From: Lysobacter sp. CFH 32150
GTDB lineage: Bacteria > Pseudomonadota > Gammaproteobacteria > Xanthomonadales > Xanthomonadaceae
Reading direction: 5' to 3'
NCBI RefSeq assembly: GCF_022758295.1
Contig: NZ_JALDWJ010000001.1
Location: forward strand, 310,001-374,000
DNA length: 64,000 nucleotides
Shown: piece by piece, positions 1 through 64,000 of the stretch
Layout of the letters: every line of letters starts with the position of its first letter
How positions within the stretch are numbered: position 1 is the stretch's first letter
Position numbers and translations under genes: made by a program
Notes under the pieces: generated by a model
What the model was told of the DNA's origin: nothing
The model's database searches: none
The model's input: the letters and a program-made list of their open reading frames with translations, nothing else

Positions 1-1140
1 TTCGCCAGTACCGGCATCAAACGCCCCACCCGTGATCTGCCCGAGGTCATTGATGTCGTTGGCGAAGATCAGCTCACCGGAATAACCGGGCGCTGCATCG
101 TTGAGGTCGGTCATGACCCCGTCCTGCCAGAGGAAAGCATGGCAAATCGCGAAACCCGCACTGCACGACATGCCCACCACCTGGCGCCGCGCATTGATGC
201 CCAGCGCCTGGCTATACACATGGCCTGGAAGCGTACCGAGATCCTGGATACCGGAGTCCCGCGTCCACAGGAACGCGTGCGCACGGAATGAACCCGGCGT
301 GGCACCACCCGGATAATTCGCGAAGCCGATCACGTCGCCTTGCTGGTTGATCGACATCGGCGTATTCCACGCGACTCCGCCGATATTGCCGAGATCAGTC
401 ACCGTGTCGTTTTCCCAGAGCACCATGTGCTTCGCACTGAACCTGCCGACGGCGCGGTCGCAGATTCCCGAGATGCCGACGACTTGTCCCTTGTCGTTGA
501 TCGCGGTGGCCGCACTGGTCGAATCCGAGGGCAGCGACAGCAACTGTTTGACCTTGCCTTCCTCCGGGCCCCAGATGACGGCCTGGAACTGCAGCACCTG
601 CGGCGCGACGCAAGTCGGATCGTGCACCGCGTTTTCCGCCCACCCGACCACCTGGCCACGGTTGTTGGAACCGGTGGCAATGCCGTTGTTGCCGCCCAGC
701 GTCGGCAGCGCTTTCATCACATTGTCCTGCCACACGAAGCCGAGACAGGTGTTTCCGGTCACTGAAGGGAAGAAAGCGGAGCAACTCCAGGCTTCTCCCA
801 GGGGATCGACCTGGTCGGTTTCGGCAAAGCCTGAAATCAGGCCGCTGTTGTTCTTCACCGGCCAGGCCACGTTGCTGTTGGCGCCGCCGAGCGTGCCGAG
901 ATCCGTCGGCACCCTATTCCTCCACAAGGTAGCGTGTACGGCGGCCCCGTCTTCCACGCTGGAAAAACCGGTGATCCAGCCACGATTGTTGATGCTGTTC
1001 CCCGCACTGCTCGTTCCGTCGAGCAAAGGCAAGTGGTCGATCTGATAGACGGGTTGGCTGTCCGCAGCGATCGCTGCCGGCGCGGCCATCAGACAGGCAA
1101 CGCACGCAACGGCGAGCATGGCGTGTTGAATCTGACGCAT
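1..1140 (-). CDS. HAF-repeat exported protein (partial, C-terminus off the left edge)
   Basis: The frame is open from ATG at 1140 to the window edge (380 codons, no stop). The N-terminus has a signal peptide (MRQIQHAM followed by a hydrophobic run ending APAAIAADS). The rest is built from about six degenerate 45-60 residue repeats of the HAF type: a HAFLW or VLW start, a TDLGTLGG-like turn, then IN-x-x-GQVVG. Examples are DLGTLGGANS, ALPTLGGNNG, DLGNIGGVAW and DLGTLPGHVY. HAF repeats are seen in exported proteins and probably form beta-propeller blades; no enzymatic role is known. The protein is probably secreted or surface-exposed. The gene has no obvious operon partner, since the next gene (1413) is divergent. 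The start is supported by GGAG about 9 nt upstream. Confidence 0.85.
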   Translation of the reverse strand, partial: MRQIQHAMLAVACVACLMAAPAAIAADSQPVYQIDHLPLLDGTSSAGNSINNRGWITGFSSVEDGAAVHATLWRNRVPTDLGTLGGANSNVAWPVKNNSGLISGFAETDQVDPLGEAWSCSAFFPSVTGNTCLGFVWQDNVMKALPTLGGNNGIATGSNNRGQVVGWAENAVHDPTCVAPQVLQFQAVIWGPEEGKVKQLLSLPSDSTSAATAINDKGQVVGISGICDRAVGRFSAKHMVLWENDTVTDLGNIGGVAWNTPMSINQQGDVIGFANYPGGATPGSFRAHAFLWTRDSGIQDLGTLPGHVYSQALGINARRQVVGMSCSAGFAICHAFLWQDGVMTDLNDAAPGYSGELIFANDINDLGQITGGAFDAGTGE

Positions 1141-1412
1141 GGCACTCTCCTTGAGATGGGTTGTGGAAATAACCGCTCCAGGGAACGGTTTTTTGCGGAT
1201 GCAACCTCCCGCGCGGCCTGTCCGAGTGCTCGGACCCGCTGTTACTTCCCTGCATTCAATGTGGAAGGGAGGCTCGATCCTCCACGTTCAGCGTCGCGCA
1301 ATTCGATGCGGATTACTCGCCGTTTCCGGACAACATCACCAGCGGCAATGCAGCGCACTGGCGACGCATGCGCAGCGCGATTAATCTTCGATCAAAAGGC
1401 GCGGGAGCAGAC

Positions 1413-2120
1413 ATGCGCAGGGCACGATGGTTGTTCATCGCATTCGCAATGGCAGGCTGTGCACATGCACCGTCGACCCTTCCAGCGGACGCGTTGTTGC
1501 AACAGGCCATCGATGCCGCCGGAGGCGAAGCAGCGTTATCGCAGGCGCAAGTGCTGGCATGGACTGGCGAAGCGGTGGTAGTGGCTGATGGGCAACGCAT
1601 CGAACTCGGCGTCGACACCAGCGTTGAACCCTTCACGCAGGCGCGCTCGGATACCTGGCTGCGGGATCGAGGTCGAAGCACCCTGCGCAGCCTGGAAATA
1701 GACGGTAACCAGGGCTGGATGACGCGCGGCGAACAACGCACTGCGATGCCTATCGCCATGCAGCGACACGAGCGTGCGCAATACGCTGTCTACGGATTGA
1801 TGCGACTGGTGACGCTGCGCGATGCCGGCGCCAATGTGCAAGCGTTACCGGATGACGTGGATGGCTTGCACGGTCTGCGCGTCTCGCATCCGCACGCACC
1901 GACGGCAGAGCTGTACTTCCATGGCGATGGGCGCCTCGCCTATCTGACCAACAGCGTTCCAGCCCCTGACGGCGATGGCAGCGTGGCGCAACGCTTCGAT
2001 TTCGAAGGCACTATCGAAGCCGACGGCGTACGCTGGCCCCGGACACTGCGGATCAGCCAGTCAGGGCAACCCTATTTCGAACTGCACCTGCTTACGTTCC
2101 ATGCCACGCCGAACCAGTAA
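1413..2120 (+). CDS. Putative lipoprotein with LolA-like N-terminus
   Basis: Codes for 235 residues. An upstream in-frame ATG at 1368 exists, but 1413 is preferred because it gives a clean lipoprotein signal (RR, then IAFAMAGC with the lipidated Cys at 16) and a GGGAG ribosome site 8 nt upstream. The mature part begins with ALLQQAIDAAGG, the helix typical of outer-membrane lipoprotein-sorting-like (LolA/LolB fold) proteins, and continues as alternating beta strands with no catalytic motif. It probably sits in the inner leaflet of the outer membrane and may bind lipid, but this is inference from the fold-like pattern. It is convergent with the PEBP gene, with 12 bp between stops. Confidence 0.7.
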   Translation: MRRARWLFIAFAMAGCAHAPSTLPADALLQQAIDAAGGEAALSQAQVLAWTGEAVVVADGQRIELGVDTSVEPFTQARSDTWLRDRGRSTLRSLEIDGNQGWMTRGEQRTAMPIAMQRHERAQYAVYGLMRLVTLRDAGANVQALPDDVDGLHGLRVSHPHAPTAELYFHGDGRLAYLTNSVPAPDGDGSVAQRFDFEGTIEADGVRWPRTLRISQSGQPYFELHLLTFHATPNQ

Positions 2121-2132
2121 CTGCAGGCCTCA

Positions 2133-2720
2133 TCACTTGTCGCGCTGGTAAGTCCCGATCAATTCCGCCTGCGCAAGCACATGTCCTTCAATCGCCTTGA
2201 GCAGCTGCCCTTTGTCCGGTTGGCCGAGGTCGGCCAGCACGATGTCGAGCGCATAGAGCTTGTGGAAATAGCGATGCCGGCCGATGGGTGGACAAGGCCC
2301 GCCGTAACCCGTGCGCTTCCAGTCGTTGATACCTTCGCGCGTCCCCGCGGGCAGCTGTGCCGCGTCCACGCCTGCGGGCAATCCGTCCGTCCCAGCCGGC
2401 AGGTTGTAGAGCACCCAGTGCACCCAGGTCATGCGCGGCGCAGCTGGGTCGGGGGCGTCCGGGTCATCCACGATCAGAGCGAGACTCTTGGTACCGGCGG
2501 GCAAGCCGGACCAGTGCAATGGCGGGGACACGTCCTTGCCATCGCAGGTATGCGGCGTGGGAATCGGCGCGTTCGTAGCAAAAGCCGACGAACTCAGGGT
2601 GAAGGGCATGACCGCCTCCTTACCTTTGCTGATGGCCGCTGCCTCCTCTCCCTTGCTGCATGAGGCAGACAGCGCAATCGCGAGGAACATCGCGCCAAAT
2701 ATGGATCGATCAGGCGCCAT
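2133..2720 (-). CDS. YbhB/YbcL family Raf-kinase-inhibitor-like (PEBP) lipoprotein
   Basis: A 195-residue member of the phosphatidylethanolamine-binding protein fold. Family marks visible are SPPLHWSGLP, LALIVDDPDAPDP, WVHWVLYNLP, the GGPCPPIGRHRYFHKLYALD block and a C-terminal helix ending ELIGTYQR. These form the anion-binding pocket (DPDAP, GPCPP and HRY segments). Residues 1-21 are a lipoprotein signal with lipobox LSASC (Cys21). A GTG three codons upstream (2729) is possible, but ATG 2720 has GAGG at an 8 nt spacing. The bacterial family has no settled function; small-molecule or lipid-head-group binding is likely. Confidence 0.9.
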   Translation of the reverse strand: MAPDRSIFGAMFLAIALSASCSKGEEAAAISKGKEAVMPFTLSSSAFATNAPIPTPHTCDGKDVSPPLHWSGLPAGTKSLALIVDDPDAPDPAAPRMTWVHWVLYNLPAGTDGLPAGVDAAQLPAGTREGINDWKRTGYGGPCPPIGRHRYFHKLYALDIVLADLGQPDKGQLLKAIEGHVLAQAELIGTYQRDK

Positions 2721-2792
2721 GCGGGCCACCTCGAATTTCGAACCGGCACGATAGTACGCCGCTGGTTGTTTCCGCTCCGTTTACGCCGGAAG

Positions 2793-4109
2793 TTAGCCCG
2801 AAATTTCCCGCACTGCACGCAGCGCCTGCTGCACTTCTTCCGGTGTGTTGACCAGGCTTGGCGCGAGACGGGCGTAAGTAATTGCGTACGGGCTGGTGCT
2901 GGCGATGATGCGCTTTGCCAGCAACTGCCTGACCACGTCTTCCGGTCTGAGGCCGGCGACCTCGAAGGAGACGACGCCGGCAGACAGGTCGCCGGACGTC
3001 GGCGTATGCACTTTCACCTTCGCGTTATCCGCGAGGCCCGCCTTGAGTTCATCGTTGAGGCTGCGGATGCGGGCCGCGACGCGTGCGCGTCCCATCTGCT
3101 TGTGCATGCGGAATGCAGCGGCCGTGGCCCACTGGTGTTCGAAGGCGTGGAATCCGCCCGGCGCCACGCGATTGGCGTTGTTCGGCGTGGCCGGCGCGCG
3201 GTCCTGGGTCCATGCGACGTAGCTTTCGAAGTCGGTGAAGTTGGGAATGGTGGGCCGCAACCGGGCCCAGTTGTCGGCATTGGCCCAGACCAGGCCCGTG
3301 CCGCGCGGGGCGAACATCCATTTATGCGTACCGGCGCAAAAGTAGTCGCAGCCCATGGTGGCGATGGCCTCGTCGGCGGCGCCGATGCCGTGCACGCCGT
3401 CCACCACCAGCAGCACCGACGATCCTGCCCGTGCCCGCAGGGCCGCACTGATCTCGCGGATCGGCAGGCGGATGCCGGTGCTGGAATGCACCCATGTCAG
3501 ACCGACCACGCGGGTCTTGGGGCCAATGCCCTTGAGCAGGCGTTCGATGATGCTCTCGGTGGTCGCAGTGGCGGCCTCGTCGAACAACGCGGTCTTGCGC
3601 ATGCTCGCGCCGGCGCGTTCGGTGGCCAGCCGGATCGATTCGTGGTGCGAATAGTGGTCGTGCGTCGTTGCGAGCACCTCGTCGCCCGCCTGCAGCGGAA
3701 GCCCGTGATAAACCAGCGCGAGGCTTTCCGTCGTGCTGCGGGTCAGGCAGACGTCTTCCGCGCGTCCGCCCAGGTATTCGGCGATTTCGGCCTGGACCTG
3801 GAGTGGCAGGGTATGTGCGGGATCCTCGAACATCGCTTTTTCGACCACGAGGAAGGGATTGCGATCGATCGCGCGGCGGTAGGCATCGAGCGCATCACGC
3901 ACCGGCGCCGGATGGCTGGCGATGAAGAAGCTGGCGAAGTGGAGATACGTCGGATCCAGCACGAACTGGGCGCGCACTTTGTCCCAACTGGAAAGATCCG
4001 GCAGGACAGGCGTTTCCGCCGCGACGGCGGCCAGCAACCCTTGCGGGACCACGGCGGAAGCGGCGATGGCCGCCGGAACAATCATGAACTCGCGTCGCGT
4101 GATGGACAT
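2793..4109 (-). CDS. Tat-exported class V aminotransferase-fold PLP enzyme
   Basis: 438 residues. The N-terminus carries a twin-arginine signal (ITRREFMIVPAA, then AVVPQGLLAAVAAE), so the enzyme should be exported folded with its cofactor. The body is a class V aminotransferase / cysteine-desulfurase / isopenicillin-N-epimerase-like fold: LTRSTTESLALV binds the PLP phosphate, VVDGVHGIGA carries the ring-stacking Asp, and CAGTHKWMFAP carries the Schiff-base Lys263. The C-terminal small domain ends in TSPYAITYARLAPSL. The substrate is not known. ATG 4109 is chosen over the GTG at 4115 because GGAG lies 9 nt upstream of it. It lies 66 bp downstream of the HD gene and faces the same way; co-transcription is possible but not clear. 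Confidence 0.85.
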   Translation of the reverse strand: MSITRREFMIVPAAIAASAVVPQGLLAAVAAETPVLPDLSSWDKVRAQFVLDPTYLHFASFFIASHPAPVRDALDAYRRAIDRNPFLVVEKAMFEDPAHTLPLQVQAEIAEYLGGRAEDVCLTRSTTESLALVYHGLPLQAGDEVLATTHDHYSHHESIRLATERAGASMRKTALFDEAATATTESIIERLLKGIGPKTRVVGLTWVHSSTGIRLPIREISAALRARAGSSVLLVVDGVHGIGAADEAIATMGCDYFCAGTHKWMFAPRGTGLVWANADNWARLRPTIPNFTDFESYVAWTQDRAPATPNNANRVAPGGFHAFEHQWATAAAFRMHKQMGRARVAARIRSLNDELKAGLADNAKVKVHTPTSGDLSAGVVSFEVAGLRPEDVVRQLLAKRIIASTSPYAITYARLAPSLVNTPEEVQQALRAVREISG

Positions 4110-4179
4110 GGTCACCTACTCCCAGTGCCCCGCAGGGCTTCAGCAAGGGGAACGCCCGAAGGCGCGACAGCCGGACAAC

Positions 4180-4791
4180 TCAACGTTTCTCCGTCACCGC
4201 ACGACGCAGGTTGATGCGCGCCCGTGCATCGAGGCGTTCGTGGAAGAAATCGCTGAGGAAGATGCGCTCCCGCGCCAACAGGGCCTTGAGGAAACGGCGG
4301 CGATTGAGCTTGAACAACCATCCGGGAACGTGGCCACGGTACTCGGCGGCGATACCGCGGTCGTAGGCATCGAATGTCACCGGCTCCGCGCCGAGAATCG
4401 CCATGTCGCAATCGAGGAACAGCGCCGCATCACCGTCGACATCACCGGGCGCGAACTGGCCATGTCGGGCAGTGAGATGGATCAGTTCCGCGACACGTGC
4501 CGGATCGAGGCTTCGGTCCGGCAGCCAGCGCGCGATGTGGTCGACCGCAAGTTCAGCCGAACGCGTCTCGTTGTCGCGACGGCCTGCTTCATAGATCGCA
4601 TCGTGGTACAGCACGGCCAGATAGACCTCGGCCGGTTGCGTCCATCCTGGCCCTGCCGTGACGGCGTCGTAATGGCGCAGCACTTCCTGCACGTGCTGGA
4701 AGTTGTGATACGCGCGTGGTGGCGTCGCATAAGCCGCTTCCAGCGTGGTCTGCTGTTCGCGGGGGAGTACCAGTGGCGCGTCAGGCGTCAT
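4180..4791 (-). CDS. HD-superfamily metal-dependent phosphohydrolase-like protein
   Basis: 203 residues. The N-terminal YHNFQH (His29, His33) and the VLYHDAIYE motif (His63-Asp64), followed by DNETRSAELA, match the HD-superfamily group of predicted metal-dependent phosphohydrolases typified by COG4339. A further acidic metal ligand is probably in the LIHLTARH or LDCDMAILG region. The C-terminus (YRGHVPGWLFKLNRRRFLKALL) is basic. The protein is cytosolic, with no signal peptide. Its substrate is unknown for the family. It is the gene immediately upstream of the Tat aminotransferase. Confidence 0.85.
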   Translation of the reverse strand: MTPDAPLVLPREQQTTLEAAYATPPRAYHNFQHVQEVLRHYDAVTAGPGWTQPAEVYLAVLYHDAIYEAGRRDNETRSAELAVDHIARWLPDRSLDPARVAELIHLTARHGQFAPGDVDGDAALFLDCDMAILGAEPVTFDAYDRGIAAEYRGHVPGWLFKLNRRRFLKALLARERIFLSDFFHERLDARARINLRRAVTEKR

Positions 4792-4837
4792 TTGATTCCG
4801 CGGGATTTGGTGACCTTCCGGACCACGACTGACAAAG

Positions 4838-6628
4838 TCAGGAATGCAAAGTATCCAATGCCTCTGACGTTATCGTTGGCTGTGGCGTGAGCGGCACTTC
4901 GCCGGTGAATGCACAGACCCGGTTGCGGCCTTCCCGCTTGGCGCGATAGAGCATCTGGTCGGCGTGCGACAGCAGCTTCGCCAGGTCGTATCCGGACAAG
5001 GGGGTTCCGCTGACGCCGAAGCTCGCGGTAACAGTGAACACATGGCCACTTTCGCGAGTGTCGATGCTCGCGATTCTCACGCGGCAGTCCTCGGCCAGGC
5101 GCATGGCGCTCGCGGAGTCGTATCCATGTATCAGGATCGCGAACTCCTCACCACCGAGACGCCCGAGGTGGTCGACCCGGCGGCAAAGCGCCTTGCACGT
5201 GTCGGCCACGCGCTCGAGCACCCAGTCGCCCGTGATGTGGCCGTAGCTGTCGTTGATCGCCTTGAAGTGATCAAGGTCGAACATGACGAGTGCTGCCTGG
5301 TCGCCAATCTGCGCGCATCGCGCCAAGGTTTGCGTGGATTGCAGCGTGAAGTAATGGCGGTTGCAGATGCCGGTCAGCGCATCCGTTTCCGCCATGCGGC
5401 GAAGGGACGACTGCCTGCGCTTGATCCTGTACGCCCAGTAGCCAATCACGGTCAGCAGCATGACCAGCAGAACAACCACCAACCGGGTGTTCTGCGTAGC
5501 CTGCCTGTCCACGCGCTGTTGCAGTTGCAACACCTGGTTCTGGCGATTCAGCAGTTCGATCTGCTGGGTTTTTTGTTGCGTTTCGTGGCGCACGATCTGG
5601 TACGCCAGTTCGCGCGCCTTGACATCATTGAGATAAGCCTTATCGGCCCGGGCGAAGTTGCGGTAGTGCGAGAGTGCGGCCACCGGGTCGTGGCGACGCT
5701 CGGCGAGTTCGTACATGGTCTTGTACGCCATCACCAGTGGTGGCGAATTCGCGAGGCTGGCGCGTTCGGCGATCGCAGCCTGCGCATGCGCTTCGGCGCC
5801 GGCCATGTCGCCTTCTGCGAGCATGAGTTCCGCCAGTAGTGACTCGATCTCGCCGATCAGGCGCGGGTAGCGCGTGCTCTGCACTTCGGCCAAGTGGTTT
5901 TGGAGCATGAGGATCGCCTTGCCGCGTTGCCCCTGCGCCTCCCATTTGCGCGCAAGCGTGCCGCGGGCGAAGTTGGCTACCGCTTTCTCACCCTGCTCCA
6001 CGCACTTGTCGATCACCTGGATGATCGAGGAATCGGCCGGCAATGCATCGAGGTTCTGCAACGATTCGAGCCTGGCCTGCCCCGCGAAGCACAGCGTTCG
6101 CTCAGGCACCTTCTGGGCCAGTATCTGGTCGGCGTAATACAACCCGAGCTTGTATTGCCCGATCTGGTTGTACAGCAGTGCCGCGACGCCCAGCCCGTTC
6201 TGGCGCAACTCGGGATTCTTGACACGATCGATCAACGACAAGGTCTGGTCGAGCTGGCGCAGTCCTTCGGCGAACTGCCGAAGCAGCGCGTAGCTGTTCA
6301 CCATCAACGCGCCCGTGCGGAACTGCATCTCGACGTCGGAAGACGACTCGAGCAAGCGGCGTGAGTCCTGGATCGCGACCTCATAGTGCCCGGCGAAGAC
6401 TTGCGCGTAGGCATTGAGGAAGTCCAGTTGCTCCCGCTGTTTCAACGTGGCCTGTTGTCTTTGCACGTTGAGTTGCGACAGCAGCTGCTGGAATCGTTTT
6501 GGGTTCGAGCTGCGCACGCCCTCGGCCTCTTGCAGCAGTGCCTCGACCTGAGTCGAGGCACTGCCCAGCATCGGCATCAAGCAGAGGCTGGCTACGATCA
6601 GCCATGGCCTGAGAATGCGCACGAGCAT
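4838..6628 (-). CDS. TPR-containing membrane diguanylate cyclase (GGDEF)
   Basis: 596 residues. A signal peptide or first membrane helix at 1-25 is followed by a periplasmic helical TPR-like region (about 26-350) and a short coiled coil rich in Gln (KTQQIELLNRQNQVLQLQQ). A membrane helix follows (LVVVLLVMLLTVIGYWAY, about 375-395), and then a cytoplasmic GGDEF domain with the active motif GGEEF at 492-496. The inhibitory c-di-GMP site RxxD is present (RRVD, five residues before GGEEF). The enzyme should make c-di-GMP from two GTP in response to a periplasmic signal. The ribosome site AGGAAGC lies before ATG 6628. It starts only 31 bp after the borosin precursor stop and is probably in the same transcript. 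Confidence 0.92.
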   Translation of the reverse strand: MLVRILRPWLIVASLCLMPMLGSASTQVEALLQEAEGVRSSNPKRFQQLLSQLNVQRQQATLKQREQLDFLNAYAQVFAGHYEVAIQDSRRLLESSSDVEMQFRTGALMVNSYALLRQFAEGLRQLDQTLSLIDRVKNPELRQNGLGVAALLYNQIGQYKLGLYYADQILAQKVPERTLCFAGQARLESLQNLDALPADSSIIQVIDKCVEQGEKAVANFARGTLARKWEAQGQRGKAILMLQNHLAEVQSTRYPRLIGEIESLLAELMLAEGDMAGAEAHAQAAIAERASLANSPPLVMAYKTMYELAERRHDPVAALSHYRNFARADKAYLNDVKARELAYQIVRHETQQKTQQIELLNRQNQVLQLQQRVDRQATQNTRLVVVLLVMLLTVIGYWAYRIKRRQSSLRRMAETDALTGICNRHYFTLQSTQTLARCAQIGDQAALVMFDLDHFKAINDSYGHITGDWVLERVADTCKALCRRVDHLGRLGGEEFAILIHGYDSASAMRLAEDCRVRIASIDTRESGHVFTVTASFGVSGTPLSGYDLAKLLSHADQMLYRAKREGRNRVCAFTGEVPLTPQPTITSEALDTLHS

Positions 6629-6659
6629 GCTTGCTTCCTACAGGCTCGCCATTTCCAGC

Positions 6660-6938
6660 TTATTCCTGCTCCGGCGGCGTTTCTTCAGCAGGCTGATCCT
6701 CGCCGGGCTGGTCGTCGTCCTTACGCACCGGCTCGTCAGCCGGCCACACCACGCACAACATCTTCTCGCGGCCACCAAGCAAATCGTTCAGCGCAGCATT
6801 GTCGCGGTTGAGCAGCGCCTGGCGCTGGGCATCGTCGACATCGAGTGCCGCGACAGCCGCCGCATAGTCCGCAGCCGACAGCCGGGTCATTGCTGGGTTG
6901 TTGCCCAGTGTTTCAAGAAACTGGATGACGTTCGACAC
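6660..6938 (-). CDS. Putative split-borosin RiPP precursor peptide
   Basis: 92 residues when started at GTG 6938. The N-terminal 60 residues (MSNVIQFLETLGNNP, then helices with DVDDAQRQALLNRDNAALNDLL) look like the small helical borosin-binding domain found in SonA-type precursors and in the C-terminal leader of OphMA. A short hydrophobic segment (MLCVVWPADEP) follows at the position of the core, and then a strongly acidic tail rich in Pro, Glu and Asp. The hydrophobic Val-Val stretch is the most likely site of backbone N-methylation. The gene overlaps the end of the methyltransferase gene if started at ATG 6956, but the GTG has a far better ribosome site. Precursor assignment is inference from neighbour and layout. 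Confidence 0.75.
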   Translation of the reverse strand: MSNVIQFLETLGNNPAMTRLSAADYAAAVAALDVDDAQRQALLNRDNAALNDLLGGREKMLCVVWPADEPVRKDDDQPGEDQPAEETPPEQE

Positions 6939-6945
6939 AGTGTTT

Positions 6946-6953
6946 TCCCCCTT
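6946..6953 (-). promoter_or_regulatory. Strong Shine-Dalgarno deciding the precursor start
   Basis: AAGGGGGA lies 7 nt before GTG 6938. The in-frame ATG at 6956, which overlaps the upstream stop as ATGA, would put this purine run inside the coding region. The GTG start also gives the expected MSNV-type N-terminus of split borosin precursors. Confidence 0.65.
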
Positions 6954-7768
6954 CATTGTTGATCGGATGTTTCTGTACAGCTTGCTTCGAGATCCAGCGC
7001 AGCGATGCGGTCCAGCATCACCTGATTGCGCTGCATCGGCCGGGCCGGCGGAATCACCAGCGTCGTCTGCAGGCGAAGATCCGCATTCACAAGCCCCGAC
7101 AGCGGCATCCGCTCCATCCGCGGCACCGTGATGGGGAGCGTAGCAGCTTCGTAAGCGATGACTTCATGCGACAACGGGTAATCCTGCGCGAGCAGGTCAA
7201 CCAGCAGGCCTCGGTAAGCCGAGCCAGTGGCGAATCGGCGCAGCGAGCGGTCGCCCGCGATACCGATCTGCCAGAGCACGAGATAGGCCGAAGGATCGAT
7301 GCGGCGCTGGTAGAACATGAACTGGCTGGCCTCGTAGTGCTGGCAGCCGTACGTGCCCGGGTCTATGCCCAGGTCGGCATACAGGCAGTCTTCGGCCGAG
7401 ATGCCCGGCTCCATCTGGGCATCGAAGCCCTCGCCGCGCGCCAGGTCTATCGCCAGGTGGGGGACCAGGGCGAACACGCCCGGATGGCCGTAGAACACAC
7501 CGCACACACTGCGGCCGGCGCGCACCTCGGCGAGCATCGCCTCGACCATCTCCCGATAGGTCACCTGCCGCGACTTGCCCTCTGCGTAATAAGGCTGGAG
7601 GCTGCGGACGTCGGGGCGCAGCTCCTGCAACCAGAGTTCGACCAGCGGATCAGACACGAGGGCGAACACGACTTCCGCCTGTTCGATATGGCTGCGCGAA
7701 CGGGGACTGACGTGTGCGCCAAGCATCATTCCCAAACCGACGCAGGCGAGGCTGCCGTGCTTTGCCAT
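6953..7768 (-). CDS. Borosin-type peptide backbone alpha-N-methyltransferase
   Basis: 271 residues, starting MAKHGSLACVGLG. It belongs to the tetrapyrrole-methylase fold, but its motifs are those of borosin methyltransferases (OphMA, SonM). CGVFYGHPGVFALVPH, PGISAEDCLYADLGIDP, GCQHYEASQFMF and YLVLWQIGIAG align almost residue for residue with recalled OphMA sequence. PYYAEGKSRQVTY keeps the residues matching OphMA Tyr66, Arg72 and Tyr76, while the position of Tyr63 is Gln. These enzymes use SAM to methylate amide nitrogens of a ribosomal peptide. Unlike OphMA there is no fused precursor: the chain ends soon after the methylase domain, as in split systems. The start at 7768 aligns with the family; its ribosome site is weak. 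Confidence 0.9.
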   Translation of the reverse strand: MAKHGSLACVGLGMMLGAHVSPRSRSHIEQAEVVFALVSDPLVELWLQELRPDVRSLQPYYAEGKSRQVTYREMVEAMLAEVRAGRSVCGVFYGHPGVFALVPHLAIDLARGEGFDAQMEPGISAEDCLYADLGIDPGTYGCQHYEASQFMFYQRRIDPSAYLVLWQIGIAGDRSLRRFATGSAYRGLLVDLLAQDYPLSHEVIAYEAATLPITVPRMERMPLSGLVNADLRLQTTLVIPPARPMQRNQVMLDRIAALDLEASCTETSDQQ

Positions 7769-7862
7769 GGAATCACGCGATAGTGAGCAAGTCGGCAAAT
7801 TTACCGGCCCCACCCTGGCATTGCCATGTGCCGGACGTTACGGGTTGGCGCTAGATCGGCTC

Positions 7863-7887
7863 CACGATTTGGGGTTGCACGATTTGG
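7863..7887. repeat. Direct repeat upstream of the borosin operon
   Basis: CACGATTTGG occurs twice (7863-7872 and 7878-7887) with a 15 bp period, about 95 bp ahead of the methyltransferase start, in the 174 bp gap after the lipoprotein gene. It could be a regulator site; nothing else in the gap is recognisable. Confidence 0.4.
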
Positions 7888-7942
7888 ACCGGTTACCGCA
7901 GGTATCGTCGAACACGGCTTGCATCACTGACCCAGGGGCTGC

Positions 7943-8308
7943 TCACGTACAAACATCAGGCGTCGTGAGTTTCGCCTCATGACTGACGCACTGCTTGAAT
8001 CTCGAGGGCAAGCCCACGATTTCCCGGGTCGTCCCCGCCGCGAGCGCGAACTGTTCGAAGGGTACGTCCATGCATGCATCCCTGGTTTCGCCATGGGTCT
8101 TGCAGTCGCCACGGAACAGCAGGTAGTGGCAATTCCCGCTCGCACTCTTGATGCATTCGAACTTCGCCACCTCCGCCGCGATCCGGGTCTTGCTGTAAAT
8201 CAGATAATCGCCGTCGATGGCGGAGCGCATGACGATGATGCTGTCGCCCCACCCGTCGCAGCCCACCAGGGCGAACAGGAAATACGCCAGGGCGATGAAG
8301 TTGCGCAT
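7943..8308 (-). CDS. Small hypothetical lipoprotein downstream of LytS/LytTR pair
   Basis: 121 residues with a lipoprotein signal (FALVGC, Cys17). The mature part has six Cys (FECIK, GNCHY, GDCKT, DACMD, KQCVS, DVCT), enough for three disulfides. No family is recognised. It lies 48 bp after the LytTR regulator on the same strand and is likely co-transcribed with it, so it may be a periplasmic accessory or target of that two-component system; this is inference from position only. Confidence 0.7.
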   Translation of the reverse strand: MRNFIALAYFLFALVGCDGWGDSIIVMRSAIDGDYLIYSKTRIAAEVAKFECIKSASGNCHYLLFRGDCKTHGETRDACMDVPFEQFALAAGTTREIVGLPSRFKQCVSHEAKLTTPDVCT

Positions 8309-8356
8309 GAGCCACCTCGGTTTGGTGATTGGTGAATGTCGAAAAACCGCGCGCGC

Positions 8357-9121
8357 CTACATGTTCCGGAACAGCGCCATGAACGGCTGGCTCACGGTCA
8401 GTGTTTCCGGCCGTTGCCTGAGCCGGACGATGCCCTTGCCGGTGTCGTCGCGCACGATCGAGGCGATCGCCTTCAGGTTGACGATGGTCGATCGATGGAT
8501 CTGTTTGAACGTCGCTGGATCGAGCACGGCGAGCAACTCGCGGATCGGCTTGCGCAACAGCGCCTCGCCTTCGGCCGTCACCACCGTCGTGTACTTGTTG
8601 TCGGCCTGGAAATAGGCAACGTCGTCGACCAGGATCAACCGCGTTTCCCGGCCGGCACTGGCGGTGATCCAGGTCAAGGGCGGCTCCGCGCCGGGGAGGT
8701 TGGCGCCGAGTTGCTTGACGAGCGCCGCGAATGCGTCGGCGTTGGTTTGTGCGGCGGCCGTGCGCGTCTGCAGGCGCTGCACGGTCGCGGCAAGGCGCTC
8801 CGGTGCGATCGGCTTGAGCAGGTAGTCGATCGCGCCACTGTCGAAGGCGGCGATGGCATATTGATCGTAGGCGGTGACAAATACGATCTGCGTGTTCGGA
8901 CTGGCCTCCGCCGCCGCCGCCGCGACTTCCAGCCCAGTCAGGCCGGGCATGCGGATATCGAGGAAGGCGACCTGTGGCCGAAGTTCGGCGATCGCCTCCA
9001 GTGCGCTCGCCCCGTCTTCGCATTCTGCGACGATCTCCAGCTGCGGCCAGGCCTCGCCCAACAAGTCCACGAGCGCTTTGCGCAACAGCGCTTCATCCTC
9101 GGCGACCACGCACTTAACCAT
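8357..9121 (-). CDS. LytTR-family response regulator
   Basis: 254 residues. The receiver domain is at about 2-118, with acidic residues Glu8 and Asp9 and phospho-acceptor Asp55 in FLDIRMPG, then VTAY and the conserved Lys in LLKPI. The C-terminal LytTR DNA-binding domain is at about 150-252 (VDDVAYFQADNKYTTV, FKQIHRSTIVNLKAI, VSQPFMALFRN). It is transcribed with the sensor kinase and the start overlaps the kinase stop by 8 bp. The longer reading frame back to 9217 is coding sequence of the kinase in another frame. Target promoters are not known; LytTR proteins usually bind paired direct repeats. Confidence 0.95.
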   Translation of the reverse strand: MVKCVVAEDEALLRKALVDLLGEAWPQLEIVAECEDGASALEAIAELRPQVAFLDIRMPGLTGLEVAAAAAEASPNTQIVFVTAYDQYAIAAFDSGAIDYLLKPIAPERLAATVQRLQTRTAAAQTNADAFAALVKQLGANLPGAEPPLTWITASAGRETRLILVDDVAYFQADNKYTTVVTAEGEALLRKPIRELLAVLDPATFKQIHRSTIVNLKAIASIVRDDTGKGIVRLRQRPETLTVSQPFMALFRNM

Positions 9122-10406
9122 GGCGGCGGTCCGGTTCGAACGTGGCGGGCACGGTGATCGTCGCAGCAACGCCGTTGGGGAAGTTGGCGACGACAGCGAG
9201 GGCAGCCTTTTCGCCATAGACCAGGCGCAAGCGTTCGCGCACGTTCTTCAGGCCAATGCCGGTGCCAACGCTTTCAGCGTTGAACCCCTGTCCATCGTCG
9301 GCCACGGTCACCGATACGATGGCATCGTTGCTGCGGGCAAGGATCCAGATCGTACCGCCGCCTGGCTTGGGTTCGAGCCCGTGCTTGATCGCGTTCTCGA
9401 CCAGGGTCTGCAGCATCATCGGCGGCAGTGGCGTGACCCCTAGGTCGTCGGGGACGTCGATCTGCAGTTCGAGACGCGGCCCCATGCGGATCTTGAGTAT
9501 CTCCAGATAGGCGCGTGCGCGTTCCAGCTCCTCGCCCAGCGTCGACAACGCATCCTCGGTGCGTGGCAGCGAATGGCGCAGGTACTGGATCAGGTGACCG
9601 AGCATCTCGTCGGCACGTAGTGGGTCGCTGCGGGTGAGGTATTGCGCGCTGGCCAGCGTGTTGTAGAGGAAGTGCGGTTCCACCTGCGCGTGCAGCAAGC
9701 TCAGCTTGGCGACGGTGAGCTCTTTCTCGGTGACTGTCTGCGCGGCTGCGGCTTGCTCGCTGCGGCGACGTTCGGCCACGCGACGAGTGATGGCGCGGGT
9801 GATCGCCTCGGCGTTCTCGAGGTTGGTACCGTCGTCGACCAGGAACCAGTCGCTCCATGCACCGCTCTCGGGTTCGCAGATCAGGGTGACGCTGCCGATG
9901 CCGTCGCCCGGGGTCACGATCGCCAGGATCTGGTTGCGTTTGTGGCCTAGGCCCAGGAGTTCGTCGCGTTTGTTGCCGAACCAGGTCAACAGATTGAAGC
10001 GCCCGGGCGCCTTGTGGCCATAAGGATCGAGGTGCTTGACCTTGGCGCGCACCTGCAGGCTGTCACGCGCGCTTTCCACCTCCTCGATGCGCGGCAATTC
10101 GCGGATGGCGGCATCGAGCAGGTCGAAAGCCTCGCCAGCCTCAAACGGAATCTCGATCTGGCGCCGCTGGCGGTTGGCCAATGTGCTTGCGTCCGCGTGG
10201 CCCGCGAGCAGGCGCACGCGTCGCAGGTGCGAAAACGCGCCGGTGATGACAAAGGCGATGATCACGAAGCCGATCAGGAAGATCGGCCAGGGCGGCTCCT
10301 GCCCTGCCATGGGAATGGCGGACCAGAACAGGGCCAGCAGCAGGAAGGCCAGGAACCAGGCCACGGCAAGGCGGGTGATGAAGAACAAACTGGTGATCAC
10401 GTTCAA
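9114..10406 (-). CDS. LytS-like sensor histidine kinase
   Basis: 430 residues. Two membrane helices lie near the N-terminus (about 6-30 and 40-58), followed by a cytoplasmic region with no recognisable sensor fold and then the His_kinase (LytS/YehU type) domain. VEPHFLYNTLASAQ carries the phospho-acceptor His245. The ATPase domain has the N-box VENAIKHGLEP and the G-box DDGQGFN with TGIGLKNVRERL. It should phosphorylate the adjacent LytTR regulator. First gene of a three-gene unit (kinase, regulator, lipoprotein). With so short an extracytoplasmic loop the kinase probably senses the membrane or a cytosolic cue. Confidence 0.94.
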   Translation of the reverse strand: MNVITSLFFITRLAVAWFLAFLLLALFWSAIPMAGQEPPWPIFLIGFVIIAFVITGAFSHLRRVRLLAGHADASTLANRQRRQIEIPFEAGEAFDLLDAAIRELPRIEEVESARDSLQVRAKVKHLDPYGHKAPGRFNLLTWFGNKRDELLGLGHKRNQILAIVTPGDGIGSVTLICEPESGAWSDWFLVDDGTNLENAEAITRAITRRVAERRRSEQAAAAQTVTEKELTVAKLSLLHAQVEPHFLYNTLASAQYLTRSDPLRADEMLGHLIQYLRHSLPRTEDALSTLGEELERARAYLEILKIRMGPRLELQIDVPDDLGVTPLPPMMLQTLVENAIKHGLEPKPGGGTIWILARSNDAIVSVTVADDGQGFNAESVGTGIGLKNVRERLRLVYGEKAALAVVANFPNGVAATITVPATFEPDRRHG

Positions 10407-10552
10407 TCCGGGCAGTTGGATTGCCGCGGAGCATAGCGATCAGCAGCGCCCACTTGTTCGACGCCGCGACGAAACCCATGGACGGGCGACGAAACGCAGC
10501 GCCGGCGGCGCAGACTGGTCTCCAACCGGTGACTCTTACGACAACCGCGCGT

Positions 10553-11623
10553 TCAGCAAGCGGGGATTTCGACGGCCACCCGATTCCGCCCCATCTGCTT
10601 GCTGCGGTACAACACCGCGTCAGCGTGGCTGATCCACGTCGCTACATCCCCCAGTTGGGGGTTGGCTACCGCCACGCCGATGCTGACTGTGCAATGCAGT
10701 CCAGGCACCCCATCGAAATGCGTGCCTTCAACCGCCACGCGGATACGCTCGGCGACTTCCTGCGCCTCGGCAAGACCGGCTTCAGCGAGCACGACGCCAA
10801 ATTCGTCGCCGCCAAAGCGCGCGGGGGTGTCGATCTCGCGAACCGACGCCTGCAAGATCGCGCCGATGCGTCGCAACACGACATCGCCGATCGGATGGCC
10901 ATAGTTATCGTTGATGTCCTTGAAGTGATCGATGTCCATCAATAGAAGCGCCGCCGGCCGGCCAGTGCGAGCGCAACGCGTCAGTTCATTGAGCGCTGCC
11001 TCCTCCCAATGCATGCGATTCCAAAGACTGGTCAGGGCATCGGTGCGATTGAGGCGAACGAGCATGCGGTTCTGCCGCACCACCTTGCGCCCTAATGCGT
11101 AAGCGGCGGTACTGAGCGCCAACGGATAGGCGAACATGAAAGGCAAGCTGCACACGATGCTGAGCATCGTGGTCTGTGGCTGGAATGGAAACCCAAGTAC
11201 CGCGGCAGTGAGCAAGCAGGCGATGCCCTGGAACGTAGCGGTGCGACCCAGGAAGCGCCAACCACCCACGCCGATCTTGTCGGCGGACAGCATCACCGCC
11301 AGCAACGTGCTGGGCAGCAGGTTGAACTGCATCACGGCGATCCAGATCCCACCGCAGGCCGAATCCACCACAAGGTTGCGGTACTCGGCGCGCTCCGGAT
11401 CGCGACTGCGGTTCGCGAGCAGGCACGCCACGTGCGGCCACAGATATCCGTTCGCGAGCAGTGCGGCCCAGGTCAGCGGCGATGCGCCGTTCTCGTAGAG
11501 CACGCCAGCGATGGCAAGGACGCCAGTTCCCAGTCCCAGCATCCGCATGCGATAGATGCGCCCGACGAAGCGCCGATGCTCGATCAACCTTGCTGGTGTT
11601 TTTGAACCTGGCCTCTCTTCCAT
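10553..11623 (-). CDS. MASE2-type membrane diguanylate cyclase (GGDEF)
   Basis: 356 residues. The N-terminus has the MASE2 layout of AdrA/DgcC cyclases: RRFVGRIYRMRMLGLG and then about five to six membrane helices to residue 180. The GGDEF domain follows (NRTDALTSLWNRMHW, LLLMDIDHFKDINDNYGH), with GGDEF at 271-275. The inhibitory RxxD site is present (REID). It is likely an active c-di-GMP synthase. ATG 11623 is chosen because GAGGG lies just upstream, while the upstream extension to 11677 is not conserved in character. It has no operon partner. Confidence 0.92.
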   Translation of the reverse strand: MEERPGSKTPARLIEHRRFVGRIYRMRMLGLGTGVLAIAGVLYENGASPLTWAALLANGYLWPHVACLLANRSRDPERAEYRNLVVDSACGGIWIAVMQFNLLPSTLLAVMLSADKIGVGGWRFLGRTATFQGIACLLTAAVLGFPFQPQTTMLSIVCSLPFMFAYPLALSTAAYALGRKVVRQNRMLVRLNRTDALTSLWNRMHWEEAALNELTRCARTGRPAALLLMDIDHFKDINDNYGHPIGDVVLRRIGAILQASVREIDTPARFGGDEFGVVLAEAGLAEAQEVAERIRVAVEGTHFDGVPGLHCTVSIGVAVANPQLGDVATWISHADAVLYRSKQMGRNRVAVEIPAC

Positions 11624-11855
11624 GACCGCCCTCACCCACAGCATCGGGCCGAGCTTACCTCGCGCTTGAGCCAGCAAACAGCGATGCGCTCACTGGCACC
11701 CGACACGGCGTGAATGCCGTGCGATGCCGCTAGCGTAAGATGCAAACGCACCACGTCTCTTTCGCGCGACTCCCCGCGGCCGTTCCGGCGCCCGTTTTCG
11801 CTCCCTTCACGCGTCAACACCCTGTTGCGGGGTGACGCTTCTCACGGGAGCCACC

Positions 11856-12536
11856 ATGCCGGGCTACACCACCCGCCAGCAAGTCATCCACCTCGGCGAC
11901 CACGACTACCGCATTCGCGCGCTCAGCGATCGGCAGCAATTCGCCGATCCCGATGGTCATGCCGAACGTCTTGGCATCTCGTCGGCCCAATGGTGCCTGT
12001 TTGGTCAGGTGTGGCCGGCTGGCCGCCTGCTCGCCGAAGCGATGAGCCGGTTCGACATCGCCGGCAAACGCATCCTCGAACTCGGCTGCGGCCTGGGCCT
12101 CGCCAGCCTGGTACTGCAGCGACGCGGGGCCGATGTCATCGCCAGCGACGTGCATCCGCTCGCCGAGCCTTTCCTTGCCTACAACGCGGCGCTCAACGAA
12201 CTGCCTGCCGTGGTCTACCGCCAACTGCGCTGGGATGTGCCGCTGCCCACCCTCGGCCGATTCGATGTGGTCATCGGCAGCGATGTGCTGTACGAACGCG
12301 ACCACGCTTCGCTGCTCGCTGCCCTGGTTGACCGCCACACCCATGCCGGATCCGAAGTGGTGTTCACCGATCCCGGACGCGGCAACAGCGCGCCGTTCAC
12401 GCGCGCACTCGCTGCACAAGGCTTCAGCGTCGAAGAAGAACGCTGTCCGATGAATGCCGGCGACACCCCGCCCTATCGCGGTCATCTGTTGCATTACCGG
12501 CGCCATGCCTTCGCAGCCAACGAGGCCGCGCGATGA
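11856..12536 (+). CDS. Class I SAM methyltransferase, METTL21 / Methyltransf_16-like
   Basis: 226 residues. The SAM-binding motif I is RILELGCGLGLASLVL, followed by the acidic ribose contact (VIASDVHP) and a post-motif region FDVVIGSDVLYERDH, which has the D-V-L-Y signature of the METTL21/Methyltransf_16 group of small-molecule or protein-lysine methylases. The N-terminal WPAGRLLAE matches the family WP motif. Substrate unknown. ATG 11856 has GGGAG 6 nt upstream. The stop overlaps the start of the next gene (ATGA), so the two are translationally coupled. Confidence 0.88.
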   Translation: MPGYTTRQQVIHLGDHDYRIRALSDRQQFADPDGHAERLGISSAQWCLFGQVWPAGRLLAEAMSRFDIAGKRILELGCGLGLASLVLQRRGADVIASDVHPLAEPFLAYNAALNELPAVVYRQLRWDVPLPTLGRFDVVIGSDVLYERDHASLLAALVDRHTHAGSEVVFTDPGRGNSAPFTRALAAQGFSVEEERCPMNAGDTPPYRGHLLHYRRHAFAANEAAR

Positions 12537-12898
12537 GCATCGAACACATCAGCTTCGAAAGCCGCGACGACGACCACATCGTCGATCCAACCGTCTCCTG
12601 CAGTGCTTGCGACGCAGTCTGCTGCCGCCTGACCGTGGTGGTGATGCCGGAAGACACTGTGCCGCGCCACCTGGTCGAACGCACCGCGCAGGGTCTCGAC
12701 GTGATGGCCCACGACGAAGACGGCTGGTGTGTCGCCGTCGACCACACCCGGATGTGCTGCAGCATCTACGACCAGCGCCCGGACATCTGCCGCAAGTTCG
12801 CCATGGGCAGTGCGTATTGCCGCGCCGAGCGCAAGGCCTACGGCCATCGCAACGACCGCGAAATCCCGATCACCGTCATCCAGCACGGCGGGACTTAG
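12533..12898 (+). CDS. YkgJ-family cysteine-cluster protein
   Basis: 121 residues. It has the cysteine pattern of the YkgJ family, in which Cys residues are thought to bind metal or an Fe-S cluster: CSACDAVCC near residue 25, MCCSIYDQRPDICRKF near 80 and AYCRAE near 100. It overlaps the methyltransferase gene by 4 bp (ATGA), which suggests a functional pair: a cysteine-cluster protein beside a SAM methyltransferase. Function within the family is not settled. Confidence 0.88.
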   Translation: MSIEHISFESRDDDHIVDPTVSCSACDAVCCRLTVVVMPEDTVPRHLVERTAQGLDVMAHDEDGWCVAVDHTRMCCSIYDQRPDICRKFAMGSAYCRAERKAYGHRNDREIPITVIQHGGT

Positions 12899-12923
12899 GC
12901 AGGCCGTACCCATGACTTCTTGC

Positions 12924-12943
12924 CTAGACAAAATAGTCTAGAC
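12924..12943. promoter_or_regulatory. Probable BlaI-type operator
   Basis: An inverted repeat CTAGAC-N6-GTCTAG (12924-12941) overlaps a second perfect palindrome GTCTAGAC (12936-12943), 54 bp before the blaI-like gene. The AT-rich block stands out in GC-rich DNA. BlaI/MecI proteins bind dyads of this size at their own promoters, so autoregulation is likely. Confidence 0.6.
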
Positions 12944-12996
12944 AAATCGTTCTACATGCTCTACGGTGCAGCCTCGACCGTTCCGGACGAGCTGCA

Positions 12997-13383
12997 ATGC
13001 CCAAGGCCACCAAACCGCCGAAGCCCACCGCCGCCGAACTCGACTTGTTGCGGGTGATCTGGCGTCTCGGTCCGTCCACGGTGAAGGATGTGCATGCGGC
13101 ACGCCTGCGCGAACGCCCCGACCTTACCTACGCCACCGCGCTGCGCCTGATGCAGGTGATGCACGGCAAGGGCCTGCTGACCCGCGACGAGAGCCAGCGC
13201 TCGCACGTCTACGCCGCCGCGCATGCGCAGGACGCGCTGCAGACCAACCTGCTCAAGGACCTCATCCACAAGGCCTTCGCTGGTTCCGGCAGGGATCTGG
13301 TGATCGCCGCGTTGAGCGAACACGTCACCGACAAGGAACGCGAAGAGATCAAGCGCTTCCTCAAGGAGAATCCCGATGGCTGA
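12997..13383 (+). CDS. BlaI/MecI/CopY-family transcriptional repressor
   Basis: 128 residues. The winged-helix domain is at about 10-85 (PTAAELDLLRVIWRLGPSTV, LTYATALRLMQVMHGKGLL), followed by a dimerisation tail (LLKDLIHKAFAG). In this family the repressor holds off its own operon until a partner membrane peptidase of the M56 type cuts or inactivates it. The next gene is exactly such a peptidase and overlaps by 8 bp (ATGGCTGA). Probable targets are its own promoter and possibly further envelope-stress genes. Confidence 0.94.
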   Translation: MPKATKPPKPTAAELDLLRVIWRLGPSTVKDVHAARLRERPDLTYATALRLMQVMHGKGLLTRDESQRSHVYAAAHAQDALQTNLLKDLIHKAFAGSGRDLVIAALSEHVTDKEREEIKRFLKENPDG

Positions 13384-15187
13384 GTTCCTTGCAACGCTGG
13401 TCCCCGTACTCGGCCGGGCGCTGCTGCATTTCGTATGGCAGGGTGCGGCGATCGGGCTGATCGCGGCCTCCGTACTGTTTCTGTTGCGCGATGCCAGGCC
13501 GCAAGCCCGTTATGCCGTCGCATGCGTGGCCTTACTGGCTTGCGTGCTGTTGCCTCTGGCGAATGTCATCGCGCTGTTCACGAATGCCCCCGATGTCGTC
13601 GTTTCCGTAACGGCCGCGGATACTCGCCATGCCACGACGCTCGGACTGCCGACGGTCGATATCGGAACCTGGCACGCGCGTCTCGAGACGTCGCTGTCCT
13701 GGATCGTCGCAATGTGGGCGGCAGGTGCCAGTGTGCTGTCTCTGCGGATGACGATGGGCGTAGCGTGGATCCGCCGCCTGCGCACTGGCCCGCAGAGCCG
13801 CGCGAACGCAGCCTGGCAAGCACGCCTCGACGCGCTCGCACAGCGGTTTGGATTGAAGCGTGCCGTCGCACTGCGCGTGGTCGACTGCCTCGACTCGCCA
13901 GCGTCGGCAGGATGGTGGCGTCCCGTGGTGTTGTTGCCCGCAGCGCTGATCGCGCGCATGCCGACCGACCTGATCGAAGCGCTGCTCGCACACGAACTCG
14001 CCCATATCCGTCGCCACGACTATCTCGTCAACCTGTTGCAGGGCGTGGTCGAAGCGCTGCTGTTCTATCACCCCGTCGTGTGGTGGCTCTCGCGCGAGAT
14101 CCGCAACGAACGCGAGCACATCGCCGACCAACTCGCAGCGGACATGCTCGGCGCACCGCGTCGCCTCGCCGTCGCCCTCTCGGAACTGTCCGACCTCAAT
14201 CGTTCCTGCAGTGTCCCACTCCACCTCGCACAAGCCGCACATGGAGGCCAACTGATGTCCCGCATCGAACAACTCGTCCGTCCAAGCCACCGCGCCGCCG
14301 GAGGCAAGATCGCCTATCCATTGCTCGGCCTCGCTGCCGCTTGCATCGCGTTCTATGCCCACGCCCAGGTCACACAGCGTAAAGCCCCGCCCGCGTCCCC
14401 ACAGGCGACCGTTTCCCACGTGACGCAACTCCATGACAACGGCAAGCGCGATGCCTATGCGTTGATACGCAAAGGGCAGAAGGACTTCACCATGTCTGGT
14501 ACTACGAACGACATGAATGCCATCGACTCGGCGCGCCGCAGCATCGACGGCGACTTCCTGTGGTTCCGCCGTGCGGACCAGGCCTATGTCGTCGTCGACC
14601 CAGCCACCGTCGCCCGCGCACACGCCGCATGGCGCGAGACCGACAAACTGGGTAGCCAGATGGAAGCGCTCGGCGACCAGATGGAGGGCCATGGCAAAAA
14701 GCTGGAAGCCCTGGGAAAGAAGATGGAACAGCTGGGCGAACACAACGCCGAGACCCCCGCCATGCGCGAAGCCACCAGGAAAATGGAAGCGTTGGCCGAA
14801 CAGCAGCAGGCACTCGCCAATCAACAGCAACGGCTTGCCAAGGCCACGCTGACTGCCAGCGAATCGCAGGAAGACAAGCTCGATCGCGACATGGACGCCC
14901 TGTCCGCGCAGCAGGAAGTGCTGTCCCGGCAGATGGAGCAGCAGTCGCGCGTGCTGGAGGCCGAAAGCAGGCGCCTCGACGCCAGCCGGAAACCGATGGA
15001 AGCCCTAAGCCGTGAAATGCAAGTCGCCAGCAAACCGATGGAAGCCCTCAGCGCACAAATGCAAGTGCTGGCCAAGCAGCAGGAAAAACTGGTCGTCCAG
15101 GCCGAACGCCAGACCCGCGAGCTGATCAGAGAGGCTCAGGGCAAGGGCCTCGCGATGCCAGCACCGGGCAACGTGCGCGCGCGTTGA
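13376..15187 (+). CDS. BlaR1/MecR1-type M56 membrane metallopeptidase with coiled-coil tail
   Basis: 603 residues. Four membrane helices are visible (about 9-37, 44-65, 100-127 and 318-335). The cytosolic zinc peptidase has the HELAH motif at 206-210 (EALLAHELAHIRRHDY), with EHIADQLA further on giving the third ligand. After the fourth helix there is no penicillin-binding domain. Instead the C-terminal 210 residues are a long heptad-type coiled coil made of internal repeats (LEALGKKMEQLG, KPMEALSREMQV, KPMEALSAQMQV), periplasmic by topology. It is the sensor/protease partner of the BlaI repressor, but its signal is unlikely to be a beta-lactam. Confidence 0.92.
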   Translation: MAEFLATLVPVLGRALLHFVWQGAAIGLIAASVLFLLRDARPQARYAVACVALLACVLLPLANVIALFTNAPDVVVSVTAADTRHATTLGLPTVDIGTWHARLETSLSWIVAMWAAGASVLSLRMTMGVAWIRRLRTGPQSRANAAWQARLDALAQRFGLKRAVALRVVDCLDSPASAGWWRPVVLLPAALIARMPTDLIEALLAHELAHIRRHDYLVNLLQGVVEALLFYHPVVWWLSREIRNEREHIADQLAADMLGAPRRLAVALSELSDLNRSCSVPLHLAQAAHGGQLMSRIEQLVRPSHRAAGGKIAYPLLGLAAACIAFYAHAQVTQRKAPPASPQATVSHVTQLHDNGKRDAYALIRKGQKDFTMSGTTNDMNAIDSARRSIDGDFLWFRRADQAYVVVDPATVARAHAAWRETDKLGSQMEALGDQMEGHGKKLEALGKKMEQLGEHNAETPAMREATRKMEALAEQQQALANQQQRLAKATLTASESQEDKLDRDMDALSAQQEVLSRQMEQQSRVLEAESRRLDASRKPMEALSREMQVASKPMEALSAQMQVLAKQQEKLVVQAERQTRELIREAQGKGLAMPAPGNVRAR

Positions 15188-15202
15188 TCGCACTCCAGAT
15201 AG

Positions 15203-15230
15203 CCGGAAAGCCGCGTGCGCGGCTTTCCGG
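15203..15230. terminator. Bidirectional terminator between convergent genes
   Basis: A perfect 13 bp stem CCGGAAAGCCGCG / CGCGGCTTTCCGG with a 2 nt centre lies between the ends of the M56 gene (15187) and the convergent lipoprotein gene (15254). There is no strong T-run. Confidence 0.7.
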
Positions 15231-15253
15231 AGAGTGCGTCTATCCATACGAAC

Positions 15254-15904
15254 TCAGTACTCCGACGTGCTCTCCTTTTCCTCGGTATCGGTCTTCGTAT
15301 CAGCCTCCTTGTCGGCAGGCATCTCCGTATCGGTGGCAGGTGCCGTCGCTGGTTCATCGGGAGCGGCCTCGCCAGTCACGGCCGCGTCGCTATCCTTGTC
15401 CTCCATCGCCAATCCCGTTGGGCCGACGAGGTACCACTCGCCCCATTTGTCGACCATGTCGTGGCCCTTCGTGGTACCCGGGCCGGCATCCTCGGTGTAG
15501 TAGTACAGGGGATGGCCGTTGTAGGTGACCTGCTGCGAGCCATCACCGCGCGGGATGGTGCCGATCATCGCGGTCTGCACGCTCGGCGACGCCGCGGTAG
15601 GCGCACCTGCCGGCGGGGCCAGCACCGGTGGCCATGCCTTGATGCAATCGCCGGTGCACTTGGTGGCGGTGTCGTCACCTTCCAGCACATACACCGCGCG
15701 ACCCGAGCTATCCGCGACATACGATCCCGCACCGCCGGTCGCCAGCGTAAGCGCCGTTGGCGTCGGGGGTGGCGGCGTCACGACGGGAGCCGGCGGTGCG
15801 GCTGGTGTGGTCGCGGCGGTTTCGGTGTCTGCAGCTTGGCGATTGCACGCGACCAAGGCGAGCATTGCCGCGCCGCATAACACGAGCAGTTGTGTGTTGC
15901 GCAT
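15254..15904 (-). CDS. Lipoprotein with COG4315-type secreted repeats
   Basis: 216 residues starting at ATG 15904 (ribosome site GAGGAGG). Lipoprotein signal with LALVAC (Cys20), then a Pro/Ala/Thr-rich linker. Two copies of the secreted repeat of unknown function follow: SYVADSSGRAVYVLEGDD with TGDCIKAWPPVLAP, and QQVTYNGHPLYYYTEDAGPG with WYLVGPTG. The tail is long, acidic and Thr/Glu-rich, probably disordered. The family is found in cell-surface lipoproteins with no proven role. Confidence 0.88.
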   Translation of the reverse strand: MRNTQLLVLCGAAMLALVACNRQAADTETAATTPAAPPAPVVTPPPPTPTALTLATGGAGSYVADSSGRAVYVLEGDDTATKCTGDCIKAWPPVLAPPAGAPTAASPSVQTAMIGTIPRGDGSQQVTYNGHPLYYYTEDAGPGTTKGHDMVDKWGEWYLVGPTGLAMEDKDSDAAVTGEAAPDEPATAPATDTEMPADKEADTKTDTEEKESTSEY

Positions 15905-16115
15905 TACATCCTCCTCAGCCGGGCACATCCCGGCTTTGCGAATTCATCGACGCATCAATAGCCGATGCATCGTGACGCGAGGGTCTTATTCGTGTTCAAA
16001 CGATGTAATGGCACTCACGCCGTATTAACGACGGCGCCATTCATGACTTCAGCCACAGCGATATCGATCATGCGCTGGTCTAAGCTCGACTCATTGACAG
16101 CCATGGAGATTCGCT

Positions 16116-16592
16116 ATGAAGGGTATTCCGCTGCATTCGGGTTCATGGCGCGCCGTCGCTTTGAGCGGCCTCGTCATCGTGGCCGGCCACGTCTTTGCCG
16201 CCGAGCCACAAAGCACAGTGCCCACCAGAACGACGGAAGAGCAAGCACTCGCCCGCAAGCCGCTTGAGGCTTACATGCAAGGGCATGCCACAGGCGATCC
16301 TGCGCATATCCGCCGCGCCTTCCTGCCGACCGCACGCATCGAGGGCCTTCGCGACGGCAAGATCGTTTCGCGCACCCTCGAGGAGTTCGCAGCCGGCTTC
16401 AGCGGCAAGCCCGCCGAAGACGAAGCCCAGCGCCAGCGCCGCATCGATGCCCTCGACATCTCCGGCACCGCCGCGATGGCACGCGTCACGCTCGACTATC
16501 CGGCAGTGACCTTCACCGACTATTTTGTCCTGCTGAAAGTCGATGGCGAATGGAAGATCGCCAGTAAGGTGTATTCCGCGCAGAAGAAATGA
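16116..16592 (+). CDS. Exported NTF2-like / lumazine-binding-like protein
   Basis: 158 residues. Signal peptide 1-29 (AGHVFAAEP). The mature part (EEQALARKPLEAYMQGHATGDPAHIRRAFLPTARIEGL, VTFTDYFVLLKVDGEWKIASKVYS) matches the small NTF2-like cone fold of the putative lumazine-binding type. These proteins bind ligands or act as simple hydrolases; no catalytic residues can be named. GGAG ribosome site 6 nt upstream of ATG. Single gene. Confidence 0.85.
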   Translation: MKGIPLHSGSWRAVALSGLVIVAGHVFAAEPQSTVPTRTTEEQALARKPLEAYMQGHATGDPAHIRRAFLPTARIEGLRDGKIVSRTLEEFAAGFSGKPAEDEAQRQRRIDALDISGTAAMARVTLDYPAVTFTDYFVLLKVDGEWKIASKVYSAQKK

Positions 16593-16710
16593 GCGGAGGA
16601 CCAACGCTTCGCCACCGTCACTGACGCTCTCCCCCGACGCCAGATTTTGCGTCACCACGGGTCCCCGCGGGACCATGATGCCGTCATAGTCCTAGGGAGA
16701 CTGGTATGAA

Positions 16711-16855
16711 GTGAAGCTGGGACTCGATCTCGGCGACGTGATTGCGCTGGTCTCCACGCGTGCGAACGGCTAACCCGGGCCAGCGGTGCGGTGGTCGAAC
16801 TCGCCGAAGGCGATGAAATGGTCTATCGCGCGACTTCGGGCATTGCTAGCGGTTA
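16711..16855 (+). pseudogene. Frameshifted remnant of a GAF-domain protein
   Basis: From 16711 the frame reads LGLDLGDVIALVSTRA and hits a stop (16771-16773). A second frame from 16770 continues as LTRASGAVVELAEGDEMVYRATSGIAS. Joined together they form the start of a GAF domain as seen in GAF-GGDEF or GAF-kinase proteins (helix DVIALVSTRA, strand SGAVVELAEGDEMVYR, turn SGIA). The rest of the domain is missing; at 16855 the sequence runs into the stop of the convergent membrane-protein gene. So it is a short fragment lacking both ends and frameshifted, with no live product. Confidence 0.65.
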
Positions 16856-17494
16856 TCCGGCCACATTCTCGGCACGTTGCTGCCACAACCACACTGCCGC
16901 CATCGTCAGCCACGAAACGATCAGCGCGACGACGATCTTCTGCGAAAGACCTGACGGCATGCCGCGCCAAAGCGCATGAACCCACAGAGCGATGAAGCAC
17001 GTCGCTCCAAGGGCAAACCCCGGCATGAAGCGAGCGTGCCAGCCGGGAGTGCGGCGAAAGCGCAACGACTGCAGCAGCATCGCCGTGGTGACGAACAGGA
17101 AGGTCGTCTGCGCAGCGATGCCATGCACGAAGTTCTCGAACGTCGGCACCCGAGGCACGCGGTACGAGTCCGCCACAGCGGTGACCATCAGCGCGAAACC
17201 GGCGCCAACGAACAGCAACAGCGGTGCGGCGCTGCGTGCCGCGGGCGGCAAGGCCCAGTAATAGCCAAGCCCAATCAGCACCAGCGCGACACCGAGAACG
17301 AAATACGCCGTCTGCAGCCACAGGCCGTAGTCGTCCATCAGGTAAAAACTCAACGGGGCCTGTCGCCAGTCCAGATCCGTGCGCAGCCATTGCACCGCCA
17401 CACAGGCAATGACGAACATGACCACGCTGAGGAGCGCGGCAGCGCCGAGTCGCGGGGCGATGTTGCTTCCGGCAACGCTGAAGGTGTCATTCAT
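16853..17494 (-). CDS. DUF998-like six-helix membrane protein
   Basis: 213 residues with about six hydrophobic helices. The layout resembles DUF998 membrane proteins: SFYLMDDYGLWLQTAYFVLGVALVLIG near the start, then a DSYRVPR loop and a HGIAAQTTFLFV helix with a conserved His. No function is known. ATG 17494 is chosen; a GTG four codons earlier (17506) is possible. The stop abuts the GAF remnant. Confidence 0.75.
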   Translation of the reverse strand: MNDTFSVAGSNIAPRLGAAALLSVVMFVIACVAVQWLRTDLDWRQAPLSFYLMDDYGLWLQTAYFVLGVALVLIGLGYYWALPPAARSAAPLLLFVGAGFALMVTAVADSYRVPRVPTFENFVHGIAAQTTFLFVTTAMLLQSLRFRRTPGWHARFMPGFALGATCFIALWVHALWRGMPSGLSQKIVVALIVSWLTMAAVWLWQQRAENVAG

Positions 17495-17706
17495 GATCAA
17501 TCGCACTCGCAGTGAACGTCCAGGTCCACAGGCTATCAGCCACGGCTACGTTGTGAAGACACGCCATCGAGATCAGTGGAGGGAGCCAATCGTCCTGCCT
17601 GGATGTCGATTTTGCCGCCGCTTGTTCGTCTAACAGTCAGGGACGGGCCACCAGGCCCCGCGACCCTGTTCAGCCATCCCTGCACATCACTAGAGGAGAA
17701 AACACC

Positions 17707-18204
17707 ATGCCAGCCAGGTTCCAGCGCATCACTCCATTCCTCTGGTTCGACACCCAGGCCGAAGAGGCCGTGAACTTCTACACCTCGGTTTTTCCCAATT
17801 CCCGTGTAGGAACCATCTCGCGCTATGGCAAGGCAGGCGCCCAGGCCTCCGGCCGGCCGGAAGGCTCGGTGATGGTGGTCGCCTTCGAACTGGATGGACA
17901 GGCGTTCACCGCGTTGAACGGCGGACCCCAGTTCAAGTTCAACGAATCGGTTTCACTCGTCGTCAATTGCGAATCTCAGCAGGAAGTGGACCACTACTGG
18001 ATCCGCTTGTCCGAAGGCGGCGATCCCAAGGCGCAGCAATGCGGCTGGCTGAAAGACAAGTACGGCCTCTCCTGGCAGATCGCGCCGACGCAAGTGATCA
18101 AGCTGCTCAGCGAGTCGAACCCGGACACGGCACAACGCGCCATGGCAGCGATCCTGCAGATGAAGAAGATCGACATCGAGACGGTATTGAAGGCGGCGGC
18201 GTGA
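17707..18204 (+). CDS. VOC-family (PhnB-like) protein
   Basis: 165 residues. It has the vicinal-oxygen-chelate layout of the PhnB / 3-demethylubiquinone-methyltransferase-like group: ITPFLWFDTQAEEAVNFYTSVFPNS, FELDGQAFTALNGG, SLVVNCESQQEVDHYW, CGWLKDKYGLSWQI. The residues that bind metal in active glyoxalases are not all present, so a catalytic role is open. The ribosome site GGAG lies about 8 nt upstream. A second, distinct VOC protein is at 22239. Confidence 0.9.
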   Translation: MPARFQRITPFLWFDTQAEEAVNFYTSVFPNSRVGTISRYGKAGAQASGRPEGSVMVVAFELDGQAFTALNGGPQFKFNESVSLVVNCESQQEVDHYWIRLSEGGDPKAQQCGWLKDKYGLSWQIAPTQVIKLLSESNPDTAQRAMAAILQMKKIDIETVLKAAA

Positions 18205-18289
18205 GCTAAGTGCAGCCATCGAGTGCGATCGACGCGATGGGCTGCCTTGGAAACCGCGACCGTTTAGCGGCAGCCCGTTGTTGCCGCGA

Positions 18290-18559
18290 TCAATCGTGCA
18301 GCGCGATCAGCGATGCCGATAGGTTGCGCTCTTCCAGAACCCTGCGCAGGCGCAGTTCGACTTGCGGCAGGTTTTCCAGGTGCTGCGAGGCATACAACGA
18401 GTACGTGGGCCTGCCATCTCCGCCGCCAGGCCCCGCATGCCGGCCAACACTGACCTGCACCGACTGGCTGGCGCGCACCCACAGGGCCTGTAGCGCGGAT
18501 GGACTGATGCTCTGGCCGTTACCGAGGGTGAACTTGAACATTGCGATCTGGTGTTTCAT
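18290..18559 (-). CDS. Hypothetical small protein
   Basis: 89 residues starting MKHQIAMFKFTLGNGQ. No family is recognised. It has a Gly-rich turn (GRHAGPGGGDGR) and an amphipathic C-terminal helix rich in Leu and Arg (VELRLRRVLEERNLS). The ribosome site is weak. The frame is open further upstream to 18676, but the extension looks non-coding. It may be real but is a marginal call. Confidence 0.5.
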   Translation of the reverse strand: MKHQIAMFKFTLGNGQSISPSALQALWVRASQSVQVSVGRHAGPGGGDGRPTYSLYASQHLENLPQVELRLRRVLEERNLSASLIALHD

Positions 18560-18749
18560 GCGCCCGGCCTGACCCTTGGAGGCTCCGAGTATGCGCCTTC
18601 CATGCCGCTGTGATCGCCGTGAAGCCTGATACCACTCGGTAGGGCCTTGGCCATCGAATGCAATTCCCCTTGGCACAAAGGGGGATTCGCACGGGTGCCA
18701 GCACCGCCATCACGCCGCTCGGGATCGTCATGACTCGTACGCATGAGCG

Positions 18750-19013
18750 TCAGCGCAGCTGGCTGTCCTTGCTGCCACGACGGTTGTAACCGGCAAAGCC
18801 CTGCTCCTTGTCGCGCGCTTCCTGGCACGATACGCACAGGCGGACGCCCGGCATTGCCTTGCGTCGGGCTTCCGGGATGGCCGCATCGCATTCTTCGCAA
18901 TGCTCCAGGCCTGGACCCTGCGGCAGCTGGCTGCGTGCCCGCTTGATCGCGTCCTTGATGGTCGCGTCGATCTGGTCTTGTACGGCGCCGTCGCCAGCCC
19001 AGCCGGTTGCCAT
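18750..19013 (-). CDS. DksA/TraR-type C4 zinc-finger protein
   Basis: 87 residues. The C-terminal zinc finger CEECDAAIPEARRKAMPG with LCVSCQEARD is the four-Cys motif of the DksA/TraR family. The N-terminal coiled coil is very short (DQIDATIKDAIKRARSQL), like the small YbiI-type members. Full-length DksA works on RNA polymerase with ppGpp; short members have no proven role and lack the long coiled coil with tip Asp residues, so full DksA activity is unlikely. Confidence 0.9.
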   Translation of the reverse strand: MATGWAGDGAVQDQIDATIKDAIKRARSQLPQGPGLEHCEECDAAIPEARRKAMPGVRLCVSCQEARDKEQGFAGYNRRGSKDSQLR

Positions 19014-19132
19014 GGGCGTCTCCCGAATTGCGGATCAGAGGTTGCATAAAGGATAACGGCCGCGGGCTGAATCGATGTGATGGCAGCGCATACGCGGCGT
19101 TAGACTCGGGTTTTTCCGGAACCAGCAAACCG

Positions 19133-19588
19133 ATGACACCCAATCCCGCCTACATCCAGGCCCTCAAGGACAGCGTACGCACCGCATCGTATCCGCACTT
19201 GATCGGCATGACCCTCACGGCCATGGACTTCGACAGCTGTCGCATCGAGCTGGAACTGGGCGAACGCCACATGCAACCCTTCGGCATCGTCCACGGCGGT
19301 GTACTGGCCACGCTGATCGACACCGCCACCTTCTGGGCCGGCTTCATGCGCCTGCCCGAAGACGCGGGCCTGGTGAACGTCGATCTCAAGCTCAACTATC
19401 TCAAGACCGTGACCCGCGGACACCTGCGCGCCGAAGGCCGCTGCCTGCGCGCCGGGCGCCAGATCAGTTACACCGAGGCCAGCGTGTTCGACGAGGCTGG
19501 CGAGCTGATCGCGCATGGCACGTCGACGTTGATGGCATTGCCCGGCAAGGGACTGAAGGTGGATGTCGCGAAGTTCCTGCAAGCCTGA
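19133..19588 (+). CDS. PaaI-type hotdog-fold thioesterase
   Basis: 151 residues. Single hotdog domain: FGIVHGGVLATLIDTATFWAG holds the helix-start His-Gly-Gly and the Asp of the PaaI/YdiI group; VDLKLNYLKTV and ISYTEASVFD are the later strands. Likely hydrolyses an acyl-CoA or aryl-CoA in the cytosol; the exact thioester is not evident. The start at 19133 removes an unrelated upstream extension. It ends 32 bp before the stop of the convergent MFS gene. Confidence 0.9.
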   Translation: MTPNPAYIQALKDSVRTASYPHLIGMTLTAMDFDSCRIELELGERHMQPFGIVHGGVLATLIDTATFWAGFMRLPEDAGLVNVDLKLNYLKTVTRGHLRAEGRCLRAGRQISYTEASVFDEAGELIAHGTSTLMALPGKGLKVDVAKFLQA

Positions 19589-19620
19589 TTCATGCCGGCC
19601 TGATCGCGACGCCCATGCCG

Positions 19621-21084
19621 TCAATCCGCTGACGCTGCGTCCGGTAGCGCTTCGTCCTCCGGCTCGTGCGTGTGGACGTGTTTCCCGGGCCGAAGCACCA
19701 TCATGCCGAGTACCGCGGCGCCCAGTGCGAACAGCGCGCCGCACAGGAATGCCAATCGATAACCGCTGTTGAGCGCGACCAGCTGCGCGACACTGGACTC
19801 GGCCAACGCATGCGTGCGCGCTGCGGCCAAACTGGCGAGGATCGCCAGGCCCAACGCCCCACCCATCATGAAGGAGGTGTTGACCAGGCCCGACGCGAGT
19901 CCCGCTTCACCAGGCTCCACATCGCTCATCGCCGCCAGCAGGACCGGATTCAGCGCCATGCCTGCACCGAAGCCGAGCAGCATCATGCCTGGCAGCACGT
20001 GGACCGTGAAGTTGCCATCGACCGGCGCCAGCGCGAACAACCCGAGACCCGCAGCAGCCAGCAACAATCCGACGCCGATCGGCGCTCGGATGCCGTAGCG
20101 CATCACCAGCTTCGCCGATAGTCCCAGCGAGAACGCCGCCATGATCAGGTTGGCAGGCAGGAATGCCAGCCCCACCTGCATCGGGTCGTAACCAAGCACC
20201 AGCTGCATGTAGAGCGCGGAGATGAAGAACCACGCGAACATCGCCGCAGCCCAGAGCACGCCGATCACGTTGGCGGTGGCGATGTTGCGCAACCGGAACA
20301 TCCCCAGCGGCATGAGCGGCGCGCGCACGCGTGCTTCGATCGCCAGGAAGATCGCCATCAGCATCGCAGCAGCCGCCAGCAGGCCCAACGTCTGCGGCGA
20401 ACGCCAGCCGATCTCGTTGCCGTTGACGATCGCGTACACCGCGAGCATCAACGATGTGGTCACCGTCACCGCACCCGCGACATCCAACTTCTGCGCATGC
20501 GCAGGCGCGCGCACCAGCGGGATCAGCTTCAGGCACAGCGCGAACACCAAAGCACCGATCGGCAGGTTGACGAGGAAGATCGCGTTCCAGCCGAGCGTGC
20601 TGGTAAGCACGCCGCCGAGCAGTACACCGATGCTGCCGCCGCCCGCGCAAACGAAGCCGTAGACGCCCATCGCCTTGGCGCGTTCTGCCGGCTCTGTGAA
20701 CAGGGTCATGATCAGCGACAGCGCCACGGCTGTGACCACCGCACCGCCCAGGCCCTGCACCGCGCGCGCCGCGACCAACGTGCCCTGCGAACCGGCAAGG
20801 CCACAGGCCAGCGACGCAACCGTGAACAGCGTGATGCCGATCAGGAACAGGCGGCGATGTCCGTACAGATCGCCCAGCCGTCCGCCCAGCAGCAGGAAGC
20901 CGCCGAACGTGAGCATGTAGGCATTCACCACCCAGACCAGCGAGGTCTCGGTGAACTGCAGGTCCTCGCGGATCGACGGCAGCGCGACGTTCACGATCGT
21001 GGTGTCCAACACGATCATCAGCACGCCGAGGCAAAGCACGATCAGGGCAAGCCAGCGCTTCCTGGCATCCAGTGGGTTCGTCAA
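19621..21084 (-). CDS. DHA2-family (EmrB/QacA) MFS drug efflux transporter
   Basis: 487 residues with about 14 membrane helices. DHA2 marks: motif near helix 1 LDTTIVNVALPSI, motif A between helices 2-3 GGRLGDLYGHRRLFL, motif B RAVQGLGGA, and motif C in helix 5 (GGGSIGVLLGGVL). It pumps hydrophobic drugs or metabolites out using the proton gradient. No membrane-fusion or outer-membrane partner is adjacent, so it probably acts as a stand-alone inner-membrane pump. The C-terminus is acidic with His (HVHTHEPEDE). The dienelactone-hydrolase gene lies upstream on the same strand. Confidence 0.93.
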   Translation of the reverse strand: MTNPLDARKRWLALIVLCLGVLMIVLDTTIVNVALPSIREDLQFTETSLVWVVNAYMLTFGGFLLLGGRLGDLYGHRRLFLIGITLFTVASLACGLAGSQGTLVAARAVQGLGGAVVTAVALSLIMTLFTEPAERAKAMGVYGFVCAGGGSIGVLLGGVLTSTLGWNAIFLVNLPIGALVFALCLKLIPLVRAPAHAQKLDVAGAVTVTTSLMLAVYAIVNGNEIGWRSPQTLGLLAAAAMLMAIFLAIEARVRAPLMPLGMFRLRNIATANVIGVLWAAAMFAWFFISALYMQLVLGYDPMQVGLAFLPANLIMAAFSLGLSAKLVMRYGIRAPIGVGLLLAAAGLGLFALAPVDGNFTVHVLPGMMLLGFGAGMALNPVLLAAMSDVEPGEAGLASGLVNTSFMMGGALGLAILASLAAARTHALAESSVAQLVALNSGYRLAFLCGALFALGAAVLGMMVLRPGKHVHTHEPEDEALPDAASAD

Positions 21085-21175
21085 GATGGTGTCTCCGTTG
21101 TGTTCTTATCAGGACGACGAACGAGAGTCGGCCGGATCGACATGGTCCGCCCCTCATTCACCCGCTCGTCCGGCC

Positions 21176-22081
21176 CTACGCAGGTTTGCGCAGCGTCCGA
21201 TCGAACAGTGCAATTGTGCGGCGCCACGCCTCGCGGGCAGCCGCTTCGTCGTAACGCGGCGTGGTGTCGTTGTTGAACCCGTGCTGCGTGTCCTTGGGCT
21301 GGTACAGCGTGTAACGCACGTCGGCCGCCTTGAGCGCCGCTTCGTACGCAGGCCATGCGGCGTTGATGCGCTCGTCGTTCGCGGCAAGCACGACCAGCAG
21401 CTCCGCCTTGATCTTCGGCACATCCTCCAACGGCGCTGCGTTGCCGTAGAACGGTGCTGCGGCGGCGAGGTCCGGTAACCGTGTCGCCAGGAAGTTTGCC
21501 ATGCCGCCGCCATAGCAGAAGCCGACCACGCCCATGCGTCCGTTGCCGCCCTCGATGCCCTTGAGCATGTCCGCGGCCGCGAGGAAGTCCTCCTTCGTCT
21601 TCGCCTGGTCGAGCTTGCCGAACAAGGCGCGCGCCGCATCCTCGTCGCCTGGATACCCGCCGAGCGGGAACAGCGCATCCGGCGCGAAGACGATGAAGTT
21701 TTCCAGCGACAACCGGCGTGCGATGTCCTCGATGTGCGGATTGAGGCCGCGGTTCTCGTGCACCACCAGAACCACTGGCAGCGGACCGCGCGCCTTCGCC
21801 GGCTTCACCAGATAGCCGCGGCTGGTGCCGTAACCCTTCGGCGATTTGAACTCGATGTACTTCGCCGACAGCCGCTTGTCGTCGGGCTTGATCTGCTGCG
21901 CGAGCGCGAATTGCGGGCTCAATGCAGCCAGCAACCCCGCGGCCGTCGTCGCGCCGACCGCAAAGCGCGCCGCGCCCGCGAGGAAACCACGGCGATCGAT
22001 CAAGCCGTGCACGTACTGGTCGAAGAGGCGCAGCACTTCCGGATCGAAATCGTTGGCCTTGGAGCGGGGAGCGTTTGGCAT
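21176..22081 (-). CDS. Dienelactone hydrolase family protein, exported
   Basis: 301 residues. The N-terminal DRRGFLAGAARFAVG followed by a hydrophobic stretch to AQQIKPDD resembles a Tat-type signal in an extended N-region. The alpha/beta hydrolase body has LVVHENRGLNPHIEDIARRL (oxyanion and conserved Glu), nucleophile Cys189 in GFCYGGG, Asp in AANDERIN and His in TQHGFNND, giving the Cys-Asp-His triad of dienelactone hydrolases (YghX-like). It cleaves ester or lactone bonds; the natural substrate is unknown. It lies 91 bp upstream of the MFS gene. Confidence 0.92.
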   Translation of the reverse strand: MPNAPRSKANDFDPEVLRLFDQYVHGLIDRRGFLAGAARFAVGATTAAGLLAALSPQFALAQQIKPDDKRLSAKYIEFKSPKGYGTSRGYLVKPAKARGPLPVVLVVHENRGLNPHIEDIARRLSLENFIVFAPDALFPLGGYPGDEDAARALFGKLDQAKTKEDFLAAADMLKGIEGGNGRMGVVGFCYGGGMANFLATRLPDLAAAAPFYGNAAPLEDVPKIKAELLVVLAANDERINAAWPAYEAALKAADVRYTLYQPKDTQHGFNNDTTPRYDEAAAREAWRRTIALFDRTLRKPA

Positions 22082-22238
22082 GGGAGCTTCCTCGGTGGCG
22101 TCGAGCGGCCGAGCATAACGCTCTGCATGATCGATTTCCTCTGGTCCAATTCAGACTAGCAATCCTTGAACATCGCGGTCATCGCCGCATAACGCCGACG
22201 GGAACATGCTTACGTTTTGACCACACGGAGGATCAGAA

Positions 22239-22709
22239 ATGGCCGTCAATCCCACCCCCACCGGTTATCACAGCATCACCCCATCGGTCGTCGTCGACGA
22301 CGCCGCCAAGGCGCTGGAGTTCTATCGCGACGCGCTCGGCGCAAAGGAAACCTATCGCCTCCCGATGGGCGACAAGATAGGTCACGCCGAAATCCAGATC
22401 GGCGATTCGCGTCTCATGTTGTCGGACGAAATGCCGCAGTGGGATGCGCTGAGCCCGAAATCGCGCGGCGGCGCGACCGGCAGTTTCATGATCTACGTGC
22501 CCGACGCCGACGCCGCCATCGATCGCGCTGTGAAGGCGGGCGCCAAAATAATCGAGCCGGTCAAGAACCAGTTCTGGGGCGATCGCGCCGGAACGATCGA
22601 AGATCCGTTCGGCCACAAATGGATGCTCGGCACGCATGTCGAGGACGTCAGCGACGAAGAGATGAAACGTCGCGGAGAAGAATGGAGCAAGTCGCATAAG
22701 AAGCAGTAA
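22239..22709 (+). CDS. VOC-family (PhnB/glyoxalase-like) protein
   Basis: 156 residues. YHSITPSVVVDDAAKALEFYRDALGAKE, HAEIQIGDSRLMLSDE, DADAAIDRAVKAGAK and AGTIEDPFGHKWMLGTHVEDV are the classic PhnB-like VOC strands; His in the first strand, Glu in HAEIQ and the His of GHKW may bind metal. The acidic-basic tail (DEEMKRRGEEW) is usual for the group. GGAGG ribosome site 9 nt upstream. Substrate unknown. Confidence 0.93.
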   Translation: MAVNPTPTGYHSITPSVVVDDAAKALEFYRDALGAKETYRLPMGDKIGHAEIQIGDSRLMLSDEMPQWDALSPKSRGGATGSFMIYVPDADAAIDRAVKAGAKIIEPVKNQFWGDRAGTIEDPFGHKWMLGTHVEDVSDEEMKRRGEEWSKSHKKQ

Positions 22710-22770
22710 CGATCCATCTCCCTCCGACACACACATTCAGGCGGTGGGCGCACGGTAACGCCCCCGTAAC

Positions 22771-22808
22771 GACTCCAGGCTTTCACTGACAGGACTCAGC
22801 CTGGAGTC
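22771..22808 (+). promoter_or_regulatory. Hairpin covering the ribosome site of the RMD1-like gene
   Basis: GACTCCAGGCT (22771-22781) and AGCCTGGAGTC (22798-22808) form a perfect 11 bp stem with a 16 nt loop, ending 6 nt before ATG 22815. The downstream arm contains the only good Shine-Dalgarno (GGAG), so folding would block it. It could be a translational switch or the end of a terminator. Confidence 0.55.
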
Positions 22809-22814
22809 CTCGCC

Positions 22815-23936
22815 ATGCCGGATGCTGGCCTGCATATCCGATCCGGTGCCCTGATCGCCCACCGGTTGCTGGACGTAGCCGATGGGATCGACTTGGCGCG
22901 GGCCGAAACGCTGTGGCTCTCCCACGCGGGTCGAGAGAGCCGGCGCACGCGACTTTCGACGGTCTCGGCGAACGAGTTGGCCTTCGACGTGCCTCCCGCG
23001 CTTCTCGTGTTGCCGACGACGTCCATCGATATCGACGGCCACCCTACGCCGGCCGGGCTGACGGTGCGCCTGTACGACTTCGGCGCAGTCGCGATCGCAT
23101 TACGCGTGGACATCGAGGATCTCTCCTGGGACGCGTTTGCCGAACGCTGTAACGCGCTCGACCGAGCAACCGGCCCGGCCTCCGAATCGGTGTTCTGGCG
23201 AAAGACGCTGCGCAGCGTATTGGACGTGATCGGGCCAGCGCTGCATCGGCCTTCCTCCGAACATCTGGAAGAGGACTACCTGTTCGCAACCGTCCACCGA
23301 TTCGAGCAGCCCATGACCGGCGCCGACATTCGCGCGCGTGCCGATCTGGCCGCCTTGCTGTCCGGAGAGACCCGGCCGCTGTCACCGCAGGAAACCGCGG
23401 AACTGACCGCGCAATCGTTCTCTTATTTCGTCGACGACCTGGTCGTGGTGACCTGGGATCGCGCCTTCATCTTCGAGCCGCGCCGCGATTCCGACGTCAT
23501 CGACATCATCGAGGTCGCCAACGCGCAGCTACTGGAGATGCGTTACTACGACGAGCTGCTCGATGGCGAACTCTCGACCATGTATGACCTGGTCGCGAAT
23601 GCCCGCGGCGGGCTGTCCCTCATCGCCTCGCGCCGTGCCGCGCGCCTCGCGCGCCGGCTCTACGGTCTGGTGGCTGAAGTGACCGAACTCACCGAGAAGG
23701 TGGAGAACTCTCTCCAGGTCACCGAGGACGTTTATCTCGCGCGTGTGTACGGTGCCGCGTTGGAGTTGTTCCGCGCCCACAAGCTCAGTGCCGCCGTGGA
23801 TCGAAAACTGGACATCATCCGCGGCACCTATGGCGCCCTGTACGAAGAAGCCTCGAGCCGACGCGCCGAGTTGCTCGAACTGGCGATCGTCCTGCTGATC
23901 GTGTTCGAGATCGTGCTGGCGCTGGCGGAGCGATGA
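22815..23936 (+). CDS. RMD1/YagE (DUF155)-like membrane-anchored protein
   Basis: 373 residues. A soluble N-terminal alpha/beta part (LTVRLYDFGAVAIALRVDIED) is followed by a helical region and then the family-like C-terminus: LDIIRGTYGALYEEASSRRAEL leading into a single hydrophobic helix (LELAIVLLIVFEIVLALAER) that ends the protein. This matches the RMD1 / DUF155 family. YFVDDLVVVTWDRAFIFEP in the middle is also family-like. Yeast RMD1-type proteins are tied to sporulation and mitochondria; the bacterial role is unknown. Confidence 0.65.
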   Translation: MPDAGLHIRSGALIAHRLLDVADGIDLARAETLWLSHAGRESRRTRLSTVSANELAFDVPPALLVLPTTSIDIDGHPTPAGLTVRLYDFGAVAIALRVDIEDLSWDAFAERCNALDRATGPASESVFWRKTLRSVLDVIGPALHRPSSEHLEEDYLFATVHRFEQPMTGADIRARADLAALLSGETRPLSPQETAELTAQSFSYFVDDLVVVTWDRAFIFEPRRDSDVIDIIEVANAQLLEMRYYDELLDGELSTMYDLVANARGGLSLIASRRAARLARRLYGLVAEVTELTEKVENSLQVTEDVYLARVYGAALELFRAHKLSAAVDRKLDIIRGTYGALYEEASSRRAELLELAIVLLIVFEIVLALAER

Positions 23937-24042
23937 CACGACGTGGCGGCCGACCCGATCGGCCGCGCCGTCGCCCAAGCAGCACGCCCGCCGTTTCGAA
24001 AGCGGGGTTACCCTCTCCCGACCTGCACCCGGGCTCATCGCC

Positions 24043-25224
24043 ATGACCTTCGAAGCCGACAGCTGCCTCAGCCCCTCGCGCCGCCGCCTGCTTGCCGCCA
24101 CCGTGCCGGCGAGCCTGATGCTGCTCGATGTTGCCGCGATGGCGGCGCCCGCCAACGTTGCGCCACGGCCTCGCCCGAAGTTGACCGACCGCAGCGTCAT
24201 GTTGATGGGGGACGCGATCCCGATGCCGCCCGTGGAGCGGGCGCGCCATCTGCTGCAACTCGTCGAGCGCCTGCCGGAGGCCAACGATGCCTATCTCGGG
24301 GGCGGTGCGGTAGAGCAATTGGAGGCGCGCTTCGCGGCATTGCTCGGCAAGACGGATGCGGCGTTCCTGCCAACGGGCACGCTCGCCAACAACCTCGCCA
24401 TGCGCGTGCTTTGCGGCGAAAACCGCCATGCATTGGTTCAGCACGACAGCCATCTGTATCTCGACGAAAGCAACGCAGCCTCCACGCTCAACAACTTGCA
24501 CCTGGTACCGCTGGCGGAGGGACGCGCGAGCCCAACACTCGATGAAGTCCAGGCAGCGATCGATGAAGCCGAACACGGCCCCTACCCGCTCAACGTGGGA
24601 GCGATCTCGTTGGAAAGCCCGGTGCGCAGGGCCGATGGCGCGATGGTGCCGTTCGATGTCGCCAAATCGATCTCGGACCTGGCGCGTTCGAAGCGCATCG
24701 GGATGCATCTCGATGGCGCGCGCCTGCTGCTTGCGAGCGGCCTGCCGGGTTTCGACACGAAGGCGTACAGCGCGCTGTTCGATACGGTGTATGTGTCGCT
24801 GTACAAATACCTCCGCGCGCCGTTCGGGGCGATCCTGGCAGGCGACAAGGAGACGATCGGCAAGATCCGCGACCTGCGCCACGTGTTCGGCTCCACCATC
24901 TACCAAGGCTGGCCCGCTGCTTTGCCGGCACTGTCAGCGCTGGAAGGATTCGAAGCACGCTTCACCGCAGCCCGGCGCGTATCGGAAAAGCTCTTCGCCG
25001 GATTGAGCGCCGCAGGCGGCTACACCCTGCGACCTGTGGAACACGGCAGCAACATCACGTTCCTGGAGGTCAGCCCGGCGCGTGCCGCGGGGCTGGGTGA
25101 ACGATTGCGCAACGCGGACATCCATATGCGTGAACCGAGGGATGGCCGGGTGCAGGTGGACATCAACGAGACGTTGCTCAGGCAGGATGTTGGTGCGTTG
25201 ATTGCCGCGTTCACGGCAGGCTGA
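24043..25224 (+). CDS. Tat-exported threonine-aldolase-like PLP enzyme
   Basis: 393 residues. The N-terminus has a twin-arginine-type signal (SPSRRRLLAATVPASLMLL, then AAMAAPAN), unusual for this normally cytosolic family. The body is a beta-eliminating lyase / threonine aldolase fold: FLPTGTLANNLAMRVL binds the cofactor phosphate, HDSHLYLDESNA the pyridine ring, HLDGARLLLAS the Asp that holds the ring nitrogen, and SLYKYLRAPFG carries Lys255 for the Schiff base. The expected reaction is retro-aldol cleavage of L-threonine or a beta-hydroxy amino acid. Single gene. Confidence 0.85.
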   Translation: MTFEADSCLSPSRRRLLAATVPASLMLLDVAAMAAPANVAPRPRPKLTDRSVMLMGDAIPMPPVERARHLLQLVERLPEANDAYLGGGAVEQLEARFAALLGKTDAAFLPTGTLANNLAMRVLCGENRHALVQHDSHLYLDESNAASTLNNLHLVPLAEGRASPTLDEVQAAIDEAEHGPYPLNVGAISLESPVRRADGAMVPFDVAKSISDLARSKRIGMHLDGARLLLASGLPGFDTKAYSALFDTVYVSLYKYLRAPFGAILAGDKETIGKIRDLRHVFGSTIYQGWPAALPALSALEGFEARFTAARRVSEKLFAGLSAAGGYTLRPVEHGSNITFLEVSPARAAGLGERLRNADIHMREPRDGRVQVDINETLLRQDVGALIAAFTAG

Positions 25225-25414
25225 TCGATTCGAAGCAGCAGCCCGGCTCTTGACCCTTTGCCTCGCTCGACTTTGTTCGGGCTCCGGGCACCCTTTCTAC
25301 TACGCCGGCTGAATGCGGGCGCCAGGTCATGCGGATTCTCAGACAGCATTAAGCGCATTCCTTGCTAACTGGCCACATCGACAAATGGGTCGGTTGCACC
25401 CGCCGAGGTGGGAA

Positions 25415-26692
25415 ATGAAGACGATGCAGAAGCAAATCCTGGTTCGCATGATCGGGGCCGTACTGGCCGTGAGTTTTGTCGGTCCCGTGCTTGCACGCGA
25501 GGCATTGCAGGACCAGCCGCAGCACAAGCAGCAGCGCGAAGAGAGCGATCAGGATCGCGAGAAGGCGCGCAAGGCAAAGGCAAAGGCCAAGGCCCAAGAG
25601 CAGCATGGCGTAGACCAGGCTCAGGCTCCTGACCGGCCGAATCCACGCGCGCTGGAGATGCGCGAGCGTGAACAAGCCCAGGCCCGCAACGCGGCACGCC
25701 AGGCCGAGCAGGCGCGTGCACGCGAGCAACAGCAGGCGGAGATCCGTAGGGCGCAGGTTGAACGTCAAACCGATCAGCGCCGTGAGCAACAGCACGAAGC
25801 GGCAATGCGCGAGCAGCGACAGGCCGAGGCGGCAGCGCGCCAACGCGCACGCCAGTCCGATCAGGACAGACAGCGCCAGGTCGACGTCGACACTGACCGC
25901 CGAACCAATCAGCGCCGTGAGCAACAGCGCGCAGCGGCGATACGCGAGCAGCGACAGGCCGAGGCAGCAGCCCGCCAACGCGCACGCCAGTTCGATCCGG
26001 ACCGGCAACGCCAGGTCGACGTCGACACTGACCGCCGAACCGACCTGCGCCGTGACCGGGACCAGCAGGATGCTGCCCGCCAGCGCGCACGCCTGTCCGA
26101 ACAGGAACGGCAGCGCCTGATCTCACTGCAGCGACAGCGTGCGGCCGAGTATCAGCGCTACGTAGCGACCCGCCAGGCCGCGGAGCGCCAGCGCATCCTC
26201 GCCCTGCAGGAGCAACGCCGGATCCAGCAGTACCGCTACCAGCAGTTGTACTGGGAGCGCCAACGCGCACTGCAGGCGGAATGGCAAGCTCGCAACTACA
26301 GCTACCTCAATGATCCGTATTACTACACACCGGCGAGCTATCGCTATCAGCGTAGCGGGCGCTACTACGAGATCAACCGGTACGCCGCCGACCTGCTGCA
26401 ACAGGCCATCCGCTATGGCTACGAGCAGGGTGTGCGCGCCGGCAGGGCCGACCGCCTCGATGGCTGGCGCTACGACTATCGCAACAACTACGCGTACGTC
26501 GACGCCAACTACGGCTACTACGGGTATTACGTCAGCCAGGAGGAGTACAACTACTACTTCCGCCAGGGCTTCCGCCGCGGGTACGAAGATGGCTACGGCC
26601 GCGCCTATCGCTACGGTCGCTACGACGACGGCAACTATTCCATCCTGACATCGGTGCTGCAGTTGATCCTCAACCTGCAACCCTTCGGCTGA
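25415..26692 (+). CDS. Exported Arg/Gln-rich repeat protein with Tyr-rich C-terminal domain
   Basis: 425 residues. Signal peptide at the start (MKTMQKQILVRMIG to VLAREAL). Residues about 25-290 are a low-complexity, highly charged helix with many Arg, Gln, Glu and Ala, including two perfect-length 45-residue repeats (25772-26041). The C-terminal 135 residues are very rich in Tyr, Arg and Gly (YEQGVRAGRADRLDG, YYFRQGFRRGYEDGYGR), with repeated G-x-x-x-G-like spacing. Periplasmic or secreted by the signal peptide. No function is known. ATG 25415 is chosen for its GAGG site and because the signal peptide begins there; the frame extends to 25313 without coding character. Confidence 0.8.
   Translation: MKTMQKQILVRMIGAVLAVSFVGPVLAREALQDQPQHKQQREESDQDREKARKAKAKAKAQEQHGVDQAQAPDRPNPRALEMREREQAQARNAARQAEQARAREQQQAEIRRAQVERQTDQRREQQHEAAMREQRQAEAAARQRARQSDQDRQRQVDVDTDRRTNQRREQQRAAAIREQRQAEAAARQRARQFDPDRQRQVDVDTDRRTDLRRDRDQQDAARQRARLSEQERQRLISLQRQRAAEYQRYVATRQAAERQRILALQEQRRIQQYRYQQLYWERQRALQAEWQARNYSYLNDPYYYTPASYRYQRSGRYYEINRYAADLLQQAIRYGYEQGVRAGRADRLDGWRYDYRNNYAYVDANYGYYGYYVSQEEYNYYFRQGFRRGYEDGYGRAYRYGRYDDGNYSILTSVLQLILNLQPFG
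25772..26041 (+). repeat. Two tandem 135 bp repeats inside the Arg/Gln-rich gene
   Basis: The unit starting at 25772 recurs at 25907 with exactly 135 bp spacing, and a third copy begins at 26042 but decays after about 15 bp. Each unit encodes 45 residues beginning with (D/N)QRREQQ and ending in VDVDTDRRT. The copies differ at a modest number of positions, so the expansion is not brand new. The repeats keep the reading frame. Confidence 0.85.
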
Positions 26693-26713
26693 TCGATCGC
26701 CGGACTGCGACCG

Positions 26714-26741
26714 CGACGCCCGGCTTCAAAGCCGGGCGTCG
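26714..26741. terminator. Bidirectional terminator
   Basis: A 13 bp GC-rich stem (CGACGCCCGGCTT / AAGCCGGGCGTCG) with a 2 nt centre lies between the ends of the Arg/Gln-rich gene and the convergent aminopeptidase gene. On the + strand it is followed by TCGTTT. Confidence 0.75.
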
Positions 26742-26782
26742 TCGTTTGCATGGTCTAGGAGGTTCGAGCCACGTGCGGTGAC

Positions 26783-28039
26783 TCAGATCTTCAACGTGCC
26801 GTTCTCGATGATCGGCTTGCCGTCCAGCGTGACGGTGCTACCCGGCAGGTACACGGTCAGGTCGAAAGGCACCGAGTTGTCACCACCAGCCCAGGTGTTG
26901 CCGCCGACACCGACGGTCACCGTGCCGGCCGGAACCCAGTTGCCGACCGTGCTGGTCGCCGGCAGCTTCACGTTCGGGTTGATGCCTAAGTCGACGAAGC
27001 CGAACAGATCCTTGCGAGGATCTTCCACGGCGTCGTACGCAGCCTTGAGGTCGGCGTAACCGGGACCCGAGCCGGTCATCTCCGTCACCTTGCCCCCAGC
27101 GATCGTCAACGTCAGGTTGTCGATCTGCTTGCCGCGGAAGAAGGTGCGCGTGTGCACGACCTTCCCCTCGGCAGTGCCGGGCACCGGCGTGGCATACACC
27201 TCGCCCGCCGGCAGGTACGCCGACGCGGCCGCACCGCCCTGCTTCATGTCCTCGGCGGTGACGATGCCGTCGCTGGCCAGCACTTGCCGACCCTTCACGC
27301 TTACCTTGAGGTCGGTGCCGTTCGGATTGGTGATGTGCATTTCGTTGCCGGCTGCAAGCACGGCCTTGACCTGCTCTCCGCGCGCTTGCAGCTCGCTGTA
27401 GTCGACGTTGACGCCGTTCCAGAACGTCCGCGCCAGTTCGTCCTCGGACATGCCATAGCGTTCGGCGCGCCAGGGAGTCGGGTACAGGCTGTTGCCGAGC
27501 TCGATGTTGCGCACGTTCTTCATGAAGGCCTGCACGACCGGCTCGTCGGCCTTGCCGCGCGCCGCCATGCGCTTGGGATCGGCGCCTTCGAACAGGTCCT
27601 CGCTCATGGTGTTGCCGACGCCGATCGCCACGTCGACGGTGTCGGCAAGCTTGCGGCCCAAAGCATCCGTCTGGGTGTCGTATTTCTCCGGCACATCGAA
27701 GAACAGGCGCTTGGCCAGGCGATCGCTGCTGTACGCGATCAACGGGAAACCGCCGACCTTGCGCACGTTGACAGCGATGTCTTCCAGCAGCTCGGCGTCG
27801 TGCGCACGACCGGTGATCAGAACGATCTCGCCCTCCTTCACCGCCGCGCTCTGGGTGACCACGCGCTGGGCGAGTTGTTCGAGGTCGGTGAGTGCGGGCT
27901 TGGCCGGCTCGGCAGTGGCGGCCGGTGCCGACGTGGCTGGCGTAGCGGTGGTCGCATCCTGCGGAGTCGAGCGCTGGCAGGCCCCCAGCGCAGTACAGAC
28001 GACGGCCGCGATCGCCGCGGCGATGAGCTGACGTTTCAT
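26783..28039 (-). CDS. M29-like (leucyl) aminopeptidase lipoprotein
   Basis: 418 residues starting at ATG 28039. Lipoprotein signal with CTALGAC (Cys21), then a Thr/Ala/Pro linker. The mature part resembles thermophilic aminopeptidases of family M29 (LAQRVVTQSAAVKEGEIVLITG, VFYATP-type sections, TVGNWVPAGTVTVGVGGNTWAGG). In the family, Glu, His and Asp residues in the C-terminal half bind two metal ions. Here DLGINPN, NTWAGGDN and GEVYAT segments are kept in order, but the full ligand set was not checked. A periplasmic peptidase is likely, though loss of activity cannot be excluded. Confidence 0.8.
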   Translation of the reverse strand: MKRQLIAAAIAAVVCTALGACQRSTPQDATTATPATSAPAATAEPAKPALTDLEQLAQRVVTQSAAVKEGEIVLITGRAHDAELLEDIAVNVRKVGGFPLIAYSSDRLAKRLFFDVPEKYDTQTDALGRKLADTVDVAIGVGNTMSEDLFEGADPKRMAARGKADEPVVQAFMKNVRNIELGNSLYPTPWRAERYGMSEDELARTFWNGVNVDYSELQARGEQVKAVLAAGNEMHITNPNGTDLKVSVKGRQVLASDGIVTAEDMKQGGAAASAYLPAGEVYATPVPGTAEGKVVHTRTFFRGKQIDNLTLTIAGGKVTEMTGSGPGYADLKAAYDAVEDPRKDLFGFVDLGINPNVKLPATSTVGNWVPAGTVTVGVGGNTWAGGDNSVPFDLTVYLPGSTVTLDGKPIIENGTLKI

Positions 28040-28145
28040 GGCAGGCATCCTCACGAGCCCGGATGGGCTGGGCACCCGGATCAACGCCACATGGATGAGG
28101 TATCGGCCACCGCCCGTCGGACCAGTCGAAACAGCCGCAGTTCTG

Positions 28146-29000
28146 TTACAGGGCCTCCGCCGCCTCTCTTCCCTGCTGGCGGATCATCGCTTCCTCGCGC
28201 GCGTCGTTGATCGCGTGGCGCACGCTGTCCACGTCGGCCACCGAGTCGTCGTGCTCGAACAGCCCGGTGAGTTCGCTGTCCGGATGCAGTTCGCCGGCTT
28301 CGAACAGCGCCCACATTTCTTCCGCGTACCAGGTATCCAGGAGTTCCGGAGCCCAGGCGCCAAGACTGGCGGTGAGATTGTTGACGTCGCGCAGCAGCAT
28401 CGCGCGGGCGGCATTGTTGCCGGCAGCACTCACTACCTGCGGGAAATCGATGATCACAGGGCCGTCCGGCGCGACCAGCACGTTGTATTCCGACAGATCG
28501 CCGTGGATCAGGCCAGAGCACAGCATCTTCACGACCTGACGAACCAGGAAGCGATGGAACCCGCGCGCCTGGTCGGGTGCCAATTCGACTTCGCCCAACC
28601 GCGGCGCGGAATGGCCATCCGCATCGACCACCAGCTCCATCACCAGCACGCCATGGAAGTATCCGTGCGGCTCCGGCACGCGCACGCCGGCATCGCGCAG
28701 CTGGTACAGGGCCTCGACCTCGGTGTTCTTCCAGGCGGTTTCCTGCTGCTTGCGCCCGTATTTGCTCGCCTTGGCGATCGCACGTGCTTCGCGGCTGCCG
28801 CGCACCTTGCGGCCTTCCTGGTACTGCACGCGCTGCTGGAAACTGCGCTGGGCCATGTCCTTGTAGACCTTGGCGCAACGGATCTCTTCGCCCGCGCGCA
28901 CCACGTACACCGCGGCTTCCTTGCCGCTCTTGAGCGGCCGCATCACCTCATCGATCACGCCATCGTCGATGAGTGGTTGCAGGCCAGCAGGGGTTTTCAT
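28146..29000 (-). CDS. RIO1-type serine/threonine protein kinase
   Basis: 284 residues. Kinase marks of the bacterial RIO family: Gly-poor nucleotide loop KSGKEAAVYVV, Lys in EIRCAKVYKD, QETAWKNTEVEAL, catalytic loop LIHGDLSEYNVLV (Asp of HGDLSEYN) and metal site VIIDFPQVV. In eukaryotes RIO1 matures the 40S subunit; the role in bacteria is unclear. The C-terminal tail is helical and charged. It ends before the aminopeptidase, is divergent from the pseudouridine synthase gene (29125) and shares a 124 bp promoter region with it. Confidence 0.92.
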   Translation of the reverse strand: MKTPAGLQPLIDDGVIDEVMRPLKSGKEAAVYVVRAGEEIRCAKVYKDMAQRSFQQRVQYQEGRKVRGSREARAIAKASKYGRKQQETAWKNTEVEALYQLRDAGVRVPEPHGYFHGVLVMELVVDADGHSAPRLGEVELAPDQARGFHRFLVRQVVKMLCSGLIHGDLSEYNVLVAPDGPVIIDFPQVVSAAGNNAARAMLLRDVNNLTASLGAWAPELLDTWYAEEMWALFEAGELHPDSELTGLFEHDDSVADVDSVRHAINDAREEAMIRQQGREAAEAL

Positions 29001-29124
29001 GGTGTCTCTGGGAAAAGAAAAGAAAAGAACGGCGCGGCGGGAGGATTAGCCGGCAGCCGTGGAAATCCGGGGCGTTAGAGTGCCTGATCGATACACTGCA
29101 TGTCCTGAATCACTGGCTTCACCC

Positions 29125-29847
29125 ATGCCTGACGCGATTCGCCTTGACAAACGCGTGGCCGACCTGAAGGGCTGTTCACGTGCCGATGCCGAGCTCTACA
29201 TCCAGAACGGCTGGGTCTCGGTCGACGGCAGCGTGGTGGAAGCGCCGCAGCACATGGTGTCGACAGAAGTCGTCGAAATCGACCCTGATGCGCGCCTGGA
29301 AGCCGCCGAACCGGCGACCATCCTGCTGCACAAACCTGCCGGCTTCGACACGATCAGCGGTCGCAATCCCGCCGCGGCACTGGTGACGCCCGCCACGCGC
29401 TGGGCGGACGATCCCTCCGGAGTTCGACTGCTCAAGCGCCACTTCCACCGGCTGACGCCACTGGTCCCGCTCGACAACGATGCCAGCGGCTTGATGGTCT
29501 TGACCCAGGACGGCCGCGTCTGGCGCCGGCTCACCGAGGATGGCGACCAGATCGAACAGGAATTCGTGGTCGAAGTCGCCGGCGATATCGCACCCTACGG
29601 ATTGATCCGGCTCAACCACGGCCTGAGTTACAACGGCCGCACACTCCCGCCATGCAAGGTCAGCTGGCAGAACGAGATCCGACTGCGTTTCGCGATCAAG
29701 GGTGCGCAGGGTGGACAACTGCGCGACATGTGCGCGCAGGTCGGCTTGGATGTCGTCGCGATCCGGCGCCTCCGCATCGGCAAGATCCCACTGGCGAAGA
29801 TGCCGGCAGGGCAATGGCGGTATTTGCCGGTGGGCGAGCGGTTTTGA
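29125..29847 (+). CDS. RNA pseudouridine synthase, RluF-like, with S4 domain
   Basis: 240 residues. S4 RNA-binding domain at about 5-65 (RLDKRVADLKGCSRADAELYIQNGWVSVDG), then a pseudouridine-synthase domain of the RsuA/RluB/E/F group. The catalytic motif is PLDNDASGLMVLTQDG, in which the usual Arg before Leu-Asp is Pro but the catalytic Asp is kept. GGQLRDMCAQVGLDVVAIRRLRIGK is the conserved C-terminal loop. It would convert uridine to pseudouridine in rRNA or tRNA. ATG 29125 avoids an upstream non-coding extension. Its 3' 110 bp are duplicated at 39720. Confidence 0.92.
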   Translation: MPDAIRLDKRVADLKGCSRADAELYIQNGWVSVDGSVVEAPQHMVSTEVVEIDPDARLEAAEPATILLHKPAGFDTISGRNPAAALVTPATRWADDPSGVRLLKRHFHRLTPLVPLDNDASGLMVLTQDGRVWRRLTEDGDQIEQEFVVEVAGDIAPYGLIRLNHGLSYNGRTLPPCKVSWQNEIRLRFAIKGAQGGQLRDMCAQVGLDVVAIRRLRIGKIPLAKMPAGQWRYLPVGERF

Positions 29848-29901
29848 TGTCCGCGCGATAGCCCGCCGGATTAGGGCGTCACGACTCGCATCCGAAGTCC
29901 G
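29737..29901. repeat. Long direct repeat, copy A (left flank of chemosensory island)
   Basis: 165 bp running from the last 110 bp of the RluF-like gene through about 54 bp downstream. It ends in a motif that on the minus strand reads ...DFGCES-stop, which matches the end of the YCII protein (DFGCGS-stop) at 39853. The same stretch recurs in diverged form at 39720-39875. Confidence 0.8.
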
Positions 29902-30435
29902 AATGGCCGGCAAAAACTGGATTCTGATTCGCCCCCGGAGAAGTACGCAGGATTCGGTGCGCCTTCGGCTTACCGCGTTTGCGGGAATGACGGTGCAGTG
30001 ATTTGGGTTATTCGAGGTGCCCTAAAGCGAGCACATTCACGCCTTCGCCACCGAGCCGGTGATACAGGGCTGACTATCGGCTCGGGATGGGAGCGCCTAG
30101 TCGTGCCCTTTGGCGGTTGCAATGAGCAGGACCCCGGAGGACGTCAGCTTGCGTAGGCCACGCGGGTTTGGGGAAGCCGCAATATCTGGAAATCAGCGCC
30201 TTTCCGGTTGCCACGCATGGTTGGCATGACCGTGTTCATCGCTTTCTCGCGTGCTAATTGGTGCGTTGGGCCACTCACAGGATGTCTGAAATGTTGCAGC
30301 GCAACGCAGCCCGGCGCAACCTCGCTATTCCATTCAAGTCGCTGTTGAGTGGGATAGCCAAGGCAGGTAGCTTCCGTACCTATACCTACATCGCAAGGCA
30401 GGAAGAGTAGCAACGGGCTGAAGGAGACATGGACG
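29902..30435. other. Gene-poor stretch before the chemosensory operon
   Basis: 534 bp without a convincing gene. It includes a Lysobacterales-like short motif (GCGGGAATGACGGT at 29981-29994) and a long non-repetitive stretch that should hold the promoter of the chemosensory operon. The 106-residue minus-strand frame at 30144-30464 has no coding character. Confidence 0.6.
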
Positions 30436-30909
30436 ATGGCCTCGGAGCACCCGACATCCGCCACTTATCTGATCTGCCGCACTGGAATGCGACTGTGCGG
30501 ACTGCCGCTCGAACACGTGGCCGAGACGATGCGGCCACTTCCGGTCGAACCCTTTCCGGACATGCCTCCGATGGTGCTCGGCGTTGCGGTGATCCGCGCG
30601 GTGGCGGTGCCCGTGGTCGACGTGGCGATGTTGATCGGAGCTACCACGCGGACGCCGCCCGGACGCTATGTCACGCTCAAGCTGGGTGGCGGACGCCAGG
30701 TGGGCTTGGCGGTGGAAGGCGTGATCGGTGTGCGCGTGCTCGCGATCGAGTCGTTGAATGAAGTTCCACCCCTGTTGAGCGATGCAGCGCCCGACGTCAT
30801 TTCAGCGGTGACGCTCCTCGATGCCGAGCTCGTGCTGGTGTTGCAAGCGGCGCGCCTGATCCCCGATTCGGTGTGGGACGATATCGAGGTCGAGGTCTCC
30901 TCGTCATGA
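30436..30909 (+). CDS. CheW-like adaptor (first of two)
   Basis: 157 residues, single CheW domain: TYLICRTGMRLCGLPLEHVAETMR, MVLGVAVIRAVAVPVVDVAML (the core of CheW normally reads G...RG..VPV.DL), GLAVEGVIGVRV. Couples the receptor to the CheA kinase. AAGGAG ribosome site 9 nt upstream of ATG. First gene of the seven-gene operon; its stop overlaps the CheR start (ATGA). In order it takes the place of WspB. Confidence 0.9.
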   Translation: MASEHPTSATYLICRTGMRLCGLPLEHVAETMRPLPVEPFPDMPPMVLGVAVIRAVAVPVVDVAMLIGATTRTPPGRYVTLKLGGGRQVGLAVEGVIGVRVLAIESLNEVPPLLSDAAPDVISAVTLLDAELVLVLQAARLIPDSVWDDIEVEVSSS

Positions 30910-32435
30910 TGACGCTGCCCGACTCGCACGAAGTCGCCCGGTTCCGCGCCTTGGTCGCCGACCGCCTGGGGCTGCACATCGACGAGTCGCGGCTCGGCAG
31001 CCTCGCCGAGGTGTTGCGCAGCCGCGTGGCGGTCAACGGCGGCGCGTGTGCCGCTTATCTCAACCGGCTTGCCGACGATCGCTGCCCGACCGAGGACCTC
31101 CAAGCCCTGGCACGCGAGCTGACGGTGACGGAAACGTTTTTCTTCCGCGGCGCCGATCAGCTCGCCGCGTTCACCGAGTCGGCATTGCCGGACCGCTTGG
31201 CTGCGGTCGGGGAAGGCGGCATCGTGCGGGTGCTCTCGGCCGGTTGTGCCTCGGGCGACGAGCCTTACTCGCTGGCGATCGCCGTGCGCGAAGCGCTTCC
31301 CTACGCCGCCGACCGCGTCGCGATCACGGCCTTCGATCTCAACCAGACGATGTTGGAAAAGGCCGCGCGTGGGCGTTATTCGAGCTGGTCGCTGCGCGAT
31401 GCAGCCGCGAATCTACAGGCTAGGTGGTTCACGCCGGAGGGCAGCGCTTTTGCGCTCGATGACGCGATTCACCGCGCGGTGGCATTCCATCAACGCAATC
31501 TCGCGCAGGACGACCCCGACTTCTGGCGACCAGGCCAGTTCGACATCGTGTTCTGCCGCAATGTCCTCATGTACTTCACGGCCAGCCAGGCACAAGCTGC
31601 GGTCGCGCGCATCGCGCGCGCGTTGGCGCCCGGTGGCTATCTGTTTCTTGGTCACGCCGAAACTCTGCGCGGGCTGTCCAACGACTTCCATCTGTGCCAC
31701 ACGCACGACACCTTCTATTACCAGCGCAAAGAAGGTGTATCGGCGACCAGGGAGGCGGCATCGCAGCGGGTCGAGCTGTGGCAGCCGGCCGCGGCAATCA
31801 ACGATACGAGCTGGGTCGATATCATCCAGCGTTCGGCCGATCGGATTCATGAGCTCGTACCCGCCCCGGCGCCAGCCACCGCGACGTCGGTGTCGGCTGC
31901 CACACGGCATGCGCCTGATCTGAATCGCGTGCTCGAGCACTTGCACCGCGATCAGTTCGATCAGGCACTCGAGCAACTCGACACGTTGCCGGCGGCGCAG
32001 GCGCGCGACCCGGACGTCCTGCTGCTCAAGGCCGTGTCGCTTAGCCACAGCGCAGCACTGGACAAGGCGGAAGCGGTGTGCCGTGAGGTGCTCGAATGCG
32101 ATGAGCTGAACGCCGGCGCGCATTACGTGCTCGCGCTGTGCCGCGAGGGTGCGGGCGACGCGCAAGGTGCGTTCGAACACGACCAGGTCGCCGTCTATCT
32201 GGATCCAGCCTTCGCGATGCCGCGCCTGCACCTGGGCCTCTTGGCCCGGCGCCGCGGCGATCCCGAGACGGCGCAGCGCGAGCTGCAACAGGCGATAGCG
32301 CTGCTGCAACGCGAAGACCCCGCACGCCTGCTGTTGTTCGGTGGCGGCTTCCAGCGCGAGGCCCTCATCGCGCTGTGCCGGGCCGAGTGCGCGGCATCCG
32401 CAGAGCATTCATCACGCAGGAGCATCCGATGCTGA
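30906..32435 (+). CDS. CheR methyltransferase with C-terminal TPR region
   Basis: 509 residues. The N-terminal helical domain is followed by the SAM-dependent methyltransferase (SAGCASGDEPYSLAIAVREAL, AFDLNQTMLEKA, FDIVFCRNVLMYFT, FLGHAETL), then a long linker (about 275-330) and TPR-like repeats (residues about 345-470). It methylates glutamates on the receptor. TPR-fused CheR is the WspC type. Starts at 30906 with ATG overlapping the CheW stop by 4 bp, and its stop overlaps the next CheW by 7 bp. The upstream frame to 30873 is CheW coding sequence. Confidence 0.95.
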   Translation: MMTLPDSHEVARFRALVADRLGLHIDESRLGSLAEVLRSRVAVNGGACAAYLNRLADDRCPTEDLQALARELTVTETFFFRGADQLAAFTESALPDRLAAVGEGGIVRVLSAGCASGDEPYSLAIAVREALPYAADRVAITAFDLNQTMLEKAARGRYSSWSLRDAAANLQARWFTPEGSAFALDDAIHRAVAFHQRNLAQDDPDFWRPGQFDIVFCRNVLMYFTASQAQAAVARIARALAPGGYLFLGHAETLRGLSNDFHLCHTHDTFYYQRKEGVSATREAASQRVELWQPAAAINDTSWVDIIQRSADRIHELVPAPAPATATSVSAATRHAPDLNRVLEHLHRDQFDQALEQLDTLPAAQARDPDVLLLKAVSLSHSAALDKAEAVCREVLECDELNAGAHYVLALCREGAGDAQGAFEHDQVAVYLDPAFAMPRLHLGLLARRRGDPETAQRELQQAIALLQREDPARLLLFGGGFQREALIALCRAECAASAEHSSRRSIRC

Positions 32436-32977
32436 ACGAAACCGCCATTGCTCTGCGCCGCGAATTCGACCTGTCGTTTGCCGCGGCCTGGCGCACTGAG
32501 GCCGAGGCGCCGCAGAACCTGCTGGCGGTGCGCGTCGGCGGCGATCCGTATGCCATCCGCGTCGACGAAGTCGGCGGCCTGTTCGTCGACCGCCGCGTCG
32601 TGCCGGTACCGACGTCGATCTTCGAATTTCTCGGCCTGGCCGGCTTTCGCGGCCAGGTCGCGCCCGTGTACGACCTGGCCGCCCTGCTCGGCTATCCGCG
32701 CCAGGCGGCGCCGCGCTGGCTGGTCCTGGTGCGGTTTAGCCACCCGGTGGCATTGGCCTTCGATGTCTTTGACGCACACCTCGCGGTGACGCCGGAGCGG
32801 GTCGTGTCGTTGGCCGCCGATGCGCCGGAAGATGAGTCGCCAGGCAGAGGGGTTCGCGCGCACATATTCGAGGCCATGCGCACCGACGACGCGGTGCGTC
32901 CGATCATCCAGTTGCAGTCCGTCATCGAGGAAGTTCAACAACGGGTCGACAGTGCCCGTTCCACGAAGGAGCGATAG
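32429..32977 (+). CDS. CheW-like adaptor (second)
   Basis: 182 residues. N-terminal extension of about 30 residues (LNETAIALRREFDLSFAAAW), then the CheW domain: QNLLAVRVGGDPYAIRVDEVGGLF, GLAGFRGQVAPVYDLAALLGY (a good match to the CheW core), LVLVRFSHPVALAFDVFDAH. The C-terminal helix is acidic. Corresponds to WspD by position. Ribosome site GGAG 7 nt upstream. Confidence 0.92.
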   Translation: MLNETAIALRREFDLSFAAAWRTEAEAPQNLLAVRVGGDPYAIRVDEVGGLFVDRRVVPVPTSIFEFLGLAGFRGQVAPVYDLAALLGYPRQAAPRWLVLVRFSHPVALAFDVFDAHLAVTPERVVSLAADAPEDESPGRGVRAHIFEAMRTDDAVRPIIQLQSVIEEVQQRVDSARSTKER

Positions 32978-32980
32978 ATC

Positions 32981-34465
32981 ATGAAACGGAACTGGGCCTT
33001 TGGGCAGAAGCTGGCCGCTGGCTATGCCGTAATGGTGGTGCTGGTGATCGTGGTCAGCACGGTCGCGGCTTTCGCTCTGCGCTCGACGGTGGCGAGCAAG
33101 GATCGCGTGATCAGCGTCAACGCGCAGATCCTTCTCGACGCCGAGCGGATGCACGCCCTATCGGAGCGCCAAGGCTCGTCCGTCCGCGGCTATCTCATAG
33201 CGAAAGAACAACGATCGCTCGACAACTTGCGCATCGCCCGAACTGACTTTGGCGCGGTCGTCGCACGCTTGCGGGCGGCGGTGGCCAGCGAGGACGAGCG
33301 CCGGTTACTGACTGGCGTGGAGCAGGCGGCGGAAGCGTATCGACAGGTTGCAGACCAGATCATCGGCCTGGCGCGCGGGCAGGCCACACCCGAGGTCATC
33401 GAGAGCGCATTTGAGGACAAGCTGTTTCCGGCTCGCGACCGGCTGGACGAGCAGGTCGGCGCCCTCACCGCACTGGAGGAGCGCCTGCTCGAAGAGGCGA
33501 AGCAGGCGGGGAGCGACGCCGCCGCTACCGCCATTGCGCTGGTGATCGGGATCGCCGTGCTGACGGTGCTGTTTGCGATCGTCATCGCAGCGATTCTGTC
33601 GCGCACATTGGGCCGCCAGATCGGTGCGGCGGTAGGCCATGTGCAGAGTTCTTCGACCGAGCTTCAAGCGGCGGCGACCCAGCAGGCGTCCGGCGCCAGG
33701 GAACAAGCCACGGCGATGAGCGAGATCACCACCACGATCAGCGAGCTGGCGGTGACCTCGCGGCAGATCGCCGAGAGTGCGCAACGGGTGGCGCAGATCG
33801 CCGAGCAGACCGCCGTGGCGGCACGCAGCGGCGACACCACCGTAGAGAAGGGGCAAGAATCGATAGCGGGGATACGGCGGCAGGTGGATCTGGTGGTCAC
33901 CCACATGCTCGACCTGGGCCGCAAATCGCAGGAGATCGGCGCGGTGCTCGACATTGTTTCGGAACTGGCCGAGCAGACCAATATCCTCGCCATCAATGCC
34001 ACGATCGAGGCGACCGGTGCCGGCGAGGCCGGCAAGCGCTTTGCCGTGGTGGCCGAGGAGATCCGCAAGCTCGCCGACCGGGTGGCGAACTCGACCAAGC
34101 AGATCCGCACCCAGGTCGACGACGTGCGCGGCGCCGTGAACACCACGGTGATGGCGACCGAGAGCGGCGCCAAGGCGGTCGAAGCAGGGGGCAAACAGTT
34201 CGCCGAAGTGGCGGCTTCGTTCAAACAGATCGCGGGGCTGGTGGCGACCACGACCGACGCGGCGCGCGAGATCGAACTGTCGACCAAGCAGCAAGTGACC
34301 GCTGCCGAACAGGTGCGCATCGCGGTCACCGATGTCTCGCAAGCCACGCAGGAGTCCGAGGCGAGTACGAGCCAGACGCTGCAAACCGCCTCGCAGCTGT
34401 CCGGCCTGTCCCTCGACCTGCGCCGGCTCATCCAGCCGCAAGCCGCTTCAGCACCCCATGGCTAA
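32981..34465 (+). CDS. Methyl-accepting chemotaxis protein, two membrane helices, apparently no HAMP
   Basis: 494 residues. First helix at about 12-33, then a periplasmic four-helix-bundle or CHASE3-like region (about 34-178), second helix at about 183-204, then directly into the methylation/signalling coiled coil. The hairpin tip region reads LDIVSELAEQTNILAINATIEATGAGEAGKRFAVVAEEIRKLADR, close to the consensus but with Thr-Gly in place of the usual Ala-Arg. No HAMP signature was found between the second helix and the coiled coil. Receptor of this system (WspA position). Confidence 0.93.
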   Translation: MKRNWAFGQKLAAGYAVMVVLVIVVSTVAAFALRSTVASKDRVISVNAQILLDAERMHALSERQGSSVRGYLIAKEQRSLDNLRIARTDFGAVVARLRAAVASEDERRLLTGVEQAAEAYRQVADQIIGLARGQATPEVIESAFEDKLFPARDRLDEQVGALTALEERLLEEAKQAGSDAAATAIALVIGIAVLTVLFAIVIAAILSRTLGRQIGAAVGHVQSSSTELQAAATQQASGAREQATAMSEITTTISELAVTSRQIAESAQRVAQIAEQTAVAARSGDTTVEKGQESIAGIRRQVDLVVTHMLDLGRKSQEIGAVLDIVSELAEQTNILAINATIEATGAGEAGKRFAVVAEEIRKLADRVANSTKQIRTQVDDVRGAVNTTVMATESGAKAVEAGGKQFAEVAASFKQIAGLVATTTDAAREIELSTKQQVTAAEQVRIAVTDVSQATQESEASTSQTLQTASQLSGLSLDLRRLIQPQAASAPHG

Positions 34466-36509
34466 AGACCCCTACCGCTACTTCCGCATCGAGGCGCGCG
34501 AGCTACTGGACCAGCTCGGCAGCGGCGTGCTCGATCTCGAAAAAGGCGTCACCGATGCAGGCCTGCCGTTGCGCTTGCTGCGTTACGCACACACGCTCAA
34601 GGGCGCGGCCCGCGTAGTCAAGCAGCGGGAGATCGCCGAGCTGGCCCACGCGCTCGAAGCGGCGCTGGCGCCGCACCGCGACGGCAGCTTGCCGGTGGGG
34701 CGCCAGAGCGTGGACGATTTCCTCGGCCTGCTCGATGCGATTTCCGCCAGGCTGGCCCAGCTGCCGACGCCCGAGGCGGCGCAGGCCGCGGCGCCCGAGC
34801 CGGAAGCATGGGTGCCCATGATGATGCGCACAGACGCCGCCGAAGTGGATGGCCTGCTCGAGGGCTTGAGCGAGATCGGCAGCGAGCTCGCCGGCCTGCG
34901 GCACAGCGTCGTGTCGGTGGAACGCGTGCGGGATCTGGCGGCGTCGATAGTCGACCAACTCGCCGCATTGCGTGGGGGCGGACTGGTTGGCGCAGGGCAC
35001 GAGACCAGAATCGCCAAGCTGCGGTCGGTGAGCGAACAGATGCATAGCTTGGTCGCTGCCGCAGAGCGCGGCCTGGGTGCCGGCGTCGAGCGGGTCGATC
35101 GCGAACTGCGCCAGGCGCGCGACACCGCCGAACGCTTGCGGCTGAGTCCGGCCGCCAGCTTGTTCAGTACGCTCGAACGCACGGCGCGCGACGCCGCCCA
35201 CAGCCTCGGCAAGCGCGTGAGTTTCGAGACGAGTGGCGGCGACGTTCGGCTTGATGCTCAGGTGTTGGACACGGTGCGGAGTGCGCTGATCCAGGTGGTA
35301 CGCAATGCGGTGGCTCACGGCATCGAAACCGAAGTCGAGCGTCAGATCGCGGGCAAGCCGGCGGTAGGCAGGCTGTCGCTGGAGGTGGAGCGTCGCGGCT
35401 ATCGCGTCACTTTTCGCTGTTCGGACGATGGTCACGGTGTGGACCTCGACGCCGTGCGACGCGCCGTGCAACGCACGGGCACGCCGGCCCACAGTACTCA
35501 GCAACTCAGCGCGGCGGATCTGCTCGCGATGCTGCTCAAGGGCGGCATTACCACTTCCAGCAACGTGACCGAGCTGGCCGGCCGCGGCATCGGACTCGAT
35601 GTGGTGCGCGAGGCCATGCAGCAACTGGGCGGCGACGTCGTCGCCGATACCGCCCCGGGGATCGGTACGACGATCGAGCTACGCGTGCCGGTGTCGCTGG
35701 CCCTGCTTGACGTGCTGACCGTGGAAGTGGACGGACAACGCGCCGCGATCCCACTGGAGGCCGTGCGCCGCACGCTGCGTATCGCGCCACACGACGTGGC
35801 CCGCTCGCCCGAAGGTGACGCCATCGTGCATGAGGGCATCCTGATCCCGCTGGTTAGGCTCGGGCTCGGTACCCCGCGTAACGGCAAACGCCAATCGCCG
35901 CCGCGGACGATGCCGGCGGTGATCGTCACCGCGGCTGGGGCGACGACGGCGGTGTCCGTGGACAATCTGCACGGCACCGAAACGGTCGTGTTGCGGCCGC
36001 TACCGGCCCTGGTGCCGGCCGACGCCATCGTGTCGGGCACGCACCTCGACGCCGATGGCAACCCGTGCATCGTGCTGGACCCCGCGGTATTGGCGACGAC
36101 GCGAGCTCCGCAGCTCGCGGTAGCGGCCGCCACGCCGGCGCCCCACCCCATCCTCATCATCGACGACTCGCTCACCACGCGCATGCTCGAGAGCAGCATC
36201 CTCGAGTCGGCGGGCTTTGCCGTCGAGCTGGCGGCGTCGGGCGAGGAAGCGCTCGACATGGCGCGGCGCAACCACTACGCACTATTCCTGGTCGATATCG
36301 AGATGCCGGGCATGGACGGCTTCGGCTTCATCGAACGCACCCGCGCCGATCCTGCGCTACGCGAGGTGCCTTGCATTCTGGTGACCTCACGTGATTCGCA
36401 GGAAGACCGGCGTCGCGGCGAAGCCGCAGGCGCTTGCGCCCATATCGTGAAGAACGAATTCGATCAGGTCGAATTCCTGGAGCGCGTCAGCGGGTTGGTG
36501 CACCCATGA
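34458..36509 (+). CDS. Hybrid CheA histidine kinase with C-terminal receiver
   Basis: 683 residues. Hpt (P1) domain with His45 in YAHTLKGAARVV; no clear P2; HATPase with N-box VVRNAVAHGIE and G-boxes DDGHGVDL and GRGIGLDVV; CheW-like P5 domain (LALLDVLTVEVDGQRAAIPLEAV); then a receiver (ILIIDDSLTTRM, Asp in FLVDIEMPGMDG, Lys in HIVKNEF). This is the WspE layout. It overlaps the receptor gene by 8 bp and CheB by 4 bp. The C-terminal receiver may act as a phosphate sink or be the output. Confidence 0.95.
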   Translation: MAKDPYRYFRIEARELLDQLGSGVLDLEKGVTDAGLPLRLLRYAHTLKGAARVVKQREIAELAHALEAALAPHRDGSLPVGRQSVDDFLGLLDAISARLAQLPTPEAAQAAAPEPEAWVPMMMRTDAAEVDGLLEGLSEIGSELAGLRHSVVSVERVRDLAASIVDQLAALRGGGLVGAGHETRIAKLRSVSEQMHSLVAAAERGLGAGVERVDRELRQARDTAERLRLSPAASLFSTLERTARDAAHSLGKRVSFETSGGDVRLDAQVLDTVRSALIQVVRNAVAHGIETEVERQIAGKPAVGRLSLEVERRGYRVTFRCSDDGHGVDLDAVRRAVQRTGTPAHSTQQLSAADLLAMLLKGGITTSSNVTELAGRGIGLDVVREAMQQLGGDVVADTAPGIGTTIELRVPVSLALLDVLTVEVDGQRAAIPLEAVRRTLRIAPHDVARSPEGDAIVHEGILIPLVRLGLGTPRNGKRQSPPRTMPAVIVTAAGATTAVSVDNLHGTETVVLRPLPALVPADAIVSGTHLDADGNPCIVLDPAVLATTRAPQLAVAAATPAPHPILIIDDSLTTRMLESSILESAGFAVELAASGEEALDMARRNHYALFLVDIEMPGMDGFGFIERTRADPALREVPCILVTSRDSQEDRRRGEAAGACAHIVKNEFDQVEFLERVSGLVHP

Positions 36510-37563
36510 GCAAGCTGCGCGTACTCGTGGTCGAAGACTCGCTGACGGTGCGCATGCGCCTGTGCGAGATCCTGGCCGCCGACTCCGACATCGAAGTCGT
36601 GGGTGAAGCCGAGGATGGCAAGCTGGCGATCGAACTGTGTCTGGCGTTGCGTCCCAACGTCATCACCCTCGACATGATGTTGCCGGTGATGAGTGGACTG
36701 GCGGTGACCGAATACGTCATGGCCCACCGCCCGACACCGATCCTAGTGGTGTCCTCGTCGATCAACCGCGGCGAACTGTTCAAGACCTACGAGGCCCTGG
36801 CCGCGGGCGCCGTGGAGGTCATGGAGAAGCCGCTGGCTGACGACATGGATGGCGACTGGGAGCGGCGCTTCGTGTCGATGGTGAAGCTCGTCGCGCGCGT
36901 GCAGGTCATCACGCACCTGCGGGCCCTCCGGGACGCGCGCCGTGAACCCGCTCCCGTTCGCGTCTCGTCGCGTCCGAGCGGCCGCGCCTGCGAGCTGATC
37001 GCTATCGGCGCGTCCACCGGCGGCCCACGCGCCGTGGTCGAGGTCCTGCAGGCGCTACCGGCGACCTTGCCGCTGCCGGTGTTGCTGGTGGTGCATATCG
37101 GCGCTCCCTTCGGTGAGGCCTTTGCCGAATGGCTCGACGGCCAGACGGCGCACGCCGTGCGATTCGCCACCGATGGGCAGTCGCTTGCCGCCCCCGGTGT
37201 GTTCCTCGCGCCTCCCGATCGCCATCTGGTCGCACAAAAAAACAGGCTGCATCTGTCCGATGGACCGCAGCGGCATTCGTGTCGACCCTCGGTGGATGTG
37301 CTGTTCGAGTCGATCGCGGCCGAATGCGGCGCAGCCACCGCCGCCTGCCTGCTCACCGGAATGGGAAACGACGGCGCGCGCGGCCTGCTGGCGATTCGCC
37401 AAGCCGGCGGCATGACGATCGCACAGGACGAAGCCACCTCGGTCGTCTATGGCATGCCGCGCGAGGCGGCGCTGCTCGGCGCGGCGCAAAGCGTGCTACC
37501 GCTGGCGCAGATCGGGCCGGCGCTGGCGGCCCTGGCACAAGGCGCGAGACCTGGGGGCCTAGC

Positions 37564-37567
<4 letters not shown>
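36506..37567 (+). CDS. CheB-type methylesterase / response regulator
   Basis: 353 residues. Receiver at about 3-125 with Asp in VITLDMMLPVMSG and KPLA; methylesterase at about 165-345 with catalytic Ser in IGASTGGPRAVVE, His in LLVVHIGAPF and Asp in LLTGMGNDGARGLL. It removes methyl groups from receptor glutamates, resetting sensitivity. WspF position. It overlaps CheA (ATGA) and the hybrid kinase (ATGA). Confidence 0.95.
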
Positions 37568-39636
<2,069 letters not shown>

Positions 39637-39719
39637 TCCAGTACTCGCGATTTACGAGAAGCCTTGAGTACAGAACACCAAACCGCGCCCTGAAACCGAT
39701 GGCAGGGAATGACAATCGG

Positions 39720-39842
39720 CAGGTCGGCCTGGACGTCGTCGCGATCCGCCGCACCCGCATCGGCAGATCGCACTAGGTAAGAGCGGGCTGGCGAAGATGC
39801 CGGTGGGACAATCGCGGTATTTGCCGGTGGGGAGCGACCGCG
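39720..39842 (+). pseudogene. Degenerate copy of the RluF-like gene 3' end
   Basis: Reads QVGLDVVAIRRTRIGRSH then a stop, against QVGLDVVAIRRLRIGKIP in the intact gene at 29125. Further in, LAKMPVGQSRYLPVG is kept in another frame after an insertion of about 15 bp. Only the C-terminal 35 codons are present; nothing upstream resembles the gene. No product is expected. Confidence 0.75.
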
Positions 39843-39875
39843 GATTAGGCCGTCACGACCCGCATCCGAAGTCCG
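39720..39875. repeat. Long direct repeat, copy B (right flank of chemosensory island)
   Basis: 156 bp matching 29737-29901 with a few indels: the RluF 3' end, a shared GGATTAG block, then CGTCACGAC-CGCATCCGAAGTCCG, which encodes the C-terminus of the YCII protein on the minus strand. It starts 83 bp after the hybrid-kinase stop. Confidence 0.8.
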
Positions 39876-40218
39876 GCCCCTCCAACTGGCGCACTTCGCA
39901 CTCGACGACCCACTCGTCGCCGTGGACTTTCAGGAAACGCTTCGTCAGTTCGATCGCCTCTTCCTTCGATTTCGCCTCGAGGATCGCGTAGCCGCCGACC
40001 ACTTCCTTCGTTTCGGTGAAGGGGCCATCCGTCACGGTCGTCTTGCCACCGGAGAGCTTCACCCGCACGCCCTCCGACGTCGGCCGGAGCCCGGCGGTCG
40101 AGATCAGCGCGCCGGCCTTCGTCATCTCGTCCATCAGCTTGCCCATGTCGGCCATGAGCTGTTCGCTGACTTCCATGCCAGAGTTCTCGTTGATCCTGAC
40201 CATCGAAAGAAATCGCAT
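39853..40218 (-). CDS. YCII-related (DGPF domain) protein
   Basis: 121 residues. The DGPF signature is explicit (TTVTDGPFTETKEVVGGYAILEA), preceded by MRFLSMVRINENS and followed by a helix and WVVECEVRQL. Small ferredoxin-like-fold protein, often found near ECF sigma factors; its exact role is unknown. AAGGAG ribosome site 9 nt upstream. Its last residues fall inside the long repeat. Confidence 0.93.
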   Translation of the reverse strand: MRFLSMVRINENSGMEVSEQLMADMGKLMDEMTKAGALISTAGLRPTSEGVRVKLSGGKTTVTDGPFTETKEVVGGYAILEAKSKEEAIELTKRFLKVHGDEWVVECEVRQLEGPDFGCGS

Positions 40219-40342
40219 CGTAGTGTTCTCCTTGTCGTGTTTGAGGCCCAGATGGGCCGGACGATTACAGGCTTCTGAAACCTGATCTCATCCAGACGAC
40301 GAACGGGAAGCGGTCGGATCGACACATCCGGCGATTTTTTTA

Positions 40343-41017
40343 TCAGTCTTCACGCCGCAGGCACAGCCACGCGACGATGGCGCCAAAGATGACGTACACG
40401 AGCGGCAGGTAAAGGGTCGAGTAAAGCGCGTCGAATCGCGTACCGAGCACGTATGTGTCCAGCATGCGGAGCAGAAGCCGTACGGCATTCAGGCCAAAAG
40501 CAAACTTCGCCAGCCAGTCGAACCGGTTACCTCCAAGGGCCACGCACAGCGCAATGCTTCCCAACACCTGGGCGAGCCCCAAGGGGAAGTACAGCGCGTA
40601 TTGCACCGACTGGAAGATCGACTGGATCTCCAGCAGGCGTGCCTGCTCGGCCGCGGCCGTGGCTGCCTCGTAGAGGCCGGGCAGCTTGAGGTACACGTAG
40701 AACAACTCGACCGATCGCAGTTGCAGTTCCAGCAGGCAGAAGACAAAAAACCCGAGGAACGCCGCCACGGCCGCGAGCGGCTTGCGTTGAAAAACCAGGA
40801 CGCAGGCGACGAGATAGAGATACGCCAATCCGAAGAAGGAGAGCAGCATCAACGTCGCCCGCGCCAGGTTCAGCGGCAACGGCCCTTGCAACAGTTCCTG
40901 CGCCGGCCCATCGGGCGTCGGCAACTGCGAAAACACGAACCACTGGAACGACTGGATCGCGATGTAGAGCACCGCGACGGCGGCGGCTGCAAGGCGGTGC
41001 GTCCTCGTCTCGAACAT
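40343..41017 (-). CDS. Predicted seven-helix membrane protein
   Basis: 224 residues with about six to seven hydrophobic helices and short loops. Starts MFETRTHRLAAAAVAVLYIAI; later PLGLAQVLGSIALCVALGG and VYVIFGAIVAWLCL close to the C-terminus. No family is recognised with confidence (DUF4386-like layout is possible). Divergent from the exported protein gene at 41229, sharing a 211 bp region. Confidence 0.75.
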   Translation of the reverse strand: MFETRTHRLAAAAVAVLYIAIQSFQWFVFSQLPTPDGPAQELLQGPLPLNLARATLMLLSFFGLAYLYLVACVLVFQRKPLAAVAAFLGFFVFCLLELQLRSVELFYVYLKLPGLYEAATAAAEQARLLEIQSIFQSVQYALYFPLGLAQVLGSIALCVALGGNRFDWLAKFAFGLNAVRLLLRMLDTYVLGTRFDALYSTLYLPLVYVIFGAIVAWLCLRRED

Positions 41018-41228
41018 GTCAGTCTCCGTTTGCCTTCAAGCAGACGTCGCAGACTGATGGCATGAACCACACGCGCCACCTGCCAGAGGTCACGCCATGC
41101 GTTCACGAGCGACTCCCGCCCTTCCCTGCCACGCAAACTGTGACCCCTGTTTCAGAGCCGGCGCAGCTCAATTGACGGCCCCTGGCCCAAGGTCGACCCT
41201 CCAGCCTGACCAGGGCGAAGGGACCTCG

Positions 41229-43109
41229 ATGCGCTGCTCTGCGACATACCTGCTGCTGTTGCTCGGTTCCATGGCGATGACGGCACCGATGGCGATGGCG
41301 CAGCAGTGCCCGGCTGCCATCCCCGTGCAAGGCGCGCCGGTGTCCGCACCATTGCCGGTGTTCCCGGCCGACAACTGGTGGAACACCGATATCAGTTCGG
41401 CGGCGGTCGATGCCGCCTCGGCCAACTTCATCGCCTTCATCAACAACGGCGGCACACGCCGGCTGCATCCTGATTTCGGTGGTGAAGCGTCGACCGGCAG
41501 CACTGAGATCTATGGGTTCCCGTATGCCATCGTCGATGGATCGCAGACCAAGCAGGCCGTGACCTTCGACTATTGGGACGAAAGCGATGGCGTCGACCAG
41601 TCGACTGGTGAGGGCGTCCCGTTCTATCCCATTCCCACGCAAGCCATCACCCAGCCGCACTGGATCGAAGGTGGCGCACCCGGCAACGTCGACCAGCGCA
41701 GCAGTTCCGATCGCCACTTGCTGATGATCGACTGCACCAACCGCACCCTGTACGAGCTTTACAACGTCTATTACTCCACCGCGGAGCAGCGTTGGTACGC
41801 GGGCTCAGGTGCATTCTTCGACATGAATCGCAACGACCGCAGGCCGGAAGGCTGGACATCGGCCGATGCGGCGGGCCTCGCGATTTTTCCAGGGCTGGTC
41901 CGTTACGACGAAGCGGCGAACCCGGCGGTGACCGAAATCAACCATGCCTTCCGCGTCACCGTGCGCACAACCAACGGCCACGTCTATCCTGCCTCACATA
42001 CGGCCGGCGGCACGGCGGGCGCGCTGCCGATGGGCGCAAGGCTGCGCCTGAAGACCAACGTCAACGGTGCCGATCCGGCACTGCGTACCAGCGACCCGGT
42101 CGCGCGCAAGATCTTCCGCGCGATGCAGAAGTACGGGTTGATCGTGGCCGACAACGGTTCGGACATGTACATCTCCGGCACCTTCGACGTCCGCTGGGAC
42201 AACGACAACCTCAACTCGGCGTTCCACACGCTCAGCGCCAGCGACTTCGAAGTCATCGAGCTCGGCTGGAAACCCACTGCGGCGCCGTTGCTCAACGCGG
42301 TGAGCGCCTCGCCCAATCCCGTCAACGGCGGCCAACCATCGACCGGCAGCGTCACGCTCGCCACCGCTGCACCCGCTGGCGGAGCAGTGGTCGCACTCGC
42401 CAGCGCCAGCGCGTCGTTCACCGTTCCGGCCAGCGTCACCGTGCCACAGGGTGCGACGAGCACGACGTTCACCATCACTACGCTGGCCTCCGGTACCACG
42501 GCATCGGGCACGCTCTCGGCTTCCTACGCCGGCATCACCAGGACCACGGTGTTGACCGTCAATGCCGCGCCTCCTCCCACCCTGTCGATCGGCGACGCTG
42601 CGATCAGCGAGGGCAACAGCGGCACCAAGTCGCTGGTGTTCACCGTCCGGCTTTCATATCCGTCCACCGCGGCCGTCACCTACACGGCCGCTACTGCGAA
42701 CGGCACGGCGTTGGCCGGCATCGACTACGCCAGCCGCACGTTGACGGGACAGACCATCGCATCCGGGCAAACCAGCAGGACTTTCGCCGTCGCGATCAAC
42801 GGCGACCATCGCGTCGAAGCCAACGAAACATTCATCGTCAACCTCAGCGCGGCGACCGGCGCGACCATCCTCGATGGTCAAGCGGAGGGGACGATCCTCG
42901 GCGACGACAGGGCTGTCATGTCGACGCCATTGCCTGCCTTGCCGACGGGATCCACCACGATGCCAGGCAATGTCCAGGTCGCGACAGCCGAGGAAGGCAG
43001 CGGCGGTGCGTGCGGCTCGATTCGCGGATGCCTCGCACAGATGTCCAAGCGGGGATCGAGGACGTTGCTATGGCTGCGGATGCTCTTCAAACGGGACGAG
43101 CCAAAGTAA
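41229..43109 (+). CDS. Exported protein with Ig-like and Calx-beta domains
   Basis: 626 residues. Signal peptide 1-25 (SMAMTAPMAMAQQC). The N-terminal 330 residues form a domain with PVFPADNWWNTDIS, DFGGEASTGSTEIYGFPYAIVDG and DRHLLMIDCTNRTLYELYNVYY, seen in other exported bacterial proteins of unknown role. After it come an Ig-like strand set (VSASPNPVNGGQPSTGSVTL) and a Calx-beta domain at about 455-560 (ISEGNSGTKSLVFTVRLSYP, DYASRTLTGQTIASGQTS). C-terminus ends LLWLRMLFKRDEPK, hydrophobic then basic. Probably extracellular. Start chosen for AAGGG and the signal peptide. Confidence 0.85.
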   Translation: MRCSATYLLLLLGSMAMTAPMAMAQQCPAAIPVQGAPVSAPLPVFPADNWWNTDISSAAVDAASANFIAFINNGGTRRLHPDFGGEASTGSTEIYGFPYAIVDGSQTKQAVTFDYWDESDGVDQSTGEGVPFYPIPTQAITQPHWIEGGAPGNVDQRSSSDRHLLMIDCTNRTLYELYNVYYSTAEQRWYAGSGAFFDMNRNDRRPEGWTSADAAGLAIFPGLVRYDEAANPAVTEINHAFRVTVRTTNGHVYPASHTAGGTAGALPMGARLRLKTNVNGADPALRTSDPVARKIFRAMQKYGLIVADNGSDMYISGTFDVRWDNDNLNSAFHTLSASDFEVIELGWKPTAAPLLNAVSASPNPVNGGQPSTGSVTLATAAPAGGAVVALASASASFTVPASVTVPQGATSTTFTITTLASGTTASGTLSASYAGITRTTVLTVNAAPPPTLSIGDAAISEGNSGTKSLVFTVRLSYPSTAAVTYTAATANGTALAGIDYASRTLTGQTIASGQTSRTFAVAINGDHRVEANETFIVNLSAATGATILDGQAEGTILGDDRAVMSTPLPALPTGSTTMPGNVQVATAEEGSGGACGSIRGCLAQMSKRGSRTLLWLRMLFKRDEPK

Positions 43110-43178
43110 GCGATGCGACTGCAAGAAACTGACATGAAGCCCGCCTAGACTTCGACGACCTCCCGGGGAGCCCTGCTT

Positions 43179-44942
43179 ATGCCGATGTCGAAGTCGATCC
43201 GTCCATCCATCGCCGCCCTGCTGGCCGCGGCCGCACTGGTGCCCGCAATCGCCAGCGCCGAAGTCTTCATCAATGAATTCCATTACGACGACGCCACGGC
43301 CGCCGGCGACACCGGCGAGCGCATCGAGATCGTCGCCACCGCCGGTGAAAGCCTCAGCGGTTACCGCATCTATCTCTACAACGGCAGCACGCCATCGGCG
43401 GCCACCTACTACGACAATGACCTGGTCCCGACTGGCAGCCTCGTCGCCTGTGGCGGCACGGTCCGCGTCGCGACGCTGAGCTATCCGAGCAACGGCATCC
43501 AGAACGGTGCAAACGATGCATTCGCCCTGGTGAATTCGGCCGGCAGCGTCGTGCAGTTCCTGAGCTACGAAGGCGCGGTGACGGCATCCAACGGCCCTGC
43601 CGCCGGGCGCACCAGCACCAACCTCGCCGTGTCGGAAACCGGCTCCACGCCGGCCGGCACTTCGCTGCAGCTCGGTGGCAGCGGCAGCAGCTACGCCAAC
43701 TTCAGCTGGAATGCCTCGGCGACCCAGACCTTCGGCACCTGCAATCGCAACCAGACGTTCAACGCGCCCAACCCGCCGCCAACCGTCACCGGTACCACGC
43801 CAGCCGATGGCGCGACCGATGTTCCCGCTGCCAGCGACCTCGGTGTGAGTTTCAGCGAAAACGTGACGCTCAGCAGCGGCGCTTTCGCCCTGCAATGCAC
43901 GACCTCGGGCGCCGTGCCGCTCACCCACGCAAGCAGCGGCAGCAGCTTCACCATTTCGACCAACACCGCCCTGTACGGCGGCGAGACCTGCGCACTGACG
44001 ATCACCGCGTCGAAAGTCACCGACAGCGGTGGCGCACACCCGGCACAGAACACCGTCGTCGACTTCACCGTCGCTGCCGGCACCAGCGGTTACTACAGCC
44101 ACGTCAACGCCAGCAGCGCCAGCCAGCTGCGTTGCTCGCTGCATCAGACCATCCGCGGCCACACCGCCTATCCGTACAGCGGCGGCACCACCAACACCTG
44201 GACCATCCTCGAGATCGCCGACGAGGATCCGAACAATGCCGGTCGCATCCTCGACGTCTATCGCAATCGCAGCTACGCCAAGGGCAGCGAGCGCGCGGGC
44301 ACCGGCACGGGCATCACCTACAACCGCGAGCACACCTGGCCCAACTCGCTGGGCTTCGGCAGTACCACCGGCGACCTCGGCCTGCCGTACTCGCCTTACA
44401 CCGATACCCACATGTTGTATCTGAGCGATACCGGCTACAACGCCGATCGCGGCAACAAGCCGTATGCGACCTGCACGCAATCGTCGGGCTGCAGTGAACG
44501 CGCCACCGAAGCGAACAACGGTTTCGGCGGCGGCAGCGGCACCTATCCAGGCAACGGCAACTGGTTCAAGGGGCCCGATGGCAACAGCGGCTCGTTCGAA
44601 ACCTGGGGACACCGCAAGGGCGACATCGCGCGCGCCGTGCTGTACATGGCGATCCGCTACGAAGGTGGCCGCGACATCAATACCAACCAGGGCGAGCCCG
44701 ACCTCGAGCTCACCGACGATCGCAGCAAGATCGTCATCACCTCGGCCTCGCCCGCCTACATGGGTCTACTGTCGACGTTGCTGGCCTGGCACCAGGCCGA
44801 TCCGCCCGATGCAGCCGAGCGCGAACGCAACGAGGTGATCTACAGCTTTCAGGGCAATCGCAACCCTTTCATCGATCATCCGGAATGGGCGACGAGCGGG
44901 TTATTCACCTCAGCGAAGCCAGCAACATGCCAGTTGAATTGA
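43179..44942 (+). CDS. Secreted endonuclease I-family nuclease
   Basis: 587 residues with a signal peptide (SIAALLAAAALVPAIASAEV). N-terminal lamin-tail-like/Ig-type region (VFINEFHYDD, 29-190), then a Big_5 Ig-like domain (TPADGATDVPAASDLGVSFSE, about 205-300), then endonuclease I (about 305-580). The catalytic loop YNREHTWPNSLGF carries the His of the His-Me finger group, with DTHMLYL and FIDHPEWA downstream. Degrades DNA and possibly RNA outside the cell, as nutrient nucleases do. Terminator follows at 44963. Confidence 0.93.
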   Translation: MPMSKSIRPSIAALLAAAALVPAIASAEVFINEFHYDDATAAGDTGERIEIVATAGESLSGYRIYLYNGSTPSAATYYDNDLVPTGSLVACGGTVRVATLSYPSNGIQNGANDAFALVNSAGSVVQFLSYEGAVTASNGPAAGRTSTNLAVSETGSTPAGTSLQLGGSGSSYANFSWNASATQTFGTCNRNQTFNAPNPPPTVTGTTPADGATDVPAASDLGVSFSENVTLSSGAFALQCTTSGAVPLTHASSGSSFTISTNTALYGGETCALTITASKVTDSGGAHPAQNTVVDFTVAAGTSGYYSHVNASSASQLRCSLHQTIRGHTAYPYSGGTTNTWTILEIADEDPNNAGRILDVYRNRSYAKGSERAGTGTGITYNREHTWPNSLGFGSTTGDLGLPYSPYTDTHMLYLSDTGYNADRGNKPYATCTQSSGCSERATEANNGFGGGSGTYPGNGNWFKGPDGNSGSFETWGHRKGDIARAVLYMAIRYEGGRDINTNQGEPDLELTDDRSKIVITSASPAYMGLLSTLLAWHQADPPDAAERERNEVIYSFQGNRNPFIDHPEWATSGLFTSAKPATCQLN

Positions 44943-44962
44943 GCTGAGCGCATCAAGTAGAG

Positions 44963-44990
44963 CGGGGTCTCTGCGAGTGACCCCGTTCTT
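44963..44990 (+). terminator. Terminator after the endonuclease gene
   Basis: CGGGGTC (44963-44969) pairs with GACCCCG (44979-44985) around a 9 nt loop, followed by TTCTT. It lies 20 bp after the stop at 44942. Confidence 0.75.
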
Positions 44991-45062
44991 CTTACCAGGT
45001 CAGGCCGATGCCGGCGACCGCTCTTGAGTGTGGACTAGCTGAGACAAGCGGCACAGGAGGTT

Positions 45063-46046
45063 ATGCTCGCGCAAAATCAACGGAACGAATCCATGCGCGA
45101 GCTGTATCCCGAGATCGAGCCTTACCGTACGCATCGCATTGCCGTCGACGAGATCCACGACCTCTACGTGGAAGAGTGCGGCAACCCGGATGGCCTGCCC
45201 GTGGTCTTTCTGCACGGCGGCCCCGGCGCCGGCCTCTCCGCCTACCATCGCCGCTTCTTCGATCCCGAGCGCTACCGCATCGTGCTGTTCGACCAACGCG
45301 GCGCCGGAAAATCCACGCCGCACGCCGAGCTGCGCAACAACACAACGTGGCACCTGGTCGCCGATATCGAAACGATCCGCGAGCACCTCGGCATCGAGCG
45401 TTGGGTGGTCTTCGGCGGCTCCTGGGGCTCGACGCTGGCGCTTGCCTACGCGCAGCAACATCCCGAGCGCACGATCGGTCTGGTGCTGCGCGGCATCTTC
45501 CTCGCCCGACCACCTGAACTACGTTGGTTCAACGAGCTGGACGGCGGCGCGGCGTGGATTTTTCCGGAGCGCTGGGCCACCTATGAGTCGCATATTCCGA
45601 TGGAAGAACGCGACAACATGATCGAGGCCTATTGGCGTCGGCTGGACAGCGACGACGAGGCGGTCCGGCTGGCCGCTGCACAAGCCTGGGGCTACTGGGA
45701 AGGCGGCAGCACTACCTTGCTGCACGATCCGGCCGAACCAGGCAATTTCGAAGACCCGCAGGTGGCGCTCAGCGTGGCGCGCGCCGAGGCGCATTACTTC
45801 CGCCATGGCATGTTCCTGGAGCCCGATCAGCTGCTGCGCGACGTCGAACGCATCCGCCGCATCCCTGCGACCATCGTGCACGGGCGTTACGACATCATCT
45901 GCCCGGTGAAAAGCGCGCACGACCTCGCGAGCGCCTGGCCCGAAGCGGACTTCCACATCGTTCTGGCCGGCCATAGCGCGGCCGATCCGGCGATCGTCGA
46001 TGTCCTGGTGAGCGCCACGGATGCGTTGGCCGATCGTTATTGCTGA
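45063..46046 (+). CDS. pip: Prolyl aminopeptidase (proline iminopeptidase)
   Basis: 327 residues, alpha/beta hydrolase family S33. FLHGGPGAGLSAYHRRFFDP is the oxyanion strand, DQRGAGKSTPH is the family signature, catalytic Ser120 is in VFGGSWGSTLALAYAQ, with Asp in VHGRYDIICPV and His in LAGHSA. It releases N-terminal proline from peptides. AGGAGG precedes ATG 45063 by only 2 nt; ATG 45093 (MRELYPEIEPYRTHRI) is the better fit to the family N-terminus but has a weaker ribosome site. Confidence 0.95.
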   Translation: MLAQNQRNESMRELYPEIEPYRTHRIAVDEIHDLYVEECGNPDGLPVVFLHGGPGAGLSAYHRRFFDPERYRIVLFDQRGAGKSTPHAELRNNTTWHLVADIETIREHLGIERWVVFGGSWGSTLALAYAQQHPERTIGLVLRGIFLARPPELRWFNELDGGAAWIFPERWATYESHIPMEERDNMIEAYWRRLDSDDEAVRLAAAQAWGYWEGGSTTLLHDPAEPGNFEDPQVALSVARAEAHYFRHGMFLEPDQLLRDVERIRRIPATIVHGRYDIICPVKSAHDLASAWPEADFHIVLAGHSAADPAIVDVLVSATDALADRYC

Positions 46047-46106
46047 GCAAACGAAACAAGATCGCGCCAGCGTGATCCCGTTCTTATTTCCAGGAATTGC
46101 ACGCCC

Positions 46107-47009
46107 ATGTTGAATTCAACCCCGTTGCAGCATGTCGAAGCAGGCGTTCTCAACGTTGCCTATCGGGACAGTGGCGCATCCGACGGGAAGCCTGTCGTGT
46201 TGCTGCATGGATTCCCCTACGACATTCATGCCTATGACGAGGTCACGTCCCTGCTGGTCGCTGCGGGCTGCCGCGTCATCACGCCATACCTCCGAGGGTT
46301 TGGCGGCACCCGCTTCTTGAAGCCCGAAACCCTTCGCTCCGGACAACAAGCCGCGCTTGCGCACGACGTCTTGGCCTTGATGGATGCGCTTGGAATCCCG
46401 TCGGCCGTCCTTGCGGGTTTCGACTGGGGCGGACGCGCCGCCTGCATCGTGGCGGCCCTCTGGCCAGAACGGGTGCAAGGACTTGTGTCGGATGGCTACA
46501 GCATTCAGCAGATCGCCACGTCGGCAGAGCCGCAACCCCCGGACGTCGAATGCCGGTACTGGTACCAGTTCTACTTTCATGGCGAACGAGGACGGGCCGG
46601 CCTGACAACCTACCGCCGTGAACTTTGCAAACGCTTGTGGGAGGTATGGTCTCCCCAGTGGCAATTCGATGCGGCGACCTTCGATTGCACCGCGATGGCC
46701 TTCGACAATCCCGATTTTGTCGAGGTCGTCATCCACTCCTACCGCCATCGCTTTGGTCTGGTGCCGGGCGACCCCACACTGGAAGCGACAGAGGCTCGAC
46801 TCGCCTCGTTACCGCCCATTTCGGTACCCACCATCACGCTGCACGGGGCTGCGGACACCGTCACGCCGCCAGCCCTCTCCGAGCATGACCAGCCTTTCTT
46901 CACCTCGACCTTCGAAAGTCGAATCATCCCCTCGGCCGGCCACAATCTGCCCCAGGAGGCGCCACACGCCTTTGCGGAGGCTGTGCGAGCACTGGTTCGA
47001 TCCTCCTAG
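46107..47009 (+). CDS. Alpha/beta hydrolase, epoxide-hydrolase-like with Asp nucleophile
   Basis: 300 residues. VVLLHGFPYDIHAYD is the oxyanion strand; the nucleophile elbow reads LAGFDWGGRAACIVAA, with Asp as nucleophile as in epoxide hydrolases and haloalkane dehalogenases. The cap region has CRYWYQFYFHGERGRAG. Acid in HGAADTVTPP and His in SAGHNLPQEAP complete the triad. A stand-alone gene. Substrate unknown; the cap suggests an epoxide or halide. Confidence 0.88.
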   Translation: MLNSTPLQHVEAGVLNVAYRDSGASDGKPVVLLHGFPYDIHAYDEVTSLLVAAGCRVITPYLRGFGGTRFLKPETLRSGQQAALAHDVLALMDALGIPSAVLAGFDWGGRAACIVAALWPERVQGLVSDGYSIQQIATSAEPQPPDVECRYWYQFYFHGERGRAGLTTYRRELCKRLWEVWSPQWQFDAATFDCTAMAFDNPDFVEVVIHSYRHRFGLVPGDPTLEATEARLASLPPISVPTITLHGAADTVTPPALSEHDQPFFTSTFESRIIPSAGHNLPQEAPHAFAEAVRALVRSS

Positions 47010-47501
47010 AAGGCCCCTTAGCTGGCGACTGCAAGCGATCCAATAGTGTGCGTGGGCATTGCGCTGTCGTAGGAGCGGCTTACAGCCGCGAGCTTTCCCC
47101 GCATGGCCCCGGTTGATTCAACTTGCCGCGACGGAAGCACTGCGGAGCGTTCGTTGTCACGCATCTGCTTCGGACACTTCAACTTGCGGGCGGACAACCT
47201 CTCCGTCGACAACGCAGCACCAACGACGGCTGCCATTGACCAAAGGTCAAGACTCGACGGACTGACGCAATCAAATGCCTGGGCGCCGCGCCGCACATCA
47301 CGCAGTGCAAATCCGGAATGGCTCCTTCGGGCGCATCTGTTTTGGTTCTCGTTGCAGGCTTCGTCCTTCAGTAACTTTGTTTCCGTTACGTCCAGGCAAC
47401 TGTGGCCGCTGCTCATCCGCTCAGGCATTGGATAGGACGTCCAGCCCTCGATGATCCGCGTCGGGGCATGGCCAATTTCGGTGCTTCACAAGGATGCGAA
47501 C
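47010..47501. other. Gene-poor stretch with a REP element
   Basis: 492 bp between two + strand genes. The only recognised element is the REP at 47069-47093. Frames of 136 residues (minus, 47018-47428) and 110 residues (plus, 47103-47435) overlap each other and look decayed or accidental; neither has a credible ribosome site or family motif. Confidence 0.55.
47069..47093. repeat. REP-type extragenic palindrome
   Basis: GTAGGAGCGGCTTACAGCC with the palindrome GCGGCT-TAC-AGCCGC is the GTAGGAGCGGCTT class of repetitive extragenic palindrome common in Pseudomonas and Xanthomonadales. Single copy here, 60 bp after the hydrolase stop. Such elements are usually moved by RAYT transposases, none of which is in the window. 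Confidence 0.75.
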
Positions 47502-49079
47502 ATGCGAGAGCCAGCGATCGCTGCCCTGCAGCCACCCACAATCAGCGAGCGCCTCCTGACGCTCGACGTGCTCCGCGGAGTCGCGTTGCTCGGCGTATTC
47601 CTGATCAATGTCGAGGATTTCAATCGCGCGTTCTACAGTTTTGGCGCGGGATTGCCAATTGGCGCCAGCGCGATCGATCACGCCGTTGACTGGCTTATCC
47701 ACACCTTCGTCTTCGGCAAGTTCTGGACGATGTTCTCGATGCTATTCGGGATGGGATTCGCGATCATGTGGTTGCGAGCCAAGGCGGCGGGACGTGAGTT
47801 TGTCGCGCCCTATCTGCGTCGCACAGCTGCATTGGCGATCTTCGGTCTGCTGCATGGTGTGTTCATCTGGAGCGGCGACATCCTCCTGAGTTATGCACTT
47901 GCAGCGGCAACGCTGCTGCTCGCGCTGCTGGGTCGCGTGTGGCAAGGCCTTGGGCTGTTTACCGTGTTGATGGTCGCCGTGCTGGCGTTGAAGATTCCCG
48001 CCACCGGCTTTGTCGCTTTGGTCGTATTCGCAGGGCTGATCGGCCTGTACCTGCGCGGGGAGCGAAGCCTGCGTCTGGCAAGTCGGGATTGGCCGATGAT
48101 CAGTGTGATAGCCGCTGTCGCTGCGATTCTGTTGCTGCTGGTCGGCAGCATCGGCATGACCTTCATGCCCGTCCTCAAGGCTGCGGCACTCCTGTTGGGT
48201 GGCGCGGTGTTGGCGGCAGTTGCGTGGATGGCTTGGCGCTACCGCAATCCTGCCAGCAAGCGTTTGTGGCGCGCTGGTGCCGCGCTGTATCTGATTCCGC
48301 TGTTGGGGTTGACGCTTTTCACTGTCGTCCGGGTAGTGGTGCCCGACAAATATCATTCTCAACCTACAGTCGCGCAGCAGCAACAGATCAAAGAAGGAAA
48401 ATCCGCCTGGCAGGAACGCATCGCAACCGAGACGCGGGTGATGAGTTCTGGAACCTACGCGGAGGCCGTGGAACTACGCTCCAGGCAGTTCCTTGCCTTG
48501 GGTGGAAATCCCGCGCAGGTCATATGGTCACTGTCGATGTTCCTGATTGGCGGCTGGTTCGTGCAATCGGGTGTCATCGTCCGGCCATACAGTCATCTGG
48601 AGGTATTCCGCAAGCTGGTTCGAGTGGCGTTACCGACCGGCATTGCACTGGCGCTGGCCAGCAGTTGGGTCGCAACGAGCCACATAGCGGGAAAAAACGA
48701 CACGGCGTGGGGCTTCGCGCAAAGTCTGCGCTTGATGGGCAACCTGCCGATGTCGCTGGGCTACATAGCCATTGTCGTCCTGCTGCTGCAAAAGGACGTC
48801 TGGGCTAGGCTGTTGTCGTGGCTGGCACCGGCAGGACAGATGGCACTGACCAATTATCTCGGCCAATCCATCGTCGGCACCTTGTTCTTCTACGGCTATG
48901 GGCTCGGCCATTGGGGCATGGCCAGGGCATGGCAGGTGGTGTTCGTATTCGTTGTGTTTGCGCTGCAGGTACTGTTCAGCCGTTGGTGGTTGTCGAAGTT
49001 CCGCTACGGGCCGATGGAGTGGTTATGGCGATGGTTCACCTACGCACGACTTCCATCGATGCGTCTCGCTGCGGCGTGA
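47502..49079 (+). CDS. DUF418-domain membrane protein (first of tandem pair)
   Basis: 525 residues with about ten membrane helices. N-terminal RLLTLDVLRGVALLGVFLINVEDFN is the typical acyltransferase-3-like start of the family. The C-terminal DUF418 block reads GQMALTNYLGQSIVGTLFFYGYG, then VFALQVLFSRWWLSKFRYGPMEWLWRWF. The charged middle region (about 285-340) is probably a loop. Function of DUF418 proteins is unknown; they may transport or modify envelope components. ATG 47502 has AAGGA 8 nt upstream. Confidence 0.88.
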   Translation: MREPAIAALQPPTISERLLTLDVLRGVALLGVFLINVEDFNRAFYSFGAGLPIGASAIDHAVDWLIHTFVFGKFWTMFSMLFGMGFAIMWLRAKAAGREFVAPYLRRTAALAIFGLLHGVFIWSGDILLSYALAAATLLLALLGRVWQGLGLFTVLMVAVLALKIPATGFVALVVFAGLIGLYLRGERSLRLASRDWPMISVIAAVAAILLLLVGSIGMTFMPVLKAAALLLGGAVLAAVAWMAWRYRNPASKRLWRAGAALYLIPLLGLTLFTVVRVVVPDKYHSQPTVAQQQQIKEGKSAWQERIATETRVMSSGTYAEAVELRSRQFLALGGNPAQVIWSLSMFLIGGWFVQSGVIVRPYSHLEVFRKLVRVALPTGIALALASSWVATSHIAGKNDTAWGFAQSLRLMGNLPMSLGYIAIVVLLLQKDVWARLLSWLAPAGQMALTNYLGQSIVGTLFFYGYGLGHWGMARAWQVVFVFVVFALQVLFSRWWLSKFRYGPMEWLWRWFTYARLPSMRLAAA

Positions 49080-49128
49080 AGGCATCCGTCGGCACAGAAA
49101 TCCTTCACGATTACTATTTCAAGCAGCC

Positions 49129-50298
49129 ATGACCACGCCACTGACGCAACCCCTACTCCCTCATCAGCGAACTCCCATCATCGATATTCTGCGGGGCTGG
49201 GCCTTGCTAGGGGTGGCGATCGGAAACTTCACGGCGTTCTACTACCTGGGATCCGAGCGTGGAAAGGATGCGCTGCCCTCCATGCTGGAGTACGTGACGC
49301 AATATCTTTTCTCGGCAAAGTCCTGGACCTTGCTCAGCATCCTGTTTGGCTACGGCTTCAGCGTCCTGATCAAAAGCATCGTCGAGAAAACGGGAAAGCC
49401 GGTTTCTTTTTTCCTCAGGCGCATGTTCTGGCTGCTGGCGCTTGCCTTCGTCAACTCCCTCTTCTTCTACGGCGACATCCTTCGGGACTATGCGCTGCTG
49501 GGGATACTATTGCTGCTGTTCTATCGGGTCCCGACGAAGACGGTTTTTCGCACAAGCATTCTCCTGATGCTGATCATTCCCTTCGTTTCGGCGTACATAC
49601 GCAGCCTCGGGATCAGCTACCAGTCCGAAGCCGACGCATTGTTGCCGGCTTTCCAAAGCCAGAACTGGCTGGATATCTTCTGGTTCAACCTGCAGACGAC
49701 GTTCTTCACCGAGATACTCAACCCGCACTACGCCATCACCGTGCACCTGGTCATGTTCGCGTGCATGCTCCTTGGCGTCGCGGCGCATCGATCCGACTTT
49801 CCCCATCGACTGGCCACCCATCCGGATCTGGCCAAACGGATCTTCTGGATCAGCCTGGCCCTGGCCGTAGTGCTGAATGCGGCACTTTGGTACCTGAATG
49901 AAGTCGAGGCACCCCTACTCACATATTTCAGGTTCGGGTATTGGGGAATCATCAGCACCATGCTCGCCATCGCCTCCGGTATCTGCTGGCTATACCACTC
50001 CGGTCGATTGGGATTCGTGTCGGTGCATTTGCAGTACATGGGCCGCATGACGCTGACGAACTACATGACCCAATGCATCCTGATCGCCCTGATTTTTTCC
50101 GGGGCCGGTTTGGGGGTCTTCAACACGATGCCTTACTGGTTCTATCTCCTGCTGGCGATCGGCGTTTATGCCATCCAGGTATTTGTCAGTCGCTGGTGGC
50201 TGTCGAACTTCCGATATGGCCCCATCGAGTGGCTCTGGAGGAAGCAGAGTTATGGCTTTGTCGTTTCGTCGATCAAGCGAGAGAAGGCGGCTGTCTAA
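49129..50298 (+). CDS. DUF418-domain membrane protein (second of tandem pair)
   Basis: 389 residues. Same family as the preceding gene: TPIIDILRGWALLGVAIGNFTAFYY at the start and GRMTLTNYMTQCILIALIFSG with VFVSRWWLSNFRYGPIEWLWRK at the end. The pair share an ending motif (WWLS-FRYGP-EWLWR) but the middle regions differ strongly, so the duplication is old. About eight to ten helices. The ribosome site before ATG 49129 is weak, 49 bp after the first gene; translation may be coupled. Confidence 0.88.
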   Translation: MTTPLTQPLLPHQRTPIIDILRGWALLGVAIGNFTAFYYLGSERGKDALPSMLEYVTQYLFSAKSWTLLSILFGYGFSVLIKSIVEKTGKPVSFFLRRMFWLLALAFVNSLFFYGDILRDYALLGILLLLFYRVPTKTVFRTSILLMLIIPFVSAYIRSLGISYQSEADALLPAFQSQNWLDIFWFNLQTTFFTEILNPHYAITVHLVMFACMLLGVAAHRSDFPHRLATHPDLAKRIFWISLALAVVLNAALWYLNEVEAPLLTYFRFGYWGIISTMLAIASGICWLYHSGRLGFVSVHLQYMGRMTLTNYMTQCILIALIFSGAGLGVFNTMPYWFYLLLAIGVYAIQVFVSRWWLSNFRYGPIEWLWRKQSYGFVVSSIKREKAAV

Positions 50299-50300
50299 GG

Positions 50301-50813
50301 TCACTGCCCCGCCAACTCGACCAGCTTCGCAATGGTGTTGATGTTACGGGCGGTGCCCGTCTTGGCCGCGACGATCTTGAGCTTGGAGTCGGCCATGCCG
50401 TCACCGTAGTGCACGTAGATTTCGCGTTTGCCCAGCGCGATTTCTTCGTTCTTACGGCCACTGACAGTTTCCAGCGCATCGCCCGGAGGCGCCTTGTCCA
50501 GGAAGATGGCCACAGTCCGATTGGGCGCAGCCTGCGGAAACGGATTGGCGGCGAGCACCGCCGCAAGTTCGTCACCGGTGCGCACCAGCACCCCCACCGG
50601 CTTGCCGGCATACCGTTCCAGTTGCGTCTCCAACGCCGCCTTCACTTGTTTCTCCGAAGCGGCACTGTCCAGCAACACGTTGCCGCTGGCGATATAGGTC
50701 CGCACCCGCTGGAATCCGGCTGCCTCGCACATGGTGCGCAACTCAGCCATCGGCAGCTTGCCGGTGCCACCCACGTTCACAGCGCGTAATAGAGCGATGT
50801 AGGTCTTCTTCAT
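50301..50813 (-). CDS. DUF1697 family protein
   Basis: 170 residues starting MKKTYIALLRAVNVGGTGKLPMAEL, the usual start of DUF1697, with FQRVRTYIASGNVLLDS and later IAIFLDKAPP-type and SGRKNEEIALGKREIYVHYGDG strands. Ferredoxin-like repeats; function unknown. ATG 50813 is chosen over the frame start at 50834, which adds seven unrelated residues. Stop lies 2 bp from the stop of the convergent DUF418 gene. Confidence 0.92.
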   Translation of the reverse strand: MKKTYIALLRAVNVGGTGKLPMAELRTMCEAAGFQRVRTYIASGNVLLDSAASEKQVKAALETQLERYAGKPVGVLVRTGDELAAVLAANPFPQAAPNRTVAIFLDKAPPGDALETVSGRKNEEIALGKREIYVHYGDGMADSKLKIVAAKTGTARNINTIAKLVELAGQ

Positions 50814-50884
50814 CGGCACATGATCGCAGGGCAAAGGAAAGAAGAGGAAAAACTCAGTTCAAACGAAACCACTTCCCGACGCTT

Positions 50885-52069
50885 TCAGCGCGCCATGGCC
50901 TCCAACAAGTTGTGCTGCTCGTCGTCGCCGGTGAGTTCCCACATGAAGACGCCAAGCAGGCCGCGATCTTTGGCAAGCTGCGCCCGGATGCCGATCGATT
51001 TCGGGTCTTCGTAACTGACGAACTTCCGCTCGCCGCGATGGAACAGCCATGGCGTTTGTGCGGCCGGATGCCAATGCTGCTCCCATTGCGGATCGGACAA
51101 CAGCGTCTCCTTGATGTCGCGCCAATTACCCGGGGCAAACGCCGCGGTGTAGGGCTGGTACAGGCCGCGATTCGCCCCGGATGACACCAGATAGCCTCGG
51201 CCATAAAACGGGACGCCCAGCACCAGCTTGTCCGCGGGTACGTCGTGCTGGCGGTAATAGTCGATCGCGCCGGCCACGTTGTTCCAGCGTCGCATCGGCT
51301 GTCCGAGCGGATCCTCGGCGACTTCATGCAACGGCGCGTTGAATGAGGACACCATGGTGAATGCGGTGCCCATGTCGTAGGTCATCAGGTTGATGAAGTC
51401 GAGCACCTTGGCGAGTTCGCCGAGCTCGTAACTGCGCGCAGGGTCGTAAGGACCCGCCGACTGCATGCGTCCCGCAGGCAGCGCGGCGGTGAGCAGGAAT
51501 GTTTGTCCGCGCTTCTCGCCGATCCTGCCCAGCTGCCGACGGAACTCGCGCGCCAACAATGTCATGTTGCGCCTGTCCTGCGGACGCGCACCGATCTCCG
51601 ACGGCCCGCCATAGACCGGGTACTCCCAATCGATGTCGACGCCATCGAAGCTGCCGCGATGGGCGTCGAAGAACAACGCAATGCAGGAATCGACGAAGCG
51701 CCGCCTCGATCGCGAGGTCAACGCGGCATCGGAAAATCCACCCGCGGTCCAGCCGCCGATCGAGATCAACGTCCGCAACCGGGGATGCTTGCGCTTGAGC
51801 TCGGCAAGTGCGGCGAAGTTCGCGCCCGCGTCGGCGTCCTTGATGACGCAGCGACCCTCTTCGATGGTGGCGAATGCATAGAACAAATGCGTGAGCTTGT
51901 CTGCTGGAATCCGCGAGATCGGATAGCGGGTAGCCGCCTGGCCCGGGAAGTAAGCACCGACCACCTTCGCAGCGGATCGGGCGTCATCGGCCGCACGGGC
52001 CGGCACGCATGCAGTACTCGCAGCCAGGCCGACCAGGAGCGCAGCGATCATTGGTCGAAACACGCGCAT
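50885..52069 (-). CDS. Secreted GH18 chitinase-like glycosidase
   Basis: 394 residues with a signal peptide (MIAALLVGLAASTACVPARA). GH18 barrel: VVGAYFPGQAATRYPISRIPADKLTHLFYAFA, LRTLISIGGWTAGGFSDAA, catalytic motif FDGVDIDWEYP with Glu149 as the acid, FINLMTYDMGTAFT, LVLGVPFYGRGY and LLGVFMWELTGDD. Cleaves beta-1,4 N-acetylglucosamine chains, by retaining substrate-assisted catalysis. No chitin-binding domain is attached. Start at 52069 fits the signal peptide; the frame is open to 52117. Confidence 0.95.
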   Translation of the reverse strand: MRVFRPMIAALLVGLAASTACVPARAADDARSAAKVVGAYFPGQAATRYPISRIPADKLTHLFYAFATIEEGRCVIKDADAGANFAALAELKRKHPRLRTLISIGGWTAGGFSDAALTSRSRRRFVDSCIALFFDAHRGSFDGVDIDWEYPVYGGPSEIGARPQDRRNMTLLAREFRRQLGRIGEKRGQTFLLTAALPAGRMQSAGPYDPARSYELGELAKVLDFINLMTYDMGTAFTMVSSFNAPLHEVAEDPLGQPMRRWNNVAGAIDYYRQHDVPADKLVLGVPFYGRGYLVSSGANRGLYQPYTAAFAPGNWRDIKETLLSDPQWEQHWHPAAQTPWLFHRGERKFVSYEDPKSIGIRAQLAKDRGLLGVFMWELTGDDEQHNLLEAMAR

Positions 52070-52117
52070 CGCCTTGTGTTGTCGGACTGTTTGCACTCTG
52101 CCACAGGTTTTCATCAA

Positions 52118-53329
52118 TCAGTGCTTCCGCGGCAACGATGCATCTACAGCGGTGATGCGATCGGCCAGGATCTCAAACAAGTCTTCCCAATGGCGGTATG
52201 GGTCCGACTTGCCGAAGCGCACGAAGATGAGGTCTTTCTCGGGAACGATGTAGATCTTCTGCCCATGGTTTCCGGACGCGAAAAAATGATGGCCGCTGGC
52301 GTCTGGATTCACCCACCAGAAGTACTGGTAGTACGGAACAGGATCGGTAGTGGCATCGAGACGGGTGGACTCCTCCACCCATCCGGCCGGGACGAGTTGT
52401 GCGCCATTCCAGTTACCGTCATTCAGGAACAACCGCCCGAATTTGGCGAAATCGATCGCGCGCCCATTAATGCCGCTTTCCATTTTCTCGAAACCGTTTT
52501 TCTCGCTATCGAGACTCCACGAGCCAGGTGCTTCCATGCCCAACGGCTTCCAGATTCTTTCTTCCAGGTACTTCGCCACCGGCCCACCGGTGACCCGCTC
52601 CAACACCAGGCCCAGTAACAGGGGGTGGTAGTTGTTGTAGTTGAACTCTTGTCCGGGCTTGCCGGTAACCGGGCTGGAAATCGCCTGTGCACGCAGGTCG
52701 GGCGAATAGTAGGTGCGGGCATCGTCTCCCCAGGGCGTGCCGTTCTCTTCGTATTGGATTCCGGACGCCATAGTCAGCAAGTGCCGCAGGGTGATGTGCT
52801 GAAAGCGCGGATCCTTCTGCAACAATTCCGGCACGTATTTCGTCACAGGATCTTCCACGCTACCGATGCGTCCTTCCGCAATGGCGATGCCTACGAGCGC
52901 AGAAACAAAGGACTTCGCCGTAGAGAAAGAAGTCACGGTGGAGTCGTGGCCGTAACCGTTGAAATACTTTTCGTAAAGCAAGGTGTCATGGTGGATGACC
53001 AGGAATGCAACGGTATCGTTTTGCTCGAGGAACTCATCCAGGCCTTGCCCGCTGGTTTTTCCACCGTGCGTGGATGTGACCGTCGCGAAGGCCTGGGCGT
53101 AACGCTGGCGGATGGCTGCCGAAGGTTGCTTGAAATCGAACCGCGGTGCGGCATTGGCGACCTTGCGCATCGGAAAGCGTTCGTAGTCGTCGATATCGGA
53201 ATCCATCCACGCAACGGCACGCGCCCACTGCGAGTTGGTGGTGAACAAGTGCGCGCCAAGCCAGACAAGAGCAAACACGCCGGCCAGGATGAGCAAGGTG
53301 TAGAGGATTTTCCTGGCCGGCTTTTTCAT
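52118..53329 (-). CDS. Serine hydrolase of the class C beta-lactamase / PBP4-like fold
   Basis: 403 residues. N-terminal membrane helix (LYTLLILAGVFALVWLGAHLF) that anchors the protein. Active-site motifs: SFSTAKSFVSALVG (Ser-x-x-Lys) and NYNNYHPLLLG (Tyr-Asn type second motif); the third, Lys/His-Thr/Ser-Gly-like, is probably SGNHGQKIYIV near the C-terminus. It acts as an esterase, amidase or D-Ala carboxypeptidase in the periplasm; actual beta-lactam activity is not implied. It lies 48 bp upstream of the chitinase gene, on the same strand. Confidence 0.92.
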   Translation of the reverse strand: MKKPARKILYTLLILAGVFALVWLGAHLFTTNSQWARAVAWMDSDIDDYERFPMRKVANAAPRFDFKQPSAAIRQRYAQAFATVTSTHGGKTSGQGLDEFLEQNDTVAFLVIHHDTLLYEKYFNGYGHDSTVTSFSTAKSFVSALVGIAIAEGRIGSVEDPVTKYVPELLQKDPRFQHITLRHLLTMASGIQYEENGTPWGDDARTYYSPDLRAQAISSPVTGKPGQEFNYNNYHPLLLGLVLERVTGGPVAKYLEERIWKPLGMEAPGSWSLDSEKNGFEKMESGINGRAIDFAKFGRLFLNDGNWNGAQLVPAGWVEESTRLDATTDPVPYYQYFWWVNPDASGHHFFASGNHGQKIYIVPEKDLIFVRFGKSDPYRHWEDLFEILADRITAVDASLPRKH

Positions 53330-53453
53330 GCGGGTTGGTCTTCCAGTGACGAGGGCTTCATGGCGCGCTCCCGCATCCTACATTTCCTACCCGGGGTGTC
53401 GATCCAGCGAGCGCCCGTTCGTCGTACCTGAGACAACAACCGCAAGGACTCCG

Positions 53454-54116
53454 ATGCCCACCCCCGCACCCAGGCTCTACGCCCATCCCTTCTCCTCCTA
53501 CTGCCAGAAGGCGCTGATCGCGTTGTACGAGAACCGCACGCCTTTCGAGTACCGCATGGTTGAAGACCCCGGCGCCATGGAAGAGTTGACGGCGCTGTGG
53601 CCGATGAAGCGCTTTCCCGTGCTCGTGGACGCTGGGCGCACGGTTTTCGAGGCCACCAGCATCATCGAGCACCTGGACGTCCACCACCCCGGCCCGGTGC
53701 GGCTCATTCCCGAGGACGCAAGCGTGGCAGTGGAAGTGCGAATGATGGACCGCTTCTTCGACAATTACGTGTCCACGCCGCAGCAGAAGGTCGTGTTCGA
53801 CTACATCCGCCCGGAAGCCGTCCGCGATCCGCATGGTGTGGCCGAAGCACGCGCGATGCTCGATACCGCCTACGCATGGCTCGACAAGACGATGGCCGGC
53901 CGCGAATGGGCCGCGGGCGAGAGCTTCAGCCTCGCCGACTGCGGGGCTGCGCCATTCCTGTTCTATGCCGACTGGACACATCCGATCGACGCGGCATTCG
54001 CCAACGTCATCGCGTACCGGCAGCGATTATTGGCGCGCCCATCCTTCGCCCGCGCCGTCGACGAGGCACGACCGTTCCGCAAATACTTTCCGCTCGGTGC
54101 GCCGGATCGGGACTGA
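53454..54116 (+). CDS. Glutathione S-transferase family protein
   Basis: 220 residues. N-terminal thioredoxin fold (RLYAHPFSSYCQKALIALYENRTPFE, MKRFPVLVDAGRTVFEATSIIEHLD with the cis-Pro and Glu-Ala-Thr-Ser binding loop), then an all-helical C-terminal domain (FFDNYVSTPQQKVVFDYI, SLADCGAAPFLFYADW). Cys17 in SYCQ sits at the catalytic position. Conjugates or reduces with glutathione. AAGGA ribosome site 6 nt upstream. Confidence 0.92.
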   Translation: MPTPAPRLYAHPFSSYCQKALIALYENRTPFEYRMVEDPGAMEELTALWPMKRFPVLVDAGRTVFEATSIIEHLDVHHPGPVRLIPEDASVAVEVRMMDRFFDNYVSTPQQKVVFDYIRPEAVRDPHGVAEARAMLDTAYAWLDKTMAGREWAAGESFSLADCGAAPFLFYADWTHPIDAAFANVIAYRQRLLARPSFARAVDEARPFRKYFPLGAPDRD

Positions 54117-54155
54117 GTGGAAGGAAGCCAGGGCAATAGCGAAAGCGATGCGGTT

Positions 54156-55028
54156 CTACGCGCTGACAAGCCCTTCAACCCGATGCTGCACGGCGCTTGA
54201 AGCGTCGCGCAGCTCGCGGCAGAACGCCGCCGTGACATCGTCCATCGGGAAGCAGCATTCGATGTGCTGGTCCTCGAGATTGACATCCCGCGCGAAGCCG
54301 AATGTGGTGAAGGTCGAGAAAAAACGCAGTTCCCGGCCATTCTTTCGAAACACCGTGGTCAACAGCGGCGATGGCGGCACGTCGAGATCGCGTGTGCGCC
54401 ACTGCGGGGGCACCCCGGGATAGGCCAGCGCTTCGTCGAGCAGGGCGCGTGGCACCGGGTCTGAAGGCGTCGCCGCCACCGCCCAGTGCAAGTGCCTGAT
54501 CAACTCGCCGGCCAGTTCCTCCCAGTTTGCGACTCCCGCACGCATATCGTCGGGATCGAAGACCTGGTGGATGATGTTCCGGTGTGCGCTGGGGCGACCG
54601 TCCATGATGAAGGCGCCAATCCGCTCCGCACCACGATTGGCCATCTGCACATTCCAATGCCGGTCGACCACGAACGCCGGATAGGGCTCGTGCTGCTCCA
54701 GGATGTAGTCGATGGCGCGCCGGATGCCGGCATGCTCAAGGGCGGTCAGCGCGATCTCTGGATACTCCGGCGCAAAACCTGCGGCGGTCAGCAGCGTGTT
54801 GCGCTCCTGCAAGGGCATGTCCAGCGCATCGGCGAACCGTAGCAGCATGTTGCGGCTGGGTTGCGCCTTGCCGGTTTCGACGTAGCTCAGGTGGCGGGCC
54901 GACACGCCGGCGTTGAGCGCAAAGTCCAATTGGCTCCAGCGCCGCGCCGCACGCCACTCCCGCAGCAGTGCGCCTACATGGGCGCTCGGTTTCGGTGATC
55001 TTGGCGAACGGGACGGGAGAGAGATCAC
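54156..55028 (-). CDS. XRE-family regulator with MmyB-like ligand domain
   Basis: 290 residues. HTH at about 20-75 (LLREWRAARRWSQLDFALNAGVSARHLSYVETGKAQPS), then the MmyB-like PAS-type domain (YPAFVVDRHWNVQMANRGAERI, HRNIIHQVFDPDDMR, VPPQWRTRDLDVPPSPL, HIECCFPMDDVT). The ligand domain is thought to bind a small aromatic or fatty acid. It is divergent from the Tat-exported hydrolase at 55187 across a 158 bp gap, so it probably controls that gene and itself. Confidence 0.92.
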   Translation of the reverse strand: MISLPSRSPRSPKPSAHVGALLREWRAARRWSQLDFALNAGVSARHLSYVETGKAQPSRNMLLRFADALDMPLQERNTLLTAAGFAPEYPEIALTALEHAGIRRAIDYILEQHEPYPAFVVDRHWNVQMANRGAERIGAFIMDGRPSAHRNIIHQVFDPDDMRAGVANWEELAGELIRHLHWAVAATPSDPVPRALLDEALAYPGVPPQWRTRDLDVPPSPLLTTVFRKNGRELRFFSTFTTFGFARDVNLEDQHIECCFPMDDVTAAFCRELRDASSAVQHRVEGLVSA

Positions 55029-55186
55029 GCATCAATTGTATGGATGGCCATCGATGCATGACACATGACCTGTGGCACATAGCCTTCGAAATCATCGGGA
55101 TATGACGTGGGACGTTATTGCCCGCATTCTTTCCACCCGCCCATGCTTCTCGCCGTCGAAACGCTTCTACTACCGAGGAGATGGGC

Positions 55187-56164
55187 ATGCAGCGCAGACA
55201 GTTCATGGGCATGGCGGCCGGCGCGTTGGCTGCCGGAGTACTGGGCGGCTACGCCACCCGCGCGGCCGCAGGCAACAGCGCGGCCGCCGGGGCAAGCATG
55301 CCGCTGGACGTCGCACAATTTCGCACCTTGCGGCGTTTCGCGAAGACCCGCTTTGGCGATATCGCGTACGTCGAACGCGGAACAGGCCCGGCCGCGCTGT
55401 TCCTGCACGCACATCCGCTCAACGGTTTCCAATGGCGCGGCGCGCTCGATCGCCTGTCGGAGCATCGTCGATGCATCGCGCCCGACTTCCTGGGGCTGGG
55501 GTACACGCGCGTCGCCGAGGAACAGGGCGTCGCCCCCGCTGCGCAGGCTGCGATGCTGATGGCGCTGCTGGACAAGCTCGGCATCCCCACCGTCGACATC
55601 GTTGCCAACGATAGTGGCGACGCCGTGGCACAGCTTCTCGCCGCCCGGCATCCGCAGCGCGTGCGGACCCTGTTGCTGACCAATGGCGACGAGGAGCACG
55701 ACAGCCCGCCGCCCACCCTGAAGCCGCTCCTCGCTCTGGCGCGTGCGGGAAAATCCACCGACGTCTTTCCTGGCTGGCTGGCGGACAAGGCCTCCGCCCG
55801 CGTTGGCTTTGGCGGTGCTGTCTATGCCGATCCCGCGATCCTCACCGACGAAGCGATCGATTACTACTTCTCGCCGTTGATCAGCTCGCTTGCACAAAGG
55901 GCGTTGGTGGATGCGACCTTGGTCGGCTTCGAGCCCAACCCGCTGGCAGGCATCGGGCCAGCGCTGAAGCGCTGCAAGGCGCCAACCCGGATCGTATGGG
56001 GCATGGCCGATACGATCTTTTCGCCGGATAGTCCAGATCGGCTGGATCGCAGTTTCGGCAATTCGCGCGGCGTGCGGCGGCTGGCCAACAGCAAGGCATT
56101 CTGGCCCGAGGAGCTTCCGGATGTGATCGCGGAGGAAGCAAGGCAACTGTGGGATGTCGCTTGA
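55187..56164 (+). CDS. Tat-exported alpha/beta hydrolase, haloalkane-dehalogenase-like
   Basis: 325 residues starting MQRRQFMGMAAGALAAG, a twin-arginine signal. Hydrolase body: ALFLHAHPLNGFQWRG (oxyanion strand with unusual HAHPL), PDFLGLGYTR, and a nucleophile elbow IVANDSGDAVAQLLAA, in which Asp replaces Ser, as in dehalogenases and epoxide hydrolases. Acid in VWGMADTIFSPD; the His is probably late in the chain but the C-terminal LPDVIAEEARQLW has none, so the triad is not complete by eye. ATG 55187 is used because GAGGAG abuts the ATG at 55181. Confidence 0.85.
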   Translation: MQRRQFMGMAAGALAAGVLGGYATRAAAGNSAAAGASMPLDVAQFRTLRRFAKTRFGDIAYVERGTGPAALFLHAHPLNGFQWRGALDRLSEHRRCIAPDFLGLGYTRVAEEQGVAPAAQAAMLMALLDKLGIPTVDIVANDSGDAVAQLLAARHPQRVRTLLLTNGDEEHDSPPPTLKPLLALARAGKSTDVFPGWLADKASARVGFGGAVYADPAILTDEAIDYYFSPLISSLAQRALVDATLVGFEPNPLAGIGPALKRCKAPTRIVWGMADTIFSPDSPDRLDRSFGNSRGVRRLANSKAFWPEELPDVIAEEARQLWDVA

Positions 56165-56206
56165 TGATGCATTCTGGTTCAAGCACGAGCATTAGCGGGC
56201 GAAGAC

Positions 56207-56623
56207 ATGGCAGCCAGGCACCCTGCTCCACCTCAGGCGTTCATCGACAAACTCAGGCTCGTGTGCCTCGACTTGCCGGAAGTCTGCGAGGAGTCTGCAT
56301 GGACTGGTACGCGCTGGTCCATCAGCAAGAAGAATTTTGCGCATGTCGTGATGATCGATGCGGGCTGGCCACCGGCGTACGCCCGGGTTGCCAAGTCCAC
56401 AGGACCACTCTGCGTGCTGACCTTCCGATCGCCGCGCCCCGCCGGTGACACGCCCCGTTTCGCGCGGCCGCCCTATTTCCTGCCGGGCTGGTGGCCGAAT
56501 ATCGTCGGCATGGTGCTCAACGCTGACACCGATTGGGACGAGGTCGAAAAGCTGATTGTCGCAAGCTATTGCGTGTTGGCTCCGAAGAAGCTGGGCGACT
56601 GGGTGATTGCCACTCGCGGTTGA
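56207..56623 (+). CDS. YjbR/MmcQ-like protein
   Basis: 138 residues. Small alpha/beta protein with FIDKLRLVCLDLPEVCEESAW, WSISKKNFAHVVMI, FARPPYFLPGWWPNIVGMVL and an ending SYCVLAPKKL, matching the YjbR / MmcQ DNA-binding-like family (CyaY-type fold). Its function is not settled. It lies 42 bp after the Tat hydrolase on the same strand. Confidence 0.85.
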   Translation: MAARHPAPPQAFIDKLRLVCLDLPEVCEESAWTGTRWSISKKNFAHVVMIDAGWPPAYARVAKSTGPLCVLTFRSPRPAGDTPRFARPPYFLPGWWPNIVGMVLNADTDWDEVEKLIVASYCVLAPKKLGDWVIATRG

Positions 56624-56691
56624 TCCTCGGGTTGTGTCCGCGGCGGAACCAGCGCAGGCTTTGCCCACCGGGACCCAAGGGAGCGCACGAC

Positions 56692-57198
56692 ATGCTGTCG
56701 GGAATGACGCCGTTCACGCTGTTCCATGTGGCATTGAGCCTGGTCGGCATCGTCGCCGGGCTGGTGGTGGTGAAAGGCCTGCTGCAATCGCAGCGCCTGC
56801 CGGGCTGGACCGCAGCATTCCTCTCCACCACGTTGGCCACCACGGTCACAGGATTCTTGTTCCCGTTCCATGGCTTCACTCCCGCACTGGGTGTCGGCGT
56901 TGTATCCGCCGCAGTACTCGCCCTGACCCTGATCGCCCTGTACGAACGACACCTCGCCGGCTCGTGGCGCTGGATCTACGTGGTGGGCGCGGTGGTATCG
57001 CTGTACCTCAACGTGTTCGTGCTGATCGTCCAGTCGTTCACCAAAGTGCCGGCACTGCACGTACTGGCACCGACGCAGCAGGAACCGCCGTTCGCCATCG
57101 TGCAGGGCGTAGTGTTGTTGCTGTTTGTGGCACTGGGCGTCCTCGCAGTACGTCGGTTCCGGCCCACTTCTCAGAGAGCGCAAGCCGCAACCGCTTAA
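56692..57198 (+). CDS. Four-helix membrane protein
   Basis: 168 residues with four membrane helices (FTLFHVALSLVGIVAGLVVV, AAFLSTTLATTVTGFLFPF, VGVVSAAVLALTLIALYE, WRWIYVVGAVVSLYLNVFVL, then IVQGVVLLLFVALGVLAVRR as a fifth). No family recognised. AGGGAG ribosome site 9 nt before ATG 56692; the open frame to 56533 is YjbR sequence in another frame. Confidence 0.8.
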   Translation: MLSGMTPFTLFHVALSLVGIVAGLVVVKGLLQSQRLPGWTAAFLSTTLATTVTGFLFPFHGFTPALGVGVVSAAVLALTLIALYERHLAGSWRWIYVVGAVVSLYLNVFVLIVQSFTKVPALHVLAPTQQEPPFAIVQGVVLLLFVALGVLAVRRFRPTSQRAQAATA

Positions 57199-57256
57199 GT
57201 CCGCCTTGCGCGATTACGCAGTGCCGATCAGTTCGGCACTGCGCATGGTGCCGCTC

Positions 57257-58012
57257 TCAGAACGTCACCTGCAAAGCCCCGACATGAAGCACCGTGCCTT
57301 GTCGTGGGTAGCGGGGATCGTCGCTGCGATATTCGCCATCGCCCAACGGATACGCACCCTCGGGCGGATCGGCGTCGTGCGCCAGCGACACGGCGCGGAA
57401 CACGGGGTCGCCTTCGCGCTGCGCCAGGCGTCCCTGGTGCCAGTCGCCCACCGTGCCGCCGTAATCCCAGTCCAGGCCACTGAATGTGATGGGTTTGCCG
57501 TTCAATGCGACCAGTGCGTCGAGCGTCATGCCCAGCCGCACACCGTTGTCCAGGTGCCAGCGCGAGTCCTTGCCGGACACGCGCATCGTCGCCAGGCCGC
57601 GCAGTTCCGCTTCGTCGCGCAGGAACAGTTCCGCACGGCGCTTCGGGTCATCGGCAAACAGAACGATGCCCTGTCCGGTTGCGCCCTCGGCACCGTCGAT
57701 CTGAGTCACCTGGACGTGAGCCGCACCGAACCTCGTGCGGAGATCGTCGAGCGTCACCGACCCGTGGAAGAACCCAGGCAACACATAGGTTTGATCCGAT
57801 GCCAGGTCCGCTGGGGTCGCATCCTGATCGTACTCGACGCCGGCCAGCGACGCGGAGCTAGAAGCGTCGAGCACTTCCTCATCCGGTTGAACCGGGGCAG
57901 TTGCGGCAGCAGGTGGATCGACGGATGACGCCTTGTCGGGCGTGCAGGCCGAAAGCATCACTGTGGCGACTACGCACGCTGGCAAGCCAGAACGGATGAT
58001 GTGCAGCGTCAT
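57257..58012 (-). CDS. Hypothetical lipoprotein
   Basis: 251 residues. Lipoprotein signal VVATVMLSAC (Cys23), then an Ala/Pro/Asp linker. The C-terminal part (FGAAHVQVTQIDGAEG, FADDPKRRAELFLRDE, WHLDNGVRLGMTLDALVALNGKPI, FSGLDWDYGGTVGDW) is compact and resembles the BLIP-like / SmpA-type beta fold, as RLGMTLDAL is typical of those proteins. No function known. Start 58012 has AAGGA 6 nt upstream; the frame is open far upstream without coding character. Confidence 0.8.
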   Translation of the reverse strand: MTLHIIRSGLPACVVATVMLSACTPDKASSVDPPAAATAPVQPDEEVLDASSSASLAGVEYDQDATPADLASDQTYVLPGFFHGSVTLDDLRTRFGAAHVQVTQIDGAEGATGQGIVLFADDPKRRAELFLRDEAELRGLATMRVSGKDSRWHLDNGVRLGMTLDALVALNGKPITFSGLDWDYGGTVGDWHQGRLAQREGDPVFRAVSLAHDADPPEGAYPLGDGEYRSDDPRYPRQGTVLHVGALQVTF

Positions 58013-58152
58013 GTGCTGTCCTTGTACTGGTGTTGTCATCGAGCGAAACACGTTGATCATGCAGCCATGAAGTGATGGCATCTCAAGACCGTATACGTAT
58101 TTGCGCAGTAGAAGCAGCCATTCGCGATCGAACCGATGCGATCCGAGTGGGA

Positions 58153-58620
58153 TCAGTGCCCCAACGCCGCCACTAGCGTCCAACAGGTCATGAAGACCAG
58201 GATCAGTGAGCCCACGGACCAGAACGTGGCGCGGGTTTCGTGGTTGCGGGCCGTGAGATACGCGGCGAAATGCAGCAGGCGCGACACCACGTAGCCGTAA
58301 AGCAGCACGCGCGCCAGCAACAGCGATGGGTCGGTCAGAACGAACAGGAACCCGGCGGCGAGGAAGAAAGGCAGGCTCTCGAGGTCGTTCTGCTGGATGC
58401 GGCGGATGCGTTCGACGCGATCGTCGGGTGCGAGTTGCTCCGGCTTCGGGTCCGGATTGAACGGTGTCTTGCGCAGGTCCTCCGGAGCGCGGAAGCCGCC
58501 TTTCACCTGGATCATGCGCGCGACGGTCAGCCAGGACATGCTCACCGCCTTGAGGATCATCAGCGATGCCGCGATGACGTAAGTGGCAAACAAAGGGTTC
58601 TGCAGGTTCAGCTTGTCCAT
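58153..58620 (-). CDS. MAPEG-family membrane protein
   Basis: 155 residues, four membrane helices. The signature VERIRRIQQNDLESLPFFLAAGF (Glu-x2-Arg-x2-x-Gln-Asn-x2-Glu) is the glutathione-binding loop of the MAPEG family; ARVLLYGYVVSRLLHFAAYL and a C-terminal WSVGSLILVFMTCW helix follow. Resembles microsomal GST1 / prostaglandin E synthase. Membrane detoxification of lipophilic or peroxide substrates with glutathione is likely. Start 58620 is chosen because the preceding reading frame is TPR-gene sequence. Confidence 0.92.
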   Translation of the reverse strand: MDKLNLQNPLFATYVIAASLMILKAVSMSWLTVARMIQVKGGFRAPEDLRKTPFNPDPKPEQLAPDDRVERIRRIQQNDLESLPFFLAAGFLFVLTDPSLLLARVLLYGYVVSRLLHFAAYLTARNHETRATFWSVGSLILVFMTCWTLVAALGH

Positions 58621-58705
58621 GGTTTCGATCCCGGAGTCGGCTTCGATGTGGCGGATGGACACGTGATCGCCGGGTCGGGAGCAGCATCGTCGGCCCGATG
58701 CGCAT

Positions 58706-60346
58706 TCACTGCGGAAATCCGATCTTGCGCACGAGTGCGGTGTAACGCGGATCGTCCTTGATTCGATCCAGCAGCAGATCGCCGCGGATTCTCGCAATGC
58801 CAGTGTCGCGCTCCGCACAGGCGCGCTCCAGCCATTCGAAGGCCGCATCCTTGTCGCCACGCCATGCATGCACCTGGGCAATCTGGAACAGGAAGCCGGT
58901 GGCGTATTTCGATTCGAGTTCGGCGAGTGCGGCCTGCGATTCGCGCTCGTGGCCCAGCGTGTACTCGGCCATGGCGATGCCGGACTGGCTGAATGCAGCG
59001 CCGGCCAGGCGGAAATGCGCCAGTGCCTCTTTGGTCCGGCCCTGCACGAGTTCCAGGCAACCAAATTCGTGGCGGGTGAAACTCGAGTCCGGACTGATCT
59101 CCAGCGCGCGCTCGAATCCGACGCGGCCTTCGTCGGCACATCCGAGTCGCCCGAGGACCGCGCCCCACAACATCCACGCCAGCCACGACAGCGGATCGGC
59201 ATCGATCGCCCGGCGGAGTGTCGCGACCGCCTCGTCGGTACGCTGCAGGTTGTTCAGCACCAGCGCATGCATGATCAGCACGTCGGACTTGTTCGGCTCG
59301 AGCGCCAACGCCTTCTGGAAATCCGCCTCGGCGCCGTTCCAGTCCCAGAACTGGGCCATGCGCAGGCGCCCGCGGATCACATAACCGTCGGCAAGGTCGG
59401 GCGCCAACGTAATCGCCCTCTCCGCCGTAGCCAGCGCTTCGAGCTTGCCAGCCGACCGCGCAGCCGCGCCCGGAGCGAAATCGGCGACGGCGCTTTGCGC
59501 GCTGGCGAGCGCCGCCTGCGCCGCGCCATAGCCCGGATCGAGCGCAGTGGCGCGTTCGAACGCGACGAGGGCACGCTGGTAGTCGTCGTAGCGTCCACGG
59601 CGAAAGACATTCTGCCCCAGCAGGTACTGGTCGTAGGCTTCGGTGTTGCCGGTGCGATGCGCGTTGGTCACCTGCTGGCTTGATAGCAGCTTCACCTTGA
59701 GCGCTGCGACCACGGCGTTGGCGATCCCGTCCTGCACCTGGAACACGTCGACCAGCTCGCGGTCGTAGGTCTGCGACCACAGATGCGAACTGTCGACGGC
59801 ACGGATCAACTGGGCGGTGATGCGCAAGGTGTTACCGGATTTGCGTACGCTGCCCTCGAGCACGGTAGCGACGTTCAGCGCCCTGGCGATCGTCGCGACG
59901 TCGGCGGCCTTGCCCTTGAACGAGAATGACGAGGTGCGCGCGATCACCCGCAGCTGCGGCAATTGCGCGAGCAGATTCAGCAGCTCCTCGGACAGCCCGT
60001 CGGAAAAATATTCCTGGTCCTGGTCCTCGCTCATGTCGACGAACGGCAAGACCGCGATCGACTGGTCGGTGGCGATCGAACCGACAAACTTCTTCGATTC
60101 GGAGCGATCGTTTTCGATTTCGCGTCGCCAGCCGCGCGGCGTCCACTCGTAGAACCACGACAGGACCAACGCGAACGGGAATCCGATCACCACCGCGGCG
60201 ATCACCAGTCGCACCACCCAGCCGGGGACGTCGTAGAACGGCAAGACCTGCGTAGCGACCTGCACCAGCAGCCAGCCGGCCGCCAGGTAAAAGGCCATCG
60301 CGCCGAAGACGTTGCGGCGTTTGAGCTCGGCGAAAAATGATCGCAT
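58706..60346 (-). CDS. FlgO-like domain and TPR protein with membrane anchor
   Basis: 546 residues. N-terminal MRSFFAELKRRNVFGAMAFYLAAGWLL and a second helix (VVRLVIAAVVIGFPFALVLSWFYEW) anchor the protein. Then comes the TolB N-terminal / FlgO-like domain (SIAVLPFVDMSEDQDQEYFSDGLSEELLNLL, VIARTSSFSFKG, VATVLEGSVRKSG, SHLWSQTYDREL) followed by seven or so TPR repeats (about 220-510). Architecture is common in Lysobacterales, often tied to adenylate-cyclase-like signal proteins, but no catalytic domain is present here. Role unknown. Confidence 0.88.
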   Translation of the reverse strand: MRSFFAELKRRNVFGAMAFYLAAGWLLVQVATQVLPFYDVPGWVVRLVIAAVVIGFPFALVLSWFYEWTPRGWRREIENDRSESKKFVGSIATDQSIAVLPFVDMSEDQDQEYFSDGLSEELLNLLAQLPQLRVIARTSSFSFKGKAADVATIARALNVATVLEGSVRKSGNTLRITAQLIRAVDSSHLWSQTYDRELVDVFQVQDGIANAVVAALKVKLLSSQQVTNAHRTGNTEAYDQYLLGQNVFRRGRYDDYQRALVAFERATALDPGYGAAQAALASAQSAVADFAPGAAARSAGKLEALATAERAITLAPDLADGYVIRGRLRMAQFWDWNGAEADFQKALALEPNKSDVLIMHALVLNNLQRTDEAVATLRRAIDADPLSWLAWMLWGAVLGRLGCADEGRVGFERALEISPDSSFTRHEFGCLELVQGRTKEALAHFRLAGAAFSQSGIAMAEYTLGHERESQAALAELESKYATGFLFQIAQVHAWRGDKDAAFEWLERACAERDTGIARIRGDLLLDRIKDDPRYTALVRKIGFPQ

Positions 60347-60427
60347 CCGCCCTCCCCTGGCCTCGGTGGCTACCGAGTCATCATAAATGACGGCTGATCA
60401 ACACAGCAGCGGTCAAGGACCACCGCT

Positions 60428-60817
60428 TCAGCTCCTAAATGGCAACGGCTCGCCATCGAGGTCCTCGTATGCCGCCTGCTTGAATCGCGGCGAGCAGATG
60501 GCGAGGAAGACCAGATCCCCTTGGCCGATGTTGGCGATCCGTTGCGGGCACGCCGGTGGAATGAGTACTACATCGCCCACGCTCACCTCCTGCGGCAGAA
60601 GGCTGCCGACCTCGACGCGGCCCCTGCCCTCGATGATGACGTAACGCTCCGTTGTACCCACCAGCCGGTGCCACCGCGTGGTCACACTTGGCGCGACGCG
60701 CGCCCTGGCGATCGATACCTCCGGGTCATCCGGCGTGTTGGACAACTCGATGATGTAGCACTGCTCGGGTGTGTAGAACTCCGCCCCGGCATCGATGCTT
60801 CTGATGGTTTCCTTCAT
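60428..60817 (-). CDS. Cupin-fold protein
   Basis: 129 residues, one cupin barrel. Motif 1 region VTTRWHRLVGTTERYVIIEGRG (His ahead of the Glu-Arg-Tyr-Val-Ile turn) and motif 2 VLIPPACPQRIANIG. Only one of the usual three His is visible, so metal-binding is uncertain. Similar to the barrel of mannose-6-phosphate isomerase type II. Divergent from the SRPBCC gene at 60896. Confidence 0.85.
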   Translation of the reverse strand: MKETIRSIDAGAEFYTPEQCYIIELSNTPDDPEVSIARARVAPSVTTRWHRLVGTTERYVIIEGRGRVEVGSLLPQEVSVGDVVLIPPACPQRIANIGQGDLVFLAICSPRFKQAAYEDLDGEPLPFRS

Positions 60818-60895
60818 TCACCCTCCAGCCGTCTGTTCCCACCACTCGTGCGTCACGTGGACGGGAGTATGGTCGGCGCTTCCTGGAGGTGCATG

Positions 60896-61393
60896 ATGAC
60901 CGACAACACCGATCGCATCGAGAAACAAACCCTGCTGCATGCCCCGCGTGTACGCGTCTGGCAGGCCATCAGCGAGCCGGCACGATTCGGCCACTGGTTT
61001 GGCGTCCAGTTCGACGATGACCGTTTCATCCCGGGTGGCCACATCACCGGCACCATCGAGCCGACACTTGTGGACCCCGAGATCGCCAGGATGCAGGAGC
61101 CCTACCGCGGCACCGCGTTCAATGTCGACGTCGAACGGATCGTGCCGCTGAACCTGTTGTCGTTCCGCTGGCATCCCGGTGCGGCCGATCCGAAGTTCGA
61201 CTACTCGCAGGAGCCCACCACCCTGGTCGAGTTCGGACTGGAGGACGCCCCCGACGGCACGCTGCTTACCATCACCGAGTCCGGCTTCGACCAGCTCCCG
61301 CCCGCGCGTCGCGCCGAGGCCTACGCCTCCAACGAGGGTGGCTGGCAGGCGCAGCTCAAGCTGATCGACAAGTACCTGGCGAAGGCTGCGTAG
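60896..61393 (+). CDS. SRPBCC (AHSA1-like) protein
   Basis: 165 residues. START-domain-like fold: IEKQTLLHAPRVRVWQAISEPARFGHWFGVQFDDD, TIEPTLVDPEIARM, NLLSFRWHPGAADP, TLVEFGLEDAPDGTLLTITESGFDQLPPAR, WQAQLKLIDKYL. It is of the polyketide-cyclase / Aha1 type with unknown ligand. Two ATGs in tandem (60893 and 60896): 60896 has GGAGG at a 6 nt spacing and is used. Ends 26 bp from the stop of the convergent isoamylase. Confidence 0.9.
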   Translation: MTDNTDRIEKQTLLHAPRVRVWQAISEPARFGHWFGVQFDDDRFIPGGHITGTIEPTLVDPEIARMQEPYRGTAFNVDVERIVPLNLLSFRWHPGAADPKFDYSQEPTTLVEFGLEDAPDGTLLTITESGFDQLPPARRAEAYASNEGGWQAQLKLIDKYLAKAA

Positions 61394-61418
61394 CAGGCGT
61401 GGCGCCTGCTCCGGTTGC

Positions 61419-63746
61419 TCACTTGGCGATCAACAGCAACAACGAGCGGCCCTGCACGCCATAGATCGTGTACTCGCCTCCGATCAACGCTTCGGAGCCG
61501 GGGACGACGACCGTGTCCGGACCTTCGTTCCAGGTAGCCGTGTCGGTCACGCGGTACCACTGCTTGCCGGCGCCGGGCCAGGGCAAGGTGAAGTTCACGT
61601 TGCCGGACCATCCGTTGTAGGCCACGTAGATCGCGCTGGCGGAATCGCCGAGCTCGCTGCCGTCGATGCGCCACGCGATGGCGTGGTTGTTCGCGTTGGT
61701 GAAGTAGGCAGTGTCGGCCTGCGCACCGTCGGGTTTGAACCAGCGCAGCTGCTCCATCACGTTGCCGTTGTTGTCGGCGCCCGAGTAGAAGTTCGCCGGG
61801 CGCAGCGCCGGATGCGCCTTGCGGAACGCGATCAGGCGTTGGGTGTAGGTCTCATGGTTGGCCTCGATGGTGTCGCGGGTCCAGAAGAGCCAGTTGGCGG
61901 GCGAATCCAGGTTGTAGACGTTGTTGTTGCCGAACTGCGTGCGCAGCGCTTCGTCGCCGCCGGTGATCATCGGGATGCCGGCACTCAGCATCAGGAACGC
62001 CAGGCCCGTGCGCGCGGCCTTGCGTTGGTCGACGACAACGCCGCCCTGGTCCCAGCTGATGTTGTTGTCCTCGCCACCATCGGACGGTCCGTAAGGCCAC
62101 GGCTGGTTGTTCTGCTTGGTGTTGTAGGCATACAGGTCATTCAAGGTGAAGCCATCGTGCGCGACCATGAAGTTGACCGAGTGCCACGGCTTGCGGCCGT
62201 CGTCGCCGTAAAGATCCGAAGACCCGGCGAAACGGTTGGCGAGCTCCGCTGGCGGCACCGCCTCCACGCCCATCTTGTTCTGCTTCTTGCGCAGCGAGTC
62301 GCGATAGATGCCGTTCCACTCGGCCCACCCGGAGGGGAAACCACCCACCTGGTACGAGTTGCCGCCGATCGCCCACGGCTCGGCGATCAGGTCGATGCCC
62401 GAGCCGCCACCTGCAGCGCGCGGCGGCAGTTCGGCCACGATGCGGTTAAGCGCATTGCCGGAATCCATCTTGTCGAAGTTGAAGCAGCCGTGCTGGCAGG
62501 TGTTGCCCAGCACCGATGCCAGGTCGAAGCGGAACCCGTCGACGCCGAGGGTGTCGCGCCAGTAGGCGAGCGAATCGACGATCAGGTTCTGCGCGATGGA
62601 ATTGCGGGTGTTGTAGTTGCCGCCGACGCCGGTGTTGTCCCACGAGTACTGGAGGTCGTTGGTGAGCGAGTAATAGGTCGGGTTGTCGAGGCCGCGCCAT
62701 GACAACAGGTTGTACACCGTGAGGCCATCGGTACCGCCCCACGCCCCGCCTTCGCCGGAGTGGTTGTAGACCACGTCGATGTAGACCTTGATGCCGACAT
62801 CATGGAAGGCCTTCACCATCGCCTTCCATTCACGGGTGGGTCCGCCAGGCGTCTTGTCCGACGAATAGCGGCGGTCAGGTGCGAAGTAGTTCAGCGTCAT
62901 GTAGCCCCAGTAGTTGTCTCCGGTGGTGGAGGTCGGGTCGACGTCGTTGGTGTCGTTCTGGGTTTCCTGCACCGGCAGGAACTCGACCGCGGTGATACCG
63001 AGGCTGGCGAGGTACGGCGCCTTGAGTGCGGCGCCGGCATAGGTGCCGCGCAACGACGACGCCATCGCGGTGTCATCCTTGGTCAGGCCGCGCACATGCA
63101 CTTCGTACACCACGTCGTCCTTCAGCGCGCGCGTGGGCTTGGTGCCGTTGGAGGTGGTGATCGGCGCCAGCACGATGCCCTTGGGCGCACACGTGCCGCT
63201 GTTCTTGTTGCGATGCGTCGCACCGCTGGCGTAGATCGTGCCGTCGGCGCAGGCCGCGGTGTTCGGATCCTGGCTGATCTCAACCGCGTACGGATCGATC
63301 AGCAGTTTGTTCGGGTTGAAGCGATTGCCGCTGGCGTCGATGTCGGTGATGAAGCCGATGCCGCTGCCTTTGGTCCAGGTGCTGTTGTACGGCCAGTTCG
63401 GGCCCCAGGCGCGATAACCGTAGTAGACGGTGCCGGTGATGCCGTAGGTGTTCTGGAGCGTCGCCACCGATGCGGTCTTCGACCAGACGTTGGTGGCGGC
63501 GTCCTTGGTCAGCACGTAGCGCACCAGCTCCTGCGCGCCTGAGGGCGTCTTGTAGATCCATACCTCGATGCGCGTGGCGCGCGAGGAATAGACCCGAAAG
63601 GTGATGTTGCTCTGGGTCCCGTCGTACTTCGCCCCGAGGTTCTGGGCATTGATCGCCGCCCGCACGGCAGGCGCCGGCGCGAACAGGAACACGAACACCA
63701 GCAACAGGCCACCCACACTGCCGAACAGACGCATCAGGTCTCGCAT
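61419..63746 (-). CDS. Secreted isoamylase (GH13 debranching enzyme)
   Basis: 775 residues, close in length to the Pseudomonas amyloderamosa isoamylase. Signal peptide (GGLLLVFVFLFAPAPAVRAA), N-terminal CBM48-like region (ITFRVYSSRATRIEVWIYK), and then the GH13 barrel: VYEVHVRGLT, nucleophile Asp408 in GVDGFRFDLAS, acid Glu456 in LIAEPWAIGG and the third carboxylate Asp531 in MVAHDGFTLND. C-terminal beta domain ends GRSLLLLIAK. It cleaves alpha-1,6 branches of glycogen or amylopectin outside the cell. A chitinase and an endonuclease in the window are also secreted. Single gene. Confidence 0.95.
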   Translation of the reverse strand: MRDLMRLFGSVGGLLLVFVFLFAPAPAVRAAINAQNLGAKYDGTQSNITFRVYSSRATRIEVWIYKTPSGAQELVRYVLTKDAATNVWSKTASVATLQNTYGITGTVYYGYRAWGPNWPYNSTWTKGSGIGFITDIDASGNRFNPNKLLIDPYAVEISQDPNTAACADGTIYASGATHRNKNSGTCAPKGIVLAPITTSNGTKPTRALKDDVVYEVHVRGLTKDDTAMASSLRGTYAGAALKAPYLASLGITAVEFLPVQETQNDTNDVDPTSTTGDNYWGYMTLNYFAPDRRYSSDKTPGGPTREWKAMVKAFHDVGIKVYIDVVYNHSGEGGAWGGTDGLTVYNLLSWRGLDNPTYYSLTNDLQYSWDNTGVGGNYNTRNSIAQNLIVDSLAYWRDTLGVDGFRFDLASVLGNTCQHGCFNFDKMDSGNALNRIVAELPPRAAGGGSGIDLIAEPWAIGGNSYQVGGFPSGWAEWNGIYRDSLRKKQNKMGVEAVPPAELANRFAGSSDLYGDDGRKPWHSVNFMVAHDGFTLNDLYAYNTKQNNQPWPYGPSDGGEDNNISWDQGGVVVDQRKAARTGLAFLMLSAGIPMITGGDEALRTQFGNNNVYNLDSPANWLFWTRDTIEANHETYTQRLIAFRKAHPALRPANFYSGADNNGNVMEQLRWFKPDGAQADTAYFTNANNHAIAWRIDGSELGDSASAIYVAYNGWSGNVNFTLPWPGAGKQWYRVTDTATWNEGPDTVVVPGSEALIGGEYTIYGVQGRSLLLLIAK

Positions 63747-63913
63747 CGCAGCACTCCCTGGAAGTCGAACGCGCGCAACACCCCCTGCGCCGACGCACTA
63801 TGCCCCGGTGTGCAGGTGCACCATTCGGGAAAGCGCACCTATGCATTCGTATTCATTGTGATCGGTAGCAACAATCACTGCAGTCCCGCAGGGCGGGCTC
63901 AAGCGCTGTCGCA

Positions 63914-63951
63914 GGGCGCCATCCCGAAGGAAGTTCCTCGGGATGGCGCCC
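63914..63951. terminator. Strong rho-independent-like hairpin near the right edge
   Basis: GGGCGCCATCCCGA (63914-63927) pairs perfectly with TCGGGATGGCGCCC (63938-63951) around a 10 nt loop. It lies 17 bp past a minus-strand stop codon at 63968, so it probably ends a leftward gene entering from the right edge. Confidence 0.75.
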
Positions 63952-63967
63952 CACGCTGCGACTCGTC

Positions 63968-64000
63968 CTACGAGCCAGGAAGCGGCTTACTTGTTTCTGA
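63968..64000 (-). CDS. Possible C-terminal end of a gene entering from the right
   Basis: Ten codons (SETSKPLPGS) followed by TAG at 63968-63970, immediately before the strong hairpin. Only the last residues are visible, so product and even reality cannot be judged. The hairpin placement is the only support. Confidence 0.3.
   Translation of the reverse strand, partial: SETSKPLPGS

Follow-up and report, generated by a model that had tools for sequence, protein, structure and literature searches.

What kind of peptide-modifying system does this locus encode, and what might its product be for? The window (the whole 64,000-nucleotide stretch of DNA analysed here) comes from a Lysobacter genome of 3.51 Mb in 17 contigs, and its minus strand carries a 271-aa ORF (7768 to 6953) and a 98-aa ORF (6956 to 6660), in which the earlier note had read a backbone N-methyltransferase and, in the next gene, a separate precursor. 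Both ORFs are there as described. That note stopped one gene short, since a third gene, which starts 31 nt past the precursor stop on that strand and is conserved to roughly the degree of the other two, appears by its sequence to encode a diguanylate cyclase. The features, with the evidence for each, are as follows.

6953..7768, minus strand: predicted SonM-type peptide backbone alpha-N-methyltransferase, 271 aa (phmmer, Pfam TP_methylase, catalytic residues, tree)
6660..6938, minus strand: predicted borosin precursor, 92 aa with GTG start at 6938, 98 aa with ATG start at 6956 (family profile)
6765..6938, minus strand: predicted borosin-binding domain (BBD, the leader), a five-helix bundle, limits approximate (AlphaFold2, VIA-align)
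6732..6761, minus strand: presumed core MLCVVWPADE (place after the BBD as in SonA; pattern in relatives)
6663..6731, minus strand: acidic tail of 23 residues, 3′ of the core (sequence)
4838..6628, minus strand: predicted diguanylate cyclase, 596 aa (Pfam GGDEF, E 1.4e-41; model pLDDT 92.9; conserved neighbour)
5618..6559, minus strand: presumed periplasmic TPR-like sensor of the cyclase (model, fold, Pfam TPR_12 in a homologous fusion, L137)
5423..5488, minus strand: presumed transmembrane helix at the sensor/GGDEF junction (Kyte-Doolittle maximum at aa 381–402)

The GTG at 6938 is a likelier precursor start than the ATG at 6956, because AAGGGGG lies eight bases before it and the relatives of the precursor mostly begin MSN or similar. 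A search of window positions 4000–9300 for sigma-70-like promoters returned none (mean 1.0 in shuffled sequences).

When the methyltransferase (METHYLTRANSFERASE) is searched against the PDB with phmmer, the top matches are SonM (7ltc; E 4.8e-81) and the fungal MroMA, dbOphM, and OphA entries (E 3.9e-51 to 1.3e-47). The blocks by which that note had likened the protein to OphMA (FYGHPGVF, SAEDCLYADLGIDP, GCQHYEAS, and LVLWQIG) are all present in the translation, and 132 of 252 aligned residues are identical to SonM. Its closest named relatives, at up to 79% identity, come from Lysobacter and neighbouring genera, and a match in one further genome of the family is 80% identical. Alignment to SonM also bears out the retention of the catalytic Tyr/Arg/Tyr set: Y61, R67, and Y71 of the window protein correspond to Y58, R67, and Y71 of SonM, and they are kept in 81 of 81 sequences, namely the window and the 80 loci (SonM apart) that were retained as the best 80 of 93 methyltransferase relatives and that include two pairs, each from one strain. 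These three SonM residues are tied to catalysis (PMC8429565), and PDB titles name mutants at OphMA positions 66, 72, and 76. The protein is thus predicted from its sequence to be an enzyme of the SonM/OphMA lineage with its catalytic residues in place.

The Pfam family that it matches is TP_methylase (E 3.1e-19), which would also suit a methyltransferase of cobalamin or siroheme synthesis lying by chance beside an unrelated small ORF. That identity was rejected on sequence and its probability is effectively nil: precorrin methylases match only at E 1.6e-3 or weaker, against 4.8e-81 for SonM, and the protein falls far below the cut-offs of the NCBIfam equivalogs of cobalamin and siroheme methylases. 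Phylogeny, which the earlier note had itself named as the test that could overturn its claim, came out the same way. A maximum likelihood tree of 38 rows places the window protein and SonM together in a group of 33 rows (support 100/99), and the three other TP-methylases of the same genome, one of them on a very long branch and the three forming no single group, fall outside it. Within the 33 rows the window protein belongs to a branch of 22 rows (95/98) and SonM to a separate branch of seven (87/98), with no fixed order among the branches. The window enzyme and SonM are therefore on different branches, and both kinds occur in each of three Shewanella genomes, which encode a SonM orthologue (69, 81, and 65% identical) as well as an enzyme of the window type.

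A precursor ORF was found at E 0.01 or better in 79 of the 80 loci, 90 ORFs altogether, with a search profile seeded from 54 of 81 loci, the window's own among them; this too argues against a cobalamin or siroheme enzyme with a chance neighbour. The single locus where none was found, L079, lies near a contig end. The identity of the small protein was decided by a profile of the window precursor and 59 of the 90 ORFs, which retrieves SonA from the PDB (E 6.5e-5, with residues 1–58 aligned to residues 1–58). SonA was deposited there as a LigA-domain protein. A similarity of the window precursor to Pfam LigA was discarded, as it reaches only E 0.19 for the single sequence and LigA is absent from the 14 families that the precursor family matches at E 0.1. 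The AlphaFold2 model (mean pLDDT 82) consists of five helices (4–19, 21–25, 28–36, 42–49, and 53–59 of the 98-aa form) ahead of an unstructured tail. Its Foldseek matches are weak (E 0.85–9.5), with borosins in 15 of 20 rows. VIA-align was run on Foldseek's candidates (54 chains, 34 of them reaching a Z of at least 2); the entries in its list, 22 in number, are all SonA, OphMA, or dbOphMA, at Z 5.5–6.4; such scores can be reached by chance by a helical bundle, and no other fold is among the entries listed. The SonA likeness and the fold proposed earlier are thus upheld by profile and model alike, and the leader is modelled as a five-helix BBD.

The order of parts that the earlier note had given for this protein (a helical domain, then a hydrophobic MLCVVW segment, then an acidic tail) holds, and it recurs in the relatives. 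A simple boundary rule, which misplaces some boundaries including the window's own and finds none in 3 of the 89 precursors examined, places a cysteine in the hydrophobic segment after the helices in 62 of 86 precursors; past the boundary the tail is net negative in 84 of the 86 unique precursors that have one. The pattern hydrophobic-Cys-hydrophobic, proline, acidic at the core position is common to many relatives. The same unit can be seen independently in the precursor of L143, which repeats it four times (LSCLVFTPEE, YFCWVATPEE, YFCAVNTPEL, and YFCGVLTPEE). Unlike SonA, in which the core lies at the very C-terminus, the window precursor carries its core ahead of the 23-residue tail; in three Shewanella genomes the SonA-type precursors stop where the core does, which makes the acidic tail a genuine point of difference. 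A C-terminal core is a trait of SonA that lies outside the published definition of split borosins.

Some precursors depart from the common form. Those of L034 (7426–7857, Steroidobacter sp.) and L043 (7470–7901, Povalibacter) have a long lysine-rich tail, with a net charge past the boundary of +26 and +21, respectively. Five others, mostly from Luteimonas (L052, L056, L058, L060, and L064; 76–94 aa as called), keep core and acidic tail, but their binding domain is truncated or has diverged strongly (E 3e-4 to 6e-3).

The class of split borosins is already in the literature (PMC8429565; PMC11285071; PMC11395268), and the definition given in PMC8429565, an alpha-N-methyltransferase and a precursor that are encoded separately, applies to this locus, where the two are separate ORFs. 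The closest described system is SonM/SonA of Shewanella oneidensis (type IV), which likewise pairs a SAM-dependent methyltransferase having the same Tyr/Arg/Tyr residues with a separate BBD precursor, and for which PMC8429565 reports measured BBD-guided, SAM-dependent backbone methylation. The fungal OphMA and dbOphMA resemble the window proteins in methyltransferase sequence and in the clasp/BBD fold, but they carry the substrate fused to the enzyme. A split borosin with the SonM/SonA layout, a known kind of system, is supported jointly by the sequence, the family profile, the predicted fold, and the tree, and methylation of the window precursor is predicted. The methyltransferase would almost certainly grip the five-helix BBD of the separate precursor and, like SonM, use SAM to methylate backbone amides of the hydrophobic core MLCVVW from the N- toward the C-terminal side.

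The purpose of such a modification is where the third gene becomes informative. A homologue of its sensor region lies downstream on the same strand in 79 of the 80 loci (the match in L079 is partial), and the single locus without one, L018, is on a sequence that ends 75 nt past the precursor; the gap between precursor and cyclase is mostly less than 100 nt. The window's other neighbours, taken as controls in the same 80 loci, gave one match for the aminotransferase, six for the HD-like protein (three of them directly after the cyclase), and none each for the small upstream ORF, the LytTR gene, and the kinase; the second GGDEF gene gave 78 by cross-matching the cyclases. Two wider draws agree. 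Among 398 Pseudomonadota genomes, with methyltransferase places taken at E below 1e-40, our own place excluded, and four weak matches (E 1e-5 to 9e-4) dropped before counting, a sensor adjoins the methyltransferase in 15 of 16 places: 13 downstream, one upstream (L126), and one on the opposite strand together with the precursor (L122), L130 being the lone place that has none adjoining. Among 198 genomes of the family, after one weak match (G576, E 1e-4) was dropped, a sensor lies within 4 kb downstream in 62 of 64 unfused methyltransferase places. The sets are not independent, since they share genomes (G492 holds the contig of L073 and G508 that of L079). The SonM orthologues themselves, in three Shewanella genomes other than S. 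oneidensis, have a TPR-GGDEF gene at or just after the end of the SonA-like ORF. The cyclase thus adjoins the precursor across Lysobacteraceae, Rhodanobacteraceae, Steroidobacteraceae, Shewanellaceae, Alteromonadaceae, and Chromatiaceae, and a conserved third gene of this type points to a role of the modified peptide in cell signalling rather than as a natural product.

The assignment as a cyclase follows from a GGDEF domain, the sole Pfam match in the window protein, whose motif is an intact GGEEF; all 86 full cyclase ORFs (from 77 loci) have GGEEF, and the best 50 Foldseek matches listed for the protein are all GGDEF proteins. Hydropathy, from which alone the topology with the sensor in the periplasm is taken, indicates a signal-peptide-like start and one further hydrophobic stretch. 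The model consists of a helical superhelix at about residues 21–311, a long helix, and the GGDEF domain. Pfam TPR families do not match the window protein; we call the superhelix TPR because its fold matches TPR proteins and because TPR_12 is found (E 7.4e-11) in the homologous fusion L137. Two sensor cysteines, C180 and C209, are invariant in 61 of 61 aligned sequences and in six more, which suits a periplasmic disulfide. The sensor fold, as judged from the VIA list, is near that of TPR proteins that include the peptide binders APPBP2, with a degron (Z 26.1), and Rap, in pheromone complexes (Z 23.6–24.5 over 305–311 residues, at 8–10% identity), and also an anaphase-promoting complex chain (Z 23.9–24.1). 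The likeness to the peptide-sensing Rap-Phr proteins is one of fold, and TPR superhelices resemble one another, the anaphase-promoting complex chain and APPBP2 scoring as well as Rap; Rap proteins are cytosolic and are not known to carry a GGDEF domain. Within its own genome the cyclase matches 27 places, and only the neighbour of the borosin locus aligns over the sensor.

Gene fusions and duplications also occur. The family draw held 16 further methyltransferase places in long open frames, and the five that were opened comprise three sensor-GGDEF-methyltransferase fusions of 841–846 aa (L137, 936–3707; L138, 446–3587; L139, 4100–7218), one GGDEF-methyltransferase frame cut by a contig start, and L141; all three uncut frames of that size that were opened are fused. 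A separate SonA-like ORF precedes each of the three, and the methyltransferase follows directly behind the GGDEF domain. More than one precursor is present in ten loci. In five of these (L031, L033, L040, L053, and L055) a second precursor lies 1–2 nt before a second intact cyclase, and this second pair comes immediately after the first cyclase, no further methyltransferase intervening; L073 has a second precursor before a second cyclase frame that looks broken, and in L001, L003, L028, and L051 neighbouring precursors share one cyclase.

We therefore give a probability of roughly 0.6 to the explanation that a split borosin system is here coupled to c-di-GMP signalling, in effect a peptide-linked c-di-GMP module. 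The membrane diguanylate cyclase, with its presumed periplasmic TPR-like sensor, would be the steady partner of the precursor; that the precursor in its methylated form, or a peptide excised from it, might be the dedicated effector of this cyclase we hold at about even odds. As a ligand the peptide could cross the inner membrane and bind the TPR superhelix, or it could be a cytosolic partner of the GGDEF side, which the fusions allow. N-methylation would make it protease-resistant, membrane-permeable, or rightly shaped, and the output of the system would be c-di-GMP. SiaD with its activator SiaC (7e6g), which is among the Foldseek matches listed for the cyclase, offers a precedent by analogy for a small partner of a cyclase. 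The gap in the scheme is one of topology: no exporter gene lies beside the locus and the precursor has no signal peptide, so nothing visible carries the peptide to the periplasm, a passage that backbone methylation may aid.

Fusion and adjacency say nothing about which partner controls which. The direction could be reversed, with the cyclase sensing a periplasmic signal, c-di-GMP or the cyclase itself switching the methyltransferase at the membrane, and the methylated peptide being the output. The position of the methyltransferase directly behind the GGDEF domain in the fusions would fit this, as would an RxxD motif before GGEEF in the cyclase sequence, which we take to resemble a c-di-GMP inhibitory site. 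The five loci with a second precursor-cyclase pair and no second methyltransferase speak against it, because a cyclase for each precursor accounts for them better than a cyclase for each methyltransferase, and we consider the reversed direction quite improbable.

The other course to be weighed is that of an ordinary RiPP natural product, in which the methylated core would be excised for secretion and the cyclase would do no more than adjust production, or would be a neighbour under shared regulation. Omphalotin A, the product of the founding fungal borosin, is such a compound, and 15 of the 80 loci have a pepsin-like aspartic peptidase gene upstream of the methyltransferase (for example L046, 3647–5218). 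L143, one of the two unfused family-draw places out of 64 that lack the cyclase, also favours it: positions 2157–7979 encode a 112-aa precursor with the four core-like repeats, the methyltransferase, a C39-peptidase ABC transporter, and HlyD, with no cyclase found, and this looks like a secreted multi-core borosin. Set against these, no exporter or peptidase was recognised among the genes adjoining the window's borosin genes, 79 of 80 loci retain the cyclase whereas 15 of 80 have the peptidase, and additional precursors accompany additional cyclases in the five loci named above. A natural product is on balance an unlikely explanation for the window.

Some observations count against the c-di-GMP explanation, among them the transporter of L143, which is as expected for a secreted product, and cyclases or sensors that stand without a precursor. 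L006–L008 have a second cyclase and no second precursor, and, among the family draw's 14 sensor places without an assigned methyltransferase, ten lack a preceding precursor; two such places (G559 and G588) are in genomes where the methyltransferase was not found, G588 being 81% complete. A precursor does precede the other four (L151, L156, L149, and L153). The L156 precursor-sensor pair sits in a methyltransferase cluster, and L149 and L153 are at or near contig ends, so that among the seemingly unlinked precursor-cyclase pairs only L151 counts; it lies on another contig than the methyltransferase, about 33 kb or more from either end.

Covariation of core and cyclase across loci is at most suggestive. 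Partial Mantel tests on 62 loci (999 permutations, which ignore relatedness) gave r 0.19 for core against sensor and 0.15 for core against GGDEF (in each case no permutation was as high), and -0.02 for core against methyltransferase (675 of 999). The binding domain covaries with the methyltransferase (r 0.20; 7 of 999) and also with the sensor (r 0.17; 9 of 999), and the tail with the sensor (r 0.11; 22 of 999), a pattern that cannot be assigned cleanly to a single interface. A specificity of core for sensor in the first run was dropped when narrower segments made the core covary with sensor and GGDEF alike; our claim is accordingly only that core distances covary, weakly, with the cyclase and not with the methyltransferase. 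Among 41 Lysobacteraceae-like loci of our own choosing core and cyclase covary less strongly (18 and 19 of 999), the link of binding domain and methyltransferase is lost (185 of 999), and that of binding domain and sensor stays (9 of 999).

A wider claim, which we advance tentatively and at somewhat less than even odds, is that the bacterial split borosins of this lineage, SonM/SonA included, might be parts of c-di-GMP switches and not secreted products, the methylated peptide being the effector of a TPR diguanylate cyclase and the repertoire being widened by precursor-cyclase pairs that share one methyltransferase. The set of papers searched, which speaks only for itself and not for print as a whole, contained no report of a borosin linked to a diguanylate cyclase, and none of one linked to an aspartic peptidase or to TPR, pheromone, or Rap sensing. 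PMC11395268 nevertheless explains GGDEF, in the legend to its Figure 1, as a domain of the borosin architectures drawn, so some form of GGDEF link has already been published, and the sensor-GGDEF-methyltransferase fusions may be the type drawn there; as far as that legend goes, the window differs in having its cyclase as a separate gene after the precursor. Split borosins are thus known, and the signalling role would be a new proposal unless the split-borosin surveys already hold it. According to the Discussion of PMC8429565, no split borosin pathway had by 2021 been tied to a final natural product, and a cyclase constantly beside the precursor makes the question of product and function directly testable. 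If the proposal is true, bacterial signalling would count backbone N-methylation among its modifications, and a function would follow for many orphan RiPP clusters.

Two accessory genes recur in the relatives. Targeted searches of the loci found, besides the peptidase, a GNAT homologue just before or right after the methyltransferase in at least 59 of the 80 (for example L046, 5212–5892), by a rule that missed some; neither query found a homologue in the window. The peptidases recall the shewasins, pepsin homologues of Shewanella, and a borosin precursor was reportedly identified in 2024 as the native substrate of shewasin A. Unlike the genomes that bear shewasins, the window's own genome gave no match to PF00026, a search in which the control genomes were silent too; in a second search, covering nine genomes, two of the three Shewanella had the peptidase next to the methyltransferase and the six others gave no match. 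Shewasin D is described as mainly cytosolic (PMC4814920).

Upstream of the borosin genes and on the same strand (8357–11677), the window encodes a LytTR-like regulator and a sensor kinase, both named by eye, and then a second GGDEF protein. Methyltransferase homologues also occur within larger proteins that have no GGDEF domain, one of 450 aa (L141, 3290–4642) and one of 1174 aa (L146, 1840–5364), which perhaps represent other borosin types.
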